Of a stretch of 64,000 bases of DNA, positions 1 to 64,000 are shown in pieces; position 1 is the first letter of the stretch; each line of letters opens with the position of its first letter. The notes beneath the pieces were generated by a model. It saw nothing but the letters and a program-made list of their open reading frames with translations. It searched no databases and had not been told where the DNA came from. Source of the stretch: Streptomyces sp. NBC_00569 (lineage in GTDB: Bacteria; Actinomycetota; Actinomycetes; Streptomycetales; Streptomycetaceae). The DNA lies in contig NZ_CP107783.1 in the NCBI RefSeq assembly GCF_036345255.1, forward strand, positions 7,114,001-7,178,000. Reading direction: 5' to 3'. The position numbers were made by a program, and so were the translations under genes.

Positions 1-1
1 C

Positions 2-1390
2 GGTCTCGGCGTGAGCGGCATCAGCGCCGCCCGCGCCCTGGCCGGCCTCGGCGCGTCGGTCACGGTCGTGGACGGCGGCGACGGCGAGACGCACCGCGCC
101 AGGGCGGCCGAGCTCGCGCAGCTCGGCGTCGCGGCCCGTCTCGGGGACGCCGAGACGCTCCCCGAAGGCACCGAACTCGTCGTCACGTCACCGGGCTGGA
201 AGCCCTCGTCCCCGCTCTTCGCGGCGGCGGCCGAGGCGGGCGTGGACGTGGTCGGGGACGTGGAGATCGCCTGGCTCCTGCGCGGCCCCGGCGCCGCGCC
301 CTGGCTCGCCATCACGGGCACCAACGGCAAGACCACCACCACGCAGATGCTCGCGTCGATCCTGGAGGCGGCGGGCCTGCGCACGGCGGCCGTCGGCAAC
401 ATCGGTACGCCGATCATCGACGTCGTGCTCGAAGGCGACGACGCGTACGACGTGTTCGCCGTCGAGCTCTCCTCGTACCAGCTGCACTGGGCGCCCTCGC
501 TGCGCGCCCACTCCGCGGCGGTCCTCAACCTCGCGCCCGACCACCTCGACTGGCACGGCTCCATGGAGGCGTACGCCGCCGACAAGGGCCGTATCTACGA
601 GGGCAATCAGGTCGCCTGCGTCTACAACGTCGATGCCACCGACAAGCCGTCGACCGAGGACCTGGTCCGCGAGGCCGACGTCGAGGAGGGCTGCCGCGCG
701 ATCGGCTTCACCCTCGGCACGCCCGGCCCCTCCCAACTCGGCGTCGTGGACGGCATCCTGGTCGACCGGGCCTTCGTAGACAACCGGCACAAGAACGCCC
801 AGGAGCTCGCCGAGGTCGCGGACGTCAACCCGCCCGCCCCGCACAACATCGCCAACGCCCTCGCGGCCGCCGCGCTCGCGCGCGCCTTCGGCGTCGAGCC
901 CGCCGCCGTACGCGACGGACTGCGCGCCTTCACGCCCGACGCGCACCGCATCGCGCACGTCGCCGACGTCGACGCGGTCGCGTACGTCGACGACTCCAAG
1001 GCGACCAACACCCATGCCGCGGAAGCCTCCTTGGCCGCCTACGAGTCGATCGTGTGGATCGCGGGAGGGCTCGCCAAGGGCGCGGCCTTCGACGAGCTCG
1101 TCACCAAGTCGGCGAAGCGGCTTCGCGGGGTCGTCCTGTTCGGCCAGGACCGCGCGCTGATCCGGGAAGCCCTCGCGCGACACGCCCCTGACGTCCCGGT
1201 GGTCGACCTCGACCGGACCGACACTGGGGCGATGTCGCAGGCGGTCCAGGAGGCCGCGCGGCTCGCCCGGCCGGGGGACACCGTGCTGATGGCCCCGGCC
1301 TGTGCGTCGATGGACATGTTCACCAACTACAACAAGCGTGGCGACGCGTTCGCGGAAGCGGTCCGCGAACTCGGCTCCACGAGCGTCTGA
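2..1390 (+). CDS. murD: UDP-N-acetylmuramoyl-L-alanine:D-glutamate ligase, 5' end missing
   Basis: MurD adds D-glutamate to UDP-MurNAc-L-Ala in the cytoplasm during peptidoglycan precursor synthesis. The reading frame is open back to base 2, where it already encodes the G-x-G-x-S-G nucleotide-binding loop near the N-terminus, so only a few codons lie outside the window. The ATP-binding motif GTNGKTTT is near residue 105 of the visible part, and the Mur ligase signatures NLAPDHLDWHGS and DDSKATNTHA follow. The C-terminal domain is complete, and the gene ends in GSTSV before TGA. It is the first gene of the division/cell-wall cluster in this window, 87 bases before ftsW. Confidence 0.96.
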   Translation, partial: GLGVSGISAARALAGLGASVTVVDGGDGETHRARAAELAQLGVAARLGDAETLPEGTELVVTSPGWKPSSPLFAAAAEAGVDVVGDVEIAWLLRGPGAAPWLAITGTNGKTTTTQMLASILEAAGLRTAAVGNIGTPIIDVVLEGDDAYDVFAVELSSYQLHWAPSLRAHSAAVLNLAPDHLDWHGSMEAYAADKGRIYEGNQVACVYNVDATDKPSTEDLVREADVEEGCRAIGFTLGTPGPSQLGVVDGILVDRAFVDNRHKNAQELAEVADVNPPAPHNIANALAAAALARAFGVEPAAVRDGLRAFTPDAHRIAHVADVDAVAYVDDSKATNTHAAEASLAAYESIVWIAGGLAKGAAFDELVTKSAKRLRGVVLFGQDRALIREALARHAPDVPVVDLDRTDTGAMSQAVQEAARLARPGDTVLMAPACASMDMFTNYNKRGDAFAEAVRELGSTSV

Positions 1391-1401
1391 CGGGGGCCTT
1401 C

Positions 1402-1426
1402 GGGTGCCCGGTGACGCCGGGCACCC
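1402..1426 (+). terminator. Hairpin between murD and ftsW
   Basis: Two perfect 10-base arms (GGGTGCCCGG and CCGGGCACCC) enclose a 5-base loop. No T tract follows, so it may be a weak attenuator or an mRNA-processing stem inside the operon rather than a full terminator. Confidence 0.4.
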
Positions 1427-1477
1427 TCGGGAGGGGATCGTGGCAGCGTCATCGTCGTACAGCGGTGGGGTGCGCTG

Positions 1478-2791
1478 ATGCCCGGCAGCAGCGCGCGGGC
1501 GGCCCGGCGGCCCCCAGCGGCGCGTCCCCCGAAGAAACCGGTCAGGCCGGCCCGCGTCAGCCCCGTACGGCGCCTCTACACCCGGGCTCGCCGCGCCTGG
1601 GACCGCCCTCTGACCGCGTACTACCTCATCCTCGGCTCCAGCCTCCTGATCACCGTGCTCGGCCTGGTGATGGTCTACTCGGCCTCGATGATCACGGCGC
1701 TGCAGAACGGGCTGCCCAGCTCGTACTACTTCCGCAAGCAGTTCCTCGCGGCGACGATCGGCGGGGCGCTCCTGTTCGCGGCCATGCGGATGCCGGTGAA
1801 GCTGCACCGCGCGCTGGCCTACCCGCTGCTCGCCGTCAGCGTCTTCCTGATGGTCCTCGTGCAGGTGCCGGGGATAGGAGTCTCCATCGGGGGCAACCAG
1901 AACTGGATCTCGCTGGGCGGCCCTTTCATGCTCCAGCCCAGCGAGTTCGGGAAGCTGGCCCTCGTCCTGTGGGGCGCCGACCTCATGGCACGCAAGCACG
2001 ACAAGCGGCTGCTGACCCAGTGGAAACACATGCTGGTGCCGCTCGTCCCGGTGGCCTTCCTGCTGCTCGGACTGATCATGCTCGGCGGCGACATGGGCAC
2101 GGCGATCCTGCTCACCGCCATCCTCTTCGGACTGCTCTGGCTGGCCGGGGCGCCCACCCGGCTGTTCGTCGGCGTGCTCTCCGTCGCGGCCGCCATCGGC
2201 GCCTTCCTCATCAAGACCAGCCCCAACCGCATGGCACGCCTGTCCTGCCTCGGCTCCACCGACGCGGGCCCCGACGACATCTGCTGGCAGGGACTGCACG
2301 GCATCTACGCCCTCGCCTCGGGCGGATTCTTCGGATCCGGACTCGGGGCGAGTGTGGAAAAATGGGGCCAACTACCCGAAGCACACACCGACTTCATCTT
2401 CGCCATCACCGGTGAGGAACTGGGCCTTGCGGGGACGCTGTCGGTGCTCGCCCTGTACGCGGCTCTAGGCTATGCGGGTATCCGCGTGGCCGGACGCACG
2501 GAGGACCCCTTCGTGAGGTACGCCGCGGGTGGCGTGACCACCTGGATCACGGCCCAGGCCGTGGTCAACCTCGGTGCGGTGCTCGGTCTCCTGCCGATCG
2601 CCGGTGTCCCGCTCCCGCTGTTCTCGTACGGGGGGTCAGCGTTGCTGCCGACCATGTTCGCCGTAGGGCTTCTGATCGCGTTCGCGCGGGACGAACCCGC
2701 GGCGCGGGCGGCCCTGGCCATGCGGCAGCCTCGGATGAGATGGAACACGATGCGACGGCGCGCCACGGCGCGTACGTCCGGAGAGCGGTGA
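1478..2791 (+). CDS. ftsW: SEDS-family septal peptidoglycan polymerase FtsW
   Basis: FtsW is a polytopic membrane glycosyltransferase of the SEDS family that polymerises lipid II at the division septum with a class B PBP. The 437-residue product has a basic, Pro/Arg-rich cytoplasmic N-terminus of about 45 residues and then about ten hydrophobic segments. SEDS signatures include GLVMVYSAS near the first membrane segment, LQPSEFGKLALVLW, the GGDMGTA loop and, near the C-terminus, PLPLFSYGGSAL. ATG 1478 is the first usable start in frame after the intergenic hairpin. It is followed by murG after 6 bases, which indicates an operon with murD and murG. A RodA paralogue is the alternative, but the position between murD and murG favours FtsW. 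Confidence 0.95.
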   Translation: MPGSSARAARRPPAARPPKKPVRPARVSPVRRLYTRARRAWDRPLTAYYLILGSSLLITVLGLVMVYSASMITALQNGLPSSYYFRKQFLAATIGGALLFAAMRMPVKLHRALAYPLLAVSVFLMVLVQVPGIGVSIGGNQNWISLGGPFMLQPSEFGKLALVLWGADLMARKHDKRLLTQWKHMLVPLVPVAFLLLGLIMLGGDMGTAILLTAILFGLLWLAGAPTRLFVGVLSVAAAIGAFLIKTSPNRMARLSCLGSTDAGPDDICWQGLHGIYALASGGFFGSGLGASVEKWGQLPEAHTDFIFAITGEELGLAGTLSVLALYAALGYAGIRVAGRTEDPFVRYAAGGVTTWITAQAVVNLGAVLGLLPIAGVPLPLFSYGGSALLPTMFAVGLLIAFARDEPAARAALAMRQPRMRWNTMRRRATARTSGER

Positions 2792-2797
2792 ATTTCG

Positions 2798-3892
2798 GTG
2801 CATGTCGTACTCGCCGGCGGGGGGACCGCCGGCCACATCGAGCCCGCGCTCGCCCTCGCGGACGCCCTGCGCAGGCAGGACCCGACCGTGGGCATCACGG
2901 CCCTCGGTACGGAGAAGGGGCTCGAGACGCGGCTCGTACCCGAGCGCGGATACGAACTCGCGCTGATCCCCGCTGTACCGCTGCCGCGCAAGCCAACCCC
3001 TGAACTGATCACCGTCCCGGGCCGGCTGCGCGGCACCATCAAGGCGGCCGAGCAGATCCTGGAACGCACCAAGGCGGACTGCGTCGTGGGCTTCGGCGGG
3101 TATGTCGCCCTGCCCGGCTACCTCGCGGCCAAGCGCCTCGGTGTGCCGATCGTCGTCCACGAGGCCAACGCCCGCCCCGGACTCGCCAACAAGATCGGTT
3201 CGCGCTACGCCGCGGGCGTCGCGGTCTCCACGCCCGACAGCAAGCTGCGCGGCGCCCGTTACGTGGGCATCCCGCTGCGCCGCACCATCGCCACGCTCGA
3301 CCGGGCGCGTGTACGGCCCGAGGCGCGCGCCGCCTTCGGCCTCGACCCGAACCTTCCGACGCTGCTCGTCTCCGGCGGTTCCCAGGGCGCGCGCCGCCTC
3401 AACGAGGTCGTCCAGCGGGTCGCTCCGCTGCTCCAGCAGTCCGGCATCCAGATCCTGCACGTCGTCGGCCCCAAGAACGAACTGCCGCACGTCCAGCAGA
3501 TGCCGGGGATGCCCCCGTACATCCCGGTACCGTACGTGGACCGGATGGACCTCGCGTACGCCGCGGCCGACATGATGCTCTGCCGCGCGGGCGCGATGAC
3601 CGTCGCCGAACTCTCCGCCGTCGGGCTCCCCGCCGCCTACGTCCCGCTGCCCATCGGCAACGGCGAACAGCGGCTCAACGCCCAGCCGGTGGTCAAGGCC
3701 GGCGGCGGACTGCTGGTCGACGACGCGGAGCTGACGCCCGAGTGGATCATGGGCAACGTCCTGCCCGTGCTCGGCGACCCGCACCGGCTGTACGAGATGT
3801 CCCGCGCCGCCTCCGAGTTCGGCCGCCGGGACGCCGACGAGCTGCTCGTCGGCATGGTGCGTGAGGCGATCGCCTCACGCCACCGCCAATAA
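2798..3892 (+). CDS. murG: UDP-GlcNAc:lipid I N-acetylglucosaminyltransferase
   Basis: MurG is a GT-B fold glycosyltransferase at the inner face of the membrane. It adds GlcNAc to lipid I to make lipid II, the substrate of FtsW. The 364-residue product is the usual length. The first glycine-rich loop GGGTAGH lies at residues 6-12; GFGGYVALP and HEANARPGLAN mark the N-domain; the second loop VSGGSQGARRLNE and the acceptor-side RAGAMTVAELSAVGLPA mark the C-domain. The GTG start immediately precedes the conserved core (HVVLAGGGTAGH), leaving no room for a longer N-terminus. It follows ftsW by 6 bases. Confidence 0.97.
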   Translation: MHVVLAGGGTAGHIEPALALADALRRQDPTVGITALGTEKGLETRLVPERGYELALIPAVPLPRKPTPELITVPGRLRGTIKAAEQILERTKADCVVGFGGYVALPGYLAAKRLGVPIVVHEANARPGLANKIGSRYAAGVAVSTPDSKLRGARYVGIPLRRTIATLDRARVRPEARAAFGLDPNLPTLLVSGGSQGARRLNEVVQRVAPLLQQSGIQILHVVGPKNELPHVQQMPGMPPYIPVPYVDRMDLAYAAADMMLCRAGAMTVAELSAVGLPAAYVPLPIGNGEQRLNAQPVVKAGGGLLVDDAELTPEWIMGNVLPVLGDPHRLYEMSRAASEFGRRDADELLVGMVREAIASRHRQ

Positions 3893-3920
3893 CACACCGG
3901 CGAGTGAGGCGAAGGGGCGT

Positions 3921-3988
3921 GCCGGTGTCGAGAGGTCGAGCGCGCGGAGGTCCGATGGGCTGAGCGCGCCCGGGCCCCCGACACCGGC
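3921..3988 (+). other. Long imperfect hairpin between murG and ftsQ
   Basis: Perfect 10-base arms GCCGGTGTCG (3921-3930) and CGACACCGGC (3979-3988) flank 48 bases that contain a second complementary pair (GCGCGC near 3940 and 3965). The outer GGGCG/CGCCC bases partly extend the stem. The element may fold in the murG-ftsQ transcript as an attenuator or processing site; no T tract follows. Confidence 0.4.
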
Positions 3989-4031
3989 CGAGGCGCCCCC
4001 GAGGTGAACCGAGCCAGGACAGGGAGTGCGC

Positions 4032-4874
4032 GTGGCCGGACCGACGACCGCAGACCGCGGTGAGCGGCACAAGCCGAAGTCCGGCCCGCCCCGGCCCCCT
4101 CGTGGCCGCCGCCTGCGCCTGCCGCGCCCGCCCGTCCTGATCGTGACCGGGGTCGTGCTCCTGCTCGGCGCCGCCACCGTCTGGCTCCTGTACGGCTCTC
4201 AGTGGCTGAGGGTGGAGCGCGTCACGACCTCGGGGACCGGGGTTCTGACGCCCGCTCAAGTGCGGGCGGCCGCCGCCGTTCCGGTCGGCGCCCCGCTGAT
4301 TTCCGTCGACACGGGCGACATTGAGGACCGACTTCGCCGGAAATTGCCCCGGATCGACTCGGTCGAGGTCATGCGTTCCTGGCCGCACGGAATCGGATTG
4401 AAAGTGACCGAACGCGAGTCGGTCCTGATTGTCGAAAACGGCGCAAACGGTAAAAACAGCGACAATCGCGAAGGCGGCGCCAACGCGGGCAAGTTCGTCG
4501 AAATTGACGCCAAGGGTGTCCGTTTCGCGACCGTACAGAAGGCCCCTCGCGGCGTTCCCCGACTGGAATTGACGCCGGATCAGTCGGGCGCCGCCGCAAG
4601 CCTTCGGCGCTTCGGCTCCGACCGTCTGGTGCGCGAGGCGGTCCGCGTCGCGGGCGATCTGCCCCCGGCCGTGGCCCGTGACACCCGTGCGCTCAGGGTC
4701 CGTTCATACGACGATGTGTCTCTGGAGCTGAGCGGTGGCCGCACCGTCGCATGGGGAAGTGGTGAGAAGGGCGACACCAAGGCGACCACCCTCACCGCCC
4801 TCATGAAAGCCGCCCCGAAGGCGCGGCACTTCGACGTAAGTGTCCCCACCGCCCCTGCGTCATCGGGGAGTTGA
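4032..4874 (+). CDS. ftsQ: Cell division protein FtsQ (DivIB family)
   Basis: FtsQ is a bitopic divisome protein that links FtsL/FtsB and the septal synthases to the Z ring. The product has a basic Pro/Arg-rich cytoplasmic tail of about 35 residues, one membrane span (VLIVTGVVLLLGAATVWLLY), a POTRA domain starting at LRVERVTTSGTG, and a beta domain with the PHGIGLKVTERE motif. A hydrophilic Asn/Gly/Lys-rich insertion near residues 135-155 (NGANGKNSDNREGG) is unlike the rest of the protein and is probably a flexible loop. GTG 4032 has AGGGAG five bases upstream. GTG 4026, which adds two residues, is also possible. Its 3' end is followed by a 285-base ftsZ promoter region. Confidence 0.93.
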   Translation: MAGPTTADRGERHKPKSGPPRPPRGRRLRLPRPPVLIVTGVVLLLGAATVWLLYGSQWLRVERVTTSGTGVLTPAQVRAAAAVPVGAPLISVDTGDIEDRLRRKLPRIDSVEVMRSWPHGIGLKVTERESVLIVENGANGKNSDNREGGANAGKFVEIDAKGVRFATVQKAPRGVPRLELTPDQSGAAASLRRFGSDRLVREAVRVAGDLPPAVARDTRALRVRSYDDVSLELSGGRTVAWGSGEKGDTKATTLTALMKAAPKARHFDVSVPTAPASSGS

Positions 4875-5159
4875 CGCACATCAGCGCAGGCCAGCACCCT
4901 GGTTGGGCACTGCTACGGCTGATCACATAGGGTGAAAAGAAAAACGGGAGGTTCGGCGTGTTCGTTGAACGTGCGCCACTTGTCGACTTAGTGTCCTGTT
5001 CGGAAGAGTCCAGGGAACAGACACACTGGTAACCCTAAACTTCAGCGTTAGGGTTCGGGTCGGCAGACAAGTAGTCCGGGCCGCCCCAATTCGGCATCAG
5101 TCGTCGCAACGTACCAATGCGAGGCGGCGACACGTAACTCGAGGCGAGAGGCCTTCGAC
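4875..5159 (+). promoter_or_regulatory. ftsQ-ftsZ intergenic region with ftsZ promoter signals
   Basis: This 285-base non-coding region precedes ftsZ. In S. coelicolor the equivalent region carries several ftsZ promoters, one of them sporulation-dependent; that is family knowledge. Visible here are an exact inverted repeat AACCCTAA (5031-5038) / TTAGGGTT (5048-5055) with a 9-base spacer, and a GACAC pentamer at 5020-5024, the core recognised by the sporulation regulator WhiA. The base composition is more AT-rich than the flanking genes. I cannot assign individual transcription starts. Confidence 0.65.
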
Positions 5160-6371
5160 GTGGCAGCACCGCAGAACTACCTCGCAGTCATCAAAGTCAT
5201 CGGTGTCGGCGGCGGTGGTGTCAATGCCATCAACCGGATGATCGAGGTCGGTCTCAAGGGCGTCGAGTTCATCGCCATCAACACCGACGCGCAAGCCCTG
5301 TTGATGAGCGACGCGGACGTCAAGCTCGACGTCGGCCGTGAACTCACCCGCGGACTCGGCGCCGGAGCCAATCCGGCCGTCGGACGCAAGGCGGCCGAGG
5401 ATCACCGCGAGGAGATCGAGGAGGTCCTCAAGGGGGCCGACATGGTCTTCGTCACCGCCGGCGAAGGCGGTGGCACCGGCACCGGCGGCGCACCTGTCGT
5501 CGCCAACATCGCACGCTCGCTGGGCGCCCTGACGATCGGTGTGGTCACCCGGCCGTTCACCTTCGAGGGCCGGCGCCGCGCGAACCAGGCGGAGGACGGC
5601 ATCGCCGAGCTCCGCGAAGAGGTCGACACCCTCATCGTCATCCCCAACGACCGTCTCCTGTCCATCTCGGACCGGCAGGTCTCCGTCCTCGACGCCTTCA
5701 AGTCGGCCGACCAGGTCCTCCTGTCCGGTGTCCAGGGCATCACCGACCTGATCACCACGCCCGGCCTGATCAACCTCGACTTCGCCGACGTCAAGTCGGT
5801 CATGTCCGAGGCCGGTTCGGCGCTCATGGGCATCGGCTCGGCCCGCGGCGACGACCGCGCGGTGGCCGCCGCGGAGATGGCGATCTCCTCGCCGCTCCTC
5901 GAGGCCTCCATCGACGGCGCACGCGGCGTGCTGCTCTCCATCTCCGGCGGCTCCGACCTCGGTCTCTTCGAGATCAACGAGGCGGCGCAGCTGGTCAGTG
6001 AGGCGGCGCACCCCGAGGCCAACATCATCTTCGGTGCCGTCATCGACGACGCCCTGGGTGACGAGGTGCGGGTCACCGTCATCGCGGCCGGCTTCGACGG
6101 CGGACAGCCGCCGTCCAAGCGGGACAACGTGATCGGCGGCGCGTCCGCCAAGCGCGAGGAGCCGGCGCCGCGAGCCACCGAGGCCCGGCCGTCCTTCGGT
6201 AGCCTCGGCAGTGTCACCCCGCGCGACGAACCGAAGGTTCCGGAGCCCGTCGAGGCCGCCCCGGCGAACGAGACGCAGTCCGCCCCGGTCGCCCCGCCGC
6301 AGGTTCCGCCGGCCCGTCCCTACCAGGACAGCCAGGCCGAAGAGCTGGACGTGCCGGACTTCCTGAAGTGA
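5160..6371 (+). CDS. ftsZ: Cell division GTPase FtsZ
   Basis: FtsZ is the tubulin-like GTPase that assembles the Z ring, or the Z-ring ladder in sporulating hyphae. The product has 403 residues. The N-terminal nucleotide-binding [13 protein letters not shown] is at about residues 15-27, the tubulin signature GGGTGTG at about 104-110, and the T7 loop [11 protein letters not shown] around residue 205, which supplies the catalytic Asp. A variable Pro/Glu-rich linker ends in the conserved tail peptide ELDVPDFLK that binds partners such as SepF. GTG 5160 has GAGGCGAGAGG upstream. SepF, encoded five genes on the map downstream, is its membrane anchor. Confidence 0.99.
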
Positions 6372-6406
6372 CCGGCTCAAGTGACCTGCAGAAGTGATCT
6401 CCTGAA

Positions 6407-7138
6407 GTGATAGGACAGCGCGACCACGTGAGCGGCGCCCACTTCGCCTTCACCGACCGGTGGGGCGGGGTGAGCGCCGCTCCGTACGAGGAGCTCAACC
6501 TCGGCGGCGCGGTCGGCGACGACCCGGCCGCCGTCCACGCCAACCGCGGCAGCGCGGCGCAGTCGCTCGGCCTCGACCCGGGGCACGTGGTCTGGATGAA
6601 CCAGGTGCACGGCCCGGACGTCGCGGTGGTCGACGGACCCTGGGGGCCGGCCGCCGACATCCCGTCCGTCGACGCGATCGTCACCGCACGGCGCGGACTC
6701 GCTCTCGCGGTGCTCACCGCGGACTGCACGCCGGTCCTGCTCGCCGACCCCGTCGCGGGAATCGCCGCCGCCGCCCACGCCGGACGCCCCGGCATGGTCG
6801 CCGGAGTCGTTCCCGCGGCGGTCGAGGCGATGGTGGGGCTCGGCGCCGAGCCCGCCCGCATCGTGGCCCGCACCGGCCCCGCCGTCTGCGGGAAGTGCTA
6901 CGAAGTCCCGGACGGCATGCGCGCCGAGGTGGCCGCCGTGGAACCCGCGGCGTACGCCGAAACCAGCTGGGGCACCCCTGCCGTCGATGTGACCGCCGGA
7001 GTGCATGCCCAGTTGGAGCGGCTCGGGGTGCGTGACCGGCAGCAGTCGCCGGTGTGCACCCTGGAGTCGCACGACCACTTCTCGTACCGCCGCGACCGCA
7101 CCACCGGTCGGCTCGCTGGCTATGTCTGGCTGGACTGA
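6407..7138 (+). CDS. pgeF: Laccase-domain (YlmD/YfiH, PgeF) family protein
   Basis: Members of this family were once called multicopper polyphenol oxidases. The E. coli homologue edits cytoplasmic peptidoglycan precursors, and others act as purine nucleoside phosphorylases. The 243-residue product has the family signatures HFAFTDRWGGVS near the N-terminus, WMNQVHGPDV, LTADCTPVLL with its metal-binding Cys, AAAHAGRPGM, and CGKCYEVP toward the C-terminus. GTG 6407 starts 35 bases after ftsZ; GTG 6428 (seven residues shorter) is an alternative. The ftsZ-ylmD-ylmE-sepF order is widespread in Gram-positive bacteria. A role in precursor quality control would fit, but that is inference. Confidence 0.88.
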   Translation: MIGQRDHVSGAHFAFTDRWGGVSAAPYEELNLGGAVGDDPAAVHANRGSAAQSLGLDPGHVVWMNQVHGPDVAVVDGPWGPAADIPSVDAIVTARRGLALAVLTADCTPVLLADPVAGIAAAAHAGRPGMVAGVVPAAVEAMVGLGAEPARIVARTGPAVCGKCYEVPDGMRAEVAAVEPAAYAETSWGTPAVDVTAGVHAQLERLGVRDRQQSPVCTLESHDHFSYRRDRTTGRLAGYVWLD

Positions 7139-7144
7139 TGGGAC

Positions 7145-7864
7145 ATGACGGACCGTAAGGCTCAACTCGCAGCAAATCTGGCACAGGTGGAGGAACGCAT
7201 CGCTTCGGCGTGCGCCGCCGCAGGCCGTGAGCGCGAGGAAGTGACCCTGATCGTGGTCACCAAGACGTACCCCGCGAGCGATGTGCGGATCTTGTCGGAA
7301 CTCGGTGTGCGCGATGTCGCCGAGAACCGCGACCAGGACGCGGCGCCCAAGGCCGCGGAATGTGCGGATCTGCCGCTCCGGTGGCACTTTGTCGGGCAGC
7401 TGCAGACCAACAAGGTTCGCTCCGTGGTCGGTTATGCCGACGTCGTGCAGTCCGTCGACCGGTCGAAGCTCGTCACGTCACTGTCGACGGCGGCCGTGCG
7501 CGCGGAGCGTGAACTCGGCTGCCTGATCCAGGTCGCGCTCGACGCCGGGGAGAACGGGCGGGGCGAGCGCGGCGGCGTAGGGCCGGGCGGAATCGAGGAG
7601 TTGGCCGCATTTGTGGCGGACTCTCCCGGTCTGCGCCTCGACGGTCTGATGACGGTCGCTCCGCTCACCGGTCCGTACGCCGACCGCCAACAGGCCGCGT
7701 TCGAGCGGCTGATGGATTTGTCGACTGACCTGCGCCGGGCTCATCCTGCTGCGAACATGGTGTCAGCAGGGATGAGTGCGGACCTCGAACAGGCCGTGGC
7801 GGCCGGAGCGACACATGTGCGCGTCGGTACGGCGGTGCTCGGAGTCCGACCCAGGCTCGGGTAA
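7145..7864 (+). CDS. ylmE: YggS/YlmE-family PLP-binding homeostasis protein
   Basis: This is a single-domain fold-type III pyridoxal-phosphate-binding protein implicated in PLP homeostasis and amino-acid pool balance. The 239-residue product matches the family length. The PLP lysine is in LIVVTKTYPASD near residue 40; AENRDQDAAPKA, WHFVGQLQTNK and VSAGMSADLEQAVAAGATHVRVGTA are the other signatures. Many homologues have SMGMS at the phosphate loop, whereas this one has SAGMS. ATG 7145 lies 6 bases after pgeF, so the two are cotranscribed. Confidence 0.93.
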   Translation: MTDRKAQLAANLAQVEERIASACAAAGREREEVTLIVVTKTYPASDVRILSELGVRDVAENRDQDAAPKAAECADLPLRWHFVGQLQTNKVRSVVGYADVVQSVDRSKLVTSLSTAAVRAERELGCLIQVALDAGENGRGERGGVGPGGIEELAAFVADSPGLRLDGLMTVAPLTGPYADRQQAAFERLMDLSTDLRRAHPAANMVSAGMSADLEQAVAAGATHVRVGTAVLGVRPRLG

Positions 7865-7991
7865 CGTCGCCAAGAAGTCGGACCACAGCAGAAAATATGG
7901 TCATTCTCGCTGATGGGCGGGGAGATCGCGTGGATCGCAGGCACTTTGGTTGACGTCAGCCGATCCACCACAGAGCGGAGGACTCAGAGCA

Positions 7992-8630
7992 ATGGCCGGC
8001 GCGATGCGCAAGATGGCGGTCTACCTCGGCCTCGTGGAGGACGATGGGTACGACGGCCGGGGGTTCGACCCCGACGACGACTTCGAGCCTGAGCTGGACC
8101 CCGAACCCGAGCGGGACCGCAGGCGTCACGAATCGTCGCATCAGTCGCACAACACTCATCAGCCACACCAGTCCCAACGGGACGAATCGGTACGAGTGGT
8201 ACAGCCTCCCGCCCAGCGCGAACCGGCTCCGCTGCCCGCGGAATCCGGACGTCCGGCGCGAATCGCCCCCGTGGCATCCATCACACCTGAACGCCAGAGC
8301 CTGGAGAAGAACGCACCGGTGATCATGCCCAAGGTTGTGTCCGAGCGGGAGCCCTACCGCATCACGACGCTGCACCCCCGGACGTACAACGAGGCCCGTA
8401 CCATCGGGGAACACTTCCGTGAGGGCACTCCGGTGATCATGAATCTGACGGAGATGGATGACACCGACGCGAAGCGACTTGTCGACTTTGCCGCCGGTCT
8501 CGTCTTCGGTCTGCACGGCAGCATTGAGCGGGTGACGCAGAAGGTGTTCCTGTTGTCGCCTGCTAACGTCGATGTCACGGCAGAGGACAAGGCCCGCATC
8601 GCAGAGGGCGGGTTCTTCAATCAGAGCTGA
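7992..8630 (+). CDS. sepF: Cell division protein SepF
   Basis: SepF binds the membrane through its N-terminal amphipathic helix and binds the FtsZ tail through its C-terminal domain, tethering the Z ring in organisms without FtsA/ZipA. The 212-residue product starts [18 protein letters not shown], the membrane-targeting helix. A long acidic then His/Gln-rich linker (residues 20-105) follows, and then the SepF core with [23 protein letters not shown] and [18 protein letters not shown] 7992 is chosen because GCGGAGG ends about ten bases upstream and the protein then begins at the conserved helix; an in-frame GTG at 7950 would add an unconserved leader. Confidence 0.96.
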
Positions 8631-8705
8631 GACGCAGCACCGGTGAAGTGCCGGTGCAGCAACTAGCCACGAGGCACGAGACACAGGGGAGAGGGAACCG
8701 CGGAC

Positions 8706-8990
8706 ATGAGCGTGGTTTTGGATGTTGTCTACATCGCGCTGATGTGTTTCCTCATCGTGCTGATCTTCCGGCTGGTCATGGACTACGTCTTCCAGTTCGC
8801 CCGCTCGTGGCAACCCGGCAAGGCGATGGTGGTCGTACTTGAGGCCACCTACACTGTCACTGATCCACCGCTCAAGCTTCTGCGGCGGTTCATTCCGCCG
8901 CTGCGTCTCGGGGGCGTGGCGCTCGACCTGTCCTTCTTCGTACTGATGATCATCGTCTACATCCTGATCTCCGTCGTGAGCCGGCTGTGA
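8706..8990 (+). CDS. YggT-family membrane protein
   Basis: This is a small integral membrane protein of the YggT family (94 residues) with two hydrophobic segments, LDVVYIALMCFLIVLIFRLV and, at the C-terminus, LSFFVLMIIVYILISVVS. The YggT signature PPLKLLRRFIPPLRLGGVALDLS lies between them. Homologues sit beside sepF and divIVA in most actinobacteria and firmicutes; a role in division or osmotic behaviour is suspected but not settled. It begins about 75 bases after sepF and ends about 46 bases before divIVA, so it probably belongs to the same transcription unit. Confidence 0.9.
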   Translation: MSVVLDVVYIALMCFLIVLIFRLVMDYVFQFARSWQPGKAMVVVLEATYTVTDPPLKLLRRFIPPLRLGGVALDLSFFVLMIIVYILISVVSRL

Positions 8991-9036
8991 ACGATACGGT
9001 CTTGCCGAATGCCGACGACTACGTTGAGGTGAAGAG

Positions 9037-10212
9037 ATGCCGTTGACCCCCGAGGACGTGCGGAACAAGCAGTTCACGACCGTCCGCCTCCGAGAAGGCT
9101 ATGACGAGGACGAGGTCGATGCCTTCCTCGACGAGGTCGAAGGCGAACTGACTCGCCTTCTCCGAGAGAACGAGGACCTGCGCGCGAAGCTCGCCGCAGC
9201 CACCCGCGCCGCTGCGCAGAACCAGCAGCAGGGCGGTATGCGCAAGCCTCCGGAACCGCAGGACCAGCGTGGTCCCGGTGCGCCGGTGCCCGCCGCAATA
9301 TCGGGTCCGCAGCCGGTGCAGCCGCAGCAGCAGATGGGTGGCCCCATGGGCGGCCCGCCCCAGCTGCCCAGCGGTGCGCCGCAGCTGCCCGCGGGCCCCG
9401 GTGGACATGGTCCGCAGGGTCCCGGTCCGCAGGGTCCCGGCCCGATGGGCCAGGGTCCGATGGGTCAGGGTCACCCGGGTCAGAACCAGCTCGGTCAGGG
9501 TCAGATGGGCCAGGGCCAGATGCAGCAGCAGATGGGCGGCCCGATGGGCGGTCCCATGGGTGGTCCCATGGGCGGTCACGGTCCGCAGATGCCGCAGCCC
9601 GGTCAGGGTCCCGGTGGCGACAGCGCCGCTCGTGTCCTCTCCCTTGCGCAGCAGACCGCCGACCAGGCGATCGCGGAGGCCCGTTCCGAGGCCAACAAGA
9701 TCGTCGGCGAGGCCCGCAGCCGCGCCGAGGGTCTCGAGCGTGACGCCCGTGCCAAGGCCGACGCCCTGGAGCGGGACGCGCAGGAGAAGCACCGCGTCGC
9801 GATGGGCTCTCTCGAGTCCGCCCGCGCCACGCTGGAGCGCAAGGTCGAGGACCTGCGCGGCTTCGAGCGCGAGTACCGCACGCGTCTGAAGTCCTACCTC
9901 GAGTCGCAGCTGCGTCAGCTGGAGACCCAGGCCGACGACTCGCTGGCTCCCCCGCGGACGCCGGCGACCGCGTCGCTGCCGCCGTCGCCCGCGCCTTCCA
10001 TGGCGTCGGCCGGTGCGGGTGCCCCGTCCTACGGTGGCAACCAGACCATGGGCGGCAACCAGCCGCCGGCCGGTCCGTCCTACGGTGGCCAGCAGCAGAT
10101 GTCGCCGGCGATGACCCAGCCGATGGCGCCGGTGCGGCCGCAGGGTCCCGCGCCGATGCAGCAGGCTCCGTCGCCGATGCGCGGTTTCCTCATCGACGAG
10201 GACGACAACTGA
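9037..10212 (+). CDS. divIVA: Polar growth determinant DivIVA
   Basis: DivIVA is a coiled-coil protein that recognises curved membrane and nucleates the hyphal-tip polarisome; it is essential in Streptomyces. The N-terminal DivIVA domain has the membrane-binding start PLTPEDVRNKQFTTVRLREGYDEDEVDAFLDEV, broken here after its first residues only by description. A first coiled coil ends near residue 65. A Gly/Pro/Gln/Met linker (about 67-200) with PMGGPMGG-type repeats precedes a second coiled coil (about 205-310), and a Pro/Gln-rich tail ends in FLIDEDDN. The length of 391 is typical of Streptomyces and longer than mycobacterial Wag31. A strong terminator follows, closing the division cluster. 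Confidence 0.97.
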   Translation: MPLTPEDVRNKQFTTVRLREGYDEDEVDAFLDEVEGELTRLLRENEDLRAKLAAATRAAAQNQQQGGMRKPPEPQDQRGPGAPVPAAISGPQPVQPQQQMGGPMGGPPQLPSGAPQLPAGPGGHGPQGPGPQGPGPMGQGPMGQGHPGQNQLGQGQMGQGQMQQQMGGPMGGPMGGPMGGHGPQMPQPGQGPGGDSAARVLSLAQQTADQAIAEARSEANKIVGEARSRAEGLERDARAKADALERDAQEKHRVAMGSLESARATLERKVEDLRGFEREYRTRLKSYLESQLRQLETQADDSLAPPRTPATASLPPSPAPSMASAGAGAPSYGGNQTMGGNQPPAGPSYGGQQQMSPAMTQPMAPVRPQGPAPMQQAPSPMRGFLIDEDDN

Positions 10213-10249
10213 CGGGCGTGACCACGCCTTAGGCGTCGGCAGCGTTCAA

Positions 10250-10286
10250 GGGCCGGGCCCCCGGATTTCCGGGGGCCCGGCCCTTT
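10250..10286 (+). terminator. Intrinsic terminator after divIVA
   Basis: Perfect 15-base arms (10250-10264 and 10269-10283; GGGCCGGGCCCCCGG and its complement) enclose an ATTT loop and are followed by TTT. The position, 38 bases after the divIVA stop, fits the end of the division cluster transcript. Confidence 0.9.
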
Positions 10287-10612
10287 GCCGTGGTCAGGGT
10301 GCGGAAGCCGCTGTGGGGCAGAGGCGGATACGGCTGTGGGTCAGGCGTGGGAGCCGCTGTGGGGCAGAGGCGGATACGGCTGTGGGTCAGGCGCGGAAGC
10401 CGCCGTGGGTCAGGTGCGAATACGGTCGTCGGCCAGGTGCGGACACCGCTGTGGGTCCTGGTGCGGATAGGGCTGTGCGCCGGGCGCGGACACCGTTGTG
10501 GGGACACCGCTGTGGGTCTGGTGCGGATACCGCTGTGCGCCGGGTGCCGACACCGCTGTGGGCCGGGTGAGGACGCTGCCGTAGGTCAGGCGCGGATGCT
10601 GCCGTGGGCGCG
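10287..10612. repeat. Degenerate 23-bp tandem repeat array between divIVA and ileS
   Basis: About 13-14 units of 23-24 bases fill the gap between two terminators. A typical unit reads GTGCGGATACCGCTGTGGG followed by TCAG or CCGG; units alternate between GCGGAAGCCGC and GCGGATACGGC types, hinting at an older 46-base unit. The 23-base period shifts the reading frame at every unit, so the open frames across it are not credible genes. There are no spacers, so it is not CRISPR. Confidence 0.85.
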
Positions 10613-10648
10613 GTGCAGAAACGTTCATCTGTGCGTGAGTACGAAACG

Positions 10649-10695
10649 CCGAAGGCCCGGGCCCGCCAAGATTTTTGGCGGGACCGGGCCTTCGG
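10649..10695 (-). terminator. ileS: Intrinsic terminator of ileS
   Basis: Two 21-base arms (10649-10669 and 10675-10695) with one mismatch enclose a 5-base GATTT loop. The hairpin lies 8 bases beyond the ileS stop. It is nearly symmetric and could stop transcripts from either direction. Confidence 0.88.
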
Positions 10696-10702
10696 TCGTG
10701 GA

Positions 10703-13700
10703 TTACGCCTTGCGGAGGCGGAACGCGAGGGCGAGCGGCTCGTCCGTGAACGTCTCGCCGTAGGCGTCGTCGGCCTCGCCCTGGGCGAAGTCCGTGGCGA
10801 GCACCTCGTCCGCGATCAGCGTGGCGTGCTCGGACAGGGCCGTGACGACCGCGGGCTCCGTGGACGTCCACCGCAGGGCGATCCGGTCCGCGACGTCCAG
10901 GCCGCTGTTCTTACGGGCCTCCTGGATCAGGCGGATCGCGTCACGGGCCAGGCCCGCCTGACGCAGCTCCTCCGTGATCTCCAGGTCGAGCGCGACCGTC
11001 GCGCCGGAGTCCGAGGCGACGGACCAGCCCTCGCGCGGGGTCTCCGTGATGATGACCTCATCGGGCGCCAGCGTGATCGTCTCGCCGTCCACCTCGACCG
11101 ACGCCGTGCCTTCGCGCAGGCCGAGCGAGAGCGCGGCGGCGTCCGCCTCGGCGACCGCCTTCGCGACCGCCTGGACGCCCTTGCCGAACCGCTTGCCCAG
11201 GGCGCGGAAGTTCGCCTTGGCGGTCGTGTCGACCAGTGAGCCGCCGACCTCGGAGAGCGACGCCAGGGAGGAGACGTTGAGCTCCTCGGTGATCTGCGCG
11301 TGCAGCTCCGGGTTGAGCGTCTCGAAGCCCGCGGCCGCGACCAGCGCGCGGGACAGCGGCTGACGCGTCTTGACGCCCGACTCCGCGCGCGTGGCGCGGC
11401 CCAGCTCGACGAGGCGCCGGACGAGGACCATCTGCCGCGACAGGTCCGGGTCGACGGCGGAGAGGTCCGGCTCCGGCCATGTGGACAGGTGGACCGACTC
11501 GGGGGCGCCCGGTGTGACGGGAACCACCAGGTCCTGCCAGACCCGCTCCGTGATGAACGGGGTCAGCGGCGCCATCAGACGCGTGATCGTCTCGATGACC
11601 TCGTGCAGGGTGCGCAGGGCCCCCTTGTCGCCCTGCCAGAAGCGGCGACGCGAGCGGCGCACGTACCAGTTCGACAGGTCGTCGACGAACGAGGAGAGCA
11701 GCTTGCCGGCGCGCTGGGTGTCGTACGCCTCCAGGGACTGCGTCACCTGGTCGGTGAGCGCGTGCAGTTCTGAGAGCAGCCAGCGGTCGAGCAGGGTGCG
11801 GTCGGCAGGGGCCGGGTCGGCCTCGCTGGGCGACCAGTCCGACGTACGGGCGTACAGGGCCTGGAAGGCGACCGTGTTCCAGTACGTCAGGAGGGTCTTG
11901 CGGACCACTTCCTGGATCGTGCCGTGACCGACGCGGCGCGCGGACCACGGGGAGCCGCCGGCGGCCATGAACCAGCGCACCGCGTCCGCGCCGTGCTGGT
12001 CCATGAGCGGGATCGGCTGGAGGGTGTTCCCCAGGTGCTTGGACATCTTGCGGCCGTCCTCGGCGAGGATGTGGCCGAGGCACACGACGTTCTCGTAGGA
12101 CGACTTGTCGAAGACGAGCGTGCCGACCGCCATGAGGGTGTAGAACCACCCGCGGGTCTGGTCGATGGCCTCCGAGATGAACTGCGCCGGGTACCGGCTC
12201 TCGAAGAGCTCCTTGTTCTTGTACGGGTAGCCCCACTGCGCGAACGGCATCGAACCCGAGTCGTACCAGGCGTCGATGACCTCGGGCACGCGCGTGGCCG
12301 TCTTCTCGCACTGGGGGCACGCGAAGGTGACCTCGTCGATGAACGGGCGGTGCGGGTCGAGGTCCGCCAGGTCGGTGCCGGTCAGCTCGCCGAGCTCGGC
12401 CAGCGAGCCGACGCAGGTGAGGTGGTCGTCCTCACAGCGCCACAGCGGGAGCGGGGTGCCCCAGTAGCGGCTGCGGGAGAGAGCCCAGTCGATGTTGTTG
12501 TTCAGCCAGTCGCCGAAGCGGCCGTGCTTCACGCTCGAAGGGAACCAGTTGGTCTTCTCGTTCTCCTGGAGGAGGCGGTCCTTGATCTCCGTGGTGCGGA
12601 TGTACCAGGACGGCTGCGCGTAGTAGAGCAGCGCCGTGTGGCAGCGCCAGCAGTGCGGGTAGCTGTGCTCGTACGGGACGTGCAGGAAGAGCAGGCCGCG
12701 GTCCTTGAGGTCCTCGGTGAGCTTTTCGTCCGCCTTCTTGAAGAAGACACCGCCCACGAGCGGGACGTCCTCCTCGAAGGTGCCGTCGGGACGGACCGGG
12801 TTCACCACCGGCAGGCCGTACGCCTTGCAGACCTTGAGGTCGTCCTCACCGAACGCGGGGGACTGGTGGACGAGACCGGTGCCGTCCTCGGTCGTGACGT
12901 AGTCGGCGTTGACCACGTAGTGGGCCTCGGCCGGGAACTCCACGAGCTCGAACGGACGTTGGTACTTCCAGCGCTCCATCTCGGCGCCGGTGAAGGACTC
13001 GCCGGTCTTCTCCCAGCCCTCGCCGAGCGACTTCTCGACGAGGGGCTCGGCGACGACGACCTTCTCGTTGCCGTCCGTCGCGACGACGTAACGCACGTCG
13101 GGGTGCGCGGCGACCGCAGTGTTCGAGACGAGCGTCCAGGGGGTCGTCGTCCAGACGAGGAGCGAGGCCTCGCCGGCCAGCGGACCGGAGGTGAGCGGGA
13201 AACGGACGTAGACGGAGGGGTCGACGACCGTCTCGTAGCCCTGCGCCAGCTCGTGGTCCGAGAGGCCGGTGCCGCAGCGGGGGCACCAGGGGGCGACGCG
13301 GTGGTCCTGCGTCAGCAGGCCCTTGTTGAAGATCTCCTTGAGCGACCACCAGACGGACTCGATGTACTCGGGGTCCATGGTGCGGTACGCGTCGTCGAGG
13401 TCGACCCAGTAACCCATGCGGGTCGTCAGGTCGGTGAAGGCGTCGGTGTGCCGGGTCACGGACTCGCGGCACATGGCGTTGAACTCGGCGATGCCGAACG
13501 CCTCGATGTCCTTCTTGCCGCTGAAGCCGAGCTCCGTCTCGACCGCCAGCTCCACGGGCAGACCGTGGCAGTCCCAGCCGGCCTTGCGGGCCACGTGGTA
13601 ACCGCGCATGGTGCGAAAGCGCGGGAAGACGTCCTTGAAGACGCGGGCCTCGATGTGGTGGGCGCCCGGCATGCCGTTGGCCGTGGGCGGGCCCTCGTAG

Positions 13701-13831
13701 AACACCCACTCGGGGCGTCCCGCGGACTGCTCCAAGCTCTTGGCAAAGATCTTCTGCTCGCGCCAGAAGTCGAGCACGGCGTGCTCGAGGGCGGGCAGGT
13801 CGACCTGGGCGGGCACCTGGCGGTACGTCAT
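10703..13831 (-). CDS. ileS: Isoleucyl-tRNA synthetase, long (type 2) form with GXHH signature
   Basis: IleRS charges tRNA-Ile with isoleucine. The 1042-residue length and the sequences WDCHGLPVELAVE, WVFYEGPPTANG and GADAVRWFMAAG fit the eukaryote-like IleRS2 group, which is naturally more tolerant of mupirocin. The usual class I HXGH motif is replaced by GAHH at residues 56-59 (codons GGC GCC CAC CAC), and KMSKS reads KMSKH at 595-599. The editing domain, including its WTTTPWTLVSN segment, is present. ATG 13831 is chosen because CGGAGGAAG lies just upstream; the frame is open farther 5' but crosses the T-box leader. The gene is flanked by its own T-box and terminator. Confidence 0.97.
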   Translation of the reverse strand: MTYRQVPAQVDLPALEHAVLDFWREQKIFAKSLEQSAGRPEWVFYEGPPTANGMPGAHHIEARVFKDVFPRFRTMRGYHVARKAGWDCHGLPVELAVETELGFSGKKDIEAFGIAEFNAMCRESVTRHTDAFTDLTTRMGYWVDLDDAYRTMDPEYIESVWWSLKEIFNKGLLTQDHRVAPWCPRCGTGLSDHELAQGYETVVDPSVYVRFPLTSGPLAGEASLLVWTTTPWTLVSNTAVAAHPDVRYVVATDGNEKVVVAEPLVEKSLGEGWEKTGESFTGAEMERWKYQRPFELVEFPAEAHYVVNADYVTTEDGTGLVHQSPAFGEDDLKVCKAYGLPVVNPVRPDGTFEEDVPLVGGVFFKKADEKLTEDLKDRGLLFLHVPYEHSYPHCWRCHTALLYYAQPSWYIRTTEIKDRLLQENEKTNWFPSSVKHGRFGDWLNNNIDWALSRSRYWGTPLPLWRCEDDHLTCVGSLAELGELTGTDLADLDPHRPFIDEVTFACPQCEKTATRVPEVIDAWYDSGSMPFAQWGYPYKNKELFESRYPAQFISEAIDQTRGWFYTLMAVGTLVFDKSSYENVVCLGHILAEDGRKMSKHLGNTLQPIPLMDQHGADAVRWFMAAGGSPWSARRVGHGTIQEVVRKTLLTYWNTVAFQALYARTSDWSPSEADPAPADRTLLDRWLLSELHALTDQVTQSLEAYDTQRAGKLLSSFVDDLSNWYVRRSRRRFWQGDKGALRTLHEVIETITRLMAPLTPFITERVWQDLVVPVTPGAPESVHLSTWPEPDLSAVDPDLSRQMVLVRRLVELGRATRAESGVKTRQPLSRALVAAAGFETLNPELHAQITEELNVSSLASLSEVGGSLVDTTAKANFRALGKRFGKGVQAVAKAVAEADAAALSLGLREGTASVEVDGETITLAPDEVIITETPREGWSVASDSGATVALDLEITEELRQAGLARDAIRLIQEARKNSGLDVADRIALRWTSTEPAVVTALSEHATLIADEVLATDFAQGEADDAYGETFTDEPLALAFRLRKA

Positions 13832-13839
13832 CGATCTTC

Positions 13840-14135
13840 CTCCGGCGGACACTGTTTCTTCCGTCTCCGTCGGAGGGACGAGAGCTTCGTCTGTGACGTA
13901 CGCCGTGTGCGGCGCGCTCCCGCGGTACCACCCTCCTTGGCTCTCCGGGGCGCTGGCTGCTCCGGTGAGCCCCCTCATTGGGGTCGCGATGCCGGTTCTA
14001 CTCGCCCCGCGAGCGGGGCTTTCTTCCGGCGGCTCCGGGGTGATCTTCGCTTCGCGCTCGCCCCCGGGCTTCCACCGTCCCCGGGTCGCTCATGGCTGCG
14101 TACGCCGCTACTCGGCCCCATCCACGCTTCTCGCT
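13840..14135 (-). ncRNA. T-box riboswitch leader of ileS
   Basis: The minus-strand leader carries the T-box core GGAGGGTGGTACCGCGG (13919-13935 region), the sequence that pairs with the uncharged tRNA acceptor end. Downstream, GTCCCTCCGACGG can pair around the ileS Shine-Dalgarno region (CCGCCGGAGGAAG). No terminator with a T tract lies between the T-box and the ATG, so regulation is probably translational, as described for actinobacterial ileS T-boxes. A -10-like TACACT (complement of 14142-14147) sets the likely 5' end near 14135. An ATC triplet near 14047 is a candidate isoleucine specifier codon; that assignment is tentative. Confidence 0.88.
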
Positions 14136-14212
14136 CCGCCCAGTGTACGGGGCCCGGGCGCACGCGGCCGACCGGTTTCCGGGCGGGCGACGGAGGACCC
14201 GGGAGGCAGGTG

Positions 14213-14404
14213 TCAGACGTGCTGAGGGGCCTCGTCCTTGAGTCCGCTGCGGATCATGTTCCGCAGTTCGGGGGTGTCGGTGTGACCGTGGACGGACACG
14301 GCGTGCTCGGCCGCGGCACGAACCACCTCGTCCTCCTCGCCCGTGATGGCGAGCGTGCAGTTCGTCTCGCTCGGCATGTCGCGACAGTCCACTACTTTGC
14401 GCAT
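14213..14404 (-). CDS. DUF1059 small protein
   Basis: This 63-residue cytoplasmic protein begins MRKVVDCRDMPSETNCTLAI and carries the DUF1059 pattern: a conserved Asp-Cys-Arg near the start, then TGEEDEVVRAAAEHAVSVHGH and a C-terminal helix with PELRNMIRSGLKDE. The function of the family is unknown. ATG 14404 has AGAAGG upstream on the minus strand; the nine codons farther 5' lack support. It is transcribed toward the ileS leader and diverges from the DksA-like gene. Confidence 0.82.
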   Translation of the reverse strand: MRKVVDCRDMPSETNCTLAITGEEDEVVRAAAEHAVSVHGHTDTPELRNMIRSGLKDEAPQHV

Positions 14405-14721
14405 GATGATGCACCTTCTCGGCTTGTGCACCAGTTTATTCCTCCGCCGCTCCGTGAAGCGGGCTCGTCGCGGGCTTTCGCCGGGCTGGTCACGGCCGTG
14501 TGGGCTGACCCGAATGGCGACATGGGGCGCGGCGGATCCTCGGGCCGGGGCCTCGGCGGATTACCCGGCGGGGAGCTGGGCACAACGCTTGCAGGTCTGC
14601 CGCGCGGGACGCGCGGGGCGGGCGCATCAGGCGGTGTGCCCCGTTGCCGCGGGTCAGAAGTCGATTTATCGTCCCAGCACGATTCGCGAGCAAGATCACA
14701 AAATGTGAAGGGGCCGCGGCC
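14405..14721. other. Divergent intergenic region, no gene seen
   Basis: These 317 bases separate the DUF1059 gene (minus) from the DksA-like gene (plus) and should hold both promoters. The AT-richer stretches at 14430-14450 and 14660-14705 are candidate promoter zones; a minus-strand TAAACT near 14442 could be the -10 of the DUF1059 gene. No convincing coding frame is present. Confidence 0.5.
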
Positions 14722-15726
14722 ATGGTGGCGAAAAAGAGTCCGGTGGGGGTGCGTGAGGCAGCCGCCGGCGTGGAGGCCGCGGCCGAGGAGGCGGTGTCCG
14801 CGAGGGCGGCGGCCAAGGCGACTCCGGCCGCGAAGAAGCCGGCCACCGGGAAGAAGAGCACCACGACGGACGCCAAGAAGAGCACGGCGGCCACGAAGGC
14901 CACCACGAAGAGCGCGGGTACGAAGACCGCGGCCGCCAAGAAGGCGGCGAAGGCCGCGAAGACGGCCGCCGAGCCCGTGACCAAGGCGACCAAGAGCGCC
15001 AAAGCCACCAACAACACCAAGACCGCCAAGTCGAGGAAGGCTGCGAAGGCCGGCACGGGCACGACGTCCACGCAGGCCTCCACGGAAGCGGAAGGTGCCG
15101 CCGCCGAGAAGGGCGCGGCCGGGAGAACGGGCGCCGGGAAGAGCGCGGTCAAGAAGGCCACCGGCCACAGGACCGCGGAGAAGAAGGCGGCCGTGTCCGC
15201 GGCCGATGGCGCGGCGTCGGCCGCGGAGACGACGGGAGCCACGACTGTGGTTGCGAAGAAGACCCCTGGCACGGACACGGCGAAGGAGTCCCGCGCGGTG
15301 CCGAAGGCGAGGGGCACGGCCGCGGCGCCGGACGAGCTCGCGGTACGGCCGGGCGAGGACCCCTGGACCCCGGCGGAGGTCGAGGAGGCGCGGGCGGAGC
15401 TCCAGAGCGAGGCGCTGCGCCTGGACAGCGAGATCGAGTCGTCGGAGAAGTCCCTCGCCGGGCTCATGCGGGACTCCGGGGACGGCGCCGGCGACGACGA
15501 GGCGGACACCGGCACGAAGAACATCACGCGGGAGCACGAGCTGTCGCTGGCCGCGAACGCCAGGGAGATGCTCCAGCAGACCGAGCGCGCCCTGGAGCGG
15601 CTCGACGCGGGGACGTACGGGATCTGCGAGAGCTGCGGCAACCCCATCGGCAAGGCGCGCATGCAGGCCTTCCCGCGGGCGACCCTGTGCGTCGAGTGCA
15701 AGCAGAAGCAGGAGCGCCGTTACTGA
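14722..15726 (+). CDS. DksA/TraR-type zinc-finger protein with Lys/Ala-rich N-terminal tail
   Basis: The last 90 residues form a TraR/DksA-type domain: an alpha-helical region (REHELSLAANAREMLQQTERALERLD) followed by a C4 zinc finger with Cys at 302, 305, 323 and 326 (CESCGNP and LCVECK). Such proteins bind the RNA polymerase secondary channel. The preceding ~215 residues are a low-complexity Lys/Ala/Thr tail made of AAKKA- and ATKAT-like repeats, resembling the tails of histone H1-like proteins, so DNA binding is plausible. ATG 14722 follows GAAGGGG; an in-frame start 78 bases earlier lacks a ribosome-binding site. Total length is 334. It precedes lspA by about 100 bases. Confidence 0.85.
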   Translation: MVAKKSPVGVREAAAGVEAAAEEAVSARAAAKATPAAKKPATGKKSTTTDAKKSTAATKATTKSAGTKTAAAKKAAKAAKTAAEPVTKATKSAKATNNTKTAKSRKAAKAGTGTTSTQASTEAEGAAAEKGAAGRTGAGKSAVKKATGHRTAEKKAAVSAADGAASAAETTGATTVVAKKTPGTDTAKESRAVPKARGTAAAPDELAVRPGEDPWTPAEVEEARAELQSEALRLDSEIESSEKSLAGLMRDSGDGAGDDEADTGTKNITREHELSLAANAREMLQQTERALERLDAGTYGICESCGNPIGKARMQAFPRATLCVECKQKQERRY

Positions 15727-15828
15727 CCCCGCCGCGCGTGGCATCACGGAGTCGCTCCTGGGCTGCTGAGGGCGTACGTGTGTGCCGTACTCTCGTCCTC
15801 AGTCAGGTACCTAGGTTGAGGGACTCAC

Positions 15829-16410
15829 GTGGCAGAGGCGGAGCGCGTCATCGGTACTCCGGACACCCCGGATGCGGGGGCAGACGGGCCGGACAACGGC
15901 GGGGAGGCCCAGGAGCGGCCCAGGGGCAAGCGGAAGATCGCCGTGCTGTTCGCGGTGGCCGCCCTCGCGTACGCCCTCGACCTGGTCAGCAAGATGATCG
16001 TGGTCGCGCGGCTGGAACACCACGAGCCGATCGAGCTCCTCGGTGACTGGCTGCGGCTCGAGGCGATCAGGAACGCGGGCGCCGCGTTCGGCATCGGCGA
16101 GGCCTTCACGATCATCTTCACCGTGATCGCCGCGGCCGTGATCGTCGTGATCGCCCGGCTCGCGCGCAAGCTCTACAGCCTGCCCTGGGCGATCGCCCTG
16201 GGGCTGCTGCTCGGCGGGGCGCTCGGCAATCTCACCGACCGGATCTTCCGTTCGCCCGGCGTCTTCGAAGGGGCCGTGGTCGACTTCATCGCGCCGAAGG
16301 ACTTCGCCGTGTTCAACCTCGCGGACTCGGCGATCGTGTGCGGCGGCATCCTGATCGTGCTCCTCTCGTTCCGTGGGCTGGACCCGGACGGCACCGTCCA
16401 CAAGGACTGA
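15829..16410 (+). CDS. lspA: Lipoprotein signal peptidase (signal peptidase II)
   Basis: LspA is an aspartic membrane protease that removes the signal peptide of prolipoproteins after Lgt has acted; lgt lies near 56.2 kb in this window. The 193-residue product has a 33-residue hydrophilic N-terminus and four membrane segments. Conserved motifs are RNAGAAFG (81-88), GNLTDR (133-138), VVDFI with catalytic Asp152 and FNLADSAI with catalytic Asp166. GTG 15829 starts after GAGGGACTCAC. rluD begins 62 bases downstream, the usual lspA-rluD order. Confidence 0.97.
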
Positions 16411-16472
16411 GGGACCAGGGGCTCTCCCCTCGCACGGTCCGGAGTGTCGGCGGGCTCCTGCATACTCAATGG

Positions 16473-17414
16473 GTGAGCACGTTTCCCGAGATCCGAACCC
16501 TGCCCGTGCCCGACGGCCTGGAGGGCGAGCGCGTAGACGCCGCCATCTCCCGCATGTTCGGCTTCTCCCGCACCAAGGCCGCCGAGCTCGCCGCGGAGGG
16601 GAAGGTCGCGGTCGACGGCTCTGTGGTCGGCAAGTCCGAGCGCGTGCACGGCGGGGCCTGGCTCGAGGTGGAGATGCCGCAGGCGCCCGCCCCGGTGCAG
16701 ATCGTCGCCGAGCCCGTCGAGGGCATGGAGATCGTCCATGACGACGACGACATCGTCGTGATCATGAAGCCCGTGGGCGTCGCCGCGCACCCCAGCCCCG
16801 GCTGGACCGGGACGACCGTGATCGGCGGCCTCGCCGCGGCCGGGTACCGGATCTCCACGTCCGGCGCCGCCGAGCGCCAGGGCATCGTCCACCGGCTCGA
16901 CGTCGGCACCTCCGGCCTCATGGTCGTCGCCAAGTCGGAGCGCGCGTACACGACGCTGAAGCGGCAGTTCAAGGAGCGCGTCGTGGACAAGCGCTACCAC
17001 TCGCTGGTTCAGGGGCACCCGGACCCGATGAGCGGCACGATCGACGCCCCCATCGGGCGCCACCCGAACCACGACTACAAGTGGGCCGTGACCGCCGAGG
17101 GCAAGCCCTCCGTCACGCACTACGACCTCATCGAGGCGTTCCGCGCCGCCAGCCTCCTCGACATCAAGCTGGAGACGGGGCGCACGCACCAGATCCGCGT
17201 GCACATGTCGGCCCACCGGCACCCCTGCGTCGGCGACCTGACGTACGGCGCCGATCCGACGCTCGCCAAGCGGCTCGGCCTCACCCGCCAGTGGCTGCAC
17301 GCCGTGCGGCTCGGCTTCGAGCACCCGGCCGACGGCGAGTGGGTGGAGTTCTCCAGCCAGTACCCCGAGGACCTGCAGACGGCCCTGGACCGCGTCCGGG
17401 CGGAGAGCTCGTGA
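16473..17414 (+). CDS. rluD: 23S rRNA pseudouridine synthase, RluD/RluA family
   Basis: This enzyme isomerises uridines to pseudouridine in 23S rRNA. The 313-residue product has an N-terminal S4 RNA-binding domain (about 14-60, [17 protein letters not shown]) and a RluA catalytic domain with the signature [19 protein letters not shown], where Asp143 is the catalytic residue. [22 protein letters not shown] is the C-terminal signature. GTG 16473 is favoured because the S4 domain begins just after it, and TACTCA lies 7 bases upstream, suggesting a leaderless or short-leader transcript. It overlaps the next gene by GTGA. Confidence 0.95.
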
Positions 17415-17914
17415 CCGTGCCGCAGCCCTCTTCCTCATACGTGGTGCGGGTCGCCGACAGCGAGGCCGACCGCAAGGCCTGCTTCGCGGTGCGCCAGGAG
17501 GTCTTCGTCGTCGAGCAGCGGGTTCCTCAGGAGCTCGAGTACGACGAGTACGACGGCGGGGCCGGCACGGTGCACGTGCTGGCGCTGCGCGCCGACGGTG
17601 AGCCGCTCGGCACGGGGCGGCTGCTGACCGGCGCCGCCGCCGTGGCGAAGAACGGCGGGGACGCCGGGGTCGGTGCGCTCGGGCGGCTCGCGGTGGCGAA
17701 GGCCGCGCGCGGGCTCGGCGTGGGCGCGGCCCTCGTGCGGGCCATCGAGGACGCCGCGGCGGAGCTTGGGCTCGTCGCCGTGGACCTGCACGCGCAGACG
17801 CATGCGCTGGGGTTCTACGAGCGCCTCGGCTATGCCGTGTACGGGCCGGAGTTCCCCGACGCGGGGATTCCGCACCGGGCGATGCGGAAGGCGCTGGGGC
17901 AGCCGCAGGTCTAG
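17411..17914 (+). CDS. GNAT-family N-acetyltransferase
   Basis: This is a 167-residue acetyl-CoA-dependent transferase of unknown substrate. The GNAT core includes the acetyl-CoA-binding [25 protein letters not shown] (R/Q-x-x-G-x-G/A loop) and the C-terminal [17 protein letters not shown]. The N-terminal [22 protein letters not shown] resembles ElaA-like acetyltransferases. The GTG start overlaps the rluD stop (GTGA), so translation is probably coupled. Confidence 0.88.
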
Positions 17915-17924
17915 GACCGAGCGC

Positions 17925-18080
17925 GGCCGGTCTCGACGGCCCGGCTCCCGTCTCGACGGGCCGACTCGCGTCTCGTTGGGCCGGCTCGCGTTTCAGCGGG
18001 GCGGACGAGCAGCTCCGCGGGGCGGACCAGCCTCTCAGCGAGGCGGACCAGCGTCTCCACGGCGCCGACCCGCGCCACAA
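17925..18080. repeat. Short imperfect tandem repeats after the acetyltransferase gene
   Basis: About seven units of 20-22 bases follow the consensus GTCTCGACGGGCCGGCTCGC, drifting into GGGGCGGACCAGC-type units at the 3' end. The array fills most of the gap before the antiporter gene and does not encode a convincing protein. Confidence 0.7.
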
Positions 18081-18154
18081 ATCACCACAGAGCGATGTGC
18101 GTGGCACGCTGGGGACTTGATCGTCCGATGGCTTGACCGCCGCTACTCGCCGGG

Positions 18155-19750
18155 GTGCGCACCGTGGATCAGTTGGCCCTGTTGTTCGTGCTCTTGCTCG
18201 GGGCCGTGCTGAGCGTGCCCCTCGGAGACCGGCTCGGGCTGCCCGCGCCCGTCCTGATGACGCTGCTCGGCATCGGCCTGGCGCTCCTCCCGGTCGTGCC
18301 GAACGTCGAGGTCCCGCCCGGCCTGATCCTCCCGATCCTGCTGCCGCCCCTGCTCTACGCGGCCGTGAAGCGCACGTCATGGCGTCAGTTCGCGGCGAAC
18401 AAGAGACCGATCTTCCTGCTCGCCGTGGCCCTCGTCTTCGTCACCACGGCGGCCGTCGCGTTCGTCTCCAACGCCATCGTGCCGGGCCTCCCGATCGCCG
18501 CGGCCGTCGCGCTCGGCGCCCTCGTCGCGCCGCCGGACCCCGTCGCCGCGACCGCCGTGGCCGGCCAACTCGGCCTGCCCCGCCGCCTGGTGTCGACCCT
18601 GGAGGGCGAGGGCCTGTTCAACGACGTGACCGCGATCGTGCTCTACCACGTGGCCATCGCCGCGGTGGTGAGCGGCAGTTTCTCCTGGCCGGAGGCCGTC
18701 GTCTCACTCCTCCTGTCGGCCGTCGTCGCGCTCGTCGTCGGGCTCGTGATCGGCTGGACCGCCAACAAGCTGATGGACTTCCTCGACGACTCCACGCTCC
18801 AGATCGGCCTGACGCTCCTGATGCCGTACGCCTCGTACGTGCTGGCCGAGGAGTTGCACGGCTCCGGTGTGCTCGCCGTACTCGTCACGGCGCTGTTCCT
18901 CGCCGAGTACGCCTTCGACGCGGACGACGTCATGACCCGGCTGACCGGCCGCGCCTTCTGGGACATCGTCGACACACTCGTCACCGGCGTCGCCTTCGGC
19001 CTCATCGGCCTCGAACTGCACAACGCGATCAGGACCGCGGCCGGCCGCTGGGGCGAGATGCTCGGCTGGGCCGGCACCGTCGTGGCGGTCGTCATTTTCG
19101 TACGCCTGCTGTGGCTGCTGCCGGCGACCTGGCTGACGAGGCGTCTGCATGTGCGGCGGGACCTCGACGAGGACATCCCGATCTCCTGGCGCGAGACGGT
19201 GATCATGTGGTGGGCGGGGATGCGCGGGGTCGCCTCCGTCGCCCTGGCCCTCGCCATCCCGTTCACCACGGACGACAACTCACCGTTCCCCGACCGCGAC
19301 GAGATCGTCTTCATCGCGTTCGGCGTCATCATGGGCACCCTCGTGCTCCAGGGGCTGAGTCTGCCCTGGCTGGTGAAGAAGCTGGGGGTCAAGGCGGACG
19401 CCGAGGCCGAGAAGGAGTTCGAGCAGCAGCTCGCGCTCCGCGCGGCCAGGGCCGCCAAGCGGCGGCTGAAGGAGATCGAGGAGGTCGAGGAGCTGCCCGA
19501 TGACCTCTCCGACCAGATGGCGCGCAGGGCGTACGACATCGGACTGCGCATCGATCCCGAACTGGGCAGCGAGGAACGCAAGGAGGCGCAGGCCAAGCGC
19601 GTCGCAAGAATCAAGCGGGTGCGCCGCATCCAGAACGAGATGCTCTCCGCCGCCCGCCACGAGGTGCTCGCGGCGCGCAGTGAGCCGGGTGCCGACCCCG
19701 AGATCGTGGACCGCGTACTGAGCCACCTCGACGTGCGCAGCCTGCGCTGA
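18155..19750 (+). CDS. Na+/H+ antiporter, CPA1 (NhaP-like) family
   Basis: This is a monovalent cation:proton antiporter of the cytoplasmic membrane. The 531-residue product has about 12 hydrophobic segments in the first 410 residues. CPA1 landmarks are GALVAPPDPVAATAV, the ion-site motif EGEGLFNDVTAIV (near residue 150), and WRETVIMWWAGMRGVASVALALAIPF near residue 350. A charged helical cytoplasmic tail of about 120 residues (EKEFEQQLALRAARAAKRR onward) follows and may regulate activity. GTG 18155 is taken; GTG 18164, three residues later, also fits. Confidence 0.92.
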   Translation: MRTVDQLALLFVLLLGAVLSVPLGDRLGLPAPVLMTLLGIGLALLPVVPNVEVPPGLILPILLPPLLYAAVKRTSWRQFAANKRPIFLLAVALVFVTTAAVAFVSNAIVPGLPIAAAVALGALVAPPDPVAATAVAGQLGLPRRLVSTLEGEGLFNDVTAIVLYHVAIAAVVSGSFSWPEAVVSLLLSAVVALVVGLVIGWTANKLMDFLDDSTLQIGLTLLMPYASYVLAEELHGSGVLAVLVTALFLAEYAFDADDVMTRLTGRAFWDIVDTLVTGVAFGLIGLELHNAIRTAAGRWGEMLGWAGTVVAVVIFVRLLWLLPATWLTRRLHVRRDLDEDIPISWRETVIMWWAGMRGVASVALALAIPFTTDDNSPFPDRDEIVFIAFGVIMGTLVLQGLSLPWLVKKLGVKADAEAEKEFEQQLALRAARAAKRRLKEIEEVEELPDDLSDQMARRAYDIGLRIDPELGSEERKEAQAKRVARIKRVRRIQNEMLSAARHEVLAARSEPGADPEIVDRVLSHLDVRSLR

Positions 19751-19802
19751 GGAGCGCGGCCGCTGACGGGCACGGGCGCCCCCGGATGGCACCATGGGCC
19801 AC

Positions 19803-20372
19803 ATGAACATCATGCTTTTCCACTCGACGTACGGCCTGCGTCCCGCCGTCCGTGACGCGGCCGACCGGCTGCGGGCCGCCGGACACGAGGTGTGGACCCC
19901 GGACCTCTTCGAGGGCCGCACCTTCGACACCGTCGAGGACGGCATGGCCTTCAACGAGGAGATCGGCAAGGACGAGCTGCTCAAGCGCGCCATCCTCGCC
20001 GCCGCTCCTCACTCCGAGGGCGGGCTCGTCTACGCCGGGTTCTCCCTCGGCGCCTCGATCGCGCAGACCCTGGCCCTCGGCGACGAGAAGGCGCGCGGCC
20101 TGCTGCTCCTGCACGGCACCTCGGACATCGCCGAGAACGCCTCCGTGGACGAACTGCCGGTCCAGCTGCACGTCGCCGAGCCCGACCCGTTCGAGACCGA
20201 CGACTGGCTGAGCGCCTGGTACCTCCAGATGGGCCGGACCGGCGCCGACGTGGAGGTCTACCGATACCCGGGCGCCGGCCACCTCTACACGGACCCCGAA
20301 CTGCCGGACCACGACGCGGAGGCGGCCGAGGCCACCTGGCGGGTGGCGCTCGGCTTCCTCGATTCGCTCTAG
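19803..20372 (+). CDS. Dienelactone hydrolase-family alpha/beta hydrolase
   Basis: The 189-residue protein starts MNIMLFHSTYGLRPAV and shows the dienelactone hydrolase arrangement: PDLFEGRTFDTVEDG, a nucleophile region YAGFSLGASIAQ in which Ser replaces the family's usual Cys (G-F-S-L-G), an Asp-containing AEPDPFE segment and a late catalytic His in YPGAGHLYTD. The substrate is unknown. ATG 19794, three codons earlier, is an alternative start. It converges on the metalloprotease gene, with only 16 bases between the stops. Confidence 0.85.
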   Translation: MNIMLFHSTYGLRPAVRDAADRLRAAGHEVWTPDLFEGRTFDTVEDGMAFNEEIGKDELLKRAILAAAPHSEGGLVYAGFSLGASIAQTLALGDEKARGLLLLHGTSDIAENASVDELPVQLHVAEPDPFETDDWLSAWYLQMGRTGADVEVYRYPGAGHLYTDPELPDHDAEAAEATWRVALGFLDSL

Positions 20373-20388
20373 GCCGTACCGCGGTCCG

Positions 20389-21387
20389 CTAGCCCGCGCG
20401 GTACGCGGTCCAGCTGTCCTTCATCCGCTGCACCTGGCCCGCGGTGAACTGGTACATGCAGGAGTCGTACGTGTAGTCCATGAAGTTGTGGATCGGGTCG
20501 ACACCCGTCTTGTTGGTGCAGGTGTCGCGTCCGGTCGGGCACTCGAACGCGGCGCTCTTCTCGGCCGGGGTGTCGGAGACGTAGTCGCCGTTGCCGTTAC
20601 AGCCGCCCTGGAACGTGTGGTACAGCCCCATCCAGTGGCCGATCTCATGGGTGCCCGTGTCGCCCTGGTTGTAGTTGGTGGCCGAGCCGCCCGGCAGCGA
20701 GGTGTCCAGGACGACCACGCCGTCGTCGGACGGGTTCGACTTGTACGAGGACGGGAACGTCGCCCAGCCGAGCAGATCGTCGCCGAGGTTCGCGGTGTAG
20801 AAGTTCAGTGCGCCCGCGCCGCCCTTGCGGAGCGAGGACTTCATGGACTTCTCGGCGGCGGAGCCCGGCGTGATGCCGTTGTACCAGGCGGCGTTGTCCG
20901 TGTAGTCGGTGCCGGCCAGCGTGAACGTGAAGCCCGAGTCGTTGTTTCCGGTGCCCTGGCCGCTGTAGGCCGCGTTCAGGACGTCGATCTGCTTGGCGAT
21001 GTCGGTCGCCGTGAGATTGCCGGTCGCGCCGTCGTGGATGACGTGGACGTAGACCGGGATCGTGGTCGACGCGGCGGCGAGGCCTCTGGAGAGTGTGCCG
21101 TCGGCGCGCATCCTGTCGAGTCTGCGCTGCATGTCCGCGTCCATGGACTTGGCCTTGGCCGCACTGACCTCGTTCGGCTCCTGCGCGTGGCCGGCGCCGG
21201 TGGGCTTCTTCTCGCGTGCCACGGCGTTGCCGCTGTCGGCGCACTTCTGCGCGGAGGCCGACGCCTTGGCGGTCGCGGCGCTGCCCGACGGGGCGGACAG
21301 CGGGGCGATGGCCAGGGTTCCGGCCACCAGCGCGGTGCCGATCAGCCGACGGCGCATCAGCGGAGATATTCGGGCAAGCGTGGTCAT
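20389..21387 (-). CDS. Secreted M43-family zinc metalloprotease
   Basis: This 332-residue exported protease has a Sec-type signal ([29 protein letters not shown]) and a pro-region of about 70 residues rich in charged residues. The metzincin zinc site [11 protein letters not shown] has ligands His247, His251 and His257 and catalytic Glu248, and a Met-turn lies in [12 protein letters not shown]. Paired Cys residues around the active site ([21 protein letters not shown]) are typical of pappalysin/cytophagalysin-like M43 enzymes. It probably degrades extracellular protein. It is monocistronic, with its own upstream region. Confidence 0.92.
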
Positions 21388-21705
21388 GCGGACTCCTCGC
21401 GGACGGGTGGGGGGAGGAACTTCCTCGCCGCCGCGGGGAGATTACGTGGCCATGTCATCCCATGAAGAGCGATGTTCTGGCCCAATCAACTACCGCTCTT
21501 CCTCCGGCAATTCGGGGCAACGGGAAGAAATTTTCGTGCGACGTCCGGAGTTTGAGATCCGTACGTAACGGGAGCGGTTACCGCGACGGGTGGTGTGTCC
21601 GCATTCGATCCGCGGACAGCACCACCCGCCGTAGTGCTGTGATCTGTTCTTAACGCGTCGACGAGTGGCCGGAATTGGCCCCTCGCTCGCTGCCTCGGGT
21701 CCGGG
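21388..21705. other. Intergenic region between phoD and the M43 protease
   Basis: This 318-base gap lies between two minus-strand genes and should carry the phoD 3' end and the protease promoter. A small inverted repeat CAGCAC/GTGCTG near 21613-21640 is present. No coding frame is convincing. The 21460-21560 part is AT-richer (GGAAGAAATTTTCG), a plausible promoter zone for the protease. Confidence 0.45.
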
Positions 21706-23403
21706 TCAGCGCACCGGCGTGTTCACCCGCTCGACCTTCTGCGTACCGCTCAGCGTGCGGTAGGAGCGGGCCCAGGAGGTCGTCGCGGCCGGATCCCTGC
21801 GGTCGGAGACGACGTAGTAGTCCATCTGTGAGCGCTCGGCGGTGACGTCGAGGACGCCGTAGCCGTGCGCGTCCATGTCCAGCCACTTCACATGGCGGTT
21901 GGCCGCCTTGATGGCGCCCTCCGCCACCGTCGAGATGGTGTTCGGAGCCACGTGCAGGATGTCGTCGAGGTTGTCGGAGGTCACCGACGTGACGACGAAC
22001 TCCGTGGCCGCGGACGGGGAGAGCGGATACGTTCCGGCCGTCACCGGTACGTCGTTCGCCCAGGCCATGTGGATGTCGCCGGTGAGGAAGACCGTGTTGC
22101 GGATCGCCTTGTCCCGCAGGTGCCCGATCAGCTCCTTGCGGTCGTGCGTGTAGCCGTCCCACTGGTCGACGTTGATCGCGAGGCCGCCGGTCGGCAGCCC
22201 GAGCAACTCGGCGAGCGGCTCCAGCAGATGAGCCGGCAGCGAGCCGAAGGCGACCGGCGAGATCATCACCGAGGTGCCGACGAGCTTCCACGAGGCGTCG
22301 GACGCGGCCAGGCCCGCCTTCAGCCAGTCGAGCTGGGCGCGGCCGGTGATGGAGCGCTCGGGGGAGTCCACGTCACCGTTGCCGACGGTCGACTGCTGGG
22401 AGCGGAACGAGCGCAGGTCGAGCAGGTGCAGATCGGCCAGCTTGCCGAAGCGCAGGCGGCGGTAGACCGTGCCCGCGGTGGACGGCCGCACCGGCATCCA
22501 CTCGAAGTAGGCCTGCTTGGCGGCCTGCTGACGCGCCGCCCAGTCGCCCTCGGTGCCGGGCGTGTGATTCTCGGCGCCGCCCGACCAGGCGTCGTTGGCG
22601 AACTCGTGGTCGTCCCAGATGGCGATCAGCGGGTGCGCGGCGTGCACGGCCATCACGTCGGCGTCGGTCTTGTGCAGGCCGTGGCGCACGCGGTAGTCGG
22701 CGAGCGTGAGGATCTCGTGCCGCGGCTCGTGCTGCCTCACGACGTACTTGGCCTCGGGGTACTCGCCGGTCTTGTACTCGTAGATGTAGTCGCCGAGATG
22801 GAGCACCGCGTCCAGGTCGGTGCGGGCGGCGAGGTGGCGGTACGCGGAGAAGTAGCCGGCTTCCCAGTTGGCGCACGAGACCACGCCGAACCGGACGCCC
22901 GCGGCCTGCGCGTCGAGGGCGGGCGCCGTGCGCGTGCGGCCCACGGGGGAGACGGCGCCCTGGGTGCCCTCCACGGAGAAGCGGAAGTAATAGACGCTCG
23001 CCGGGAGCAGGCCCCTTACGTCGGCCTTGACGGTGTGGTCGGCGGACGCCCGCGCCGTGGTGGTGCCGTGGGCGACGACCTGGCGGAAGTCCTTGTCCTG
23101 GGCGACCTCCCAGCGGACGTCCGTGTCGGGGCCCTTTCCGGAGCCGGGCACGGCGTCGGGGGTGGGCGTCACGCGCGTCCACAGGAGGATGCCGTCGGGC
23201 AGCGGGTCGCCCGACGCGACGCCGTGCAGGAAGGCGGGCCCGTCGGCCGCGTGCGCGGCGGGCGCGACGGCGAGCGGGGCGAGAGCGGCGGCACCGGCCG
23301 TGGCTGCGGCGGCCTTCACGACCGAACGGCGGCGCGGGGCAAGGGAGTCGGCCGCATCGGCAGCGGTGCCGAGAGGGCTGTCTATGTTGAGTCGACTGGT
23401 CAC
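21706..23403 (-). CDS. phoD: Alkaline phosphatase/phosphodiesterase, PhoD family
   Basis: PhoD enzymes are Ca2+/Fe3+-dependent secreted phosphatases that release phosphate from mono- and diesters. The 565-residue product has a Tat signal: twin arginines in [14 protein letters not shown], then a hydrophobic stretch ending AHAADG. Conserved PhoD motifs include [54 protein letters not shown] and, late, [16 protein letters not shown] 23403 lies 8 bases after a TAATGT hexamer on the minus strand, so a leaderless transcript is likely. It sits just downstream of the terminator of the DsbA-like gene. Confidence 0.95.
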
Positions 23404-23414
23404 GAGTGATCACA

Positions 23415-23428
23415 TTACTGACCAGTAA
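23415..23428. promoter_or_regulatory. Palindromic operator over the phoD promoter
   Basis: TTACTGACCAGTAA is a 14-base palindrome except at its two central bases, the form of many TetR-family operators. It overlaps the probable -10 hexamer of phoD (complement of 23412-23417). An 8-base inverted repeat ACTGGTCA (23395-23402) / TGACCAGT (23419-23426) also spans the start codon. Repressor control is inferred. Confidence 0.55.
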
Positions 23429-23433
23429 AGGCA

Positions 23434-23469
23434 AAGTGTGGGCGAACTCCGAAGAGTTCGCCCACACTT
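23434..23469 (-). terminator. Terminator of the DsbA-like gene
   Basis: Perfect 16-base arms (23434-23449 and 23454-23469; AAGTGTGGGCGAACTC and complement) enclose a 4-base loop. The hairpin lies 43 bases beyond the DsbA-like stop and directly upstream of the phoD promoter. Confidence 0.88.
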
Positions 23470-23511
23470 CGACGGCGCGTCAACCGGCAGAGCGGTCGGC
23501 CGGCAGGACGG

Positions 23512-24321
23512 TCAGGCCTTGAGGGCCTTGTCGATCGCGGCCGTGTAGTCGGCCACGGTCATCGGGGCGTTCCCGTCGGGTCCGGTGAGCGTCTTGCCGT
23601 CCATCTTGAGGGTCGGCGTGCCCTTGACGTCGCTGTCGTCGAACTTCTGCGACATGGTCAGCGCCCACTTGTCGTAGGTGCCGTCCTCGACGTCCTTCTG
23701 GAACGCCTTGTTGTTCTTGAGGGCGTCGACGGTGTTCGCCACCTTGATCAGGTAGGCGTCCTTCTTGAACTTGTCGTCCGTCTCCTCGGGGTGGTTCGCC
23801 TTCGAGTACAGGGCGGTCTTGTACTCGAGGAACGCCTCCGGGCTGACGTTCAGCGCGGCGCCCAGGGCGCTGAGGGCGTTCTTGGAGCCCTCGCCGTTGT
23901 CGCTGTTGTCGATGAACGTCGCGCCGATGTACTGGATCTTGTACTTGCCGGCCTCGACGTCCTTGTCGACGTTCGAGCCGACGGTCTGCTCGAAGGTGGC
24001 GCAGATCGGGCAGCGCGGGTCCTCGTACATGTCGAGGGTCTTCTTCGCGCTGTCCTTGCCGACGACGACCGTGGTCCCGTTCTTGCCCGACGTGTTCGCG
24101 GGCGCGACCAGCTTGTCGTCCTTCGCGGCCTCCCAGTAGCTGGGCTTGTTGGCCTGCATCACGGCGAAGCCGATGCCGCCGGCGATCGCCAGGACGGCGA
24201 CGATGGCACCGGCGACGGTCACCTGCCGCTTCGTCTTCTCCTTCTTGGCCTGCCGCTCGCGCTCGACGCGAAGCCGCTCTCGGGCGGCCGTCTTCGCGGC
24301 CTGGCTGTTCCTCTGGCTCAT
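23512..24321 (-). CDS. Membrane-anchored DsbA-like thioredoxin-fold protein
   Basis: The 269-residue protein has a charged cytoplasmic N-terminus, a single membrane span (VTVAGAIVAVLAIAGGIGFAV, about 34-54) and an extracytoplasmic thioredoxin-like domain with CPIC (Cys104 and Cys107) and a cis-Pro segment KGTPTLKMDG. It resembles actinobacterial DsbA/MdbA-type thiol oxidoreductases that act on exported proteins. ATG 24321 begins the highly charged tail. The next gene upstream encodes a polytopic membrane protein that could be its redox partner by position only. A paralogue of the same architecture lies at 55351-56130. Confidence 0.88.
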   Translation of the reverse strand: MSQRNSQAAKTAARERLRVERERQAKKEKTKRQVTVAGAIVAVLAIAGGIGFAVMQANKPSYWEAAKDDKLVAPANTSGKNGTTVVVGKDSAKKTLDMYEDPRCPICATFEQTVGSNVDKDVEAGKYKIQYIGATFIDNSDNGEGSKNALSALGAALNVSPEAFLEYKTALYSKANHPEETDDKFKKDAYLIKVANTVDALKNNKAFQKDVEDGTYDKWALTMSQKFDDSDVKGTPTLKMDGKTLTGPDGNAPMTVADYTAAIDKALKA

Positions 24322-24382
24322 GATCGTTCTCCGTGTGGGTTCTGCGAAGTCTTCGGGGGGACTGCCGTGCCGGGCCCGGGCC

Positions 24383-25090
24383 TCAGGCGGCCAGGGCCAC
24401 GCACGGCGGTCCGCGCCGTCCCACGGAGTGCGCCCACAGCTGCGTACGCGCGGCCCGCACCCGGCGCGAGGGGCGCCGCGGCAGACGGTGTACGGGCTCC
24501 AGGTGCGCCCGCACCGCGGCGAAGGCGATCAGCAGCGGCCGGAAGGTGAACCCGGCGACCGCACGCAGCAGCTGGGCCAGCGCCTGCTCGCCGCGGCGCA
24601 GCCAGGCGGCGGCGAGGAGGCCCACGGCGACATGCGCGCCGAGGAGCAGCCAGGCGGCGGCCGGGTCGGTGTGCGCGAGGAGCGCGGCCGCCTTGTCGGT
24701 CCGGCCGCCGGTCACGCGGGCCAGCGGCGCACCGACGCCGCCGCCGCACAGGACGTCGAGGCCGACCGCGCGCAGCGGCCCGGCGACGGGCCCGCCCGCC
24801 GCGCCGTAACAGACGTGCTGGCCCGTGGTGAACACCGTGTCGGCGGCCAGTTCCAGCGGCACGAGCAGCGTCGCGATCCGGCCGAAGCTCCGCTCACGCC
24901 CCGCCAGCGCGTACGCGAGGACGAAGACGGCGAGGGCCGTGGCCGCCACCGTCACCACCGGCAGGGGGACCCGGGTCAGCAGGACGTGCGACGCGGCGGA
25001 GAGCGTCACGACGAGCGCCGTGAAGAGCGCCGCGCGCACGGCTCTGAGCTGGGTCCCGGATATGTCGTCCATCGCGGAGGAGTGTGCCAT
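24383..25090 (-). CDS. Polytopic membrane protein of unknown function
   Basis: I do not recognise a named family. The 235-residue product has about five hydrophobic segments: ALFTALVVTLSAASHVLL, VVTVAATALAVFVLAYALA, ATLLVPLELAADTVFTTGQ, AAWLLLGAHVAVGLLAAAWL and a weaker one in the last third. An Arg-rich cytoplasmic C-terminus follows. Two Cys residues lie in extracellular-looking loops (HVCYGAAG and LDVLCGGG). ATG 25090 has AGGAAC upstream on the minus strand. It lies 61 bases before the DsbA-like gene on the same strand, so cotranscription and a redox link are possible but unproven. Confidence 0.75.
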   Translation of the reverse strand: MAHSSAMDDISGTQLRAVRAALFTALVVTLSAASHVLLTRVPLPVVTVAATALAVFVLAYALAGRERSFGRIATLLVPLELAADTVFTTGQHVCYGAAGGPVAGPLRAVGLDVLCGGGVGAPLARVTGGRTDKAAALLAHTDPAAAWLLLGAHVAVGLLAAAWLRRGEQALAQLLRAVAGFTFRPLLIAFAAVRAHLEPVHRLPRRPSRRVRAARTQLWAHSVGRRGPPCVALAA

Positions 25091-25155
25091 GCGTTCCTGT
25101 AAGGGACCCCTAAAGGGTCGCTGTGTGTTACGGGGGCGGTGTGGGGCCCTGTGGC

Positions 25156-26481
25156 CTAAAGGCCCGGGATCCGCCCGTTGCGGAAGAGGTCCACGAAGAT
25201 CTGGTGGTCCGCACTCGCGCGTGCCCCGTAGCCGTGCGCGAAGTCGACCAGCAGCCCCGCGAAGCCGTCCTCGTCCGCCGCGATCGCCGCGTCGATGGCC
25301 CGCTCCGTGGAGAACGGCACCAGGGACTGCCCGGACAGGTCGTCGGCCGCCGCGTGCATCGCCGCCGTGGCCCGGCCGAGGTCGGCGACGACCGCGGCGA
25401 TCTCCTCCAGGTCGTCGATGTCCGACCAGTCGAGGTCCACCGCGTACGGAGACACCTCGGCGACCAGCTGCCCCGCGCCGTCCAGCTCGGTCCAGCCCAG
25501 CCACGGGTCGGCGTGCGCCTGGAGCGCGCGCTGCGAGATCACCGTGCGGTGGCCCTCGTGCTGGAAGTAGTCCCGGATCGCCGCGTCGGTGATGTGCCGC
25601 GAAACGGCCGGCGTCTGCGCCTGCTTGAGATAGATCACGACATCGTTCTCCAGGGCGTCGCTGTTGCCCTCCAGGAGGATGTTGTACGAGGGCAGGCCCG
25701 CGGAGCCGATGCCGATGCCGCGCCGCCCCACGACGTCCTTCACGCGGTACGAGTCGGGGCGGGTCAGGGACGACTCGGGAAGCGTCTCCAGGTACCCGTC
25801 GAAGGCCGCGAGGACCTTGTAGCGCGTGGCCGCGTCGAGCTCGATGGAGCCGCCGCCGGGCGCGAAGCGGCGCTCGAAGTCACGGATCTCCGTCATCGAG
25901 TCGAGCAGCCCGAAGCGCGTCAGGGAGCGGGCGTCGCGCAGCGCGTCCAGGAGCGGACCGTCGGCGGTGTCCAGGGTGAAGGGCGGCACCTCGTCGCTCT
26001 TCGCGCCCGTCGCCAGCGCGTGGATCCGCTCGCGGTACGCGCCCGCGTACGTGCGCACCAGCTCGGTGATCTGCTCGTCGCTGAGCGCCTTGGAGTAGCC
26101 GATCAGTGCCACAGAGGCGGCGAAACGCTTGAGGTCCCAGGTGAAGGGGCCGACGTACGCCTCGTCGAAGTCGTTCACATTGAAGATCAGGCGGCCCGTG
26201 GAGTCCATGTACGTGCCGAAGTTCTCCGCGTGCAGATCGCCGTGGATCCACACCCGGCCCGTGCGGTCGTCCAGGTACGGGCCGCCGTGCCGCTCGCGCT
26301 CCAGGTCCGCGTAGAACAGGCACGCCGTGCCGCGGTAGAAGGCGAACGCGGACGAGGCCATCTTCCGGAACTTGACCCGGAACGCCGCCGGGTCGGCGGC
26401 CAGGAGCTCGCCGAACGCGGTGTCGAAGACGGTGAGGATCTGCTCGCCGCGCTGCTCAGCGGTGGGCTGCGGGACCGACAT
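25156..26481 (-). CDS. DUF2252 family protein with kinase-like catalytic motifs
   Basis: DUF2252 proteins (441 residues here) have no established function. Two motifs resemble aminoglycoside phosphotransferase/protein kinase folds: HGDLHAENFG at about 80-89 (catalytic-loop type) and NVNDFDEAYVGP at about 101-112 (metal-binding DFD type). A small-molecule or protein kinase activity is therefore plausible. QRALQAHADPWLGW and FAHGYGARASADHQIFVDLFR are further conserved blocks near the C-terminus. ATG 26481 has AGGAGG upstream; the frame extends 5' but without support. It is divergent from dnaE. Confidence 0.85.
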   Translation of the reverse strand: MSVPQPTAEQRGEQILTVFDTAFGELLAADPAAFRVKFRKMASSAFAFYRGTACLFYADLERERHGGPYLDDRTGRVWIHGDLHAENFGTYMDSTGRLIFNVNDFDEAYVGPFTWDLKRFAASVALIGYSKALSDEQITELVRTYAGAYRERIHALATGAKSDEVPPFTLDTADGPLLDALRDARSLTRFGLLDSMTEIRDFERRFAPGGGSIELDAATRYKVLAAFDGYLETLPESSLTRPDSYRVKDVVGRRGIGIGSAGLPSYNILLEGNSDALENDVVIYLKQAQTPAVSRHITDAAIRDYFQHEGHRTVISQRALQAHADPWLGWTELDGAGQLVAEVSPYAVDLDWSDIDDLEEIAAVVADLGRATAAMHAAADDLSGQSLVPFSTERAIDAAIAADEDGFAGLLVDFAHGYGARASADHQIFVDLFRNGRIPGL

Positions 26482-26706
26482 CGCGGGGTGCCTCCTGGTG
26501 CGGGCTGTGCCGTCGGGGGTGACGGCGGACGGTGACCGTGGATCGTGCCATGGGGGACAGCTGTCCTGCTCTGTCCAACGCCCGACCGTACCCCTGAGTG
26601 CCCGACGCTTGTCAGCGGCCACCCGTAGACTTCCAAGCTGTCCGCCCGACTGCCCGCAGCCTGTCGCCGGTCCGTATCTTTCCGTTTTCCGTTGGAGGCC
26701 GAAGCC

Positions 26707-29700
26707 GTGTCAAAGCCGCCGTTCACGCACCTGCACGTCCACACCCAGTACTCGCTGCTGGACGGTGCCGCGCGGCTCAAGGACATGTTCAACGCCTGCA
26801 ATGAAATGGGCATGACGCACATCGCCATGTCCGACCACGGCAACCTCCACGGGGCGTACGACTTCTTCCACACGGCGAAGAAGTCCGGGGTCGTCCCGAT
26901 CATCGGGATCGAGGCGTACGTGGCCCCCGAGTCCCGGCGCAACAAGCGCAAGGTCCAGTGGGGCCAGCCGCACCAGAAACGGGACGACGTGTCCGGTTCG
27001 GGTGGTTACACCCACAAGACGATCTGGGCGTCGAACAGCACGGGCCTGCACAACCTCTTCAAGCTGTCCTCGGACGCGTACGCAGAGGGCTGGCTGCAGA
27101 AGTGGCCGCGCATGGACAAGGAGACGATCTCCCAGTGGTCGGAGGGGCTCATCGCCTCGACCGGCTGCCCTTCCGGCGAGCTCCAGACGCGCCTGCGCCT
27201 CGGCCAGTTCGACGAGGCCTTGAAGTCGGCCGCCGAGTACCAGGACATCTTCGGCAAGGACCGGTACTTCCTGGAGCTGATGGACCACGGCATCGAGATC
27301 GAGCGCCGGGTCCGCGACGGACTCCTGGAGATCGGCAAGAAGCTCGGCATCCCGCCCCTGGTGACGAACGACTCGCACTACACGTACGCGCACGAGGCGA
27401 CGGCGCACGACGCCCTGCTGTGCATCCAGACCGGCAAGAACCTCTCGGACCCGGACCGCTTCCGCTTCGACGGCACGGGCTACTACCTCAAGACGACCGA
27501 CGAGATGTACGCCGTCGACTCCTCGGACGCCTGGCAGGAGGGCTGCGCCAACACGCTCCTGGTCGCCGAGCAGATCGACACCACGGGCATGTTCGAGAAG
27601 CGCGACCTCATGCCGAAGTTCGACATCCCGGAGGGCTTCACCGAGGTCACCTGGTTCCAGGAGGAGGTCCGGGTCGGCATGGAGCGCCGCTACCCGGGCG
27701 GCGTCCCCGAGGACCGGCAGAAGCAGGCCGAGTACGAGATGGACATCATCATCCAGATGGGGTTCCCGGGGTACTTCCTGGTCGTCGCCGACTTCATCAT
27801 GTGGGCGAAGAACAACGGCATCGCGGTCGGCCCCGGCCGAGGCTCCGCGGCCGGTTCGATCGTCGCGTACGCCATGGGCATCACCGACCTCGACCCGATC
27901 ACGCACGGCCTGATCTTCGAGCGGTTCCTGAACCCCGAGCGCGTCTCCATGCCCGATGTCGACATCGACTTCGACGAGCGCAGGCGCGTCGAAGTGATCA
28001 GGTACGTGACCGAGAAGTACGGCGCCGACAAGGTCGCCATGATCGGCACCTACGGAAAGATCAAGGCCAAGAACGCGATCAAGGACTCCGCGCGCGTCCT
28101 CGGCTACCCGTACGCGATGGGCGACCGCCTCACCAAGGCGATGCCCGCCGACGTCCTCGGCAAGGGCATCGACCTGTCGGGCATCACCGACCCCGCCCAC
28201 CCGCGCTACAGCGAGGCGGGCGAGATCCGGGGAATGTACGAGAACGAGCCGGACGTCAAGAAGGTCATCGACACCGCCAAGGGCGTCGAGGGCCTGGTCC
28301 GGCAGATGGGCGTGCACGCCGCAGGCGTCATCATGTCCAGCGAGCCCATCGTCGACCACGCCCCGATCTGGGTCCGGCACTCGGACGGCGTGACCATCAC
28401 GCAGTGGGACTACCCGCAGTGCGAGTCGCTCGGCCTGTTGAAGATGGACTTCCTCGGCCTGCGCAACCTCACGATCATGGACGACGCCGTCAAGATGGTG
28501 AAGGCCAACAAGGGCATCGACCTGGAGATGCTCTCCCTGCCGCTGGACGACCCCAAGACGTACGAGATGCTCTGCCGCGGCGACACGCTCGGTGTGTTCC
28601 AGTTCGACGGCGGCCCGATGCGTTCGCTGCTGCGCCAGATGCAGCCCGACAACTTCGAGGACATTTCCGCCGTCTCGGCCCTGTACCGGCCGGGCCCGAT
28701 GGGAATGAACTCGCACACGAACTACGCGGAGCGCAAGAACGGGCGCCAGGAGATCACTCCGATCCACCCGGAGCTCGAAGAGCCGCTGAAGGAGACCCTG
28801 GGTCTCACCTACGGCCTCATCGTGTACCAGGAGCAGGTGCAGAAGGCCGCCCAGATCATCGCCGGCTACTCGCTCGGCGAGGCCGACATCCTGCGCCGCG
28901 TGATGGGCAAGAAGAAGCCCGAGGAGCTGGAGAAGAACTTCGTCCTCTTCCAGGCCGGTGCCAAGAAGAAGGGCTTCTCCGACGCGGCGATCCAGGCCCT
29001 GTGGGACGTTCTGGTGCCGTTCGCCGGATACGCGTTCAACAAGGCGCACTCCTCCGCGTACGGCCTCGTCACCTACTGGACCGCCTACCTCAAGGCGAAC
29101 TACCCGGCCGAGTACATGGCCGCGCTGCTCACGTCGGTGAAGGACGACAAGGACAAGTCCGCGGTCTATCTGAACGAATGCCGGCGCATGGGCATCAAGG
29201 TCCTCCCGCCGAATGTGAACGAGTCGGAACACAACTTCGCCGCCCAGGGCGACGACGTGATTCTCTTCGGCCTCTCCGCCGTCCGTAACGTCGGTACGAA
29301 CGTGGTCGAGTCGATCATCCGCAGTCGCAAGGCGAAGGGGAAGTACGCCTCCTTCCCCGACTACCTCGACAAGGTCGAGGCCGCCGCCTGCAACAAGCGC
29401 ACCACGGAATCGCTGATCAAGGCAGGCGCGTTCGACACGATGGGGCACACCCGCAAGGGCCTCACCGCACAGTACGAGCCGATGATCGACAACGTCGTGC
29501 AGGTCAAGCGCAAGGAGGCCGAGGGCCAGTTCGACCTCTTCGGCGGCATGGGCGAGGAGGACAGCAGCGAGCCGGGCTTCGGGCTCGACGTCGAATTCTC
29601 CGAGGACGAGTGGGAGAAGACCTATCTCCTCGCCCAGGAGCGCGAGATGCTCGGTCTCTACGTCTCCGACCACCCTCTGTTCGGCCTCGAACACGTGCTG

Positions 29701-30246
29701 TCCGACAAGGCCGACGCCGGCATCGGGCAGCTCACCGGCGGCGACTACTCGGACGGCTCGATCGTCACCATCGGCGGCATCATCTCGGGCCTCCAGCGCA
29801 AGATGACCAAGCAGGGCAACGCCTGGGCCATCGCGACCGTCGAGGACCTGGCCGGCTCCATCGAGTGCATGTTCTTCCCGGCGACGTATCAGCTGGTGTC
29901 GACCCAACTCGTCGAGGACGCCGTCGTGTTCGTCAAGGGCCGCCTCGACAAGCGCGAGGACGTGCCGCGCCTCGTCGCGATGGAACTCATGGTCCCCGAC
30001 CTGTCGAACGCCGGGACCAACGCGCCCGTGACGATCACCATCCCCACGGTGAAGGTGACCCCGCCGATGGTCAGCAGGCTCGGCGAGATCCTCAGCCACC
30101 ACAAGGGCAACAGCGAGGTGCGGATCAAGCTCCAAGGGGCCCGTAAGACAACGGTGCTGCGGCTCGACCGGCACCGCGTGCAGCCCGACCCCGCGCTCTT
30201 CGGCGACCTGAAGGTGCTGCTCGGGCCGTCCTGCCTGGCGGGCTGA
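26707..30246 (+). CDS. dnaE: DNA polymerase III alpha subunit
   Basis: DnaE1 is the replicative polymerase of actinobacteria. The 1179-residue product begins with a PHP domain (HLHVHTQYSLLDG, then SDHGNLHG), which provides proofreading in actinobacterial DnaE. The polymerase core has GPGRGSAAGSIVAYAMG and the catalytic aspartates in PDVDIDFDERR (417, 419 and 421). The fingers, beta-clamp-binding and OB domains follow (GSIVTIGGIISGLQRK). GTG 26707 is chosen because TTGGAGG lies 7 bases upstream and the PHP motif starts at residue 8. A strong terminator follows. It diverges from the DUF2252 gene. Confidence 0.98.
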   Translation: MSKPPFTHLHVHTQYSLLDGAARLKDMFNACNEMGMTHIAMSDHGNLHGAYDFFHTAKKSGVVPIIGIEAYVAPESRRNKRKVQWGQPHQKRDDVSGSGGYTHKTIWASNSTGLHNLFKLSSDAYAEGWLQKWPRMDKETISQWSEGLIASTGCPSGELQTRLRLGQFDEALKSAAEYQDIFGKDRYFLELMDHGIEIERRVRDGLLEIGKKLGIPPLVTNDSHYTYAHEATAHDALLCIQTGKNLSDPDRFRFDGTGYYLKTTDEMYAVDSSDAWQEGCANTLLVAEQIDTTGMFEKRDLMPKFDIPEGFTEVTWFQEEVRVGMERRYPGGVPEDRQKQAEYEMDIIIQMGFPGYFLVVADFIMWAKNNGIAVGPGRGSAAGSIVAYAMGITDLDPITHGLIFERFLNPERVSMPDVDIDFDERRRVEVIRYVTEKYGADKVAMIGTYGKIKAKNAIKDSARVLGYPYAMGDRLTKAMPADVLGKGIDLSGITDPAHPRYSEAGEIRGMYENEPDVKKVIDTAKGVEGLVRQMGVHAAGVIMSSEPIVDHAPIWVRHSDGVTITQWDYPQCESLGLLKMDFLGLRNLTIMDDAVKMVKANKGIDLEMLSLPLDDPKTYEMLCRGDTLGVFQFDGGPMRSLLRQMQPDNFEDISAVSALYRPGPMGMNSHTNYAERKNGRQEITPIHPELEEPLKETLGLTYGLIVYQEQVQKAAQIIAGYSLGEADILRRVMGKKKPEELEKNFVLFQAGAKKKGFSDAAIQALWDVLVPFAGYAFNKAHSSAYGLVTYWTAYLKANYPAEYMAALLTSVKDDKDKSAVYLNECRRMGIKVLPPNVNESEHNFAAQGDDVILFGLSAVRNVGTNVVESIIRSRKAKGKYASFPDYLDKVEAAACNKRTTESLIKAGAFDTMGHTRKGLTAQYEPMIDNVVQVKRKEAEGQFDLFGGMGEEDSSEPGFGLDVEFSEDEWEKTYLLAQEREMLGLYVSDHPLFGLEHVLSDKADAGIGQLTGGDYSDGSIVTIGGIISGLQRKMTKQGNAWAIATVEDLAGSIECMFFPATYQLVSTQLVEDAVVFVKGRLDKREDVPRLVAMELMVPDLSNAGTNAPVTITIPTVKVTPPMVSRLGEILSHHKGNSEVRIKLQGARKTTVLRLDRHRVQPDPALFGDLKVLLGPSCLAG

Positions 30247-30285
30247 CGCGGGCCGAGAGGCCCCTCGGCCTTGGTCATCACGTGA

Positions 30286-30325
30286 GTGAGGGGCGCTCCC
30301 GGATTCCTCCGGGAGCGCCCCTCAC
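30286..30325 (+). terminator. Terminator of dnaE
   Basis: Perfect 17-base arms (30286-30302 and 30309-30325; GTGAGGGGCGCTCCCGG and complement) plus one further A-T pair enclose a TTCC loop, 40 bases after the dnaE stop. It can serve the convergent small gene on the other strand as well. Confidence 0.85.
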
Positions 30326-30361
30326 CGTGTGCCCAAAGGGCCACTTGCCTTACAGAAGGCG

Positions 30362-30541
30362 TCAGTTGTGACCGAAGCGGCGCTGGTGCTTACGGGCAAC
30401 ATCCGCGGGCGTGCCCTGAGCCTGCGACTGCATCTCCGACTGTGCTTCCATACCGGCCGACTTGGCCCTCTCGGAAGCCTGCTCGGAGGCGGAGGCGCGG
30501 CTGCGCTGGTCGCCCTGCTTGCGGTTCTTGTTCTTGGCCAT
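30362..30541 (-). CDS. Small highly charged protein of 59 residues
   Basis: The frame encodes MAKNKNRKQGDQRSRASASE at the start and ends RKHQRRFGHN. It is rich in Lys, Arg, Gln, Ser and Ala, without hydrophobic segments or Cys. AGGAGG lies 9-10 bases before the ATG, one of the best ribosome-binding sites in the window, and codon third positions are GC-rich as in its neighbours. I recognise it as a type of small hydrophilic protein common in Streptomyces, with no known function. It converges on dnaE and shares the terminator region. Confidence 0.8.
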   Translation of the reverse strand: MAKNKNRKQGDQRSRASASEQASERAKSAGMEAQSEMQSQAQGTPADVARKHQRRFGHN

Positions 30542-30848
30542 GGTGACTGCCTCCTGCGGGGGGTCTAGGGGCCAGGGCCGGATTCAGATTCACATATGCT
30601 GACGAGGCACGCATTTCAGAGAATTACCGTGCGTAATAAGCGCTGTCAGTGTGTTGTTCGGAGCGCGACGGGAGTTCTGTGAGCGGGCCGCTTCGGGAAT
30701 TCGTCCGATCCGCCACGCCGAAGATCGAGTTCGGGCCGTTAACCCCCGTGTGGTCGGGCAGACTCGAAGGAAACCCGAGGCGAACCCGCGATCGTCGACA
30801 CCGTGGGACCTCCGGACGCCGGTAATTCAGCGAAAGAGGGTGGATCGC
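30542..30848. other. Divergent intergenic region before the NYN gene
   Basis: About 307 bases separate the small minus-strand gene from the NYN-domain gene. An interrupted palindrome ATTAC-CGTGC-GTAAT at 30623-30637 lies in an AT-richer patch and may be an operator or promoter part. No convincing gene is visible; the in-frame extension of the NYN gene into this region lacks a ribosome-binding site. Confidence 0.45.
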
Positions 30849-32171
30849 GTGGACCGTTGCATCGTCCTGGTGGACGCCGGTTACCTGCTCGGGGCCGCCG
30901 CGAGTCTCCTCGCGGGGGAGCCGTCCCGGTCCCGGATCTCCGTCGATCATGTCGCCCTCGTCCAAGGACTGCGTGAGCGCGCCGAATCCGACACCGAGCG
31001 GCCACTTCTGCGGATCTACTGGTTCGACGGGGCGCCGGACAGGGTGCCCCAGCCCGAGCACCGCCGGCTCCGCGTGATGCCTCGCGTGACCGTGCGACTC
31101 GGTGCGCTCACCCGTAGCGACGGGCGCTGGGCGCAGAAGGGGGTCGACGCGGCGATGCACGCCGAGCTGACCGAACTCGCCCGTAACCGCGCCTGCTCCG
31201 ACATCGTGCTCGTCACCGGCGACGGCGATCTGCTGCCCGGCATGATGGCCGCGAAGGAGCACGGGGTCGCCGTGCACCTGTGGGCCGTGCAGGCCGCCGA
31301 CGGCGACTACAACCAGTCCGAGGACCTCGTCGCCGAGGCGGATGAGCGGCGTGTGCTCGACCGGGCCTGGATCACGAAAGCCGTGCGGGCCAAGGAGGTC
31401 GGCGGGATCTGTGCCCCGCAGCCCGCTCCGCGACCGGAGATCGCGGCGATTCTGTCGGCGCCCCTCCCTGAGTCGGCGCTCGCCTCCGCGGCGGGGCACT
31501 CCGCGGATCTCTCCGATGTGCCGGGAGGCGGTGGCGCTCCCGGCGGTGCCGGGCAGGGGGGTGCCCCGGTCGGTGACGGTGTCGATCACGGGGTGGCCGC
31601 GCGCGAGGGTGAGGGTGCGGGGGCCGTGGACGAGCGGGGTGGCGCGGGGAGGGGGGTCCCCACGCCCAAGGACCTTGCCGCCCTGCGCGGGCCCGGCGCC
31701 GCTCCTGGGCTTGGGGTGCATCCCCATGTTCATCCCGGGCAGCACCCCGCCAACGCCACCTTGCGGTGGTCGTCCGACAAGGGGTGGGTCGAGCGCCCCG
31801 GGGTCGCGGGGGAGTCGGCGGACGCGGCGTCCCTGCCGACGCTGGCCCAGCTGACCACCGCGGAGCAGCGGTGGGCCGACCGCGAGGAGGACATCACCAC
31901 CGTCGGGGGTGATCCCTTCGAGGTGGGGCAGGTGTTCGCCCGGCGATGGATGGAGCGGCTGGGGGACCAGGTTCAGCTGCAGAAGCTGTCCACCATGTAT
32001 CCGCGGGTGCCGCATCGCATCGACGGGGAGCTGCTGCGGTATGCCGCGCGGTTCGGGCTGCTCGCCCACAAGGACGATCAGATCGACGAGCACGATCGGT
32101 ATGCGATTCGGGCCGGGTTCTGGCGCGAGGTCGATGTGCGTAGCGCTGCGGAGCGGGTGAGCGCGGAGTAG
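30849..32171 (+). CDS. NYN-domain (PIN-like) putative ribonuclease
   Basis: The N-terminal ~185 residues are a NYN/LabA-like domain: DRCIVLVDAGYLLGAA holds the first acidic residue, LRIYWFDGAP follows, KGVDAAMHAEL and VLVTGDGDLLPGM supply the other catalytic Asp residues, and a late VHLWAVQ strand closes the fold. Such domains usually cleave RNA. A Gly/Pro/Ala-rich linker (about 215-315) leads to a conserved alpha-helical C-terminal domain (QLTTAEQRWADREEDI to FWREVDVRS). GTG 30849 is preferred because AAAGAGGG lies about 8 bases upstream; GTG 30840 would add three residues. The length is 440. Confidence 0.87.
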   Translation: MDRCIVLVDAGYLLGAAASLLAGEPSRSRISVDHVALVQGLRERAESDTERPLLRIYWFDGAPDRVPQPEHRRLRVMPRVTVRLGALTRSDGRWAQKGVDAAMHAELTELARNRACSDIVLVTGDGDLLPGMMAAKEHGVAVHLWAVQAADGDYNQSEDLVAEADERRVLDRAWITKAVRAKEVGGICAPQPAPRPEIAAILSAPLPESALASAAGHSADLSDVPGGGGAPGGAGQGGAPVGDGVDHGVAAREGEGAGAVDERGGAGRGVPTPKDLAALRGPGAAPGLGVHPHVHPGQHPANATLRWSSDKGWVERPGVAGESADAASLPTLAQLTTAEQRWADREEDITTVGGDPFEVGQVFARRWMERLGDQVQLQKLSTMYPRVPHRIDGELLRYAARFGLLAHKDDQIDEHDRYAIRAGFWREVDVRSAAERVSAE

Positions 32172-32189
32172 TCAAGGCGGGGTGGTCTT

Positions 32190-32690
32190 GCCCTGGGGGT
32201 GTTCTGTGCCGGTGCCGGTGCCGGTGCGGGTGCCTATGCCGGTGCCGGGTGCCCCTTGGTGGGTGCGGGCTTGTACTCGGCTTGTGGCTCGCGCTTGTTG
32301 TGGGTGCGGGGCCGGTCCGGTATGTCCGTCCTCGCTTGGATGGTTCGGCGTTGGATTTCGTGCGCCTCAGTTGTGTGTGCCGGCTCCGGGCGGACATACC
32401 GGCCCGGCCCCTTCCGTTCGGTCGCGGGTGCGGCTGGGGTGGTCGTTGGTGTGCTGGGTGTGTCGGCTTCGGGTGGGGATCGGCCCGGCCCCTTCCGTTC
32501 GGTCGCGGGTGCGGCTGGGGTGGTCGTTGGTGTGCTGGGTGTGTCGGCTTCGGGTGGGGATCGGCCCGGCCCCTTCCGTTCGGTCGCGGGTGCCGCACGG
32601 TCGGTCGTTGGTGCGCTGTGTGTGTCGTCTCCGGGTGGGTATCGGCTCGGTCTCTTCTGTTCGGTCGCTGGTGTGGCTGCGTGCTGACTT
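32190..32690. repeat. Composite repeat: GGTGCC microsatellite, 22-base inverted repeat and 81-base tandem repeats (copy A)
   Basis: The region begins with GGTGCCGGTGCCGGTGC-type repeats. An inverted repeat follows with 22-base arms at 32310-32331 and 32388-32409 (core GGTATGTCCG) and a 56-base loop. Then come three 81-base units starting at 32401, 32482 and 32563, and a diverged fourth at 32644. A second copy lies at 63455-63740 with about 95% identity over the inverted repeat and the same loop length. The rest of the 665-base gap before the ABC genes shows no convincing gene. Confidence 0.88.
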
Positions 32691-32836
32691 TGAGTGAACG
32701 TTTGTTCGTGGCTGTGGCTGGTTGGGGGTGGGGGCTCGGCTCGCGTACGGGAGTGAGGGGGAGCGCGTCCCGTTTTCGGTGGCATGTCCCTACCCGGGCG
32801 TCGTCCGGAGGGTTCGACCCCGTAGTCTCGTCCTTC

Positions 32837-33859
32837 GTGAGTACGCGCACGGCACAGGCGGCCCCCAGAGGGCGACGGGGAGACGTGGTGTGCGTCGTGC
32901 GGGATCTCGTGCGTACGTATCCCGCCACCCGAGGGCGTCGCGGAGCGCCCGGGAGCGCTGCGGTCCGGGCCACCGACGGGGTGTCCCTCGAGATCCGGCG
33001 CGGGGAGATCTTCGGGCTGCTCGGGCCCAACGGCGCCGGTAAGTCCACCCTCGTACGCCAGCTGACCGGGCTGATGCGGCCCGACAGCGGGAGCGTCGGG
33101 ATTCTTGGGCACGACATCGTGCGCTACCCGGAGCGGGCCTCGCGGATTCTGGCATATCTGGGGCAGGAGTCGAGCGCTCTGGACGAGCTGACCGTGTCGC
33201 TCGCCGCCGAGACCACCGGGCGGCTGCGGGGGCTCGATCTGCGTACGGCCCGGGCCGAGCGGGACGCCGTGGTGGAGGAGTTGGGGCTCGGGGCGATCGC
33301 GTCGCGGCCGCTGAAGAAGCTTTCCGGCGGGCAGCGACGGCTTGCCTGCTTCGCTGCCGCGCTTGTGGGGGAGCGGCCGTTGCTGGTGCTCGATGAGCCG
33401 ACCACGGGGATGGATCCTGTCGCCCGGCGGGCCGTGTGGGCCGCCGTCGACCGGCGGCGGGCCGAGAGTGGCGCCACCGTTGTGCTGGTCACCCATAACG
33501 TCATCGAGGCCGAGACCGTGCTCGATCGCGTCGCCGTGCTCGACCGCGGGCGCGTCATCGCCTGCGACACCCCGGCCGGACTGAAGGAGAAGGTCGCCGG
33601 CGAGGTGCGCGTCGAGCTCGTGTGGCGGGAGCGGGCGCCCCTGGACGTGCCCACCGTCGCCGCGCTGCGCGCCTCCGCCGTCGAGTCGGGGCGCCGCTGG
33701 TCGCTGCGGCTGGGCCCGGACGAGGCACGGGCCGCCGTCGCCGCCGTCACCGGCGGCCCCGCGTTCGCCGCGCTGGACGATTTCTCCCTGACCACGCCGA
33801 GCCTGGAAGATGTGTACCTGGCGCTCGGCGGCGAGGCCAAGGGGCTGGTGAAGTCGTGA
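32837..33859 (+). CDS. ABC transporter ATP-binding protein
   Basis: The 340-residue ATPase has Walker A GPNGAGKST (63-71), the Q-loop in ILAYLGQESSALDELT, signature LSGGQRRL, Walker B LLVLDEPTTGMDP and the switch His in VLVTHNVIEAE. A C-terminal ~90-residue extension, typical of drug- or antibiotic-export ATPases of the DrrA/ABC-2 kind, follows. GTG 32837 lies 8 bases after TAGTCT, consistent with a leaderless transcript; GTG 32885/32888 downstream of GGGGAG is an alternative start. It precedes its membrane partner by about 50 bases. Confidence 0.93.
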   Translation: MSTRTAQAAPRGRRGDVVCVVRDLVRTYPATRGRRGAPGSAAVRATDGVSLEIRRGEIFGLLGPNGAGKSTLVRQLTGLMRPDSGSVGILGHDIVRYPERASRILAYLGQESSALDELTVSLAAETTGRLRGLDLRTARAERDAVVEELGLGAIASRPLKKLSGGQRRLACFAAALVGERPLLVLDEPTTGMDPVARRAVWAAVDRRRAESGATVVLVTHNVIEAETVLDRVAVLDRGRVIACDTPAGLKEKVAGEVRVELVWRERAPLDVPTVAALRASAVESGRRWSLRLGPDEARAAVAAVTGGPAFAALDDFSLTTPSLEDVYLALGGEAKGLVKS

Positions 33860-33910
33860 ACACGGCGGCCCCCGTACCCGACGGAACAGTCACGACAGGA
33901 GTAGCGCACC

Positions 33911-34744
33911 GTGAGTGTCGTACCCGCTGAGGTCCTTCAGGGCGGCGCCCGGGCGGGCGCGAGCGGGCTGAGCGCCGAGGGTGACGCCGTCGGCGAGCTC
34001 GCCCCGAGGGCCCGGCTGCTGCCGTCCCTGGCTGCCGTGTACCGCGCGCAGCTCTCGCGGGCGCGCGTCGCCAGGATCCCGCTGCTCTTCGTCGCCACGT
34101 TCCAGTCCGTCGGCATCATGATCCTGATGCGGGGCGTGGTGGACGGGGGCCGGGAGGCGCAGGCTGTCGTCGCCGGGTCGAGTGTTCTGGTCGTCGCGTT
34201 CGTTGCTCTCAATCTGCTCGCGCAGTATTTCGGGCAGTTGCGGGCCGCGGGCGGGCTCGATCACTACGCGACGCTGCCCGTGCCGCCCGCCGCCGTGGTG
34301 CTGGGCGCCGCCGGCGCGTACGCCTCCTTCACCGTGCCCGGGACCGTGGTCACCGCCGTCGTCGGCTGTGCCATGTTCCAGCTTCCGCTCGCGCACCTGT
34401 GGGTGCTCGCCGCCGTCATCCCGCTCGCCGGTGCCGCGCTCTCCGGGCTCGGCGCCGCGCTCGGGCTGCTCGCCCCGCGGCCCGAACTGGCCACGCTGCT
34501 CGGTCAGTTGGGCATGTCCGCGGCGCTCCTGCTCGGCGTCCTGCCGGCCGACCGCATGCCGGACGTCATCCAGTACGCGCGCGATCTGCTGCCGTCGACG
34601 TACGGTGTCGAGGCCTTCGCCCGCACCTTCGGAGCGCATCCGGACTGGGGCGTCGTGCTCCTCGATCTGGGCGTCTGCGCGGGTGTCGGCGTCGCCTCGC
34701 TGGCCCTCGCCACCTGGGCGTACCGCCGGGCGGCCGTCCGGTGA
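33911..34744 (+). CDS. ABC-2 type transporter permease
   Basis: This is the membrane partner of the ATPase just upstream. The 277-residue product has a hydrophilic N-terminus of about 50 residues and six hydrophobic segments (IPLLFVATFQSVGIMILM, VLVVAFVALNLLAQYF, then four in the last 150 residues). The LLPSTYGVEAFARTF segment near the C-terminus is typical of ABC-2 permeases. GTG 33911 follows CAGGAGTAGCGCACC. The exported substrate is unknown; lipid or drug export is typical of the class. Confidence 0.88.
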   Translation: MSVVPAEVLQGGARAGASGLSAEGDAVGELAPRARLLPSLAAVYRAQLSRARVARIPLLFVATFQSVGIMILMRGVVDGGREAQAVVAGSSVLVVAFVALNLLAQYFGQLRAAGGLDHYATLPVPPAAVVLGAAGAYASFTVPGTVVTAVVGCAMFQLPLAHLWVLAAVIPLAGAALSGLGAALGLLAPRPELATLLGQLGMSAALLLGVLPADRMPDVIQYARDLLPSTYGVEAFARTFGAHPDWGVVLLDLGVCAGVGVASLALATWAYRRAAVR

Positions 34745-34778
34745 CGCGCGTCTCGCGGAGGCCTGGCACGATGGCAGA

Positions 34779-35429
34779 GTGACCGCACCGCTGACGCCAC
34801 GACCCCAGCAACCCCAGCACGACCCCTGGCAGGCCTCCGGGCCCGCGGGCGCTGTGCCGTCTCACGCTCACGAGCACCAGGAGGACGGGCCAGGGATGAG
34901 GACCGAGTTGCGGGAGGCCGCCGCCGTCACGGTCGCGCTGGCCGTCTGCGGGCTGCTTCTGGGCGGACTGTGGATGTGGCTCGCACCGCAGGTGCCGCTC
35001 ATCGCGGACGCCCAGGCCGTGTACCTCAAGGACACCGAGGGCGAGCAGGCCGTCGGCGTCGACGGAACGTTCACGCTGCTGGGCCTCGCGTTCGGCGTCG
35101 TCAGCGCCGTCGCCGTGTTCCTGTGGCGCAAGCGCGGCGGCGTACCGCTCGTCGTCGCCCTGGCCGTCGGCGGACTTCTCGGCGGGCTCCTCGCGTGGCG
35201 GTTCGGGATCTGGCTCGGCCCCACGCAGGACGTGGCGGCCCACGCCAAGGAGGTCGGCAAGGGCGTCACGTTCGACGCGCCCCTGGAACTCAAGGCGAAG
35301 GGCGCGCTCCTCGCCTGGCCGCTCGCCGCGATGATCGTCCACCTCGGCCTGACCGGCCTGTTCGGGCCCCGCGATCCCGACCCGTACTTCGACACCCACT
35401 ACCCGCAGGACACCCCTCCGGCGCCCTGA
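34779..35429 (+). CDS. DUF2567-type membrane protein
   Basis: The 216-residue protein has a Pro/Gln/His-rich cytoplasmic N-terminus and four membrane segments: AAAVTVALAVCGLLLGGLWMW, FTLLGLAFGVVSAVAVFLW, VPLVVALAVGGLLGGLLAWRF and a last segment around LLAWPLAAMIVHLGLTGLF. I assign it tentatively to the actinobacterial DUF2567 group, whose function is unknown. GTG 34779 is the first plausible start, 34 bases after the permease gene, so it may be cotranscribed. The tail ends FDTHYPQDTPPAP. Confidence 0.75.
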   Translation: MTAPLTPRPQQPQHDPWQASGPAGAVPSHAHEHQEDGPGMRTELREAAAVTVALAVCGLLLGGLWMWLAPQVPLIADAQAVYLKDTEGEQAVGVDGTFTLLGLAFGVVSAVAVFLWRKRGGVPLVVALAVGGLLGGLLAWRFGIWLGPTQDVAAHAKEVGKGVTFDAPLELKAKGALLAWPLAAMIVHLGLTGLFGPRDPDPYFDTHYPQDTPPAP

Positions 35430-35438
35430 GAGCGGCTC

Positions 35439-35513
35439 TCAGGCGGGCCTGCGGCCGTGATTGGCCTTGTGCTTCCTGATCCGCCACTTCCGCTTGCGCG
35501 TCCTCTTCGACAT
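35439..35513 (-). CDS. Ribosomal protein bL37 (AURKAIP1/COX24-like), 24 residues
   Basis: The frame encodes a 24-residue, extremely basic peptide beginning MSKRTRKRKWRIRKHKANHG and ending RRPA. It matches the actinobacterial large-subunit protein bL37 first resolved in mycobacterial ribosomes and annotated as an AURKAIP1/COX24-domain protein. The signature is the K-x-N-H-G-x-R-P ending. The start codon and the only GAGG nearby are inside a perfect 14-base hairpin (35508-35542), with GAGG just 2 bases from ATG. It lies convergent to the DUF2567 gene. Confidence 0.88.
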   Translation of the reverse strand: MSKRTRKRKWRIRKHKANHGRRPA

Positions 35514-35542
35514 GTCCTCGGTATTTAGCCGAGGACATGTCG
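35508..35542 (-). promoter_or_regulatory. Perfect hairpin enclosing the bL37 start codon
   Basis: Arms CGACATGTCCTCGG (35508-35521) and its exact complement (35529-35542) enclose a 7-base loop. In the bL37 mRNA the second arm reads CCGAGGACATGTCG and contains both GAGG and the ATG, so folding would hide the start. It could be a translational switch; alternatively the palindrome is a DNA operator. Confidence 0.65.
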
Positions 35543-35575
35543 TGCGTCGAGAGGTGGCGGCGGTTCCGGTCGGGG

Positions 35576-36085
35576 TCAGGTGCGGCCGATGGGGGCCAGC
35601 ACCGCTGACGTGAGCGTGGCCAGGTCCGTGGGGGCCAGCTCCACCTCCAGGCCGCGGCGGCCCGCCGAGACACAGATCGTGTCGTGTGCCCGCGCCGAGT
35701 CGTCCAGGACCGTACGCAGCTTCTTGCGCTGGCCCAGCGGGGAGATGCCGCCCCGCACATAGCCCGTGGTGCGCTCCGCCGCCGCCGGATCGGCCATCGC
35801 GGCCCGCTTGCCGCCGACAGCCGTCGCCAGGGCCTTCAGGTCGAGCTGGCCCGCCACCGGCACGACGGCGACCGTGAGCTCGCCGTCCACGTCCGCGACG
35901 AGCGTCTTGAACACCCGGTCGGGGGAGACGCCCATGGCCTCCGCCGCCTCGTCCCCGTACGAGGGATGGGCGGGGTCGTGCTCGTACGCGTGGGTCGTGA
36001 AGGGCGTACCCGCGGCGGTGAGCGCCACGGTCGCGGGCGTTCCCCCGGACTGCTGTTTCTTGGACTTCTTCGCCAACGTCCTCAT
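35576..36085 (-). CDS. ybaK: YbaK/EbsC-family Cys-tRNA(Pro) deacylase
   Basis: This trans-editing enzyme hydrolyses Cys-tRNA(Pro). The 169-residue product matches the family: THAYEHDPAHPSYGDEAAEA, VFKTLVADVDGELTVAVVPV with the conserved Lys and VPV, and the YVRGGISPLGQRKK block near residue 110 that defines the YbaK active-site loop. ATG 36085 opens a short Lys/Gln-rich leader. It is transcribed in the same direction as the LON-domain gene, whose stop lies 28 bases upstream. Confidence 0.92.
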   Translation of the reverse strand: MRTLAKKSKKQQSGGTPATVALTAAGTPFTTHAYEHDPAHPSYGDEAAEAMGVSPDRVFKTLVADVDGELTVAVVPVAGQLDLKALATAVGGKRAAMADPAAAERTTGYVRGGISPLGQRKKLRTVLDDSARAHDTICVSAGRRGLEVELAPTDLATLTSAVLAPIGRT

Positions 36086-36112
36086 GCCTTACGTCAGTCG
36101 GGACCGGCCACG

Positions 36113-36895
36113 TCAGTTGAGGCTGGTCGCCTGCCGGGTCAGGTCGCCGGCCGGCAAGGACGGCAGATTACGGATGATCGCCGTCTCGGCGCGAAGGAGT
36201 TTCAGCTCGTCACGCAGGCGCGACGCCGTGTCCGGGGCCTGGAGGAGGCGCTGCTTGGTCGGCACGTCGAGGACGGCCGCCGCGGCCACCAGGTACGACA
36301 CGACGGACGGGTCGTCCGGCAGGTCGGCGCCGGTCGCCAGGGAGCGCTCACGGGCGCCCGCGAGCCGCTTCTGGTAGGAGCGGAAGGCGCGCAGCACCCC
36401 TTCGGCGAGGGCGCCCGCCTCGTCGCCGGACTCCTCGGGCAGCTCCTCGACCTCGGCGGTCAGATAGGCACCCGACGCGTCGACCGAGTGGATCTTCACG
36501 CGGGTCGTGCCGGTGGCGAGCACCTCGAAGCTGCCGTCGGCGCGCTCCCGGATCGTCGCGGCGTCGGCGATGCAGCCCACGCCGTGCAGGGCCTTGATCG
36601 GGTCGTCGCCGAAGCCGGCCGCGGGGCCCGCCTCGGCGGCGGTCTTCGCCGCCTGGTCCGGCATGCCGGGGGCGCTGGGCGCTACCTCGTGCCCGTCGCG
36701 GATCGCCACGACGGCGAACCGGCGCGGCTCGTCGGAGTCGGCGGGGTCGCCGGAGGCCTCGGAACCCCCGGAGGGGGTCTTCAGCAGGTCGCGCATCATG
36801 GCGCGATAGCGCTCCTCGAACACGTTCAGCGGGAGCACGAGCCCCGGGAACAGCACCGAGTTGAGCGGAAAGAGCGGAAGCCGGACGGTGGTCAC
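36113..36895 (-). CDS. LON substrate-binding domain protein
   Basis: The 260-residue product begins MTTVRLPLFPLNSVLFPGL, the signature of the Lon N-terminal (LAN/PUA-like) domain, and contains NVFEERYRAMM, GCIADAATIRERADGSF and VLATGTTRVKI. No ATPase or protease domain follows, so it is a stand-alone LON domain protein of unknown role, perhaps a substrate adaptor. GTG 36895 is chosen over an upstream TTG at 36904. TAGGCT lies 8 bases before GTG, suggesting a leaderless transcript. Confidence 0.88.
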   Translation of the reverse strand: MTTVRLPLFPLNSVLFPGLVLPLNVFEERYRAMMRDLLKTPSGGSEASGDPADSDEPRRFAVVAIRDGHEVAPSAPGMPDQAAKTAAEAGPAAGFGDDPIKALHGVGCIADAATIRERADGSFEVLATGTTRVKIHSVDASGAYLTAEVEELPEESGDEAGALAEGVLRAFRSYQKRLAGARERSLATGADLPDDPSVVSYLVAAAAVLDVPTKQRLLQAPDTASRLRDELKLLRAETAIIRNLPSLPAGDLTRQATSLN

Positions 36896-36906
36896 GACGG
36901 TCAAGC

Positions 36907-37902
36907 CTAATGGGAGCCGGAGGTGAGGGATCCGCGACCGGTCCCGCGGCCCCCGAGCGGACGGGCCGCGGCGACCTCGATCCGTACGCCGTCACGCAGT
37001 TCCAGGAACTGCCCGAGCGGGTCGTCCGAGATCCGGTCCCAGGGGAACGACGACGCGTACGGGCCGGTCAGGCGCAGTTGCTCCAGGGCGTCGGACCAGC
37101 GTTCCAGGCGGACCAGGACGTACGTGAGGAGGTTGCGGACCTCGGCGGGCCAGGGGTCGTCGGCGGCGTACTCGCGGGACAGGGCGATCGCCAGGTCGGC
37201 GGCCTCGTCCAGGCGCTCACGGGGCACCTTCGCGGCCGGCCCCGGGCCCTCCTCGCTCGTCAGGTACGCGAACGCGGCCCGCACCGGCAGCGCCTGCACC
37301 AGGGACCCCGGCAGGGCGTCCTGGGCGGCACGCTCGGCGAAGTCGAAGCACTCGCGGTGCGAGCCGTACCAGGCGGCAGACAGGTACTGGAGCGCGGAGA
37401 CGTGGCAGCCGTAGTGGTGCGGGGAGCGCCTTATGGCCTCGGCCCAGAGCCTCTCGAAGACGGTGTGCGAGGCGTTCGTGCCGCGCGCGTGGTCGAGGGC
37501 GACCCGCCAGGGCACCGGGTCGCCGGGGTCGCCCTCGGCGGCGGCGGTGATCAGCGGCGTCACGCCGCGCAGCAGCTCGGCGCGGGCCGGGGACTCCCAG
37601 CCGCGCGCGACCTCCAGCTCGGCCTTGACGAGGAGGGCGTCCGGGTCGTGGGGCGCCGCGAAGCGCCAGTCGTCGAACCATTCGCCGCGGGATCTGGCGA
37701 AGGCGGCGAGCCGGGTGACGTAGCGGTCCCGGTTCTCCCACTCGCCGGCCTCGCGGGTGGCGGCGAGCAGCTTGGCGGCCGCCTCGTACTCGCCCCGGCC
37801 CGCGGCGACGAGCGCGGGCGCGAGGCGTTCGTCGGGGACGTCCAGGAGGACGTCGTCGTCGGCGGGCAGTCCGGCCGCGAGGCCCGAGGTGTGGCGGACC
37901 AT
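36907..37902 (-). CDS. Helical TPR-like protein of unknown function
   Basis: I do not recognise a named family with certainty; the alternation of helices and Trp-rich segments (ARSRGEWFDDWRF, HYGCHVSALQYLSAAWYG, WSDALEQLRLTG) resembles DUF4034 or a TPR-like scaffold. No signal peptide or membrane span is visible. ATG 37902 gives 331 residues starting MVRHTSGLAAGLPADDD. The frame continues 5' through LALLRALIRTAR to a TTG at 37938, so a somewhat longer protein is possible. It ends 11 bases before the LON gene start, on the same strand. Confidence 0.75.
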   Translation of the reverse strand: MVRHTSGLAAGLPADDDVLLDVPDERLAPALVAAGRGEYEAAAKLLAATREAGEWENRDRYVTRLAAFARSRGEWFDDWRFAAPHDPDALLVKAELEVARGWESPARAELLRGVTPLITAAAEGDPGDPVPWRVALDHARGTNASHTVFERLWAEAIRRSPHHYGCHVSALQYLSAAWYGSHRECFDFAERAAQDALPGSLVQALPVRAAFAYLTSEEGPGPAAKVPRERLDEAADLAIALSREYAADDPWPAEVRNLLTYVLVRLERWSDALEQLRLTGPYASSFPWDRISDDPLGQFLELRDGVRIEVAAARPLGGRGTGRGSLTSGSH

Positions 37903-38044
37903 CCGCGCAGTGCGGATGAGGGCGCGCAGCAGTGCCAAGGTGTGGACCCCGCTCCCCGTCGCTCGGTTGATGGTTGCGCTGGGATGACGGCTGAAATGCG
38001 CCCGTGGTTGCCCGCGGTCCGGCAAAAATTGCGAGGGTGCCCGG

Positions 38045-39619
38045 TCAGTTTCTGCGGAGCAGCCGGGTGGCCCCCGCGGCGACCGTCGTGGCGAGGATCC
38101 AGCCGAGCAGGATCAGCACGGTCGCGGCCCACTGCCAGCCGCCCTGGAGCTGCCAGTAGCCGTCCTGGCCCAGGTCGATGACCGGCAGGATCAGATCGAG
38201 CGAGAACAGGGCCGGACTCCAGTGCGGTGCCTCACCCGGTTTGATGGCCGGGTGTGACGCGTGGGAGAAGGCGAGGGTGCTCGCCGCCCACAGCACGGCC
38301 ATCCACACCGCGGCGCGCCCGGGCCGGTACCCGTAGGCGACCGTCCAGTCCTGGATGTACCCCCAGATCTTCGCGGCCGGCGGCAGCGTCTCGCGTCGGC
38401 GGCGCTGCTTGGCGAGCAGCACCTCCCGCGCGTCGGCGTCCTCGCCGCTGTTGCGCAGCACGGTCGCGAGCTTCTCGTACGGCTCCGGGCTGTACTCCGG
38501 CGTCGCGGCCGACAGCCACTCGAGGCGCCGCGACAGCGGGAACGGGCCGGAGGGGATGAGGTTCTCGTACGTGAAGCCGCCCACACGCAGACCGCCGGGG
38601 CCCGGCCAGCTCGCCGCCCTGTCGATCAGGTTGACGACCTTCGCGCCGGACAGGACGACCCGCCCGCGCTGCGGCCGCTCGCACAGGAAGCGCAGCTCGG
38701 GCGTCTGGATGCGGCGCAGCGACACCTCCTGGTCGTTGTCCAGGTGGAAGCGCGCCTGGTCGAGGTCGACGGCGTCGCCGAACCGGCCGTCGTCGAGCCG
38801 CACCCCGCCCTGGCACTCGAAGCGCTGCACACGGGTGCCGCGGGCCGGTGTCGTGCCGCTGGTCTGGAGCGGATTGCCGACACCGGCGGGGGTCAGATAG
38901 AGGGAGCGCTCGACCGTGAGCTGCGGCGCGTTCAGCGCGCGGCTCCCGTACGCGTTGGAGAGCCGGCTGCCGCGCAGGCTGAGCGAGACGCCGATCTGGG
39001 CACCGCGCAGGCTGAGCTCCCCGTGCGTCTCCAGCATCTCGGCCTGGAGGTCCTGGCCGACGGACATGCCGTCAGCCATGATCGACTTGCCGCGCCGGTC
39101 GCGGTACACGACGGCCTGGTTGAGCAGCAGGTCCGTGCCGATGTGCGCGTCGGTGAGGCGTACGCCGCTGTGGAAGCGGCAGCGCGGCAGATGGAGATCG
39201 CCCTCCGTGTGGACGCGGGCGCCCTCCAGGCGGGGGATCGAGCAGTCGACCAGGCGCAGGGTGGTGAACCGGGCCTCGGGAACCAGGATCTCCTTCTCGA
39301 AGCGGCACCGCTTCAGCTCGACGTACGGCACGACGACGCCGCCCGAGACGTCGAGCGCGTCGGTGATCTGTACGCCCGTGAGCTTGAGCGACGCGACACG
39401 CCCGGACAGCGCGGGCGGCCCGTCGAGCAGCAGCCAGGCCACGATCCGCGCCCGCACACTGCGGCCGGGCCCCCAGGCCTGTCCGCCGTGCGGGTCGTCG
39501 ACGTCCGGGTCGCCCGAGCTCAGGTCGTAGACACTGCCGTTGCGGAAGGCCTGCCACATGCCGATCTCGGTGCCCGTGAGACCGTCCGGCGGGTCACCGA
39601 TGCCCGTACCGTCGACCAC
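38045..39619 (-). CDS. Membrane protein with pentapeptide-like N-terminal domain
   Basis: The 524-residue product has about 350 residues of short repeating turns (LKRCRFEKEILVPEARFTTL, LHLPRCRFHSGVRLTDAHIG and LSLRGAQIGVSLSLRGSRLS are typical), consistent with a right-handed beta-helix of the pentapeptide-repeat type. A charged helical segment with DADAREVLLAKQRRRRE and three C-terminal membrane segments follow (AAVWMAVLWAASTLAFS, LFSLDLILPVIDLG, WAATVLILLGWILATTVAAG). Homologues in Streptomyces are often labelled membrane-associated oxidoreductase; I see no cofactor motif supporting that. GTG 39619 is the first start. It diverges from hisD. Confidence 0.75.
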   Translation of the reverse strand: MVDGTGIGDPPDGLTGTEIGMWQAFRNGSVYDLSSGDPDVDDPHGGQAWGPGRSVRARIVAWLLLDGPPALSGRVASLKLTGVQITDALDVSGGVVVPYVELKRCRFEKEILVPEARFTTLRLVDCSIPRLEGARVHTEGDLHLPRCRFHSGVRLTDAHIGTDLLLNQAVVYRDRRGKSIMADGMSVGQDLQAEMLETHGELSLRGAQIGVSLSLRGSRLSNAYGSRALNAPQLTVERSLYLTPAGVGNPLQTSGTTPARGTRVQRFECQGGVRLDDGRFGDAVDLDQARFHLDNDQEVSLRRIQTPELRFLCERPQRGRVVLSGAKVVNLIDRAASWPGPGGLRVGGFTYENLIPSGPFPLSRRLEWLSAATPEYSPEPYEKLATVLRNSGEDADAREVLLAKQRRRRETLPPAAKIWGYIQDWTVAYGYRPGRAAVWMAVLWAASTLAFSHASHPAIKPGEAPHWSPALFSLDLILPVIDLGQDGYWQLQGGWQWAATVLILLGWILATTVAAGATRLLRRN

Positions 39620-39775
39620 GACTTGTCTTCCTCCCCATAAGCCCCCGGATCCTCACGGAGCCCCGCACGTCCCGGTACGGCTCCGCTACTCGTGGGTTTA
39701 GTACAACTGTTCATGCCCGCTGAGTGACCGCCTGAACGCTACTGGTGAAGGTCTTCGTCCGGTCTTGCGCGGTGA

Positions 39776-39798
39776 TCCGTATCAGCCATTGATACGGA
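39776..39798. promoter_or_regulatory. Inverted repeat upstream of hisD
   Basis: Perfect 9-base arms TCCGTATCA and TGATACGGA flank GCCAT, centred 50 bases before the hisD start. A GAGAAT hexamer 7 bases before the GTG suggests a leaderless transcript, which would place the palindrome around -61 to -39, a typical activator or repressor position for his biosynthesis control. Confidence 0.55.
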
Positions 39799-39836
39799 CG
39801 TCGGGCGCTGATGTGGCGTCTGCGAGAATTGAGTAC

Positions 39837-41159
39837 GTGATCTCCCGAATCGATCTGCGCGGCGACGCCCTCCCCGAGGGCCCCGCACTGCGCGACCTGC
39901 TGCCCCGAGCCGACTTCGACGTTCAGGCCGCCCTCGAGAAGGTGCGCCCGATCTGTGAGGCCGTGCATCATCGTGGCGACGCGGCACTGATCGACTACGC
40001 GGAGCAGTTCGACGGGGTGAGGCTGGAATCCGTACGGGTTCCCGCCAAGGCCCTCCAGGACGCCCTGGAGCAGCTGGACCCCGCTGTCCGCGCGGCCCTG
40101 GAGGAGTCGATCCGCCGGGCCCGCATCGTCCACCGCGAGCAGCGCCGCACCACCCACACCACGCAGGTCGTCCCCGGCGGCTCGGTCACCGAGAAGTGGG
40201 TGCCCGTCGAGCGCGTCGGGCTGTACGCGCCGGGCGGCCGCTCGGTCTACCCGTCCTCCGTGATCATGAACGTGGTGCCCGCGCAGGAGGCCGGGGTGGA
40301 GTCGATCGCCCTCGCCTCGCCGGCCCAGGCCGAGTTCGGCGGCCTCCCGCACCCGACGATCCTGGCCGCGTGCGCGCTGCTCGGCGTCGACGAGGTGTAC
40401 GCCGCGGGCGGCGCCACGGCCGTCGCGATGTTCGCGTACGGCACCGAGTCCTGCGCCCCGGCGAACATGGTCACCGGCCCCGGCAACATCTGGGTCGCGG
40501 CGGCCAAGCGCTACTTCACCGGCCTCATCGGCATCGACGCCGAGGCGGGCCCGACGGAGATCGCGGTCCTCGCCGACGCCACCGCCGACCCGGCGCACGT
40601 CGCGTCCGACCTGATCAGCCAGGCCGAGCACGACCCGCTCGCCGCCGCCGTCCTCGTCACCGACTCGGCGGAGCTCGCGGACGCCGTCGAGAAGGAGCTG
40701 GAGCCGCAGGTCGCGGCCACCAAGCACATCGACGACCGGATCGTCCCCGCCCTGCGCGGCAGGCAGTCCGCGATCGTCCTGGTCGACGGGGTCGACGAGG
40801 GCCTGCGGGTCGTCGACGCGTACGGCGCCGAGCACCTGGAGATCCAGACCGCCGACGCCGCCGCGGTCGCCCAGCGCGTGAAGAACGCCGGCGCGATCTT
40901 CGTCGGCCCCTGGGCACCGGTCTCCCTCGGCGACTACGCCGCGGGCTCCAACCACGTGCTGCCCACCGGCGGCTGCGCCTGCCACTCGTCCGGTCTGTCC
41001 GTCCAGTCCTTCCTGCGCGGCATCCACATCGTCGACTACACGCGCGAGGCCCTCGCCGACGTCGCCCACCACGTGGTCACGCTCGCCGAGGCGGAGGACC
41101 TGCCCGCGCACGGCGCGGCGATCAAGGCAAGGTTCGAATGGAAGGTTCCCGGCCAGTGA
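39837..41159 (+). CDS. hisD: Histidinol dehydrogenase
   Basis: HisD carries out the last two oxidations of histidine synthesis, histidinol to histidine, with NAD+ and Zn2+. The 440-residue product has [17 protein letters not shown], the [13 protein letters not shown] strand, [17 protein letters not shown], and the zinc/active-site block [18 protein letters not shown] near the C-terminus. GTG 39837 is used because the protein then starts [10 protein letters not shown] as in homologues. It overlaps hisC by GTGA and heads the his operon. Confidence 0.97.
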
Positions 41160-42271
41160 CCGGTATCGACGATCTGCCCGTGCGGGACGAGCTGCGCGGC
41201 AAGTCCCCGTACGGCGCCCCCCAGCTCGACGTACCCGTACGCCTGAACACGAACGAGAACCCCTACCCGCTGCCCGGCCCGCTCGTCGAGCGGATCGCGG
41301 AGCGCGTACGCGAGGCCGCCCGCGACCTCAACCGCTACCCCGACCGGGACGCGGTCCAGCTGCGCACCGAGCTCGCCGGCTATCTCACACGCACCGGTGG
41401 CCACCACGTCGGCATCGAGAACGTCTGGGCGGCCAACGGCTCGAACGAGGTCATCCAGCAGCTCCTGCAGACCTTCGGCGGCCCCGGCCGCAGCGCCATC
41501 GGCTTCGAGCCCTCGTACTCGATGCACGCCCTCATCGCGCGCGGCACCGGCACCGGCTGGATCTCCGGACCGCGCAGCTCGGACTTCACCATCGACGTGG
41601 AAGCGTCCGTGAAGGCCATCGCCGAGAACCGCCCGGACGTCGTCTTCATCACGACGCCCAACAACCCCACGGGCAGCGCGGTCCCGCCCGAGACGGTCCT
41701 CGCCCTGTACGAGGCCGCGCAGGCCGCCAAGCCGTCCATGGTCGTCGTCGACGAGGCCTACATCGAGTTCAGCCACGGGAAGTCCCTTCTCCCGCTGCTC
41801 GAAGGCCGGCCGAACCTCGTCATCTCACGCACGATGTCGAAGGCGTTCGGCGCGGCGGGCCTGCGCCTCGGCTACCTGGCCGCCGCCCCCGCCGTCGTCG
41901 ACGCCGTCCAGCTGGTGCGCCTGCCGTACCACCTGTCGGCCGTCACCCAGGCCACGGCCCTCGCCGCCCTGGAGCACACCGACACGCTCCTCGGTTACGT
42001 CGAGCAGCTGAAGGACGAACGCGACCGCCTGGTGACCGAGTTGAGGGCGGCTGGCTACGAAGTGACCGACTCGGACGCCAACTTCGTGCAGTTCGGCCGG
42101 TTCGAAGGCGAAGGCGCCGCGCACGCGGTGTGGCAGAAGATCCTCGACCGGGGCGTCCTGGTCCGGGACAACGGCGTACCCGGGTGGCTGCGTGTCTCCA
42201 CGGGCACCCCGGACGAGAACGACGCGTTCCTCGATGCGGTACGCGCAATCAAGAAGGAGCGGAACGCATGA
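41156..42271 (+). CDS. hisC: Histidinol-phosphate aminotransferase
   Basis: HisC transaminates imidazole acetol-phosphate with glutamate, a PLP-dependent step. The 371-residue product is a fold-type I aminotransferase with [14 protein letters not shown] near the N-terminus, [17 protein letters not shown], and the PLP Schiff-base Lys229 in [17 protein letters not shown]. The GTG start lies in GTGA with the hisD stop, and the stop overlaps the hisB ATG (ATGA), so the three genes are translationally coupled. Confidence 0.97.
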
Positions 42272-42861
42272 GTCGCGTAGGCAGAGTGGAACGCACCACC
42301 AAGGAGACCTCGGTCCTCGTCGAGATCGACCTCGACGGCACCGGCAAGGTCGAAGTCTCCACGGGCGTGGGCTTCTACGACCACATGCTCGACCAGCTCG
42401 GCCGCCACGGCCTCTTCGACCTCACGGTCAAGACCGAGGGCGACCTGCACATCGACACGCACCACACCATCGAGGACACCGCCCTCGCGCTCGGCGCCGC
42501 CTTCAAGCAGGCGCTCGGCGACAAGGTCGGCATCTACCGCTTCGGCAACTGCACCGTCCCGCTGGACGAGTCGCTCGCCCAGGTCACGGTCGACCTCTCC
42601 GGCCGCCCGTACCTGGTGCACACCGAGCCCGAGAACATGGCCCCCATGATCGGCTCCTACGACACGACGATGACCCGGCACATCCTGGAGTCGTTCGTCG
42701 CGCAGGCCCAGATCGCGCTGCACGTCCACGTCCCGTACGGGCGCAACGCGCACCACATCGTGGAGTGCCAGTTCAAGGCACTGGCCCGTGCGCTGCGTTA
42801 CGCGTCCGAGCGCGACCCGCGCGCCGCGGGCATCCTTCCGTCCACGAAGGGCGCCCTCTAA
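42268..42861 (+). CDS. hisB: Imidazoleglycerol-phosphate dehydratase
   Basis: HisB dehydrates IGP to imidazole acetol-phosphate using Mn2+. The 197-residue monofunctional enzyme shows [36 protein letters not shown] (metal-binding His/Glu cluster), [13 protein letters not shown] and the second cluster [20 protein letters not shown]. It lacks the N-terminal phosphatase domain found in enterobacterial HisB, as is usual in actinobacteria. ATG 42268 overlaps the hisC stop. Confidence 0.97.
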
Positions 42862-42864
42862 GCC

Positions 42865-43029
42865 ATGAACGGCCTCAACACCGTCCTCATCGTCGTCGGT
42901 CTCTTCCTGATCGGCGGCGTCATCTCCTTCGTCAAGCAGGGCCTGCCCAAGGGCCTGATCGCGCTGCTCTCCATCGCCGCGGCCATGTGTCTGGTCTCCG
43001 GCGTCCTGCGGCTCGACTACTGGAACTGA
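42865..43029 (+). CDS. Small membrane protein inside the his operon (54 residues)
   Basis: The frame encodes a 54-residue protein with two hydrophobic segments: [20 protein letters not shown] and [16 protein letters not shown], joined by KQGLPKGLI and ending LDYWN. It lies 3 bases after the hisB stop and 20 bases before hisH, so it must be cotranscribed. GC-rich third positions match its neighbours. A small two-span membrane protein at this place is found, from memory, in other Streptomyces his operons. No function is known. Confidence 0.8.
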
Positions 43030-43049
43030 GGGGCAGGGAGCAGCCAGCC

Positions 43050-43712
43050 ATGACTTCAGCCAAGCCCGCCGGCACAGCCGGCAAGAAGGTCGTCGTCTTC
43101 GACTACGGGTTCGGCAACGTCCGTTCCGCCGAGCGTGCCCTGGCCCGCGCGGGCGCGGACGTCGAGATCACCCGCGACTTCGACACCGCACTCAACGCCG
43201 ACGGCCTCCTCGTCCCCGGCGTCGGCGCCTTCGCCGCCTGCATGAAGGGCCTCAAGGAAGCGCGCGGCGACTGGATCATCGACCGCCGCCTGGCCGGCGG
43301 CCGCCCCGTGATGGGCATCTGCGTCGGTATGCAGATCCTCTTCGCGCGCGGCATCGAGCACGGCGTCGAGGCCGAGGGCCTCGACGAGTGGCCGGGCACG
43401 GTGGAGCCCCTCAAGGCCGAGATCGTCCCGCACATGGGCTGGAACACGGTCCGCCCGCCGCAGGACACCGAGCTCTTCGCCGGTCTCGACAGCGACGCCC
43501 GCTTCTACTTCGTGCACTCCTACGCCGTGCAGCAGTGGGACTTCGAGGTCGGCAACGTCCACATGCGCCCGCCGAAGGTCACCTGGGCCACGCACGGCGA
43601 GCCGTTCATCGCCGCCGTCGAGAACGGCGCACTGTGGGCGACACAGTTCCACCCCGAGAAGTCCGGCGACGCCGGCGCCCAGCTCCTCACGAATTGGATC
43701 GGAACCCTCTGA
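43050..43712 (+). CDS. hisH: Imidazole glycerol phosphate synthase, glutaminase subunit
   Basis: HisH releases ammonia from glutamine and channels it to HisF. The 220-residue class I glutaminase has the oxyanion strand PGVGAF, nucleophile Cys in [19 protein letters not shown] and the C-terminal His-x-Glu pair in [10 protein letters not shown] short N-terminal extension ([12 protein letters not shown]) precedes the core [13 protein letters not shown] 43050 is preceded by GGCAGGGAGCAG. It overlaps priA by TGATG. Confidence 0.97.
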
Positions 43713-44440
43713 TGTCCCGCACGCTCGAACTCCTTCCCGCCGTCGACGTCCGCGACGGCCAGGCCGTACGTCTCGTGCACGGCGAGTCCGGCACCGAGAC
43801 CTCCTACGGTTCCCCGCTCGAGGCCGCCCTCGCGTGGCAGCGCTCCGGCGCCGAGTGGCTGCACCTCGTGGACCTGGACGCCGCGTTCGGCACGGGCGAC
43901 AACCGCGCCCTGATCGCCGAGGTCGCGCGAGCCATGGACATCAAGGTGGAGCTGTCCGGCGGCATCCGCGACGACGACACCCTCGCCGCCGCGCTCGCCA
44001 CCGGCTGCACCCGCGTCAACCTCGGCACCGCCGCCCTGGAGACCCCGGAGTGGGTCGCCAAGGTCATCGCCGAGCACGGCGACAAGATCGCGGTGGGTCT
44101 CGACGTGCGCGGCACCACGCTGCGCGGCCGCGGCTGGACCCGTGACGGCGGCGACCTCTACGAGACGCTCGCGCGCCTCGACTCCGAGGGCTGCGCCCGC
44201 TACGTCGTCACCGACATCGCCAAGGACGGCACGCTGCAGGGCCCGAACCTGGAGCTCCTGCGCAACGTGTGCGCCGTGACCGACCGGCCCGTCGTCGCCT
44301 CCGGCGGCGTCTCGTCGCTCGACGACCTGCGTGCCATCTCCGAGCTCGTCCCGCTGGGCGTCGAGGGCTCGATCGTCGGCAAGGCGCTGTACGCGAAGGC
44401 CTTCACGCTGGAAGAGGCCCTCGCCGCGGTGGCGTCATGA
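43712..44440 (+). CDS. priA: Bifunctional phosphoribosyl isomerase A (HisA/TrpF)
   Basis: PriA is a (beta/alpha)8 barrel that isomerises ProFAR in histidine synthesis and phosphoribosyl anthranilate in tryptophan synthesis. The 242-residue product has [21 protein letters not shown] with the catalytic base Asp near residue 11, [42 protein letters not shown] and [14 protein letters not shown] with the second catalytic Asp. The RGWTRDGG region resembles actinobacterial PriA rather than monofunctional HisA. The trp genes in this window lack trpF, in line with a dual role. Confidence 0.95.
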
Positions 44441-44838
44441 TCGACGGCGTACGCAGGGTCGGCTCGGACGGGCCGTGGGAGGAGGCCGTGGGCTACTCGC
44501 GCGCGGTCGAACTGCCCAACGGCCTTGTCCTGGTGTCCGGTTGTACGTCCGTGGTCAACGGCGTCATCGACGCGGGAACGCCGTACGAGCAGACGCTCAA
44601 CGCGTTCCAGGCCGCGTTCGACGCTCTCAAGACCCTCGGGCTCGGGAGTGAACATGTGGTGCGCACCCGTATGTACATCACCCATGCGCGGGATGTGGAC
44701 GACGTGGGCCGGGCCCACAAGGAGCTGTTCGACACCATCCGCCCCGCCGCATCCATGATCATCGTCTCCGGCTTCATCGACCCGAGCCTGGTCGTCGAGG
44801 TCGAGGTGGAGGCGTACCGAGGAGACACACCGTCATGA
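44437..44838 (+). CDS. Rid-family protein lacking the usual deaminase arginine
   Basis: The 133-residue protein has the RidA/YjgF fold: [63 protein letters not shown] and a C-terminal [11 protein letters not shown]. RidA enzymes that deaminate 2-aminoacrylate keep an Arg in a PARS-type motif; here the same place reads RPAASM, with Ala instead. Imine deaminase activity is therefore doubtful and it may belong to a non-deaminating Rid subgroup. It sits between priA and hisF with ATGA overlaps on both sides. Confidence 0.88.
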
Positions 44839-45590
44839 CGCTGGCCGTACGGGTCATCCCCTGCCTGGACGTGGACAACGGCCGGGTCGTCAAGGGCGTC
44901 AACTTCCAGAACCTGCGCGACGCGGGCGACCCCGTCGAGATGGCGAAGGTGTACGACGCCGAGGGCGCCGACGAGCTGACGTTCCTCGACATCACGGCGT
45001 CCTCCGGCAACCGCGAGACGACCTACGACGTGGTGCGCCGCACCGCCGAACAGGTCTTCATCCCGCTCACCGTCGGCGGCGGTGTCCGCACGGCGGACGA
45101 CGTGGACAAGCTGCTGCGGGCCGGCGCGGACAAGGTGGGCGTGAACACGGCCGCCATCGCCCGCCCCGAGCTGATCCGCGAGATCGCCGAGCGGTTCGGC
45201 CGCCAGGTGCTCGTCCTGTCGGTCGACGCGCGCCGCACTCCGTCCGGCACGTTCGAGGTGACGACACACGGTGGCCGCAAGTCCGCGGGGATCGACGCCG
45301 TCGAGTGGGCGCATGAGGCCGCCGAGCTCGGCGCGGGCGAGATCCTGCTCAACTCGATGGACGCCGACGGCACGAAGGACGGCTACGACATCGAGATGAT
45401 CGCGGCCGTCCGCAAGCACGTCACGGTGCCCGTGATCGCGTCCGGCGGCGCGGGGCGCCTTGAGCACTTCCCGCCCGCGATCGCCGCGGGCGCCGACGCG
45501 GTGCTCGCCGCGTCCGTCTTCCACTTCGGCGATCTGCGGATCGGTGAGGTCAAGGGGACGCTGCGCGAGGCGGGTCACCCCGTCCGCTGA
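44835..45590 (+). CDS. hisF: Imidazole glycerol phosphate synthase, cyclase subunit
   Basis: HisF uses ammonia from HisH to convert PRFAR into IGP and AICAR. The 251-residue barrel has the catalytic Asp in [18 protein letters not shown] (residue 11) and the second in [41 protein letters not shown] and [15 protein letters not shown] are phosphate-binding. ATG 44835 overlaps the Rid gene by ATGA. A T-tailed terminator follows 21 bases after the stop and ends the operon. Confidence 0.98.
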
Positions 45591-45611
45591 CACCGGGAGC
45601 GCACGCTCTCA

Positions 45612-45646
45612 GGCCCCGGCCGCCCTCAGGGTGGCCGGGGCCTTTT
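45612..45646 (+). terminator. Terminator of the his operon
   Basis: Arms of 14 bases (45612-45625 and 45629-45642; GGCCCCGGCCGCCC with one G-T pair) enclose a TCA loop and are followed by TTTT. It lies 21 bases after the hisF stop. Confidence 0.92.
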
Positions 45647-45669
45647 CTCGGTCCGATACGCAGGATCAG

Positions 45670-45691
45670 TTGCGCAATTTCTATTGCGCAA
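45670..45691. promoter_or_regulatory. Double palindromic operator of the ArsR gene
   Basis: TTGCGCAA occurs twice (45670-45677 and 45684-45691), separated by 6 AT-rich bases, so centres are 14 bases apart. The second copy forms the -35 (TTGCGC), 16 bases upstream of TAGGGT (45706-45711), which lies 7 bases from the ATG. This is the expected layout of an autoregulatory operator with a leaderless transcript. Confidence 0.7.
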
Positions 45692-45718
45692 TATTTCCTT
45701 CGTATCTAGGGTCGTGCC

Positions 45719-46306
45719 ATGACCGACGAACAGACCCGCCGCATCACCGACCTCGGCACCCTCAAGGCGCTCGCCCACCCGCTGCGCTCGCAGCTGTACC
45801 GCGCCCTGGTCGTCGCCCGCACCGCGACCGCGTCGCAGCTCGCCGAGCAGGTCGACGGGGCTGTCTCGCTGGTCAGCTATCACCTGCGCAAGCTCGCGGA
45901 CGCCGGGCTCATCGAGGAGGCGCCCGGGGCGCAGCGGGACGGCCGCGAGCGCTGGTGGAGGCCCGCGTCCGACGGCGTCAGCATCCACGAGGCGGACTTC
46001 GGCGACGCCCCCGAGAAGGCCGCGGCACACCAAGCGGCCACCCGGCTCTTCTACGAACAGCGCAGCGAGCTCTACCGCCGCTACCTCGACGAGCGCTCCA
46101 CCTGGACCCCCGAGTGGCGCGCCGCCTCCTCGGACTCCGAAGCCCTGATGCCTCTGACGGCGGCCGAACTGACCGCGATGACAGGCGAGTTGCTCGCCGT
46201 CATCAGGAAGTACGACGAGCAGGGCCGCGCCGCACAGGCCGCGGGCGACACCGAAGGGCGCGAGAACGTCGCGCTGCACATGTACGGCTTCCCGTTCCGC
46301 GCCTGA
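45719..46306 (+). CDS. ArsR-family helix-turn-helix regulator
   Basis: The 195-residue regulator has a winged helix at residues 10-85: LGTLKALAHPLRSQLYRALV, then the recognition part TASQLAEQVDGAVSLVSYHLRKLADAGLIEE and the wing GRERWWRP. The C-terminal half is helical and lacks an obvious Cys metal site, so a metal sensor role is unlikely; a small-molecule effector is more probable. It precedes an MFS exporter by 14 bases and presumably controls it. Confidence 0.9.
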   Translation: MTDEQTRRITDLGTLKALAHPLRSQLYRALVVARTATASQLAEQVDGAVSLVSYHLRKLADAGLIEEAPGAQRDGRERWWRPASDGVSIHEADFGDAPEKAAAHQAATRLFYEQRSELYRRYLDERSTWTPEWRAASSDSEALMPLTAAELTAMTGELLAVIRKYDEQGRAAQAAGDTEGRENVALHMYGFPFRA

Positions 46307-46320
46307 GAGGACCACCTCCC

Positions 46321-47568
46321 ATGACCGTGACCGCGCCGCTCACCCGCACCCCCGCCCCCGAGAAACCCGCCCACCGCGACGGCAACGTGCTGCGCTGGCT
46401 CGGCGCCTACGGCGCCTCGATGATCGGCGACAACATCTACTACGTCGCCCTGTCCTGGGCGGCCGTCCAGTCGGGCAGCCCCTCGCAGGCCGGGCTCGTC
46501 ATGGCGGTCAGCGCGGCACCCCGGGCCCTGCTGATGCTCGGCGGGGGAGTGATCGCCGACCGGCTCGGGCCGCGCCGCATCGTCATGGCCGCCGACGCCG
46601 TGCGCAGCGTCGCGGTCCTCGGCGTCGCCGGGCTCTTCCTCGCGACCCGACCGGGCCTGTGGCCGCTCACCGTCCTCGGCCTGGTCTTCGGCATCGTCGA
46701 CGCACTCTTCCTGCCGGCCGTCGGCGCACTGCCCGCCCGCGTCACCGGACGCGACCAGCTCGCCCGGGTCCAGGGCCTGCGCGGACTCGCGGTCCGCCTC
46801 GCCAACGTCGTGGGCGCGCCCCTCGGCGGGCTCGGCGTCGCACTCGGCGGCCCCGCGGCGGCGTTCGGCGCGGCCGGACTGCTGTTCGCGATCTCGCTGC
46901 CGCTCCTGATGTCCCTGCGCATCCGGGACCTGCCCGACGACGGCGGCAAGAGCGGCACCCCGGCGAGGAACGGCCTCGCGGACGGACTGCGTCACATCCG
47001 CCGCCACAGCGTCCTCGCCCCGCTCGTCGTCGTCATCGCCCTCAGCGACCTCGGCTTCGTCGGCCCCCTGAACGTCGGCCTGACCCTCCTCGCCGACCAG
47101 CGCGGCTGGGGCGCCTCAGGGATGGGCTCGGTGCTCGCCGGGTTCGGCGTCGGCGCGGGCGCGGCCTCGCTGCTCCTCGCCGTCCGCGGCCGCGTGCCGC
47201 GCGCGGGTCTCGTCCTCGCCGTGACCATGGGAGGCGGCGCCGTCGCCATCGGCGCGCTCGCCTTCGTACCGCGCCTCGCCGCCGCGGTCGCCGTCGCGCT
47301 GGTCATCGGGCTGCTCGCCGGTCTCAGCGGCGCCCTGTGCGGAGCGCTCACACAGACCCACGCGGACCCGGCCTACCTCGGCCGGGTCACCGCCGTCACG
47401 AGCCTGTCCAGCCTCGGCCTCGTCCCGCTCACCATGCCGCTGACCGGCGCGGCCGTCGGCCTGTGGGGCACCGGACCCGTCTTCGTGGCCAGCGCCGCGA
47501 TCTGCGCCCTCGCCGGCGTCTACGGGCTGTGCCGCACGCCGCTGCGCCGCGCCGAGCTCCCGGCCTGA
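46321..47568 (+). CDS. MFS exporter
   Basis: The 415-residue product is a major facilitator superfamily member with about 11-12 hydrophobic segments. Family signs include DNIYYVALSWAAVQSG in the first span, the loop motif DRLGPRRIVMAADAVR after the second (the MFS motif A), and ARVQGLRGLAVRLANVVGAPLGG. It resembles multidrug or macrolide exporters of the EntS/MefE type. It lies 14 bases after the ArsR gene; the pair may be a drug-efflux cassette inserted between hisF and hisI. Confidence 0.92.
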   Translation: MTVTAPLTRTPAPEKPAHRDGNVLRWLGAYGASMIGDNIYYVALSWAAVQSGSPSQAGLVMAVSAAPRALLMLGGGVIADRLGPRRIVMAADAVRSVAVLGVAGLFLATRPGLWPLTVLGLVFGIVDALFLPAVGALPARVTGRDQLARVQGLRGLAVRLANVVGAPLGGLGVALGGPAAAFGAAGLLFAISLPLLMSLRIRDLPDDGGKSGTPARNGLADGLRHIRRHSVLAPLVVVIALSDLGFVGPLNVGLTLLADQRGWGASGMGSVLAGFGVGAGAASLLLAVRGRVPRAGLVLAVTMGGGAVAIGALAFVPRLAAAVAVALVIGLLAGLSGALCGALTQTHADPAYLGRVTAVTSLSSLGLVPLTMPLTGAAVGLWGTGPVFVASAAICALAGVYGLCRTPLRRAELPA

Positions 47569-47573
47569 ACTCC

Positions 47574-48209
47574 TCAGATCCCGAGCTGCTTCGCCTCGTG
47601 CAGCTTCCCGATCGCGTCCTTCTCGCCTTCCGTCTCCACCCGCGCCGCGTCCTGCCGGCCGAACGCGAACAACAGCAGTTCGGCGGGCTCACCGGTCACC
47701 GTCACCACGGGCGTGCCCTTGTGCGCCACCACCGTCCGGCCGTCCGGGCGGCGCAGAACCAGACCGACCGGCGACTTGCGGCCGATCACGCGGGCCATCC
47801 GCTCCAGGCGCGACCACAGCACGTCCGCGAAGACCGGGTCGAGCTCGCGCGGCGTCCAGTCCGGCTGCGCGCGGCGCACGTCCTCCGTGTGGACGTAGAA
47901 CTCGACCGCGTTGGATGCCTCGTCGATCTGCTTGACGGAGAACGGCGAGAAGCGCGGCGGGCCCGTCCTGATCAGCTGGATCAGCTCGTCGTAGGGCTTC
48001 TCGGCGAACTCGGCCTGCACCCGCTCCAGACGCTGCGCCAGCTGCTTGATCAGGATCCCGCCCGCGGCGTCCGCACGGCGCTCGCGCACCACCACATGGG
48101 CCGCGAGATCACGGGCGTTCCAGCCCTCGCACAGGGTCGGGGCGTCGGGGCCCGACGCCTCCAACAGGTCGGCGAGGAGAAGTCGTTCACGCTTCGCATG
48201 GGTCGACAT
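47574..48209 (-). CDS. TIGR03085-family protein (mycothiol-dependent, DinB-like)
   Basis: The 211-residue protein begins [20 protein letters not shown] with the family motif [20 protein letters not shown], followed by [15 protein letters not shown]. These match the TIGR03085 group within the mycothiol maleylpyruvate isomerase/DinB fold; His in DLAAHV and HTED are likely metal ligands. The reaction is unknown. It is the only minus-strand gene between hisF and the trp genes and converges on the MFS gene, with 5 bases between the stops. Confidence 0.88.
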
Positions 48210-48348
48210 ACCGCCAGCCTACGACCGTCCGACCGGTCCGCCCACCCGTCACCCGACCCCCGCCCCTCAACGTGGCGCTCCGCGCCGCCGCTCTCGATCA
48301 GTGGACGCCCGCCCGAAAGGGCGCGCGGGGCGCGGCACAATGGTCCCC

Positions 48349-48723
48349 ATGACCAGCACGCCTCCGCCCAGCAGCCTCGACCCCTCCGTCGCCGCCCGCC
48401 TCAAGCGCAGCGCCGACGGCCTGGTCCCCGCGATCGCCCAGCAGTACGACACCGGCGAGGTGCTCATGCTCGGCTGGATGGACGACGAGGCGCTGCACCG
48501 CACGCTGACGACGGGCCGCTGCACGTACTGGTCCCGCAGCCGCCAGGAGTACTGGGTCAAGGGTGACACCTCCGGCCACTTCCAGCACGTGAAGTCGGTA
48601 GCCCTCGACTGTGACGCGGACACCCTCCTGGTGAAGGTCGACCAGGTCGGCGCGGCCTGCCACACCGGCGACCGCACCTGCTTCGACGCGGGCGAACTGA
48701 CCGTGACCGGCACCGACGCCTGA
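48349..48723 (+). CDS. hisI: Phosphoribosyl-AMP cyclohydrolase
   Basis: HisI opens the purine ring of PR-AMP in histidine synthesis. The 124-residue product is the usual length for the stand-alone enzyme. [38 protein letters not shown] is its hallmark region (read in parts: [25 protein letters not shown]), and the metal-binding [21 protein letters not shown] and CF close the protein. ATG 48349 lies after CACAAT, fitting a leaderless or short leader; an ATG three codons upstream is also possible. It is separated from the main his operon by the ArsR-MFS insertion. Confidence 0.95.
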
Positions 48724-48734
48724 GACCACCGCCC

Positions 48735-48762
48735 CGCCGCCCGTTCCACGGACCGGGCGGCG
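48735..48762 (+). terminator. Hairpin between hisI and trpE
   Basis: Perfect 9-base arms CGCCGCCCG and CGGGCGGCG enclose a 10-base loop in the 75-base gap. There is no T tract and no Trp-rich leader peptide, so I see no classic trp attenuator. Confidence 0.5.
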
Positions 48763-48798
48763 CACCGGACCTGCCCGCACACGGCCTAAGCTCGTCCT

Positions 48799-50280
48799 AT
48801 GGATCTCGAGACCTTCCGCAAGCTCGCGACCGACCGCCGAGTGATCCCCGTCAGCCGCAAGCTCCTCGCGGACGGCGACACCCCAGTCGGTCTGTACCGC
48901 AAGCTGGCCGGTGAACGCCCCGGCACGTTCCTCCTGGAATCCGCGGAGAACGGCCGCTCGTGGTCCCGCTACTCCTTCGTCGGCGTCCGCTCGGCCGGCA
49001 CCCTCACCACCCGCGACGGCCAGGCGCACTGGCTGGGCACCCCGCCCGTGGGCGTCCCCACCCACGGCGACCCGCTCGCCGCCCTTCGCGCCACCGTCGA
49101 GACCCTCCACACCCCCCGCTACGAGGGCCTGCCCCCGTTCACCGGTGGCATGGTCGGCTACCTCGGCTACGACATCGTGCGGCGCCTGGAGAAGATCGGC
49201 CCCGGCGAGCGCGACGACCTGAAGCTCCCCGAGCTGACGATGCTGCTCACCAGTGACCTCGCCGTCCTCGACCACTGGGACGGCTCGGTCCTGCTGATCG
49301 CCAACGCGATCAACCACAACGACCTCGAAACCGGCGTCGACGAGGCCTACGCGGACGCCGTGGCCCGCCTCGACGCGATGGAGGCCGACCTCTCCCGGCC
49401 CGTCGTCCAGGCCCCCGCCGCGCTCCCGCCCTCCGAACTCCCGGAGTTCACCGCCCTGTGGGGCGGCACGGACTACCAGGAGGCCGTCGAGGACATCAAG
49501 GAGCGCATCCGGGCGGGCGAGGCCTTCCAGGTCGTGCCCTCGCAGCGCTTCGAGACGCCGTGCACGGCCAGCGCGCTCGACGTCTACCGGGTCCTGCGCG
49601 CCACCAACCCGTCGCCGTACATGTACCTGTTCCGCTTCGACGGGTTCGACGTGGTCGGCTCGTCGCCGGAGGCCCTCGTCAAGGTGGAGGACGGGCGCGC
49701 CATGGTGCACCCCATCGCGGGGACCAGGCATCGCGGCGCCACCCCCCAGGAGGACCAGGCGCTCGCCGACGAGCTCCTCGCCGACCCCAAGGAGCGCGCC
49801 GAGCACCTGATGCTCGTCGACCTCGGCCGCAACGACCTCGGCCGCGTCTGCGAACCGGGCTCCGTCGAGGTCGTCGACTTCATGTCCGTCGAGCGCTACT
49901 CGCACGTCATGCACATCGTGTCGACCGTCACCGGCCGGGTCGCCCCGGGCACCACCGCCTTCGACGTCCTCACCGCCTGCTTCCCCGCGGGCACCCTCTC
50001 GGGCGCGCCCAAGCCGCGCGCGATGCAGATCATCGACGAGCTCGAACCCTCCCGGCGCGGTCTGTACGGCGGATGTGTCGGATATCTCGACTTCGCCGGG
50101 GACTCCGACACGGCCATCGCCATCCGCACCGCGCTCCTGCGCGACAACACCGCATATGTGCAGGCCGGAGCGGGTATCGTCGCCGACTCCGATCCCGTCG
50201 CCGAAGACACCGAGTGCCGCAACAAGGCGGCGGCGGTGCTGCGCGCCGTGCACACCGCCAACCGGATGCACGACGCCTGA
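48799..50280 (+). CDS. trpE: Anthranilate synthase component I
   Basis: TrpE makes anthranilate from chorismate with ammonia supplied by TrpG, which is not in this window. The 493-residue product has the N-terminal feedback-site [16 protein letters not shown] (the L-L-E-S motif that binds Trp) and the catalytic chorismate-binding domain with [49 protein letters not shown] and [21 protein letters not shown] 48799 lies 8 bases after TAAGCT. It follows hisI by 75 bases and precedes a Trp-associated membrane protein. Confidence 0.96.
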
Positions 50281-50302
50281 CGGCGTGGGGGATAGTGGTG
50301 AG

Positions 50303-50959
50303 GTGACTTCCGCAGTGCCATCCCCCCGAACCGAAGCCGGGACCGCCTCCCCGGAGACGGCCGCCGCGCGCAACGGCCGCCGCAGCCTCGCCGCCGCGCT
50401 CCTGTTCGGCGCCGTCGGCGCGGCGGTGGCCCTGCTCTCCTCGCGGCAGGAGTGGGCCTCCGGGTCCGCGACCGTGCCGGGCGGCAGCTTCCCGCTCGCC
50501 GCCAAGGGCAGTGACGTCACCGGAGTGCCCGCGGCCCTCGCCATAGTGGGGCTCGCGGCCCTCGTCGCCGTCTTCGCGGTCCGCCGCGCAGGGCGCACGC
50601 TCGTCGCCGGGCTCCTCGCGCTCAGCGGCGCGGGCGCCGTCGTCGCCGCCGTCCTCGGCGCGGGCGACAGCGCGGCCCTCGACGAGAAGGCAGCCGAGGT
50701 CTCCGGCAACACCGCCGCCACCATCGGCTCGCTCGGCCACACGGTATGGCCGTACGTCGGTGCCGCGGGCGGCGCCCTCATCCTCCTGGCCGGCCTGCTC
50801 GCCCTGCGCTACGGCCGCTCCTGGCCGTCGATGGGCGGCCGCTACGAGCGGGACGGTACCCCGCGCCCCCGCAAGGCGGCCCGTCCCGTCGACCCGGAGC
50901 GCCCCGAGGAGCTGTGGAAGGCCCTCGACCGGGGCGAGGACCCCACACACGAGGCATAG
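50303..50959 (+). CDS. Trp biosynthesis-associated membrane protein (TIGR02234 family)
   Basis: The 218-residue product has a hydrophilic N-terminus, four hydrophobic segments (LAAALLFGAVGAAVALLSS, VPAALAIVGLAALVAVFAV, LVAGLLALSGAGAVVAAVL and VGAAGGALILLAGLLALRY) and an acidic/basic tail ending DPTHEA. This architecture next to trpE matches the actinobacterial TIGR02234 family, named for its constant neighbourhood; its role is unknown. WASGSATVPGG is the usual extracellular loop. GTG 50303 lies 22 bases after trpE, so the two are probably cotranscribed. Confidence 0.88.
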   Translation: MTSAVPSPRTEAGTASPETAAARNGRRSLAAALLFGAVGAAVALLSSRQEWASGSATVPGGSFPLAAKGSDVTGVPAALAIVGLAALVAVFAVRRAGRTLVAGLLALSGAGAVVAAVLGAGDSAALDEKAAEVSGNTAATIGSLGHTVWPYVGAAGGALILLAGLLALRYGRSWPSMGGRYERDGTPRPRKAARPVDPERPEELWKALDRGEDPTHEA

Positions 50960-51100
50960 CGGGGCCCCGGACCCCGAGTGCCGCCCATGCCCGCGAGTGC
51001 GGGACAATGGGCAAGAGCGTCCGGCTCACCACCCAGCGCGGTGACACGCGCAGGGCACGGGGCCACGCATCAGCCACGCATTGAGCAACGAGGAGCAACC

Positions 51101-51343
51101 ATGGCGGACAGCAGCCACGGACACACCCCGGCCGCCTGGACCGGTGTCATCATCGCCTTCATCGGTTTCTGCGTCGCGGGCGCCTTCATGGTGATGGCCA
51201 ACCCCGTCGGCTTCTGGGCGGGCATGGCCCTGCTCGCCATCGCCGCGGTCGTCGGCGGCGCCATGAGCGCCGCGGGTCTCGGCAAGCCGAAGCCGCAGTC
51301 GCTGCCGGCCGTCTCGCCCGAGCCCGTCGTCGTGGAGGCCTGA
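51101..51343 (+). CDS. HGxxPAAW-motif small membrane protein
   Basis: The 80-residue product starts [16 protein letters not shown], carrying the HGxxPAAW motif that names its family, then two membrane segments ([20 protein letters not shown] and [22 protein letters not shown]) and a Pro-rich tail. A GAGGAGCAACC ribosome-binding site precedes ATG 51101. The family is conserved near actinobacterial trp genes; its function is unknown. A perfect terminator follows. Confidence 0.88.
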
Positions 51344-51356
51344 GCCTCACCCACGT

Positions 51357-51399
51357 CGTGAGAGGCGGCCCGGCACCTGGTGCCGGGCCGCCTCTCACG
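51357..51399 (+). terminator. Terminator after the HGxxPAAW gene
   Basis: The two 21-base arms (51357-51377 and 51379-51399) are exact complements and are followed by CTTTG. It lies 13 bases after the stop and separates the trpE unit from the DUF2752-trpC unit. Confidence 0.88.
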
Positions 51400-51457
51400 C
51401 TTTGCGCGGGCTGCGCGCCGACGGGCGGACCCGGCGGGCCCGTTGCACAATTCACGG

Positions 51458-51904
51458 GTGAACGCCGAAACGGACACTTCCGCGGCCACCCTGACCAGCG
51501 GCGCCGCCGGTTCGCTGCGGCGGCTGGCCGTCCCCGCCGGTGTCCTCGCCGCGGTCGGTGCGGGCTTCGCCTACGTCGGGTCCGTCGACCCGAACGAACC
51601 GGGCCACTACCCCGTCTGCCCGCTGCTCCACTACACGGGGATCTACTGCCCCGGATGCGGCGGTCTGCGCAGCGCCCACGCGCTCGTCCACGGCGACCTC
51701 ATGGCCGCTCTGGGGGACAACGCGCTCGCCGTGGCGGGCTACGCCCTCTTCGCCGTCCTGTGGGTCGTATGGGCCGTACGGGTGGCACGGGGACTGCCCA
51801 TACGGATCGATCTCGGACGCCCTCACCTGTGGGCCGTGGGCTCCGTGGTACTTGTCTTCACGGTTGTCCGGAACCTGCCCCCAGGTGGCTGGCTCCATCC
51901 TTGA
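51458..51904 (+). CDS. DUF2752 membrane protein
   Basis: The 148-residue product has three hydrophobic segments ([37 protein letters not shown] and [17 protein letters not shown]). Between the first two lies the DUF2752 signature [21 protein letters not shown], with three Cys that could bind metal or form disulfides. The function is unknown. GTG 51458 lies 7 bases after CACAAT, suggesting a leaderless transcript. It stands between the HGxxPAAW gene and trpC, a constant place in Streptomyces as far as I recall. Confidence 0.88.
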
Positions 51905-52050
51905 TCAACAGTATTTGTCCAGGTAGTGGGACCGGCGTCAACCGGATGCGAACCCTTCGCCCTCCTCCGGATATCATCGCTGTGACCAGTGGATTGCTCT
52001 CCGGGGCAATCTGCTTCCACCGCTCCACCGTCAGGAAGGGGGCCGCTCGC

Positions 52051-52860
52051 GTGAGTGTGCTCGACGAGATCATCGACGGAGTCCGTGCCGACCTCGCGGA
52101 GCGGCAGGCGCACGTCAGCCTCGACGAGCTCAAGGAGCGCGCGGCCAAGGCACCCGCCGCCAAGGACGGAGTGGCCGCCCTGCGCGGCGACGGCGTCAAG
52201 GTGATCTGCGAGGTCAAGCGTTCCAGCCCGTCCAAGGGCGCGCTCGCCGCGATCGCCGACCCGGCCGGTCTCGCCGCTGACTACGAGGCGGGCGGCGCCG
52301 CCGTCATCTCCGTACTGACCGAACAGCGCCGTTTCGGCGGTTCGCTCGCCGACCTCGAAGCCGTGCGCGCCAAGGTCGACATCCCGATCCTGCGCAAGGA
52401 CTTCATCGTCACCTCGTACCAGCTGTGGGAGGCCAGGGCGTACGGCGCCGACCTCGCGCTGCTGATCGTGGCCGCCCTGGAGCAGCCCGCCCTCGAGTCG
52501 CTCATCGAGCGCGCGGAGTCGATCGGGCTCACGCCGATCGTCGAGGTGCACGACGAGGACGAGGTGGAGCGCGCCGTGGACGCGGGCGCCCGCATCATCG
52601 GCGTGAACGCGCGCAACCTCAAGACGCTCAAGGTCGACCGCGACACGTTCCAGCAGGTCGCCCCGGAGATCCCCGACCACATCGTCAAGATCGCCGAGTC
52701 GGGCGTGCGAGGCCCGCACGACCTCATCGCGTACGCCAACGCGGGCGCCGACGCCGTCCTCGTGGGCGAGTCCCTGGTGACCGGCCGCGACCCGCGCACC
52801 GCGGTCTCCGACCTGGTCGCCGCGGGCGCCCACCCCGCCCTGCGCCACGGCAGGAGCTGA
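52051..52860 (+). CDS. trpC: Indole-3-glycerol-phosphate synthase
   Basis: TrpC closes the indole ring of CdRP. The 269-residue barrel has [13 protein letters not shown] (catalytic Lys), [44 protein letters not shown] (second catalytic Lys), [13 protein letters not shown] and [13 protein letters not shown] with [14 protein letters not shown] 52051 follows AGGAAGGGGG, a clear ribosome-binding site. The frame is open upstream but unconserved. A small hairpin GATTGC/GCAATC (51992-52011) lies in the 146-base leader. It is followed by trpM after 7 bases. Confidence 0.97.
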
Positions 52861-52867
52861 CCTCCCG

Positions 52868-53053
52868 ATGCCCATCTTCCCCAAGCTCTCGGCTTCGCTC
52901 GAGCAGGGGAGACCCCATTCCCGCCTCGCACCCGGCTGCCGCCCCCGCGGCTGCCGGGCGCCGGCGCGGCGTGTGCACGGGCGCCGGGTGCGTTACGTCA
53001 TCGGCGACGAGCCGGGACAGGTCAACGGGATGCGATGGTGCTGCGCCCCATAA
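52868..53053 (+). CDS. trpM: Tryptophan biosynthesis modulator TrpM
   Basis: TrpM is a small protein known in S. coelicolor between trpC and trpB, where it modulates Trp synthesis and development. The conserved core here is LAPGCRPRGCRAPARRVHGR followed by RVRYVIGDEPGQVNGMRW, basic and Cys-containing. The first ~15 residues (PIFPKLSASLEQGRP) come from a dispersed Streptomyces repeat (52880-52917), and the last codons overlap another repeat (from 53041). ATG 52868 is the only start before the core, so translation depends on the repeat. Length is 61, close to the known 63. Confidence 0.85.
   Translation: MPIFPKLSASLEQGRPHSRLAPGCRPRGCRAPARRVHGRRVRYVIGDEPGQVNGMRWCCAP
52880..52917. repeat. Dispersed Streptomyces repeat in the trpM 5' end
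   Basis: The segment reads CCAAGCTCTCGGCTTCGCTC followed by GAGCAGGGGAGACCCC. I recall near-identical copies scattered in intergenic regions of many Streptomyces genomes. It contains a small stem (GCTC/GAGC). No second copy was found in this window. Confidence 0.6.
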
Positions 53054-53098
53054 GGGGCGCGGGGAACGGCGCGGGCGGCCACATGCGGCCCGCTGCCC
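53041..53098. repeat. Dispersed GGGGCGCGGGGAAC-type repeat after trpM
   Basis: TGCGCCCCATAAGGGGCGCG forms a perfect stem (GCGCCCC/GGGGCGC) and continues GGGAACGGCGCGGGCGGCC. The palindromic unit, with GGGGAAC, is among the commonest intergenic repeats of Streptomyces chromosomes, from memory. The trpM stop codon TAA (53051-53053) lies in its loop. Confidence 0.65.
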
Positions 53099-53158
53099 CC
53101 ACACGACCCTGCCCCCATGGCGCGTAGTGTCCACACCGCTCACACGATGAGGTTTCGC

Positions 53159-54441
<1,283 letters not shown>

Positions 54442-54445
<4 letters not shown>

Positions 54446-55257
54446 GCGGCACCATCCAGCTGTTGAACGACACCCTCGCCGCCGCGCGCGCCGACGGGCG
54501 CGCCGCCCTCATCGCCTACCTCCCGGCCGGGTTCCCGACCGTGGACGGCGGCATCGAAGCGATCAAGGCCGTCTTCGACGGCGGCGCCGACGTCGTGGAG
54601 GTCGGGCTGCCGCACAGCGACCCCGTCCTCGACGGACCCGTCATCCAGACCGCCGACGACATCGCGCTGCGCGGCGGCGTCCGGATCGCCGACGTCATGC
54701 GCACGGTCCGCGAGGCCCACGCGGCGACCGGCAAGCCGGTCCTCGTCATGACGTACTGGAACCCCATCGACCGCTACGGCATCGAGCGGTTCACCGCCGA
54801 ACTCGCCGAGGCGGGCGGCGCGGGCTGCATCCTGCCCGACCTGCCCGTCCAGGAGTCGGCGACCTGGAGGGAGCACGCGGACAAGCACGGCCTCGGGACC
54901 GTCTTCGTCGTCGCCCCCAGCAGCAAGGACGAGCGCCTCGCGACGATCACCGCCGCGGGCTCCGGCTTCGTGTACGCCGCCTCCCTGATGGGCGTCACCG
55001 GCACCCGCGAGTCCGTCGGCAACCAGGCCCAGGACCTCGTGCGCCGCACCAAGGCCACCACCGACCTGCCGGTCTGCGTCGGCCTCGGCGTCTCGAACGC
55101 GAAGCAGGCGGCCGAGGTCGCCGGGTTCGCCGACGGGGTCATCGTCGGCTCGGCGTTCGTGAAGCTGATGCTCGACGCGGACGACGAGGCCGCCGGGCTC
55201 GCCGCCGTGCGGGCTCTCGCGGCGGACCTCGCGGACGGGGTGCGCGTCAAGGCGTGA
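54442..55257 (+). CDS. trpA: Tryptophan synthase alpha subunit
   Basis: TrpA cleaves indole-3-glycerol phosphate to indole, which tunnels to TrpB. The 271-residue barrel shows [15 protein letters not shown], the catalytic Glu in [19 protein letters not shown], the loop-2 [15 protein letters not shown], the catalytic Asp in [11 protein letters not shown], and [28 protein letters not shown] for phosphate binding. The usual PYSDP reads PHSDP. GTG 54442 overlaps the trpB stop. A terminator follows after about 50 bases. Confidence 0.97.
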
Positions 55258-55307
55258 CCCATGACGTCGTCACCCATTGCGGCGTAACCCGTATGGGTGG
55301 ACCTGGG

Positions 55308-55337
55308 ACCGGGGAGGCACGCTCGTGCCTCCCCGGT
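55308..55337 (+). terminator. Terminator of trpA
   Basis: Perfect 14-base arms (ACCGGGGAGGCACG and complement, 55308-55321 and 55324-55337) are followed by TCGTTT. It lies 51 bases after the trpA stop and 13 bases before the next GTG. Confidence 0.85.
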
Positions 55338-55350
55338 TCGTTTGGCGGGT

Positions 55351-56130
55351 GTGAGCGAGAAGAACCGTGAGGGAAAGCGCACCGCCCGTGACCGGCTGGC
55401 GGAGGAGCGCGAGAAGCAGAGAGCCAAGGACAGGCGCCGCAGGGGCTTGATCGTGGGGGGCGCCGTCGTGGGCGTCCTCGCGCTGGCCGCCGTGATCGGA
55501 GTGATCGCGGCGAATTCCGGTGACGACAAGACCGAGGCCTCGGGGACCGTCGTCGCCCCGCAGGGTGCGACCGGCAAGGACAGCCTCGCCATCCCGGTCG
55601 GCAAGGACAGCGCGAAGTCGACACTCACGGTGTGGGAGGACTTCCGCTGCCCCGCGTGCAAGGCCTTCGAGGACGCCTACCGCACGACGATCCACGAGCT
55701 GACCGACTCCGGACAGCTCAGGGTCGAGTACCACCTGGCCACGCTCATCGACAAGAACATGGGCGGCAGCGGCTCCCTGCGCGCGGCGAACGCGGCGGCG
55801 TGTGCCCAGGACGCCGGGAAGTTCACCCCGTTCCACGACGTCCTCTACGAGAACCAGCCCCCGGAGACCGACGACGCCTTCGCCGACAACGGCAAGCTGA
55901 TCGACCTGGCCGGCAAGGTCGGCGGCCTCGTGACGCCGGACTTCAAGAAGTGTGTCGACGGCGGCAGCCACGACGCCTGGGTCGAGAAGTCGAACCAGGC
56001 GTTCCAGGACGGCGGCTTCCACGGGACCCCGACGGTGCTCCTGAACGGGAAGAACGTGTTCGGTGACCAGGCCAACCCGCTGACCCCCGCGAAGCTGAAG
56101 CAGATGGTGCAGGCGGCCGACAAGCCGTAG
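55351..56130 (+). CDS. Membrane-anchored DsbA-like thioredoxin-fold protein
   Basis: The 259-residue product repeats the architecture of the protein at 23512-24321: a charged N-terminus (TARDRLAEEREKQRAKDRRR), one membrane span (LIVGGAVVGVLALAAVIGVI, about 33-52), and an exported thioredoxin-like domain with CPAC (Cys100 and Cys103) and a cis-Pro loop FHGTPTVLLNG. Two further Cys (AAACAQ and KKCVD) could pair. It is likely a thiol-disulfide oxidoreductase for secreted proteins. GTG 55351 is chosen because the charged tail starts there. lgt follows 90 bases downstream. Confidence 0.9.
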   Translation: MSEKNREGKRTARDRLAEEREKQRAKDRRRRGLIVGGAVVGVLALAAVIGVIAANSGDDKTEASGTVVAPQGATGKDSLAIPVGKDSAKSTLTVWEDFRCPACKAFEDAYRTTIHELTDSGQLRVEYHLATLIDKNMGGSGSLRAANAAACAQDAGKFTPFHDVLYENQPPETDDAFADNGKLIDLAGKVGGLVTPDFKKCVDGGSHDAWVEKSNQAFQDGGFHGTPTVLLNGKNVFGDQANPLTPAKLKQMVQAADKP

Positions 56131-56220
56131 AGGCGGCCGCAGTCGCCAGGGTCTCGTTATGGACCCGTAGCCGGGCTGGTTGCCGCCGCCACGGCCCGGC
56201 ACGGTAGCGTCGACATTGCC

Positions 56221-57297
56221 ATGACTCTTGCCTTCATCCCCAGTCCGGCTCACGGAGTGGTCTATCTCGGACCCATTCCGCTGCGCGGCTACGCGTTCTG
56301 CATCATCATCGGCGTCTTCGTGGCCGTCTGGCTCGGCAACAAGCGCTGGATCGCCCGCGGCGGGCGGTCCGGCACCGTTGCCGACATCGCGGTCTGGGCC
56401 GTGCCGTTCGGTCTCGTCGGCGGCCGGCTCTACCACGTGATCACGGACTACGAGCTGTACTTCAGCGAGGGCCGTGACTGGGTGGACGCCTTCAAGATCT
56501 GGGAGGGCGGCCTCGGGATCTGGGGTGCCATCGCGCTCGGCGCGGTGGGCGCGTGGATCGGGTGCCGCAGGCGCGGTATCCCGCTCCCCGCCTACGCCGA
56601 CGCCATCGCCCCCGGCATCGCCATCGCGCAGGCCATCGGCCGCTGGGGCAACTGGTTCAACCAGGAGCTGTACGGCAAGCCCACCGACCTGCCGTGGGCC
56701 CTGAAGATCACGTCGTCGGCGGACGGGCGCGTGCCGGGCACGTACCACCCGACCTTCCTGTACGAGTCCCTGTGGTGCATCGGTGTCGCGCTGCTGGTGA
56801 TCTGGGCGGACCGCCGTTTCAAGCTCGGCCACGGGCGGGCCTTCGCGCTCTACGTCGCCGCGTACTGCGTGGGCCGCTTCTGGATCGAGTACATGCGCGT
56901 CGACGACGCCCACCACATCCTCGGTCTGCGGCTCAACGACTGGACCGCGATGGGTGTCTTCCTGCTCGCGGTGATCTACATCGTGATCTCGGCGAAGATC
57001 CGCCCCGGCCGCGAAGCGATCGTGGAGCCGGGCGCCGGTGACGACGACACGGCCAAGGCCAAGGGCGACGACGCCGATCCCCGGGACAAGGCCGAGGGCA
57101 AGGCGGAGGACAAGGCCGAGGTCGAGGCGGAGGACAAGGCCGAGGTCGAGGCGGAGGACAACGCCGAGGTCAAGGCTGAGGCGGAGGACAAGGCAGCGAG
57201 TGACGATGCCGAGTCCACCGAGGCGGCCGGGGACGAGGCCGCCGACAAGGACGAGGCCAACGGTGAGGCAGGGGCCACGAAGGCTGGGAAGAGCTAG
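56221..57297 (+). CDS. lgt: Prolipoprotein diacylglyceryl transferase with acidic repeat tail
   Basis: Lgt attaches diacylglycerol to the lipobox Cys of prolipoproteins at the membrane, before LspA. The core (about 1-270) has seven membrane segments. Signatures are GPIPLRGYAFCIIIGVF with the essential Arg and Tyr, VGGRLYHVITDYELYF, the Lgt motif AQAIGRWGNWFNQELYGKP, and GRFWIEYMRVDDAHH. A Streptomyces-type cytoplasmic tail of about 88 residues follows, Glu/Ala/Asp/Lys-rich, with three 8-residue AEDKAEVE repeats. ATG 56221 is preceded by TAGCGT. A strong terminator follows. Confidence 0.97.
   Translation: MTLAFIPSPAHGVVYLGPIPLRGYAFCIIIGVFVAVWLGNKRWIARGGRSGTVADIAVWAVPFGLVGGRLYHVITDYELYFSEGRDWVDAFKIWEGGLGIWGAIALGAVGAWIGCRRRGIPLPAYADAIAPGIAIAQAIGRWGNWFNQELYGKPTDLPWALKITSSADGRVPGTYHPTFLYESLWCIGVALLVIWADRRFKLGHGRAFALYVAAYCVGRFWIEYMRVDDAHHILGLRLNDWTAMGVFLLAVIYIVISAKIRPGREAIVEPGAGDDDTAKAKGDDADPRDKAEGKAEDKAEVEAEDKAEVEAEDNAEVKAEAEDKAASDDAESTEAAGDEAADKDEANGEAGATKAGKS
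57103..57174 (+). repeat. 24-bp tandem repeats in the lgt tail
   Basis: Three in-frame units of GCGGAGGACAAGGCCGAGG plus TCGAG (57103, 57127 and 57151; the third with two changes) encode AEDKAEVE repeats. The 24-base period preserves the frame, so the repeat number can vary without breaking lgt. Confidence 0.88.
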
Positions 57298-57320
57298 CTG
57301 AGCCTCACCACCCGTACGTC

Positions 57321-57359
57321 GACGGGGGCGCCGGATCGAATCGATCCGGCGCCCCCGTC
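57321..57359. terminator. Bidirectional terminator between lgt and the lyase gene
   Basis: Perfect 19-base arms (57321-57339 and 57341-57359; GACGGGGGCGCCGGATCGA and complement) lie between the convergent lgt and CitE-like genes and can serve both. Confidence 0.88.
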
Positions 57360-57371
57360 GCTCTGTCCCGG

Positions 57372-58208
57372 TCAGCCCCCGCGACGGTGTGACGCCAGCG
57401 CCAGGACCCGGCGCGCGTCCGACACGATCGCCGCGTCGACGAAGCGGCCGTCGGGCAGTGCCAGGGCCCCCGCCTCCGTGGCGGCGGCGCCGACGACCTC
57501 CGTCGCCGCGTCCACCTCCGCCGCCGTCGGCAGGAACGCCGCCTCGATGACGGGGAGCTGGCGGGGGTGGATCGCCATACGGCCGAAGAAGCCGAGCGCC
57601 CGGCCATGCGAACAGGAGCGGGCCAGGCCCACCGTGTCCCGGACATCCGGGTAGACGGACTGCGGCGGCGGGGGCAGCGCCGCGGCGCGCGCGGCGACGA
57701 CCGCCCGCCCGCGTGGCCACGCCAGCCCCTCGCCGTTCGCCACGCCGAGCTCCGCCCTCAGATCAGCCTCGCCCAGCGCGATGCCCCGTACGCCGGGATG
57801 TCGCGCGATCTCGAATGCCTGCTCGACGCCGAGCGCCGACTCGAGGAGGGCGTACAGGGGCGGCACCTCGACCGACCAGTCCGAGACACGGTCCAGGTCG
57901 GCGGGGCCGTGGACCTTGGGGAGGCGCAGGGCACCGAGGCCCGGGAGCGGGGTGAGCCGTCTGACCTCGGACTCGGCGCGCGGCGAGTCCAGCGCGTTGA
58001 CCCGCACATGCACCGGCACCGGGTGCTTCTCGGCGAGCAGCTCGGCCGTCGCGTCGAGGGCGTACGTCTTGCGGTCGGGGGCGACCGCGTCCTCCAGGTC
58101 GATCAGGACCACGTCGGCGCCCGAGTCGAGGGCCTTCGCCACCACCTCCGGGCGGTCGCCCGGGGCGTAGAGCCAGGTCAGGAACGTCTCGTAGGACTGG
58201 GCGGTCAC
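57372..58208 (-). CDS. HpcH/HpaI aldolase/citrate lyase-family (CitE-like) protein
   Basis: CitE-like lyases cleave or form C-C bonds in beta-hydroxyacyl-CoA substrates such as malyl- or citramalyl-CoA, using Mg2+. The 278-residue product has TWLYAPGDRPEVVAKALDSGADVVLIDLEDAVAP (read in parts: LYAPGDRPE and IDLEDAVAP), VRVNALDSP with the conserved Arg, LRLPKVHGPADLD, a metal-binding ALLESALGVEQA and GEADLRAELG, and GRMAIHPRQLPVIE. GTG 58208 overlaps the CoA-transferase stop by GTGA, so the pair is coupled and probably acts in one pathway. Confidence 0.88.
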   Translation of the reverse strand: MTAQSYETFLTWLYAPGDRPEVVAKALDSGADVVLIDLEDAVAPDRKTYALDATAELLAEKHPVPVHVRVNALDSPRAESEVRRLTPLPGLGALRLPKVHGPADLDRVSDWSVEVPPLYALLESALGVEQAFEIARHPGVRGIALGEADLRAELGVANGEGLAWPRGRAVVAARAAALPPPPQSVYPDVRDTVGLARSCSHGRALGFFGRMAIHPRQLPVIEAAFLPTAAEVDAATEVVGAAATEAGALALPDGRFVDAAIVSDARRVLALASHRRGG

Positions 58209-59461
58209 AGCGTGCCCGACTCGCGGAGGGTGGTGATCTCCGAGGGGGAAAGGCCGAGGCCCGTAAGGATCTCGTCCGTGTCGGCGCCGTGGGGGCGGCC
58301 GGCCCACTTGATCGCGCCGGGGGTCTCGGAGAGGCGGAACAGCACGTTCTGCATCCTGACCGTGCCCAGCTCGGGGTCGGGCACCTCGGTGATCGAGCCG
58401 AGCGCCTGGTACTGCTCGTTCTCCATCACGTCGCGGATGTCGAAGACGGGGGCGATGGCGGCCTCCGCCTTCTCGAAGGCCGCGAGGACGTCGTCCCGCG
58501 AGTGCCGGGCGATCCAGGAGCCGACCGCCGCGTCGAGTTCGTCGGCGTGGCCCGCGCGGCCCGACCCCGTCTCGAACCACGGCTCGTCGATCAGCTCGGG
58601 GCGGCCGACCAGGCGCATCACCCGCTCGGCGATCGACTGGGCGGACGTGGAGACCGCCACCCATTTGTTGTCGCTCGTGCGGTAGGTGTTGCGCGGCGCG
58701 TTGTTCGTGGACCGGTTCCCGGTGCGCGGCTGTACGTAGCCGAGCTGGTCGTACCAGATGGGCTGCGGGCCGAGGACCGTCAGCATCGGCTCGATGATCG
58801 CCATGTCGACGACCTGGCCCCGCCCCGTCCGCTCGCGGCCCTGGAGCGCGGCCATCACCGCGTACGACGTGGAGAGGGCGGCGATCGAGTCCGCGAGGCC
58901 GAACGGCGGGAGTGTCGGAGGGCCGTCGGGCTCGCCCGTGAGCGCCGCGAAGCCGCTCATCGCCTCGGCGAGCGTGCCGAATCCGGGGCGCGGCGAGTAC
59001 GGTCCGAACTGGCCGAAGGCGGTGACGCGGGTGAGCACCAGGCGCGGGTTGGCGGCGTTCAGCTCCTCCCAGCCGAGGTTCCACTTCTCCAGGGTGCCGG
59101 GACGGAAGTTCTCGATCAGTACGTCCGCGTCCGCGACCAGCTTGAGGAGGATCTCGCGCCCGCCGGGTGTGGAGAGATCGAGCGTGATGTTCCGCTTGTT
59201 GCGGCCGAGGAGCTTCCACCACAGGCCGACGCCGTCCTTCGACGGGCCGTGGCCTCGGGACGGGTCGGGTTTACGGGGATGCTCGACCTTGATCACGTCG
59301 GCGCCGAAGTCGCCCAGCATGGTCGCGGCGAGCGGGCCGGCGAAGAGGGTGGCCAGGTCGATGACGCGCAGGCCCTGCAACGGGGCGGGGTTTTGGGGGG
59401 CGTTGGGTGTGGGTGTGCCGGGCGTGCGGGTGGCGGTGTGCTGGTCGTGATCGGAGTTCAT
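58205..59461 (-). CDS. Family III CoA-transferase (CaiB/BaiF)
   Basis: Family III enzymes move CoA between organic acids through an aspartyl anhydride. The 418-residue product, after a 30-residue Thr/Pro-rich leader (TATRTPGTPTPNAPQNPAP), shows GLRVIDLATLFAGPLAATMLGDFGADVIKVEHP, shortened here to its blocks ATLFAGPLAA and GADVIKVE, then LGRNKRNITLDLST, ADVLIENFRPGTLEKW, and GFGTLAEAMSGFAALTG. The catalytic Asp is expected in VDMAIIEPML near residue 200. ATG 59461 overlaps the upstream ADP-ribosylglycohydrolase stop (ATGA). Together with the CitE-like lyase it could activate and cleave a dicarboxylic acid. Confidence 0.93.
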   Translation of the reverse strand: MNSDHDQHTATRTPGTPTPNAPQNPAPLQGLRVIDLATLFAGPLAATMLGDFGADVIKVEHPRKPDPSRGHGPSKDGVGLWWKLLGRNKRNITLDLSTPGGREILLKLVADADVLIENFRPGTLEKWNLGWEELNAANPRLVLTRVTAFGQFGPYSPRPGFGTLAEAMSGFAALTGEPDGPPTLPPFGLADSIAALSTSYAVMAALQGRERTGRGQVVDMAIIEPMLTVLGPQPIWYDQLGYVQPRTGNRSTNNAPRNTYRTSDNKWVAVSTSAQSIAERVMRLVGRPELIDEPWFETGSGRAGHADELDAAVGSWIARHSRDDVLAAFEKAEAAIAPVFDIRDVMENEQYQALGSITEVPDPELGTVRMQNVLFRLSETPGAIKWAGRPHGADTDEILTGLGLSPSEITTLRESGTL

Positions 59462-60978
59462 GTGCGGGCCTCCTGAGTGAGCCTGGCCAGTTCGTCGAAG
59501 CCGATCCCGTCGAAGTCGGCGACCGAGGTCGCCAGACGGTTCTTGAGCGGGGTGGTCCAGCGGTCGTCGATCGCGTCGGGGGAGCCGGCGAGAAGGCCGG
59601 TGATCGAACCGGCCGTCGCGCCGTTCGAGTCGGTGTCCCAGCCACCCGACACCGCACGGCAGATGGACCCCGTGAAGTCGCCGTCGGCGTGGGTGAGCGC
59701 GGCGGCGAGGAGCGCCGCGTTGGGCAGGACGTGCACCCAGTGGTGGTCGTGGGCATAGCGGGCGTGGAGTGTGTCGACCACGGATGCGAAGCCGGCCGGG
59801 GTGCCGGTGGGTTCGGCGCGCGCCGTCTCGATGCCGAAGCGGATTGCCTGGGCGTAGCGCGAGCCGGGTGGGATCACGGAGAGGCCGGCGTTGAGGGCGG
59901 TGTGGATGGTGGGGGCGGTGGGGATGGCGTCGATGGTGGGGGTGGGGTGGATGGTGGGGGTCGTGCGGGGTGGTGTCGCGGTGTGAGGCGTGGTGGCGGT
60001 GGGTACTGCCGTGCCGGTTGTCGTGGCGGTGGGTGCTGCCGCGTGGGCGATGGCTGCCGCTACGAACATCGCGCCGTACACGCCGTTCGCCGTGTGCGTC
60101 AACGTCGCGTCCGCGTGGGCCAGTTCGGCCGCCCGGGCGGGGTCGCCGGGGTTCGTCCAGCCGAAGACGTCCGCGCGGATCTGGGCGCCGACCCACTCCC
60201 GGAACGGGTTGCGGTGCACGGCCGTGTCCGGGGGCTCGATGCCCTCCAGGAGATTGCGGTACGCGATGCGCTCCGCGGTGAACGTGCGGCCCGCCGGCAA
60301 CTCGTCGAGCCACAGCCGCGCCACGTCCTCCGTGGTGAAGCCGGTGCCGTGGCGCCGGAGCAGGAGCAGGCCGAGGAGCGGGTAGTTGAGGTCGTCGTCC
60401 TCCGGCATCCCGTCGATGTTCTCGGCGAGGGAGGTGGGGCGGGATCGGCGGTTCCAGGGGTGGCGCTCCGCCACGTCCCGCGGGAGGCCCCGGTGCGTGA
60501 ACCATGTGTTCAGGGGCCAGTTGGACGTGGACCTCGCGATGGCCCGGATGCCGTGAAGGGGAAGTTTCTCCACGGGTTTGCCCAGGAGGCAGCCGACCGC
60601 TCTGCCCAGCCAGGACGCGTGCAGGCTCTGCGTCCCGGGGGCTTCTGTGGGCGCCGCCCCGAAGCCTTCGCGTTCCCTGTCCTCGAGCGACGGACGGACC
60701 GGTCGAGAGGTGAGCTGCTTGATCTCCGGCAAAGAGGTCGGTTCAAGTGCCCTCAGGGGGCTCTGTGTTGACGCCAGTTCGTCCAGGAGCGTGTTCGCCA
60801 GTGCGCGCAGCCTCGGGTCCTGGGCCGGCGGTGACGCTCCCGCGCGATCGGGGGGCGGGAGGCCGCCCGCCTCGTGCCAGCGGCGCTCCACGCCGCTCGC
60901 GTCCCGGCCGTCCTGTGCCGCCTGGCGCAGCTCGTGGCCGAGCAGGTCCTCGGGCTGGACCCAGGTGAGGCGCAGCAT
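59458..60978 (-). CDS. ADP-ribosylglycohydrolase-family protein with long N-terminal extension and low-complexity insert
   Basis: The 506-residue protein has an ARH/DraG-type helical domain from about residue 145 (SWLGRAVGCLLGKPVEKLP). The metal site is visible as MPEDDDLNY in the first half and GGWDTDSNGATAGSI in the second, with the Asp residues needed for two Mg2+. About 130 N-terminal residues precede the domain and lack a recognised fold. A Thr/Pro/Ala insert (about 315-365) interrupts the domain. ATG 60978 overlaps the upstream stop as TGATG; GTG 60981 is equally close. The family cleaves ADP-ribose or related N-glycosides; the substrate here is unknown. Confidence 0.85.
   Translation of the reverse strand: MLRLTWVQPEDLLGHELRQAAQDGRDASGVERRWHEAGGLPPPDRAGASPPAQDPRLRALANTLLDELASTQSPLRALEPTSLPEIKQLTSRPVRPSLEDREREGFGAAPTEAPGTQSLHASWLGRAVGCLLGKPVEKLPLHGIRAIARSTSNWPLNTWFTHRGLPRDVAERHPWNRRSRPTSLAENIDGMPEDDDLNYPLLGLLLLRRHGTGFTTEDVARLWLDELPAGRTFTAERIAYRNLLEGIEPPDTAVHRNPFREWVGAQIRADVFGWTNPGDPARAAELAHADATLTHTANGVYGAMFVAAAIAHAAAPTATTTGTAVPTATTPHTATPPRTTPTIHPTPTIDAIPTAPTIHTALNAGLSVIPPGSRYAQAIRFGIETARAEPTGTPAGFASVVDTLHARYAHDHHWVHVLPNAALLAAALTHADGDFTGSICRAVSGGWDTDSNGATAGSITGLLAGSPDAIDDRWTTPLKNRLATSVADFDGIGFDELARLTQEART
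59900..60045. repeat. G-rich low-complexity tract inside an ADP-ribosylglycohydrolase gene
   Basis: On the + strand there are repeated GGTGGGGGCGGTGGGGATGG-like runs with at least six G4-G5 blocks. On the coding (minus) strand this encodes TATTTGTAVPTATTPHTA and PPRTTPTIHPTPTID-type sequence. It can form G-quadruplexes on the template strand and is likely a variable-length tract. Confidence 0.75.
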
Positions 60979-62195
60979 CACGACCCCGCGGTCGCGGTGA
61001 GTTCGGCGAACGCCGCCTCGTGGGAGCGGCGGCGGGTCATGTCCTTGGCGAAGACCTCGCGCGTGACCCGGGCCAGTGAGGCCGCCGGTGTGTGCAGGTC
61101 GAGTCTGCTCGCGCGGGCCACCTCCCCGCTCCACTCCCGCGGCACCGCCGACTCCCCGTACAGCGCACCCACGATCGCACCGCTCATCGTCGCGATCGAG
61201 TCGCAGTCACGGCCGTAGTTGACCGAGCCGAGGACCGTCTGCCGGAAGTCGCCTCGGCCGACCAGGAGCATCCCGAGCGCGATCGGCAGCTCCTCGATCG
61301 CGTGCAGCCGGGACGGGCGGCGGGCCCCGAGTGAGGGCTTGCGGTACTCGGGGCCGACCGTGTCGAACGGCGCCACCGCCTCCCGCAGCGGTCCCAGCGC
61401 GTCCTCGAAGTCCGTGTGGTCACGCGCCACTTCGCACACCGCTTCGATCGCCGACCTCGTGCCGTCCTTCGCGAGAGCCAGCGCCTCCTCGACCACCGAC
61501 TCCGGCGTCGCGTCCGGCCCGAACGCCGCGGCGACGGCGGCCGCGAAGACGCCCGCCGCCTCCCTGCCGTACGACGACTGGTGCGCGCCCGCGACGTCCA
61601 GCGCCTCCTCGTACGCCCTGCCGGGGTTGCCCGCGTTCACCGCTCCGACCGGAGCCATGTACATCGCCGCGCCGCAGTTGACGATGTTGCCCACGCCCGC
61701 CTCGCGCGGGTCCACATGGCCGTAGTGAATGCGCGCCACGATCCACTTCTCGGCCAGGAAGATCCGCTGGAGGGGGAGCGCCTCCGCCTCCAGCTCCGGG
61801 ATCCAGCGGGTGTTGGTGATCAGGTCGGGGACGAGGTGGTCCGCGACCGCGTACGCGTCCAGGTGGTCCCGTACGTTCTCGTAGACCCTGATCAGCGCGT
61901 GCGTCATCAAGGTGTCGTCGGTGACGTGACCGTCGCCCTTGTGGTACGGGGCGATCGGGCGGGCCGTACGCCAGGCGTCCTTGTGGAACGGCTCCACGAT
62001 GCCGCGGACCCGGCCGCCGTGGCGCTCCGCGATCGCCTCCGGCGTCCAGCCCTCCACCGGGCCGCCGAGCGCGTCGCCCACCGCGGCGCCGAGCAGCGCT
62101 CCGGTGGTGCGGTCCTCCAGGGAACGGGGGGTGAAGGGCGGAGTCGGGGTTCGCTTCGGGGTGGGTGCGGGTGTGGCCGTTGTGGGGGTGGTCAT
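60978..62195 (-). CDS. ADP-ribosylglycohydrolase-family protein
   Basis: The 405-residue protein has the complete ARH/DraG signature: RTTGALLGAAVGDALGGPVEGW at the start, the first metal site GHVTDDTLMTHALIRVYENV (T-D-D), and the second NYGRDCDSIATMSGAIVGALYG (D-x-D-S). A Thr/Pro leader of 25 residues (TTPTTATPAPTPKRTPTPP) precedes the domain. Family members remove ADP-ribose from proteins or nucleic acids, or hydrolyse ADP-ribosyl or other N-glycosides. It overlaps both neighbours as TGATG and is the best candidate for an active enzyme in the cluster. Confidence 0.92.
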   Translation of the reverse strand: MTTPTTATPAPTPKRTPTPPFTPRSLEDRTTGALLGAAVGDALGGPVEGWTPEAIAERHGGRVRGIVEPFHKDAWRTARPIAPYHKGDGHVTDDTLMTHALIRVYENVRDHLDAYAVADHLVPDLITNTRWIPELEAEALPLQRIFLAEKWIVARIHYGHVDPREAGVGNIVNCGAAMYMAPVGAVNAGNPGRAYEEALDVAGAHQSSYGREAAGVFAAAVAAAFGPDATPESVVEEALALAKDGTRSAIEAVCEVARDHTDFEDALGPLREAVAPFDTVGPEYRKPSLGARRPSRLHAIEELPIALGMLLVGRGDFRQTVLGSVNYGRDCDSIATMSGAIVGALYGESAVPREWSGEVARASRLDLHTPAASLARVTREVFAKDMTRRRSHEAAFAELTATAGS

Positions 62196-63394
62196 CAGAG
62201 GCCTTTCGGTGTGGTTGCTGCCCTGGTCAGGTTTGCCGCGACGGCCACGAGGTCCGTTCCCGCCAGGCGTGGCAGTGCGCAGCCCGCGAGCCTGCGGCAG
62301 GCGTCCCGCCAGCTCGCCGGGAGCGTGTCGGCCCCGCCGATCGCTCCGGTCAGCGCGCCCGCCAGCGCCGGGGCCGAGTCCGCCACCCGCGAGAGGCACG
62401 CCGCCGTGGGCAGCGCCTCCGTCACGTCGCCGCCGGCCGCGGTCGCCACGGCCAGGGCCACCGGGACCGTTTCCGCCGCCGCGATGCCGTAGCTGTAGAC
62501 GTGGTCGACGATCTCGTGCTCCAGAACCGGGACCAGTGCGAACGCGTTTCCCGGCAGGCCGGGGCGGGCCGCGGTCGCCCTTCGCGCCAGGTCCACCGCG
62601 TGCAGTGCGTTGCGGCGGATCTCGGTTCCCTCGGGGAGCTGGGCCAGCGCGGCGTCCACGCAGGCATCCACCGGTGCGCCGCCCAGCGCTGTCGCCACGG
62701 CCGCCGCCATGGCTCTGGCGCCGTGCACACCGTCGCCGTCCTGGGTGTACCGGGCGTCGAACTCCGCGAGTTCCGCGGCGAGTTCGGGGGCACCGGGGTG
62801 GACCACGGCCAGTACGGCCGCGCGTACGCAGGCCGCGTCGTCGAAGTAGTGCGGGTTGTCGTGTCCCGTGGCCGGAGGGCTCAGGCCCGCCGCCAGGTTG
62901 CCCAGGCCCGCTCTTACGGAGATGCGGGCCCGCATCGGCATGCGCGCCGACTCGATCTCGTCCGCACGGGCCGTTGCCTCGGCCACCTCGGCGGCGAGGG
63001 TGTTCCAGGCGAGCGCGAGTGCCTTGCGTACCTGGTCGTCCGGGGGGAGGTTCGTGCTCTGGGCTCTCGCGCCGGTGGCGTTCAGGATCGAGGCCGCCGT
63101 GAACGCCGCCCATTCCGCGTCGTCCGACGGGCCCAGGCGGAGGGGTTCCGGGGGCTGGTTGAGCGCGATCGGTACGGGGAGCGTCGTCGTCGCGTTCTGC
63201 TCCGCGAACGTGTCCAGTTCTCGGGTCAGGCGGCGGGTCCAGTCGGGGAGGCGGGCTGCGCGGTGTCGGCCTGAGGGCCAGCCTGCGGCGTCGCCTGCGG
63301 CGATGCCGAGCAGCAGGCCCTCGATTCGGCGGGGGGTGGTGGGGGTTGCCGTGGCGCGGGGTTTCGTTTCGGGTGTGACCGTGGGGGGCGTCAT
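62195..63394 (-). CDS. Divergent ADP-ribosylglycohydrolase paralogue with altered metal site
   Basis: The 399-residue protein keeps the family start RIEGLLLGIAAGDAAGWPSG and a first-site PSDDAEWAAF, but the second site reads LSRVADSAPALAGALTGAIGG where active paralogues have G-R-D-x-D-S/T; the first Asp is Val here. One Mg2+ ligand is therefore missing, so catalysis may be lost or changed. The Thr/Pro leader is TPPTVTPETKPRATATPTTP. ATG 63394 overlaps the stop of a 130-codon frame upstream, and its stop overlaps the next paralogue's ATG. Confidence 0.85.
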   Translation of the reverse strand: MTPPTVTPETKPRATATPTTPRRIEGLLLGIAAGDAAGWPSGRHRAARLPDWTRRLTRELDTFAEQNATTTLPVPIALNQPPEPLRLGPSDDAEWAAFTAASILNATGARAQSTNLPPDDQVRKALALAWNTLAAEVAEATARADEIESARMPMRARISVRAGLGNLAAGLSPPATGHDNPHYFDDAACVRAAVLAVVHPGAPELAAELAEFDARYTQDGDGVHGARAMAAAVATALGGAPVDACVDAALAQLPEGTEIRRNALHAVDLARRATAARPGLPGNAFALVPVLEHEIVDHVYSYGIAAAETVPVALAVATAAGGDVTEALPTAACLSRVADSAPALAGALTGAIGGADTLPASWRDACRRLAGCALPRLAGTDLVAVAANLTRAATTPKGL

Positions 63395-63783
63395 GGGGTG
63401 CGGGCCTCTCCGGTGCGGGTGCTCCTTGGCGGGTGTGGGTGCGGGTGCGGGTGCGGGGGCCGGGCGGTCCTTGGTGGGTGTGGGCTTGTGCTCGGCTTGT
63501 GGCTCGCGTTTGTTGTGGGTGCGGGGCCGGTCCGGTATGTCCGTCCTCGCTTGGATGGTTCGGCGTTGGATTTCGTGGGCGTCAGTTGTGTGTGCCGGCT
63601 CCGGGCGGACATACCGGCCCGGCCCCTTCTGTTCGGTCGCGGGTGCGGCAGGGGTGGTTGCTGGTGTGCTGGGTGTGTCGGCTTCGGGTGGGGATCGGTT
63701 TGGCTCTTTCTGTTCGGTCGCGGGTGCGGCTGGATTGGGGGTGGGGGCCTCAGCCTGTGTACGTGGGTGGGTGCGGGAGTCAC
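63391..63783 (-). CDS. Uncertain His/Pro-rich frame coupled to the ADP-ribosylglycohydrolase genes
   Basis: This 130-codon frame begins at a GTG that overlaps the upstream stop (GTGA) and ends in a TGA that overlaps the downstream ATG (ATGA), so it fills the gap exactly as a coupled gene would. The product is Pro/His/Arg/Thr-rich (PHPRPNRKSQTDPHPKPTHP, HPHPHPHPP) without a recognisable domain. Its middle (SKRGRTYRTGPAPTT) is encoded by the inverted repeat also found at 32.3 kb. It may be a real low-complexity protein, or a repeat insertion that happens to stay open. Confidence is low. Confidence 0.35.
   Translation of the reverse strand: MTPAPTHVHRLRPPPPIQPHPRPNRKSQTDPHPKPTHPAHQQPPLPHPRPNRRGRAGMSARSRHTQLTPTKSNAEPSKRGRTYRTGPAPTTNASHKPSTSPHPPRTARPPHPHPHPHPPRSTRTGEARTP
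63455..63740. repeat. Copy B of the inverted-repeat element
   Basis: The 22-base arms at 63525-63546 and 63603-63624 (core GGTATGTCCG, two mismatches) and the 56-base loop match copy A at 32310-32409 without any insertion or deletion. About 1.5 of the 81-base units follow. Differences are mainly single-base changes. Confidence 0.88.
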
Positions 63784-64000
63784 GGTGTGGTCCCCGCCGG
63801 GGGGTCGGGGTGTAGCGGAGGTTTGGGGGTCAAGGTGTTGGCGATGTCCAGGATGTGACGGCCTGTCATTGACGGGAGGCAGTTGCCTCGGACCGGGCCG
63901 ATCGTCGTCGCCCAGTCGGCGGGGATCGCGCGTTCGCCGCGTAGCGCGCCGGCCAGGGCACCGGCCACCGCGGCCGTCGTGTCCGCGTCGCGGCCCATGT
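63780..64000 (-). CDS. ADP-ribosylglycohydrolase-family protein, 5' end outside the window
   Basis: Only the last ~73 codons are present. They hold the family's second metal-binding motif, MGRDADTTAAVAGALAGALRG, with both Asp residues, then AIPADWATTI and a C-terminal helix GRHILDIANTL followed by a Pro-rich tail (TPKPPLHPDPPAGTTP). This is a fourth paralogue in the same orientation; the methionine at the edge is internal, not a start. Confidence 0.85.
   Translation of the reverse strand, partial: MGRDADTTAAVAGALAGALRGERAIPADWATTIGPVRGNCLPSMTGRHILDIANTLTPKPPLHPDPPAGTTP

Follow-up and report, generated by a model that had tools for sequence, protein, structure and literature searches.

Why a CoA-transferase and an acid lyase should be encoded together with ADP-ribosylhydrolase (ARH) proteins is the question raised by a gene cluster of Streptomyces sp. 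NBC_00569. At the end of the stretch of DNA analysed (the window, 64,000 nucleotides), four ARH-fold genes run on the minus strand, followed by a family III CoA-transferase (CaiB-like) and a CitE/HpcH lyase (Table 1).

Gene set and junctions

The families proposed in an earlier note made from the window alone are borne out by Pfam. The four ARH proteins score 130.7-199.5 bits against a PF03747 (ADP_ribosyl_GH) cut-off of 26.2 bits, placing them in this superfamily, and CaiB and CitE match PF02515 and PF03328. The ARH gene described there as partial is so in the window only; read from the genome, ARH-A is complete at 63780-64889 (window coordinates). The 1-4-base junctions hold for the four between supported genes: ARH-B and ARH-C overlap by 1 base, and ARH-C/ARH-D, ARH-D/CaiB and CaiB/CitE by 4 bases each. 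The claim is doubtful for the two upstream junctions, which cross a Pro/His/Arg-rich frame of 130 aa (63391-63783) for which a Pfam search returns no match. Because the interval between the aligned stretches of ARH-A and ARH-B varies among relatives, from a small overlap up to about 1.4 kb, this frame is probably chance sequence and no real gene. Past position 64,000, where the earlier note proposed to look for a kinase, transporter or regulator, a LacI-family gene is present, while a ribokinase and an importer are operon-borne in relatives only. At the other end, the 67-base stretch with the hairpin folds at -48.6 kcal/mol (z -5.8, 0/200 shuffles equally low); no T-tailed terminator was found, and the hairpin is a possible bidirectional terminator without a T-run.

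Table 1. Features of the cluster, in window coordinates.
Feature	Position	Strand	Evidence or remark
Hairpin, 19-bp perfect, between convergent lgt and CitE	57320..57360	.	67-base stretch folding
CitE/HpcH-type CoA-ester lyase, 278 aa	57372..58208	-	PF03328, 100.9 bits
CaiB-like family III CoA-transferase, 418 aa	58205..59461	-	PF02515, 412.4 bits
ARH-D, 507 aa, motifs PEDDDL and GWDTDS	59458..60981	-	PF03747, 157.6 bits, residues 122-467
ARH-C, 405 aa, motifs TDDTLMT and GRDCDS	60978..62195	-	PF03747, 186.8 bits
ARH-B, 399 aa, SRVADS as degenerate second metal motif	62195..63394	-	PF03747, 130.7 bits
Low-complexity ORF, probably no gene	63391..63783	-	No Pfam match; interval unconserved in relatives
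ARH-A, 3' part, motifs TDDTEY and GRDADT	63780..64000	-	PF03747, 199.5 bits
LacI-family gene	64924-65979 (beyond window)		Precedes ARH-A
Predicted operator	65986-65999 (beyond window)		Adjoins LacI gene

Spread, synteny and control in relatives

The operon is compared across 147 evenly drawn order-level genomes, with this strain counted among the CitE carriers, and across the best 80 of 366 confirmed stretches found via ARH-B and ranked by likeness to this ARH-B. In the first set, orthologues are counted among the best candidates scored per genome, and absences are not proof because these candidates are limited. A CitE orthologue is present in 100/147 genomes, with two candidates left out of the count (G070, 44%; G049, 40%). 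ARH-B and CitE nearly always occur together (97 genomes with both, 3 with CitE only, 0 with ARH-B only, 47 with neither), and in 95 of the 97 they lie 3.0-5.5 kb apart on one contig and one strand; in the other 2 they are on separate contigs. ARH genes without the CoA pair had been expected if the earlier note's single pathway was wrong, and the reverse is found; the ribokinase and, in some, the importer that relatives add also speak for one pathway. Among the best 80 of 366 loci, those reaching far enough contain CaiB and CitE in 75/75 cases, ARH-C and D in 74/75 and a ribokinase in 58/75. The fullest order, LacI-permease-permease-binding protein-ARH A,B,C,D-ribokinase-CaiB-CitE, is also found at other chromosomal sites, away from gltB/lgt. 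Beyond the operon itself, no ORF is shared by more than 2 of 12 loci inspected. ARH-C has no relative outside the genus at E 1e-55 among the best few candidates per genome of 396 phylum-level genomes. The gene set is a conserved, widespread Streptomyces unit; its gene content, synteny and co-occurrence, like the single operator and the conserved motifs, are direct observations.

Among the best 80 of 366, every one of the 23 loci with LacI has the operator word TGTAAACGTTTCCA, in either orientation and with up to 2 mismatches, no more than 260 bp upstream of the LacI match; the 80 loci, 1.57 Mb in all, contain no further copy. With up to 1 mismatch, it occurs once in the whole genome of this strain. 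On NCBIfam, the LacI protein comes closest to ribose repressors, under cut-off. A LacI orthologue is found in 3/147 order-level genomes, which counts against reading the operon as a riboside pathway.

The ribokinase gene lies between ARH-D and CaiB in 64/100 CitE genomes, its orthologue being missing in 36/100. It sits 1.2-1.6 kb upstream of CitE in 62/62 genomes with ribokinase, ARH-B and CitE, and is kept without CitE in nine genomes. The sole ribokinase scored on NCBIfam (L052) reaches 305.7 against the TIGR02152 equivalog cut-off of 299.65. In this strain, no orthologue of the operon ribokinase was found, and a ribokinase-like gene lies elsewhere in the genome.

The importer, absent from this strain's operon, consists of an SBP_bac_1 binding protein and two BPD_transp_1 permeases. 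It is located at the operon in 2/100 CitE genomes of the evenly drawn sample (G128, G131) and directly upstream of ARH-A in 23/80 loci (best 80 of 366), a figure biased because the list is ranked by likeness to this strain's ARH-B. Stand-alone relatives of its binding protein occur in 76/100 CitE genomes versus 3/47 without CitE (3/32 within the genus), counts that ignore shared ancestry. In this strain the stand-alone importer includes the two permeases, at 60-71% identity to the operon-borne genes, and has no operator within 1 mismatch. In five loci with stand-alone importers, no catabolic gene set is obvious by eye. The PDB relatives of the binding protein bind a broad range of sugars and point to no particular ligand. 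The operon encodes no ABC ATPase; a shared one, for example MsiK, may serve ABC importers.

ARH-fold proteins and the CoA pair

In DraG and ARH3, a Gly precedes the first Asp of GGDxD[ST]; all four proteins have another residue there, Arg in ARH-A, B and C and Trp or Leu in ARH-D. The metal-motif Asp residues are retained in ARH-A (GRDADT, 21/21 aligned rows), ARH-C (GRDCDS, 20/20) and ARH-D (PEDDDL, 20/20; GGWDTDS, 18/20; GGLDTDS, 2/20), with truncated copies kept out of the alignments (ARH-C and D of L140, ARH-D of L053). In ARH-B the first Asp is gone: SRVADS, aligned where ARH3 has GGDTDT, occupies 21/21 rows and is invariant in 27 rows. The degenerate member that the earlier note foresaw, there as a subunit of a possible hetero-oligomer, is recognisable in ARH-B, altered at the second metal motif yet strongly conserved. 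ARH-D carries an extra N-terminal region of about 115 aa, and no solved relative was found for it by sequence; its AlphaFold model (pLDDT 76) matches DraG 2woc and ARH3 6g1q in Foldseek. The ARH-B model has a mean pLDDT of 73, with residues 59-89 and 145-181 under 50 and the SRVADS block averaging 68. The models support a predicted ARH fold for ARH-B and ARH-D, and bear on the fold only.

In S. coelicolor, the four consecutive ARH genes SCO2028-SCO2031 are very probably ARH-A to D of this operon, and the relative S. violaceoruber NRRL S-981 (L218) has the order gltB-VIT-ARH A-B-C-D-CaiB-CitE-lgt. As uncharacterised DraG/ARH homologues, they are listed among putative ADP-ribosyl hydrolases in PMC5087735 (SCO2028-2030) and PMC9411070 (SCO2028-2031); passages on them in PMC13036486, PMC5087735 and PMC9411070 make no mention of an operon, CaiB or CitE. 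The assumption published for these genes, that the ARHs strip ADP-ribose from proteins or nucleic acids, would leave the CoA pair as an unrelated passenger. It agrees with these listings, with PF03747 membership and with the DDT and DxD[ST] motifs retained in ARH-A and ARH-C, but is rather unlikely in the face of the near-perfect co-retention and synteny with CitE and CaiB, the ribokinase and, in some relatives, importer in the same operon, and the operator confined to LacI. SCO2028 and SCO2030 also show no activity on U-alpha-ADP-ribose, the sole substrate used (PMC13036486), and the NCBIfam cut-offs are missed widely, both for DraG (TIGR02662, 337; ARH-A 74.2, ARH-C 51.8) and for Tri1 (NF041672, 490; ARH-A 59.4, ARH-C 54.1), with no match of ARH-B or ARH-D to either equivalog. 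The ribokinase and sugar ABC importer of relatives instead favour the small-molecule glycoside that the earlier note had preferred to protein ADP-ribosylation.

For the CoA pair, the nearest NCBIfam equivalog of CitE is RipC_Ccl (138.7 bits, cut-off 375) and its nearest PDB chains, 9nzb and 8khl, are acyl-CoA lyase beta chains, while CaiB has seven NCBIfam matches, all under cut-off. Both proteins stay under every NCBIfam cut-off, so that the acid can only be guessed from their families. In the tree, all 24 CaiBs from Streptomyces operons stand together on the same side of a 100/99 branch. Relatives of CaiB with 53-68% identity are encoded apart from any ARH gene, frequently next to MmgE/PrpD, cyclase, amidohydrolase or FAD genes; in 20 loci of CaiB relatives inspected, 19 of which do not belong to the Streptomyces operons sampled at order level, no ARH gene was found nearby, which counts against the riboside reading. 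These clusters of other classes suggest a substituted dicarboxylic acid, naming none. Since the acid arm can evidently stand alone, a ribosylated compound might be degraded here while CaiB and CitE serve to detoxify or recycle some acid made elsewhere, the arms sharing regulation only. This is unlikely, however, as Streptomyces hardly ever has one arm without the other (75/75 loci, among the best 80 of 366) and both also occur jointly at other chromosomal sites. Most improbable is that the ARH-fold proteins are other metal hydrolases (e.g. amidases or esterases) whose target is the acid half: the ligand position lost in ARH-B and the Arg adjoining the motif in ARH-A, B and C would allow a changed chemistry, and ARH-D lacks a solved relative by sequence, but the ribokinase in the same operon and the ribose repressors nearest to LacI, though under cut-off, argue for ribosidases, and a parallel ARH-PfkB cluster (L149) points to sugar release.

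Candidate pathway and known systems

The full operon form, with importer, ARHs, ribokinase, CaiB and CitE, supports import and catabolism of a small ribose-containing compound, both halves of which would feed into metabolism; judged by gene content, this is probably the role of the operon. Counting against it are the lack of importer and ribokinase in this strain's operon, the CitE genomes devoid of a ribokinase orthologue and the nine with the reverse, the rarity of the operon-borne importer in the evenly drawn sample, the missing operator at the stand-alone importer and the missing ABC ATPase. The compound would be an N- or O-linked ribofuranoside, with a carboxylic acid as its other half or as a product of that half, and the genes of this strain would be the remaining part of one LacI-controlled operon. 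A CUT1-type ABC importer, operon-borne in some relatives and probably encoded elsewhere here, would take up the compound. The ARHs would cut the ribosyl bond, with A, C and D as metal-dependent hydrolases and ARH-B as a conserved partner or an altered enzyme. The freed ribose would be phosphorylated by the ribokinase, CoA would be put onto the acid by CaiB, and CitE would split the CoA ester into acetyl-CoA and a 2-oxo acid, products that make a malate- or citramalate-like acid most likely. We infer the substrate class, the step order and all enzyme activities. A bacillithiol-like GlcN-malate was rejected as a candidate substrate because the operon kinase is a ribokinase. The more specific proposal, that three or four divergent members of the ARH fold, one of them with altered catalysis, act jointly as a glycosidase on an imported ribosyl-hydroxyacid, constituting a new catabolic pathway and a metabolic ARH role outside ADP-ribosylation, is tentative, its chances falling somewhat short of even.

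Among the closest described systems is E. coli yegTUV with its repressor YegW/GgaR, which is linked to ADP-glucose and glycogen and whose three genes are given as of unknown function (PMC10819704). Both systems unite a regulator, a transporter, an ARH (YegU) and a sugar kinase (YegV) in one unit under a single-target repressor. This arrangement, ARH, PfkB kinase and transporter under a local regulator, is found in relatives L151, L152 and L163, and this strain's operon is without kinase and importer. Whereas yegTUV has a GntR regulator, a nucleoside-type MFS symporter and one ARH, the Streptomyces operon has LacI, an ABC importer and four ARHs, and adds the CoA-transferase and lyase. The L149 cluster, GntR-ARH-PF02133 permease-PfkB, lies in the same genome and, like the operon in relatives, places an ARH beside a permease (cytosine/purine family) and a PfkB kinase, but it has a single ARH with canonical GGDSDT and no CoA genes. 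Itaconate degradation (Ict, Ich, Ccl/RipC) shares the pair of CoA-transferase and CitE-type lyase, there with a C5 dicarboxylate as substrate (PMC12290011); unlike it, the operon has no hydratase gene, nor room for one in a gene-by-gene reading of this strain and L151, and CitE remains at 138.7 against the RipC_Ccl cut-off of 375. No description of an operon joining ARH with CoA-transferase/citrate lyase, ribokinase or ABC riboside genes was found in the open-licence PMC literature, in line with the earlier note, which knew of no such pathway. The operon is best called a new form of the ARH-transporter-kinase operons.

Gene content points to both products, ribose and a CoA-ester-forming acid, so binding-protein and growth assays offer a way to find the substrate. 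S. coelicolor is reported to have eight DraG/ARH homologues, with hydrolases far outnumbering transferases (PMC9411070). If the proposed role is true, four of the eight belong to carbon metabolism, not signalling; if four ARHs serve one sugar-acid operon, the puzzle of the hydrolase surplus shrinks and a concrete, testable function takes its place, and yegTUV-type operons would gain a better framed relative.

Organisation and conservation of the operon

The operon is real and widely conserved. In the genome of NBC_00569 (a single contig of 10.3 Mb), all seven of its genes, from LacI to CitE, receive a Pfam family (Table). It is flanked by genes that we take to be gltB/gltD and lgt-trpA. Overlaps had been claimed at every junction; 1- or 4-base overlaps are confirmed at the four junctions from ARH-B through CitE, while the claim is doubtful for the small ORF preceding ARH-B, for which the Pfam search yields zero matches. 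This ORF is left out of the gene count because it is Pfam-negative and its interval varies among relatives. The convergent CitE and lgt genes are separated by a region with a 19-bp perfect hairpin that has no T-run. Beyond position 64,000, where the earlier note suggested looking for a regulator, a LacI gene is found.

Features in and around the operon of NBC_00569, in coordinates of the window (G000:C1:7114001-7178000) unless prefixed; motifs are from 20-21-row alignments
Feature	Position	Strand	Evidence	Motifs
LacI	64924-65979, past window end	minus	Pfam	
ARH-A	63780-64889, extends past window end	minus	Pfam	TDDTEY, GRDADT
ORF	63391-63783			
ARH-B	62195-63394	minus	Pfam	SDDAEW, SRVADS
ARH-C	60978-62195	minus	Pfam	TDDTLMT, GRDCDS
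ARH-D	59458-60981	minus	Pfam	PEDDDL, GWDTDS
ARH-D insert (residues 323-354)	59920-60015			
CaiB	58205-59461	minus	Pfam	
CitE	57372-58208	minus	Pfam	
Hairpin	57320-57360			
Stand-alone importer	G000:C1:2983712-2986763 (L153:8713-11764)			
Second ARH cluster	G000:C1:2166781-2170999 (L149:6782-11000)			

In an order-level sample of 147 genomes, NBC_00569 included, CitE orthologues (at least 61% identity; two weaker matches of 44% and 40% set aside) occur in 100 and ARH-B in 97, the latter in one genus out of five. The proposed co-occurrence of ARH and CoA genes is thereby upheld: both are present in 97 genomes, CitE without ARH-B in three and neither in 47, and ARH-B never stands alone (97/97 with CitE). 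The two share contig and strand in 95 of the 97, 3.0-5.5 kb apart, and lie on separate contigs in two. Among the three CitE-only genomes, two loci (L144, L145) sit where short contigs end, and the third (L141) shows a fragment of CaiB alone and no ARH gene.

A scan of named genomes with the ARH-B alignment confirmed 366 stretches, of which the best 80, ranked by likeness to ARH-B of NBC_00569, were inspected; ARH-B is present in all by construction. Among the 75 of these reaching far enough, CaiB and CitE are found in 75 and ARH-C with ARH-D in 74. The titles name Streptomyces throughout the 80, apart from ‘Actinobacteria bacterium OK074’ and ‘[Kitasatospora] papulosa’. In Streptomyces scopuliridis RB72 the operon region is present twice, on separate contigs: L166 has the importer and L209 does not.

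The four ARH proteins

Judging by gene order and the S. violaceoruber locus, ARH-A to ARH-D very probably correspond to SCO2028-SCO2031 of S. coelicolor, where gltB is SCO2026 and lgt SCO2034. The ARH motifs are invariant across 20-21 rows, except for GGLDTDS in ARH-D (2/20) and SDDADW in ARH-B (1/21). By HMMER, GRDADTT of ARH-A aligns to GGDADTT of DraG, and SRVADS of ARH-B to GGDTDT of ARH3, so the first Asp is lost in ARH-B. Among the six other ARHs of NBC_00569 with a readable motif, that Asp follows a Gly in four (GGDSDT, GGDMDT and SGDSDS twice). The first loop holds a Glu in ARH-A, C and D and none at that place in ARH-B; entry titles naming E41A suggest that this Glu is important in ARH3. 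The 74-83% identity and long invariant stretches across 27 rows nevertheless show ARH-B to be under strong constraint.

Confident matches to the AlphaFold models of ARH-B and ARH-D are ARH-fold chains only, among them an ARH-like one from the chloroplast FtsHi motor. In NBC_00569, ARH-D contains a Thr/Pro-rich low-complexity insert (pLDDT <50), and relatives' matches stop on either side of it. SCO2028-2030 (PMC5087735) and SCO2028-2031 (PMC9411070) are named among uncharacterised DraG/ARH homologues, and PMC13036486 reports no action of SCO2028 and SCO2030 on U-alpha-ADP-ribose.

Importer, ribokinase and regulator

Two permeases and a binding protein, a CUT1-type sugar importer by Pfam, directly precede ARH-A in 23 of the best 80 of 366 loci (matches below 45% identity disregarded); in L151 these genes overlap by 1 and 4 bases. 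Eleven of the 23 lie at the gltB/lgt site, and three of the remaining 12 are on short contigs. The importer is scarcer in the evenly drawn sample (2/100 CitE genomes), where one genome (G175) has importer and ribokinase only. Outside the operon span, any given ORF is shared by at most two of 12 inspected loci (11 importer-bearing), two pairs of which have common flanks. From these flanks and the relatives' added genes, the unit is read as LacI-perm1-perm2-SBP-ARH A-B-C-D-RbsK-CaiB-CitE.

A ribokinase-like gene lies between ARH-D and CaiB in 58 of the 75 far-reaching loci among the best 80 of 366; that of L052, the sole one tested on NCBIfam, passes the ribokinase equivalog (305.7 against 299.65). 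Orthologues (at least 68% identity) occur in 73 of the 147 genomes and 64 of the 100 with CitE, always 1.2-1.6 kb upstream of CitE in the 62 genomes with ribokinase, ARH-B and CitE. Nine genomes keep the ribokinase without CitE; operon remnants adjoin it in two (L131, L132), and importer genes precede it in L136. The operon is decaying in L131, L132, L140 and L141, with internal deletions and pieces of ARH genes, CaiB or CitE, the ribokinase being kept. No orthologue is found in NBC_00569, where the best match is 42% identical (G000:6339541). In the CaiB tree NBC_00569 groups, at support that is not strong (89/86), with the importer-bearing genomes G128 and G131; this grouping agrees with a loss of importer and ribokinase in NBC_00569 with LacI retained.

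A binding-protein relative is encoded elsewhere in 76/100 CitE genomes versus 3/47 without CitE, to which shared ancestry may contribute; within the genus only, 3/32 CitE-less genomes have it. The stand-alone importer of NBC_00569, with both permeases, shows 60%, 66% and 71% identity to its operon-borne counterparts in relatives, has its genes in unchanged order and is a candidate importer for the operon of this strain.

The operator word TGTAAACGTTTCCA, scored in both orientations with up to two mismatches across the 80 loci, is found upstream of the LacI match, no farther than 260 bp away, at all 23 loci that have LacI. Its best occurrence is exact at 11 of these loci, has one mismatch at 11 and two at one. 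All 36 words in the 1.57 Mb fall inside these stretches (among L158-L237), and at least some loci apparently have more than one site. In the NBC_00569 genome it occurs once at up to one mismatch, immediately before LacI, and the reversed control gives zero. Because the word is so confined, LacI is probably a local regulator with a single target. Its orthologues (E 1e-75) occur in only 3/147 genomes; the operon must therefore be regulated otherwise in most strains.

A possible route for riboside catabolism

The nearest described unit is E. coli yegTUV with YegW/GgaR (PMC10819704); both have a common plan, whereas the four ARHs and the CoA arm are features of the Streptomyces operon. A second ARH cluster of NBC_00569 (GntR, ARH, PF02133 cytosine/purine-type permease, PfkB kinase) is also yegTUV-like. 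No description of the operon was found in the open-licence PMC papers searched.

Twenty loci of CaiB relatives (53-68% identical) were inspected; MmgE/PrpD adjoins many, and the other neighbours vary (CitE, PF04199 cyclase, amidohydrolase, FAD-dehydrogenase genes). In L057, L113, L114, L115 and L129, CaiB (66-68%) and CitE relatives lie beside MmgE/PrpD with, variously, PF04199 cyclase, amidohydrolase, FAD-dehydrogenase or MFS genes, a set that may metabolise a substituted dicarboxylic acid or a cyclic imide. A small gene of L057 looks racemase-like by eye; its NCBIfam search gives zero family matches.

In the proposed pathway, the substrate would be brought in by the ABC system, the ARHs would set ribose free, and ribokinase would convert it to ribose 5-phosphate. 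CaiB would pass CoA to the freed acid, and CitE would split the CoA ester into acetyl-CoA and a 2-oxo acid; these two steps are proposed because of known family activities, with precedent in the itaconate and citramalate routes (PMC12290011 and PMC6689899). For the acid, a malate- or citramalate-type dicarboxylate is the probable identity, to which the neighbourhoods of CaiB relatives lend weak help. In conclusion, the gene content argues for riboside catabolism, rather than reversal of ADP-ribosylation, as the likely role of the operon.
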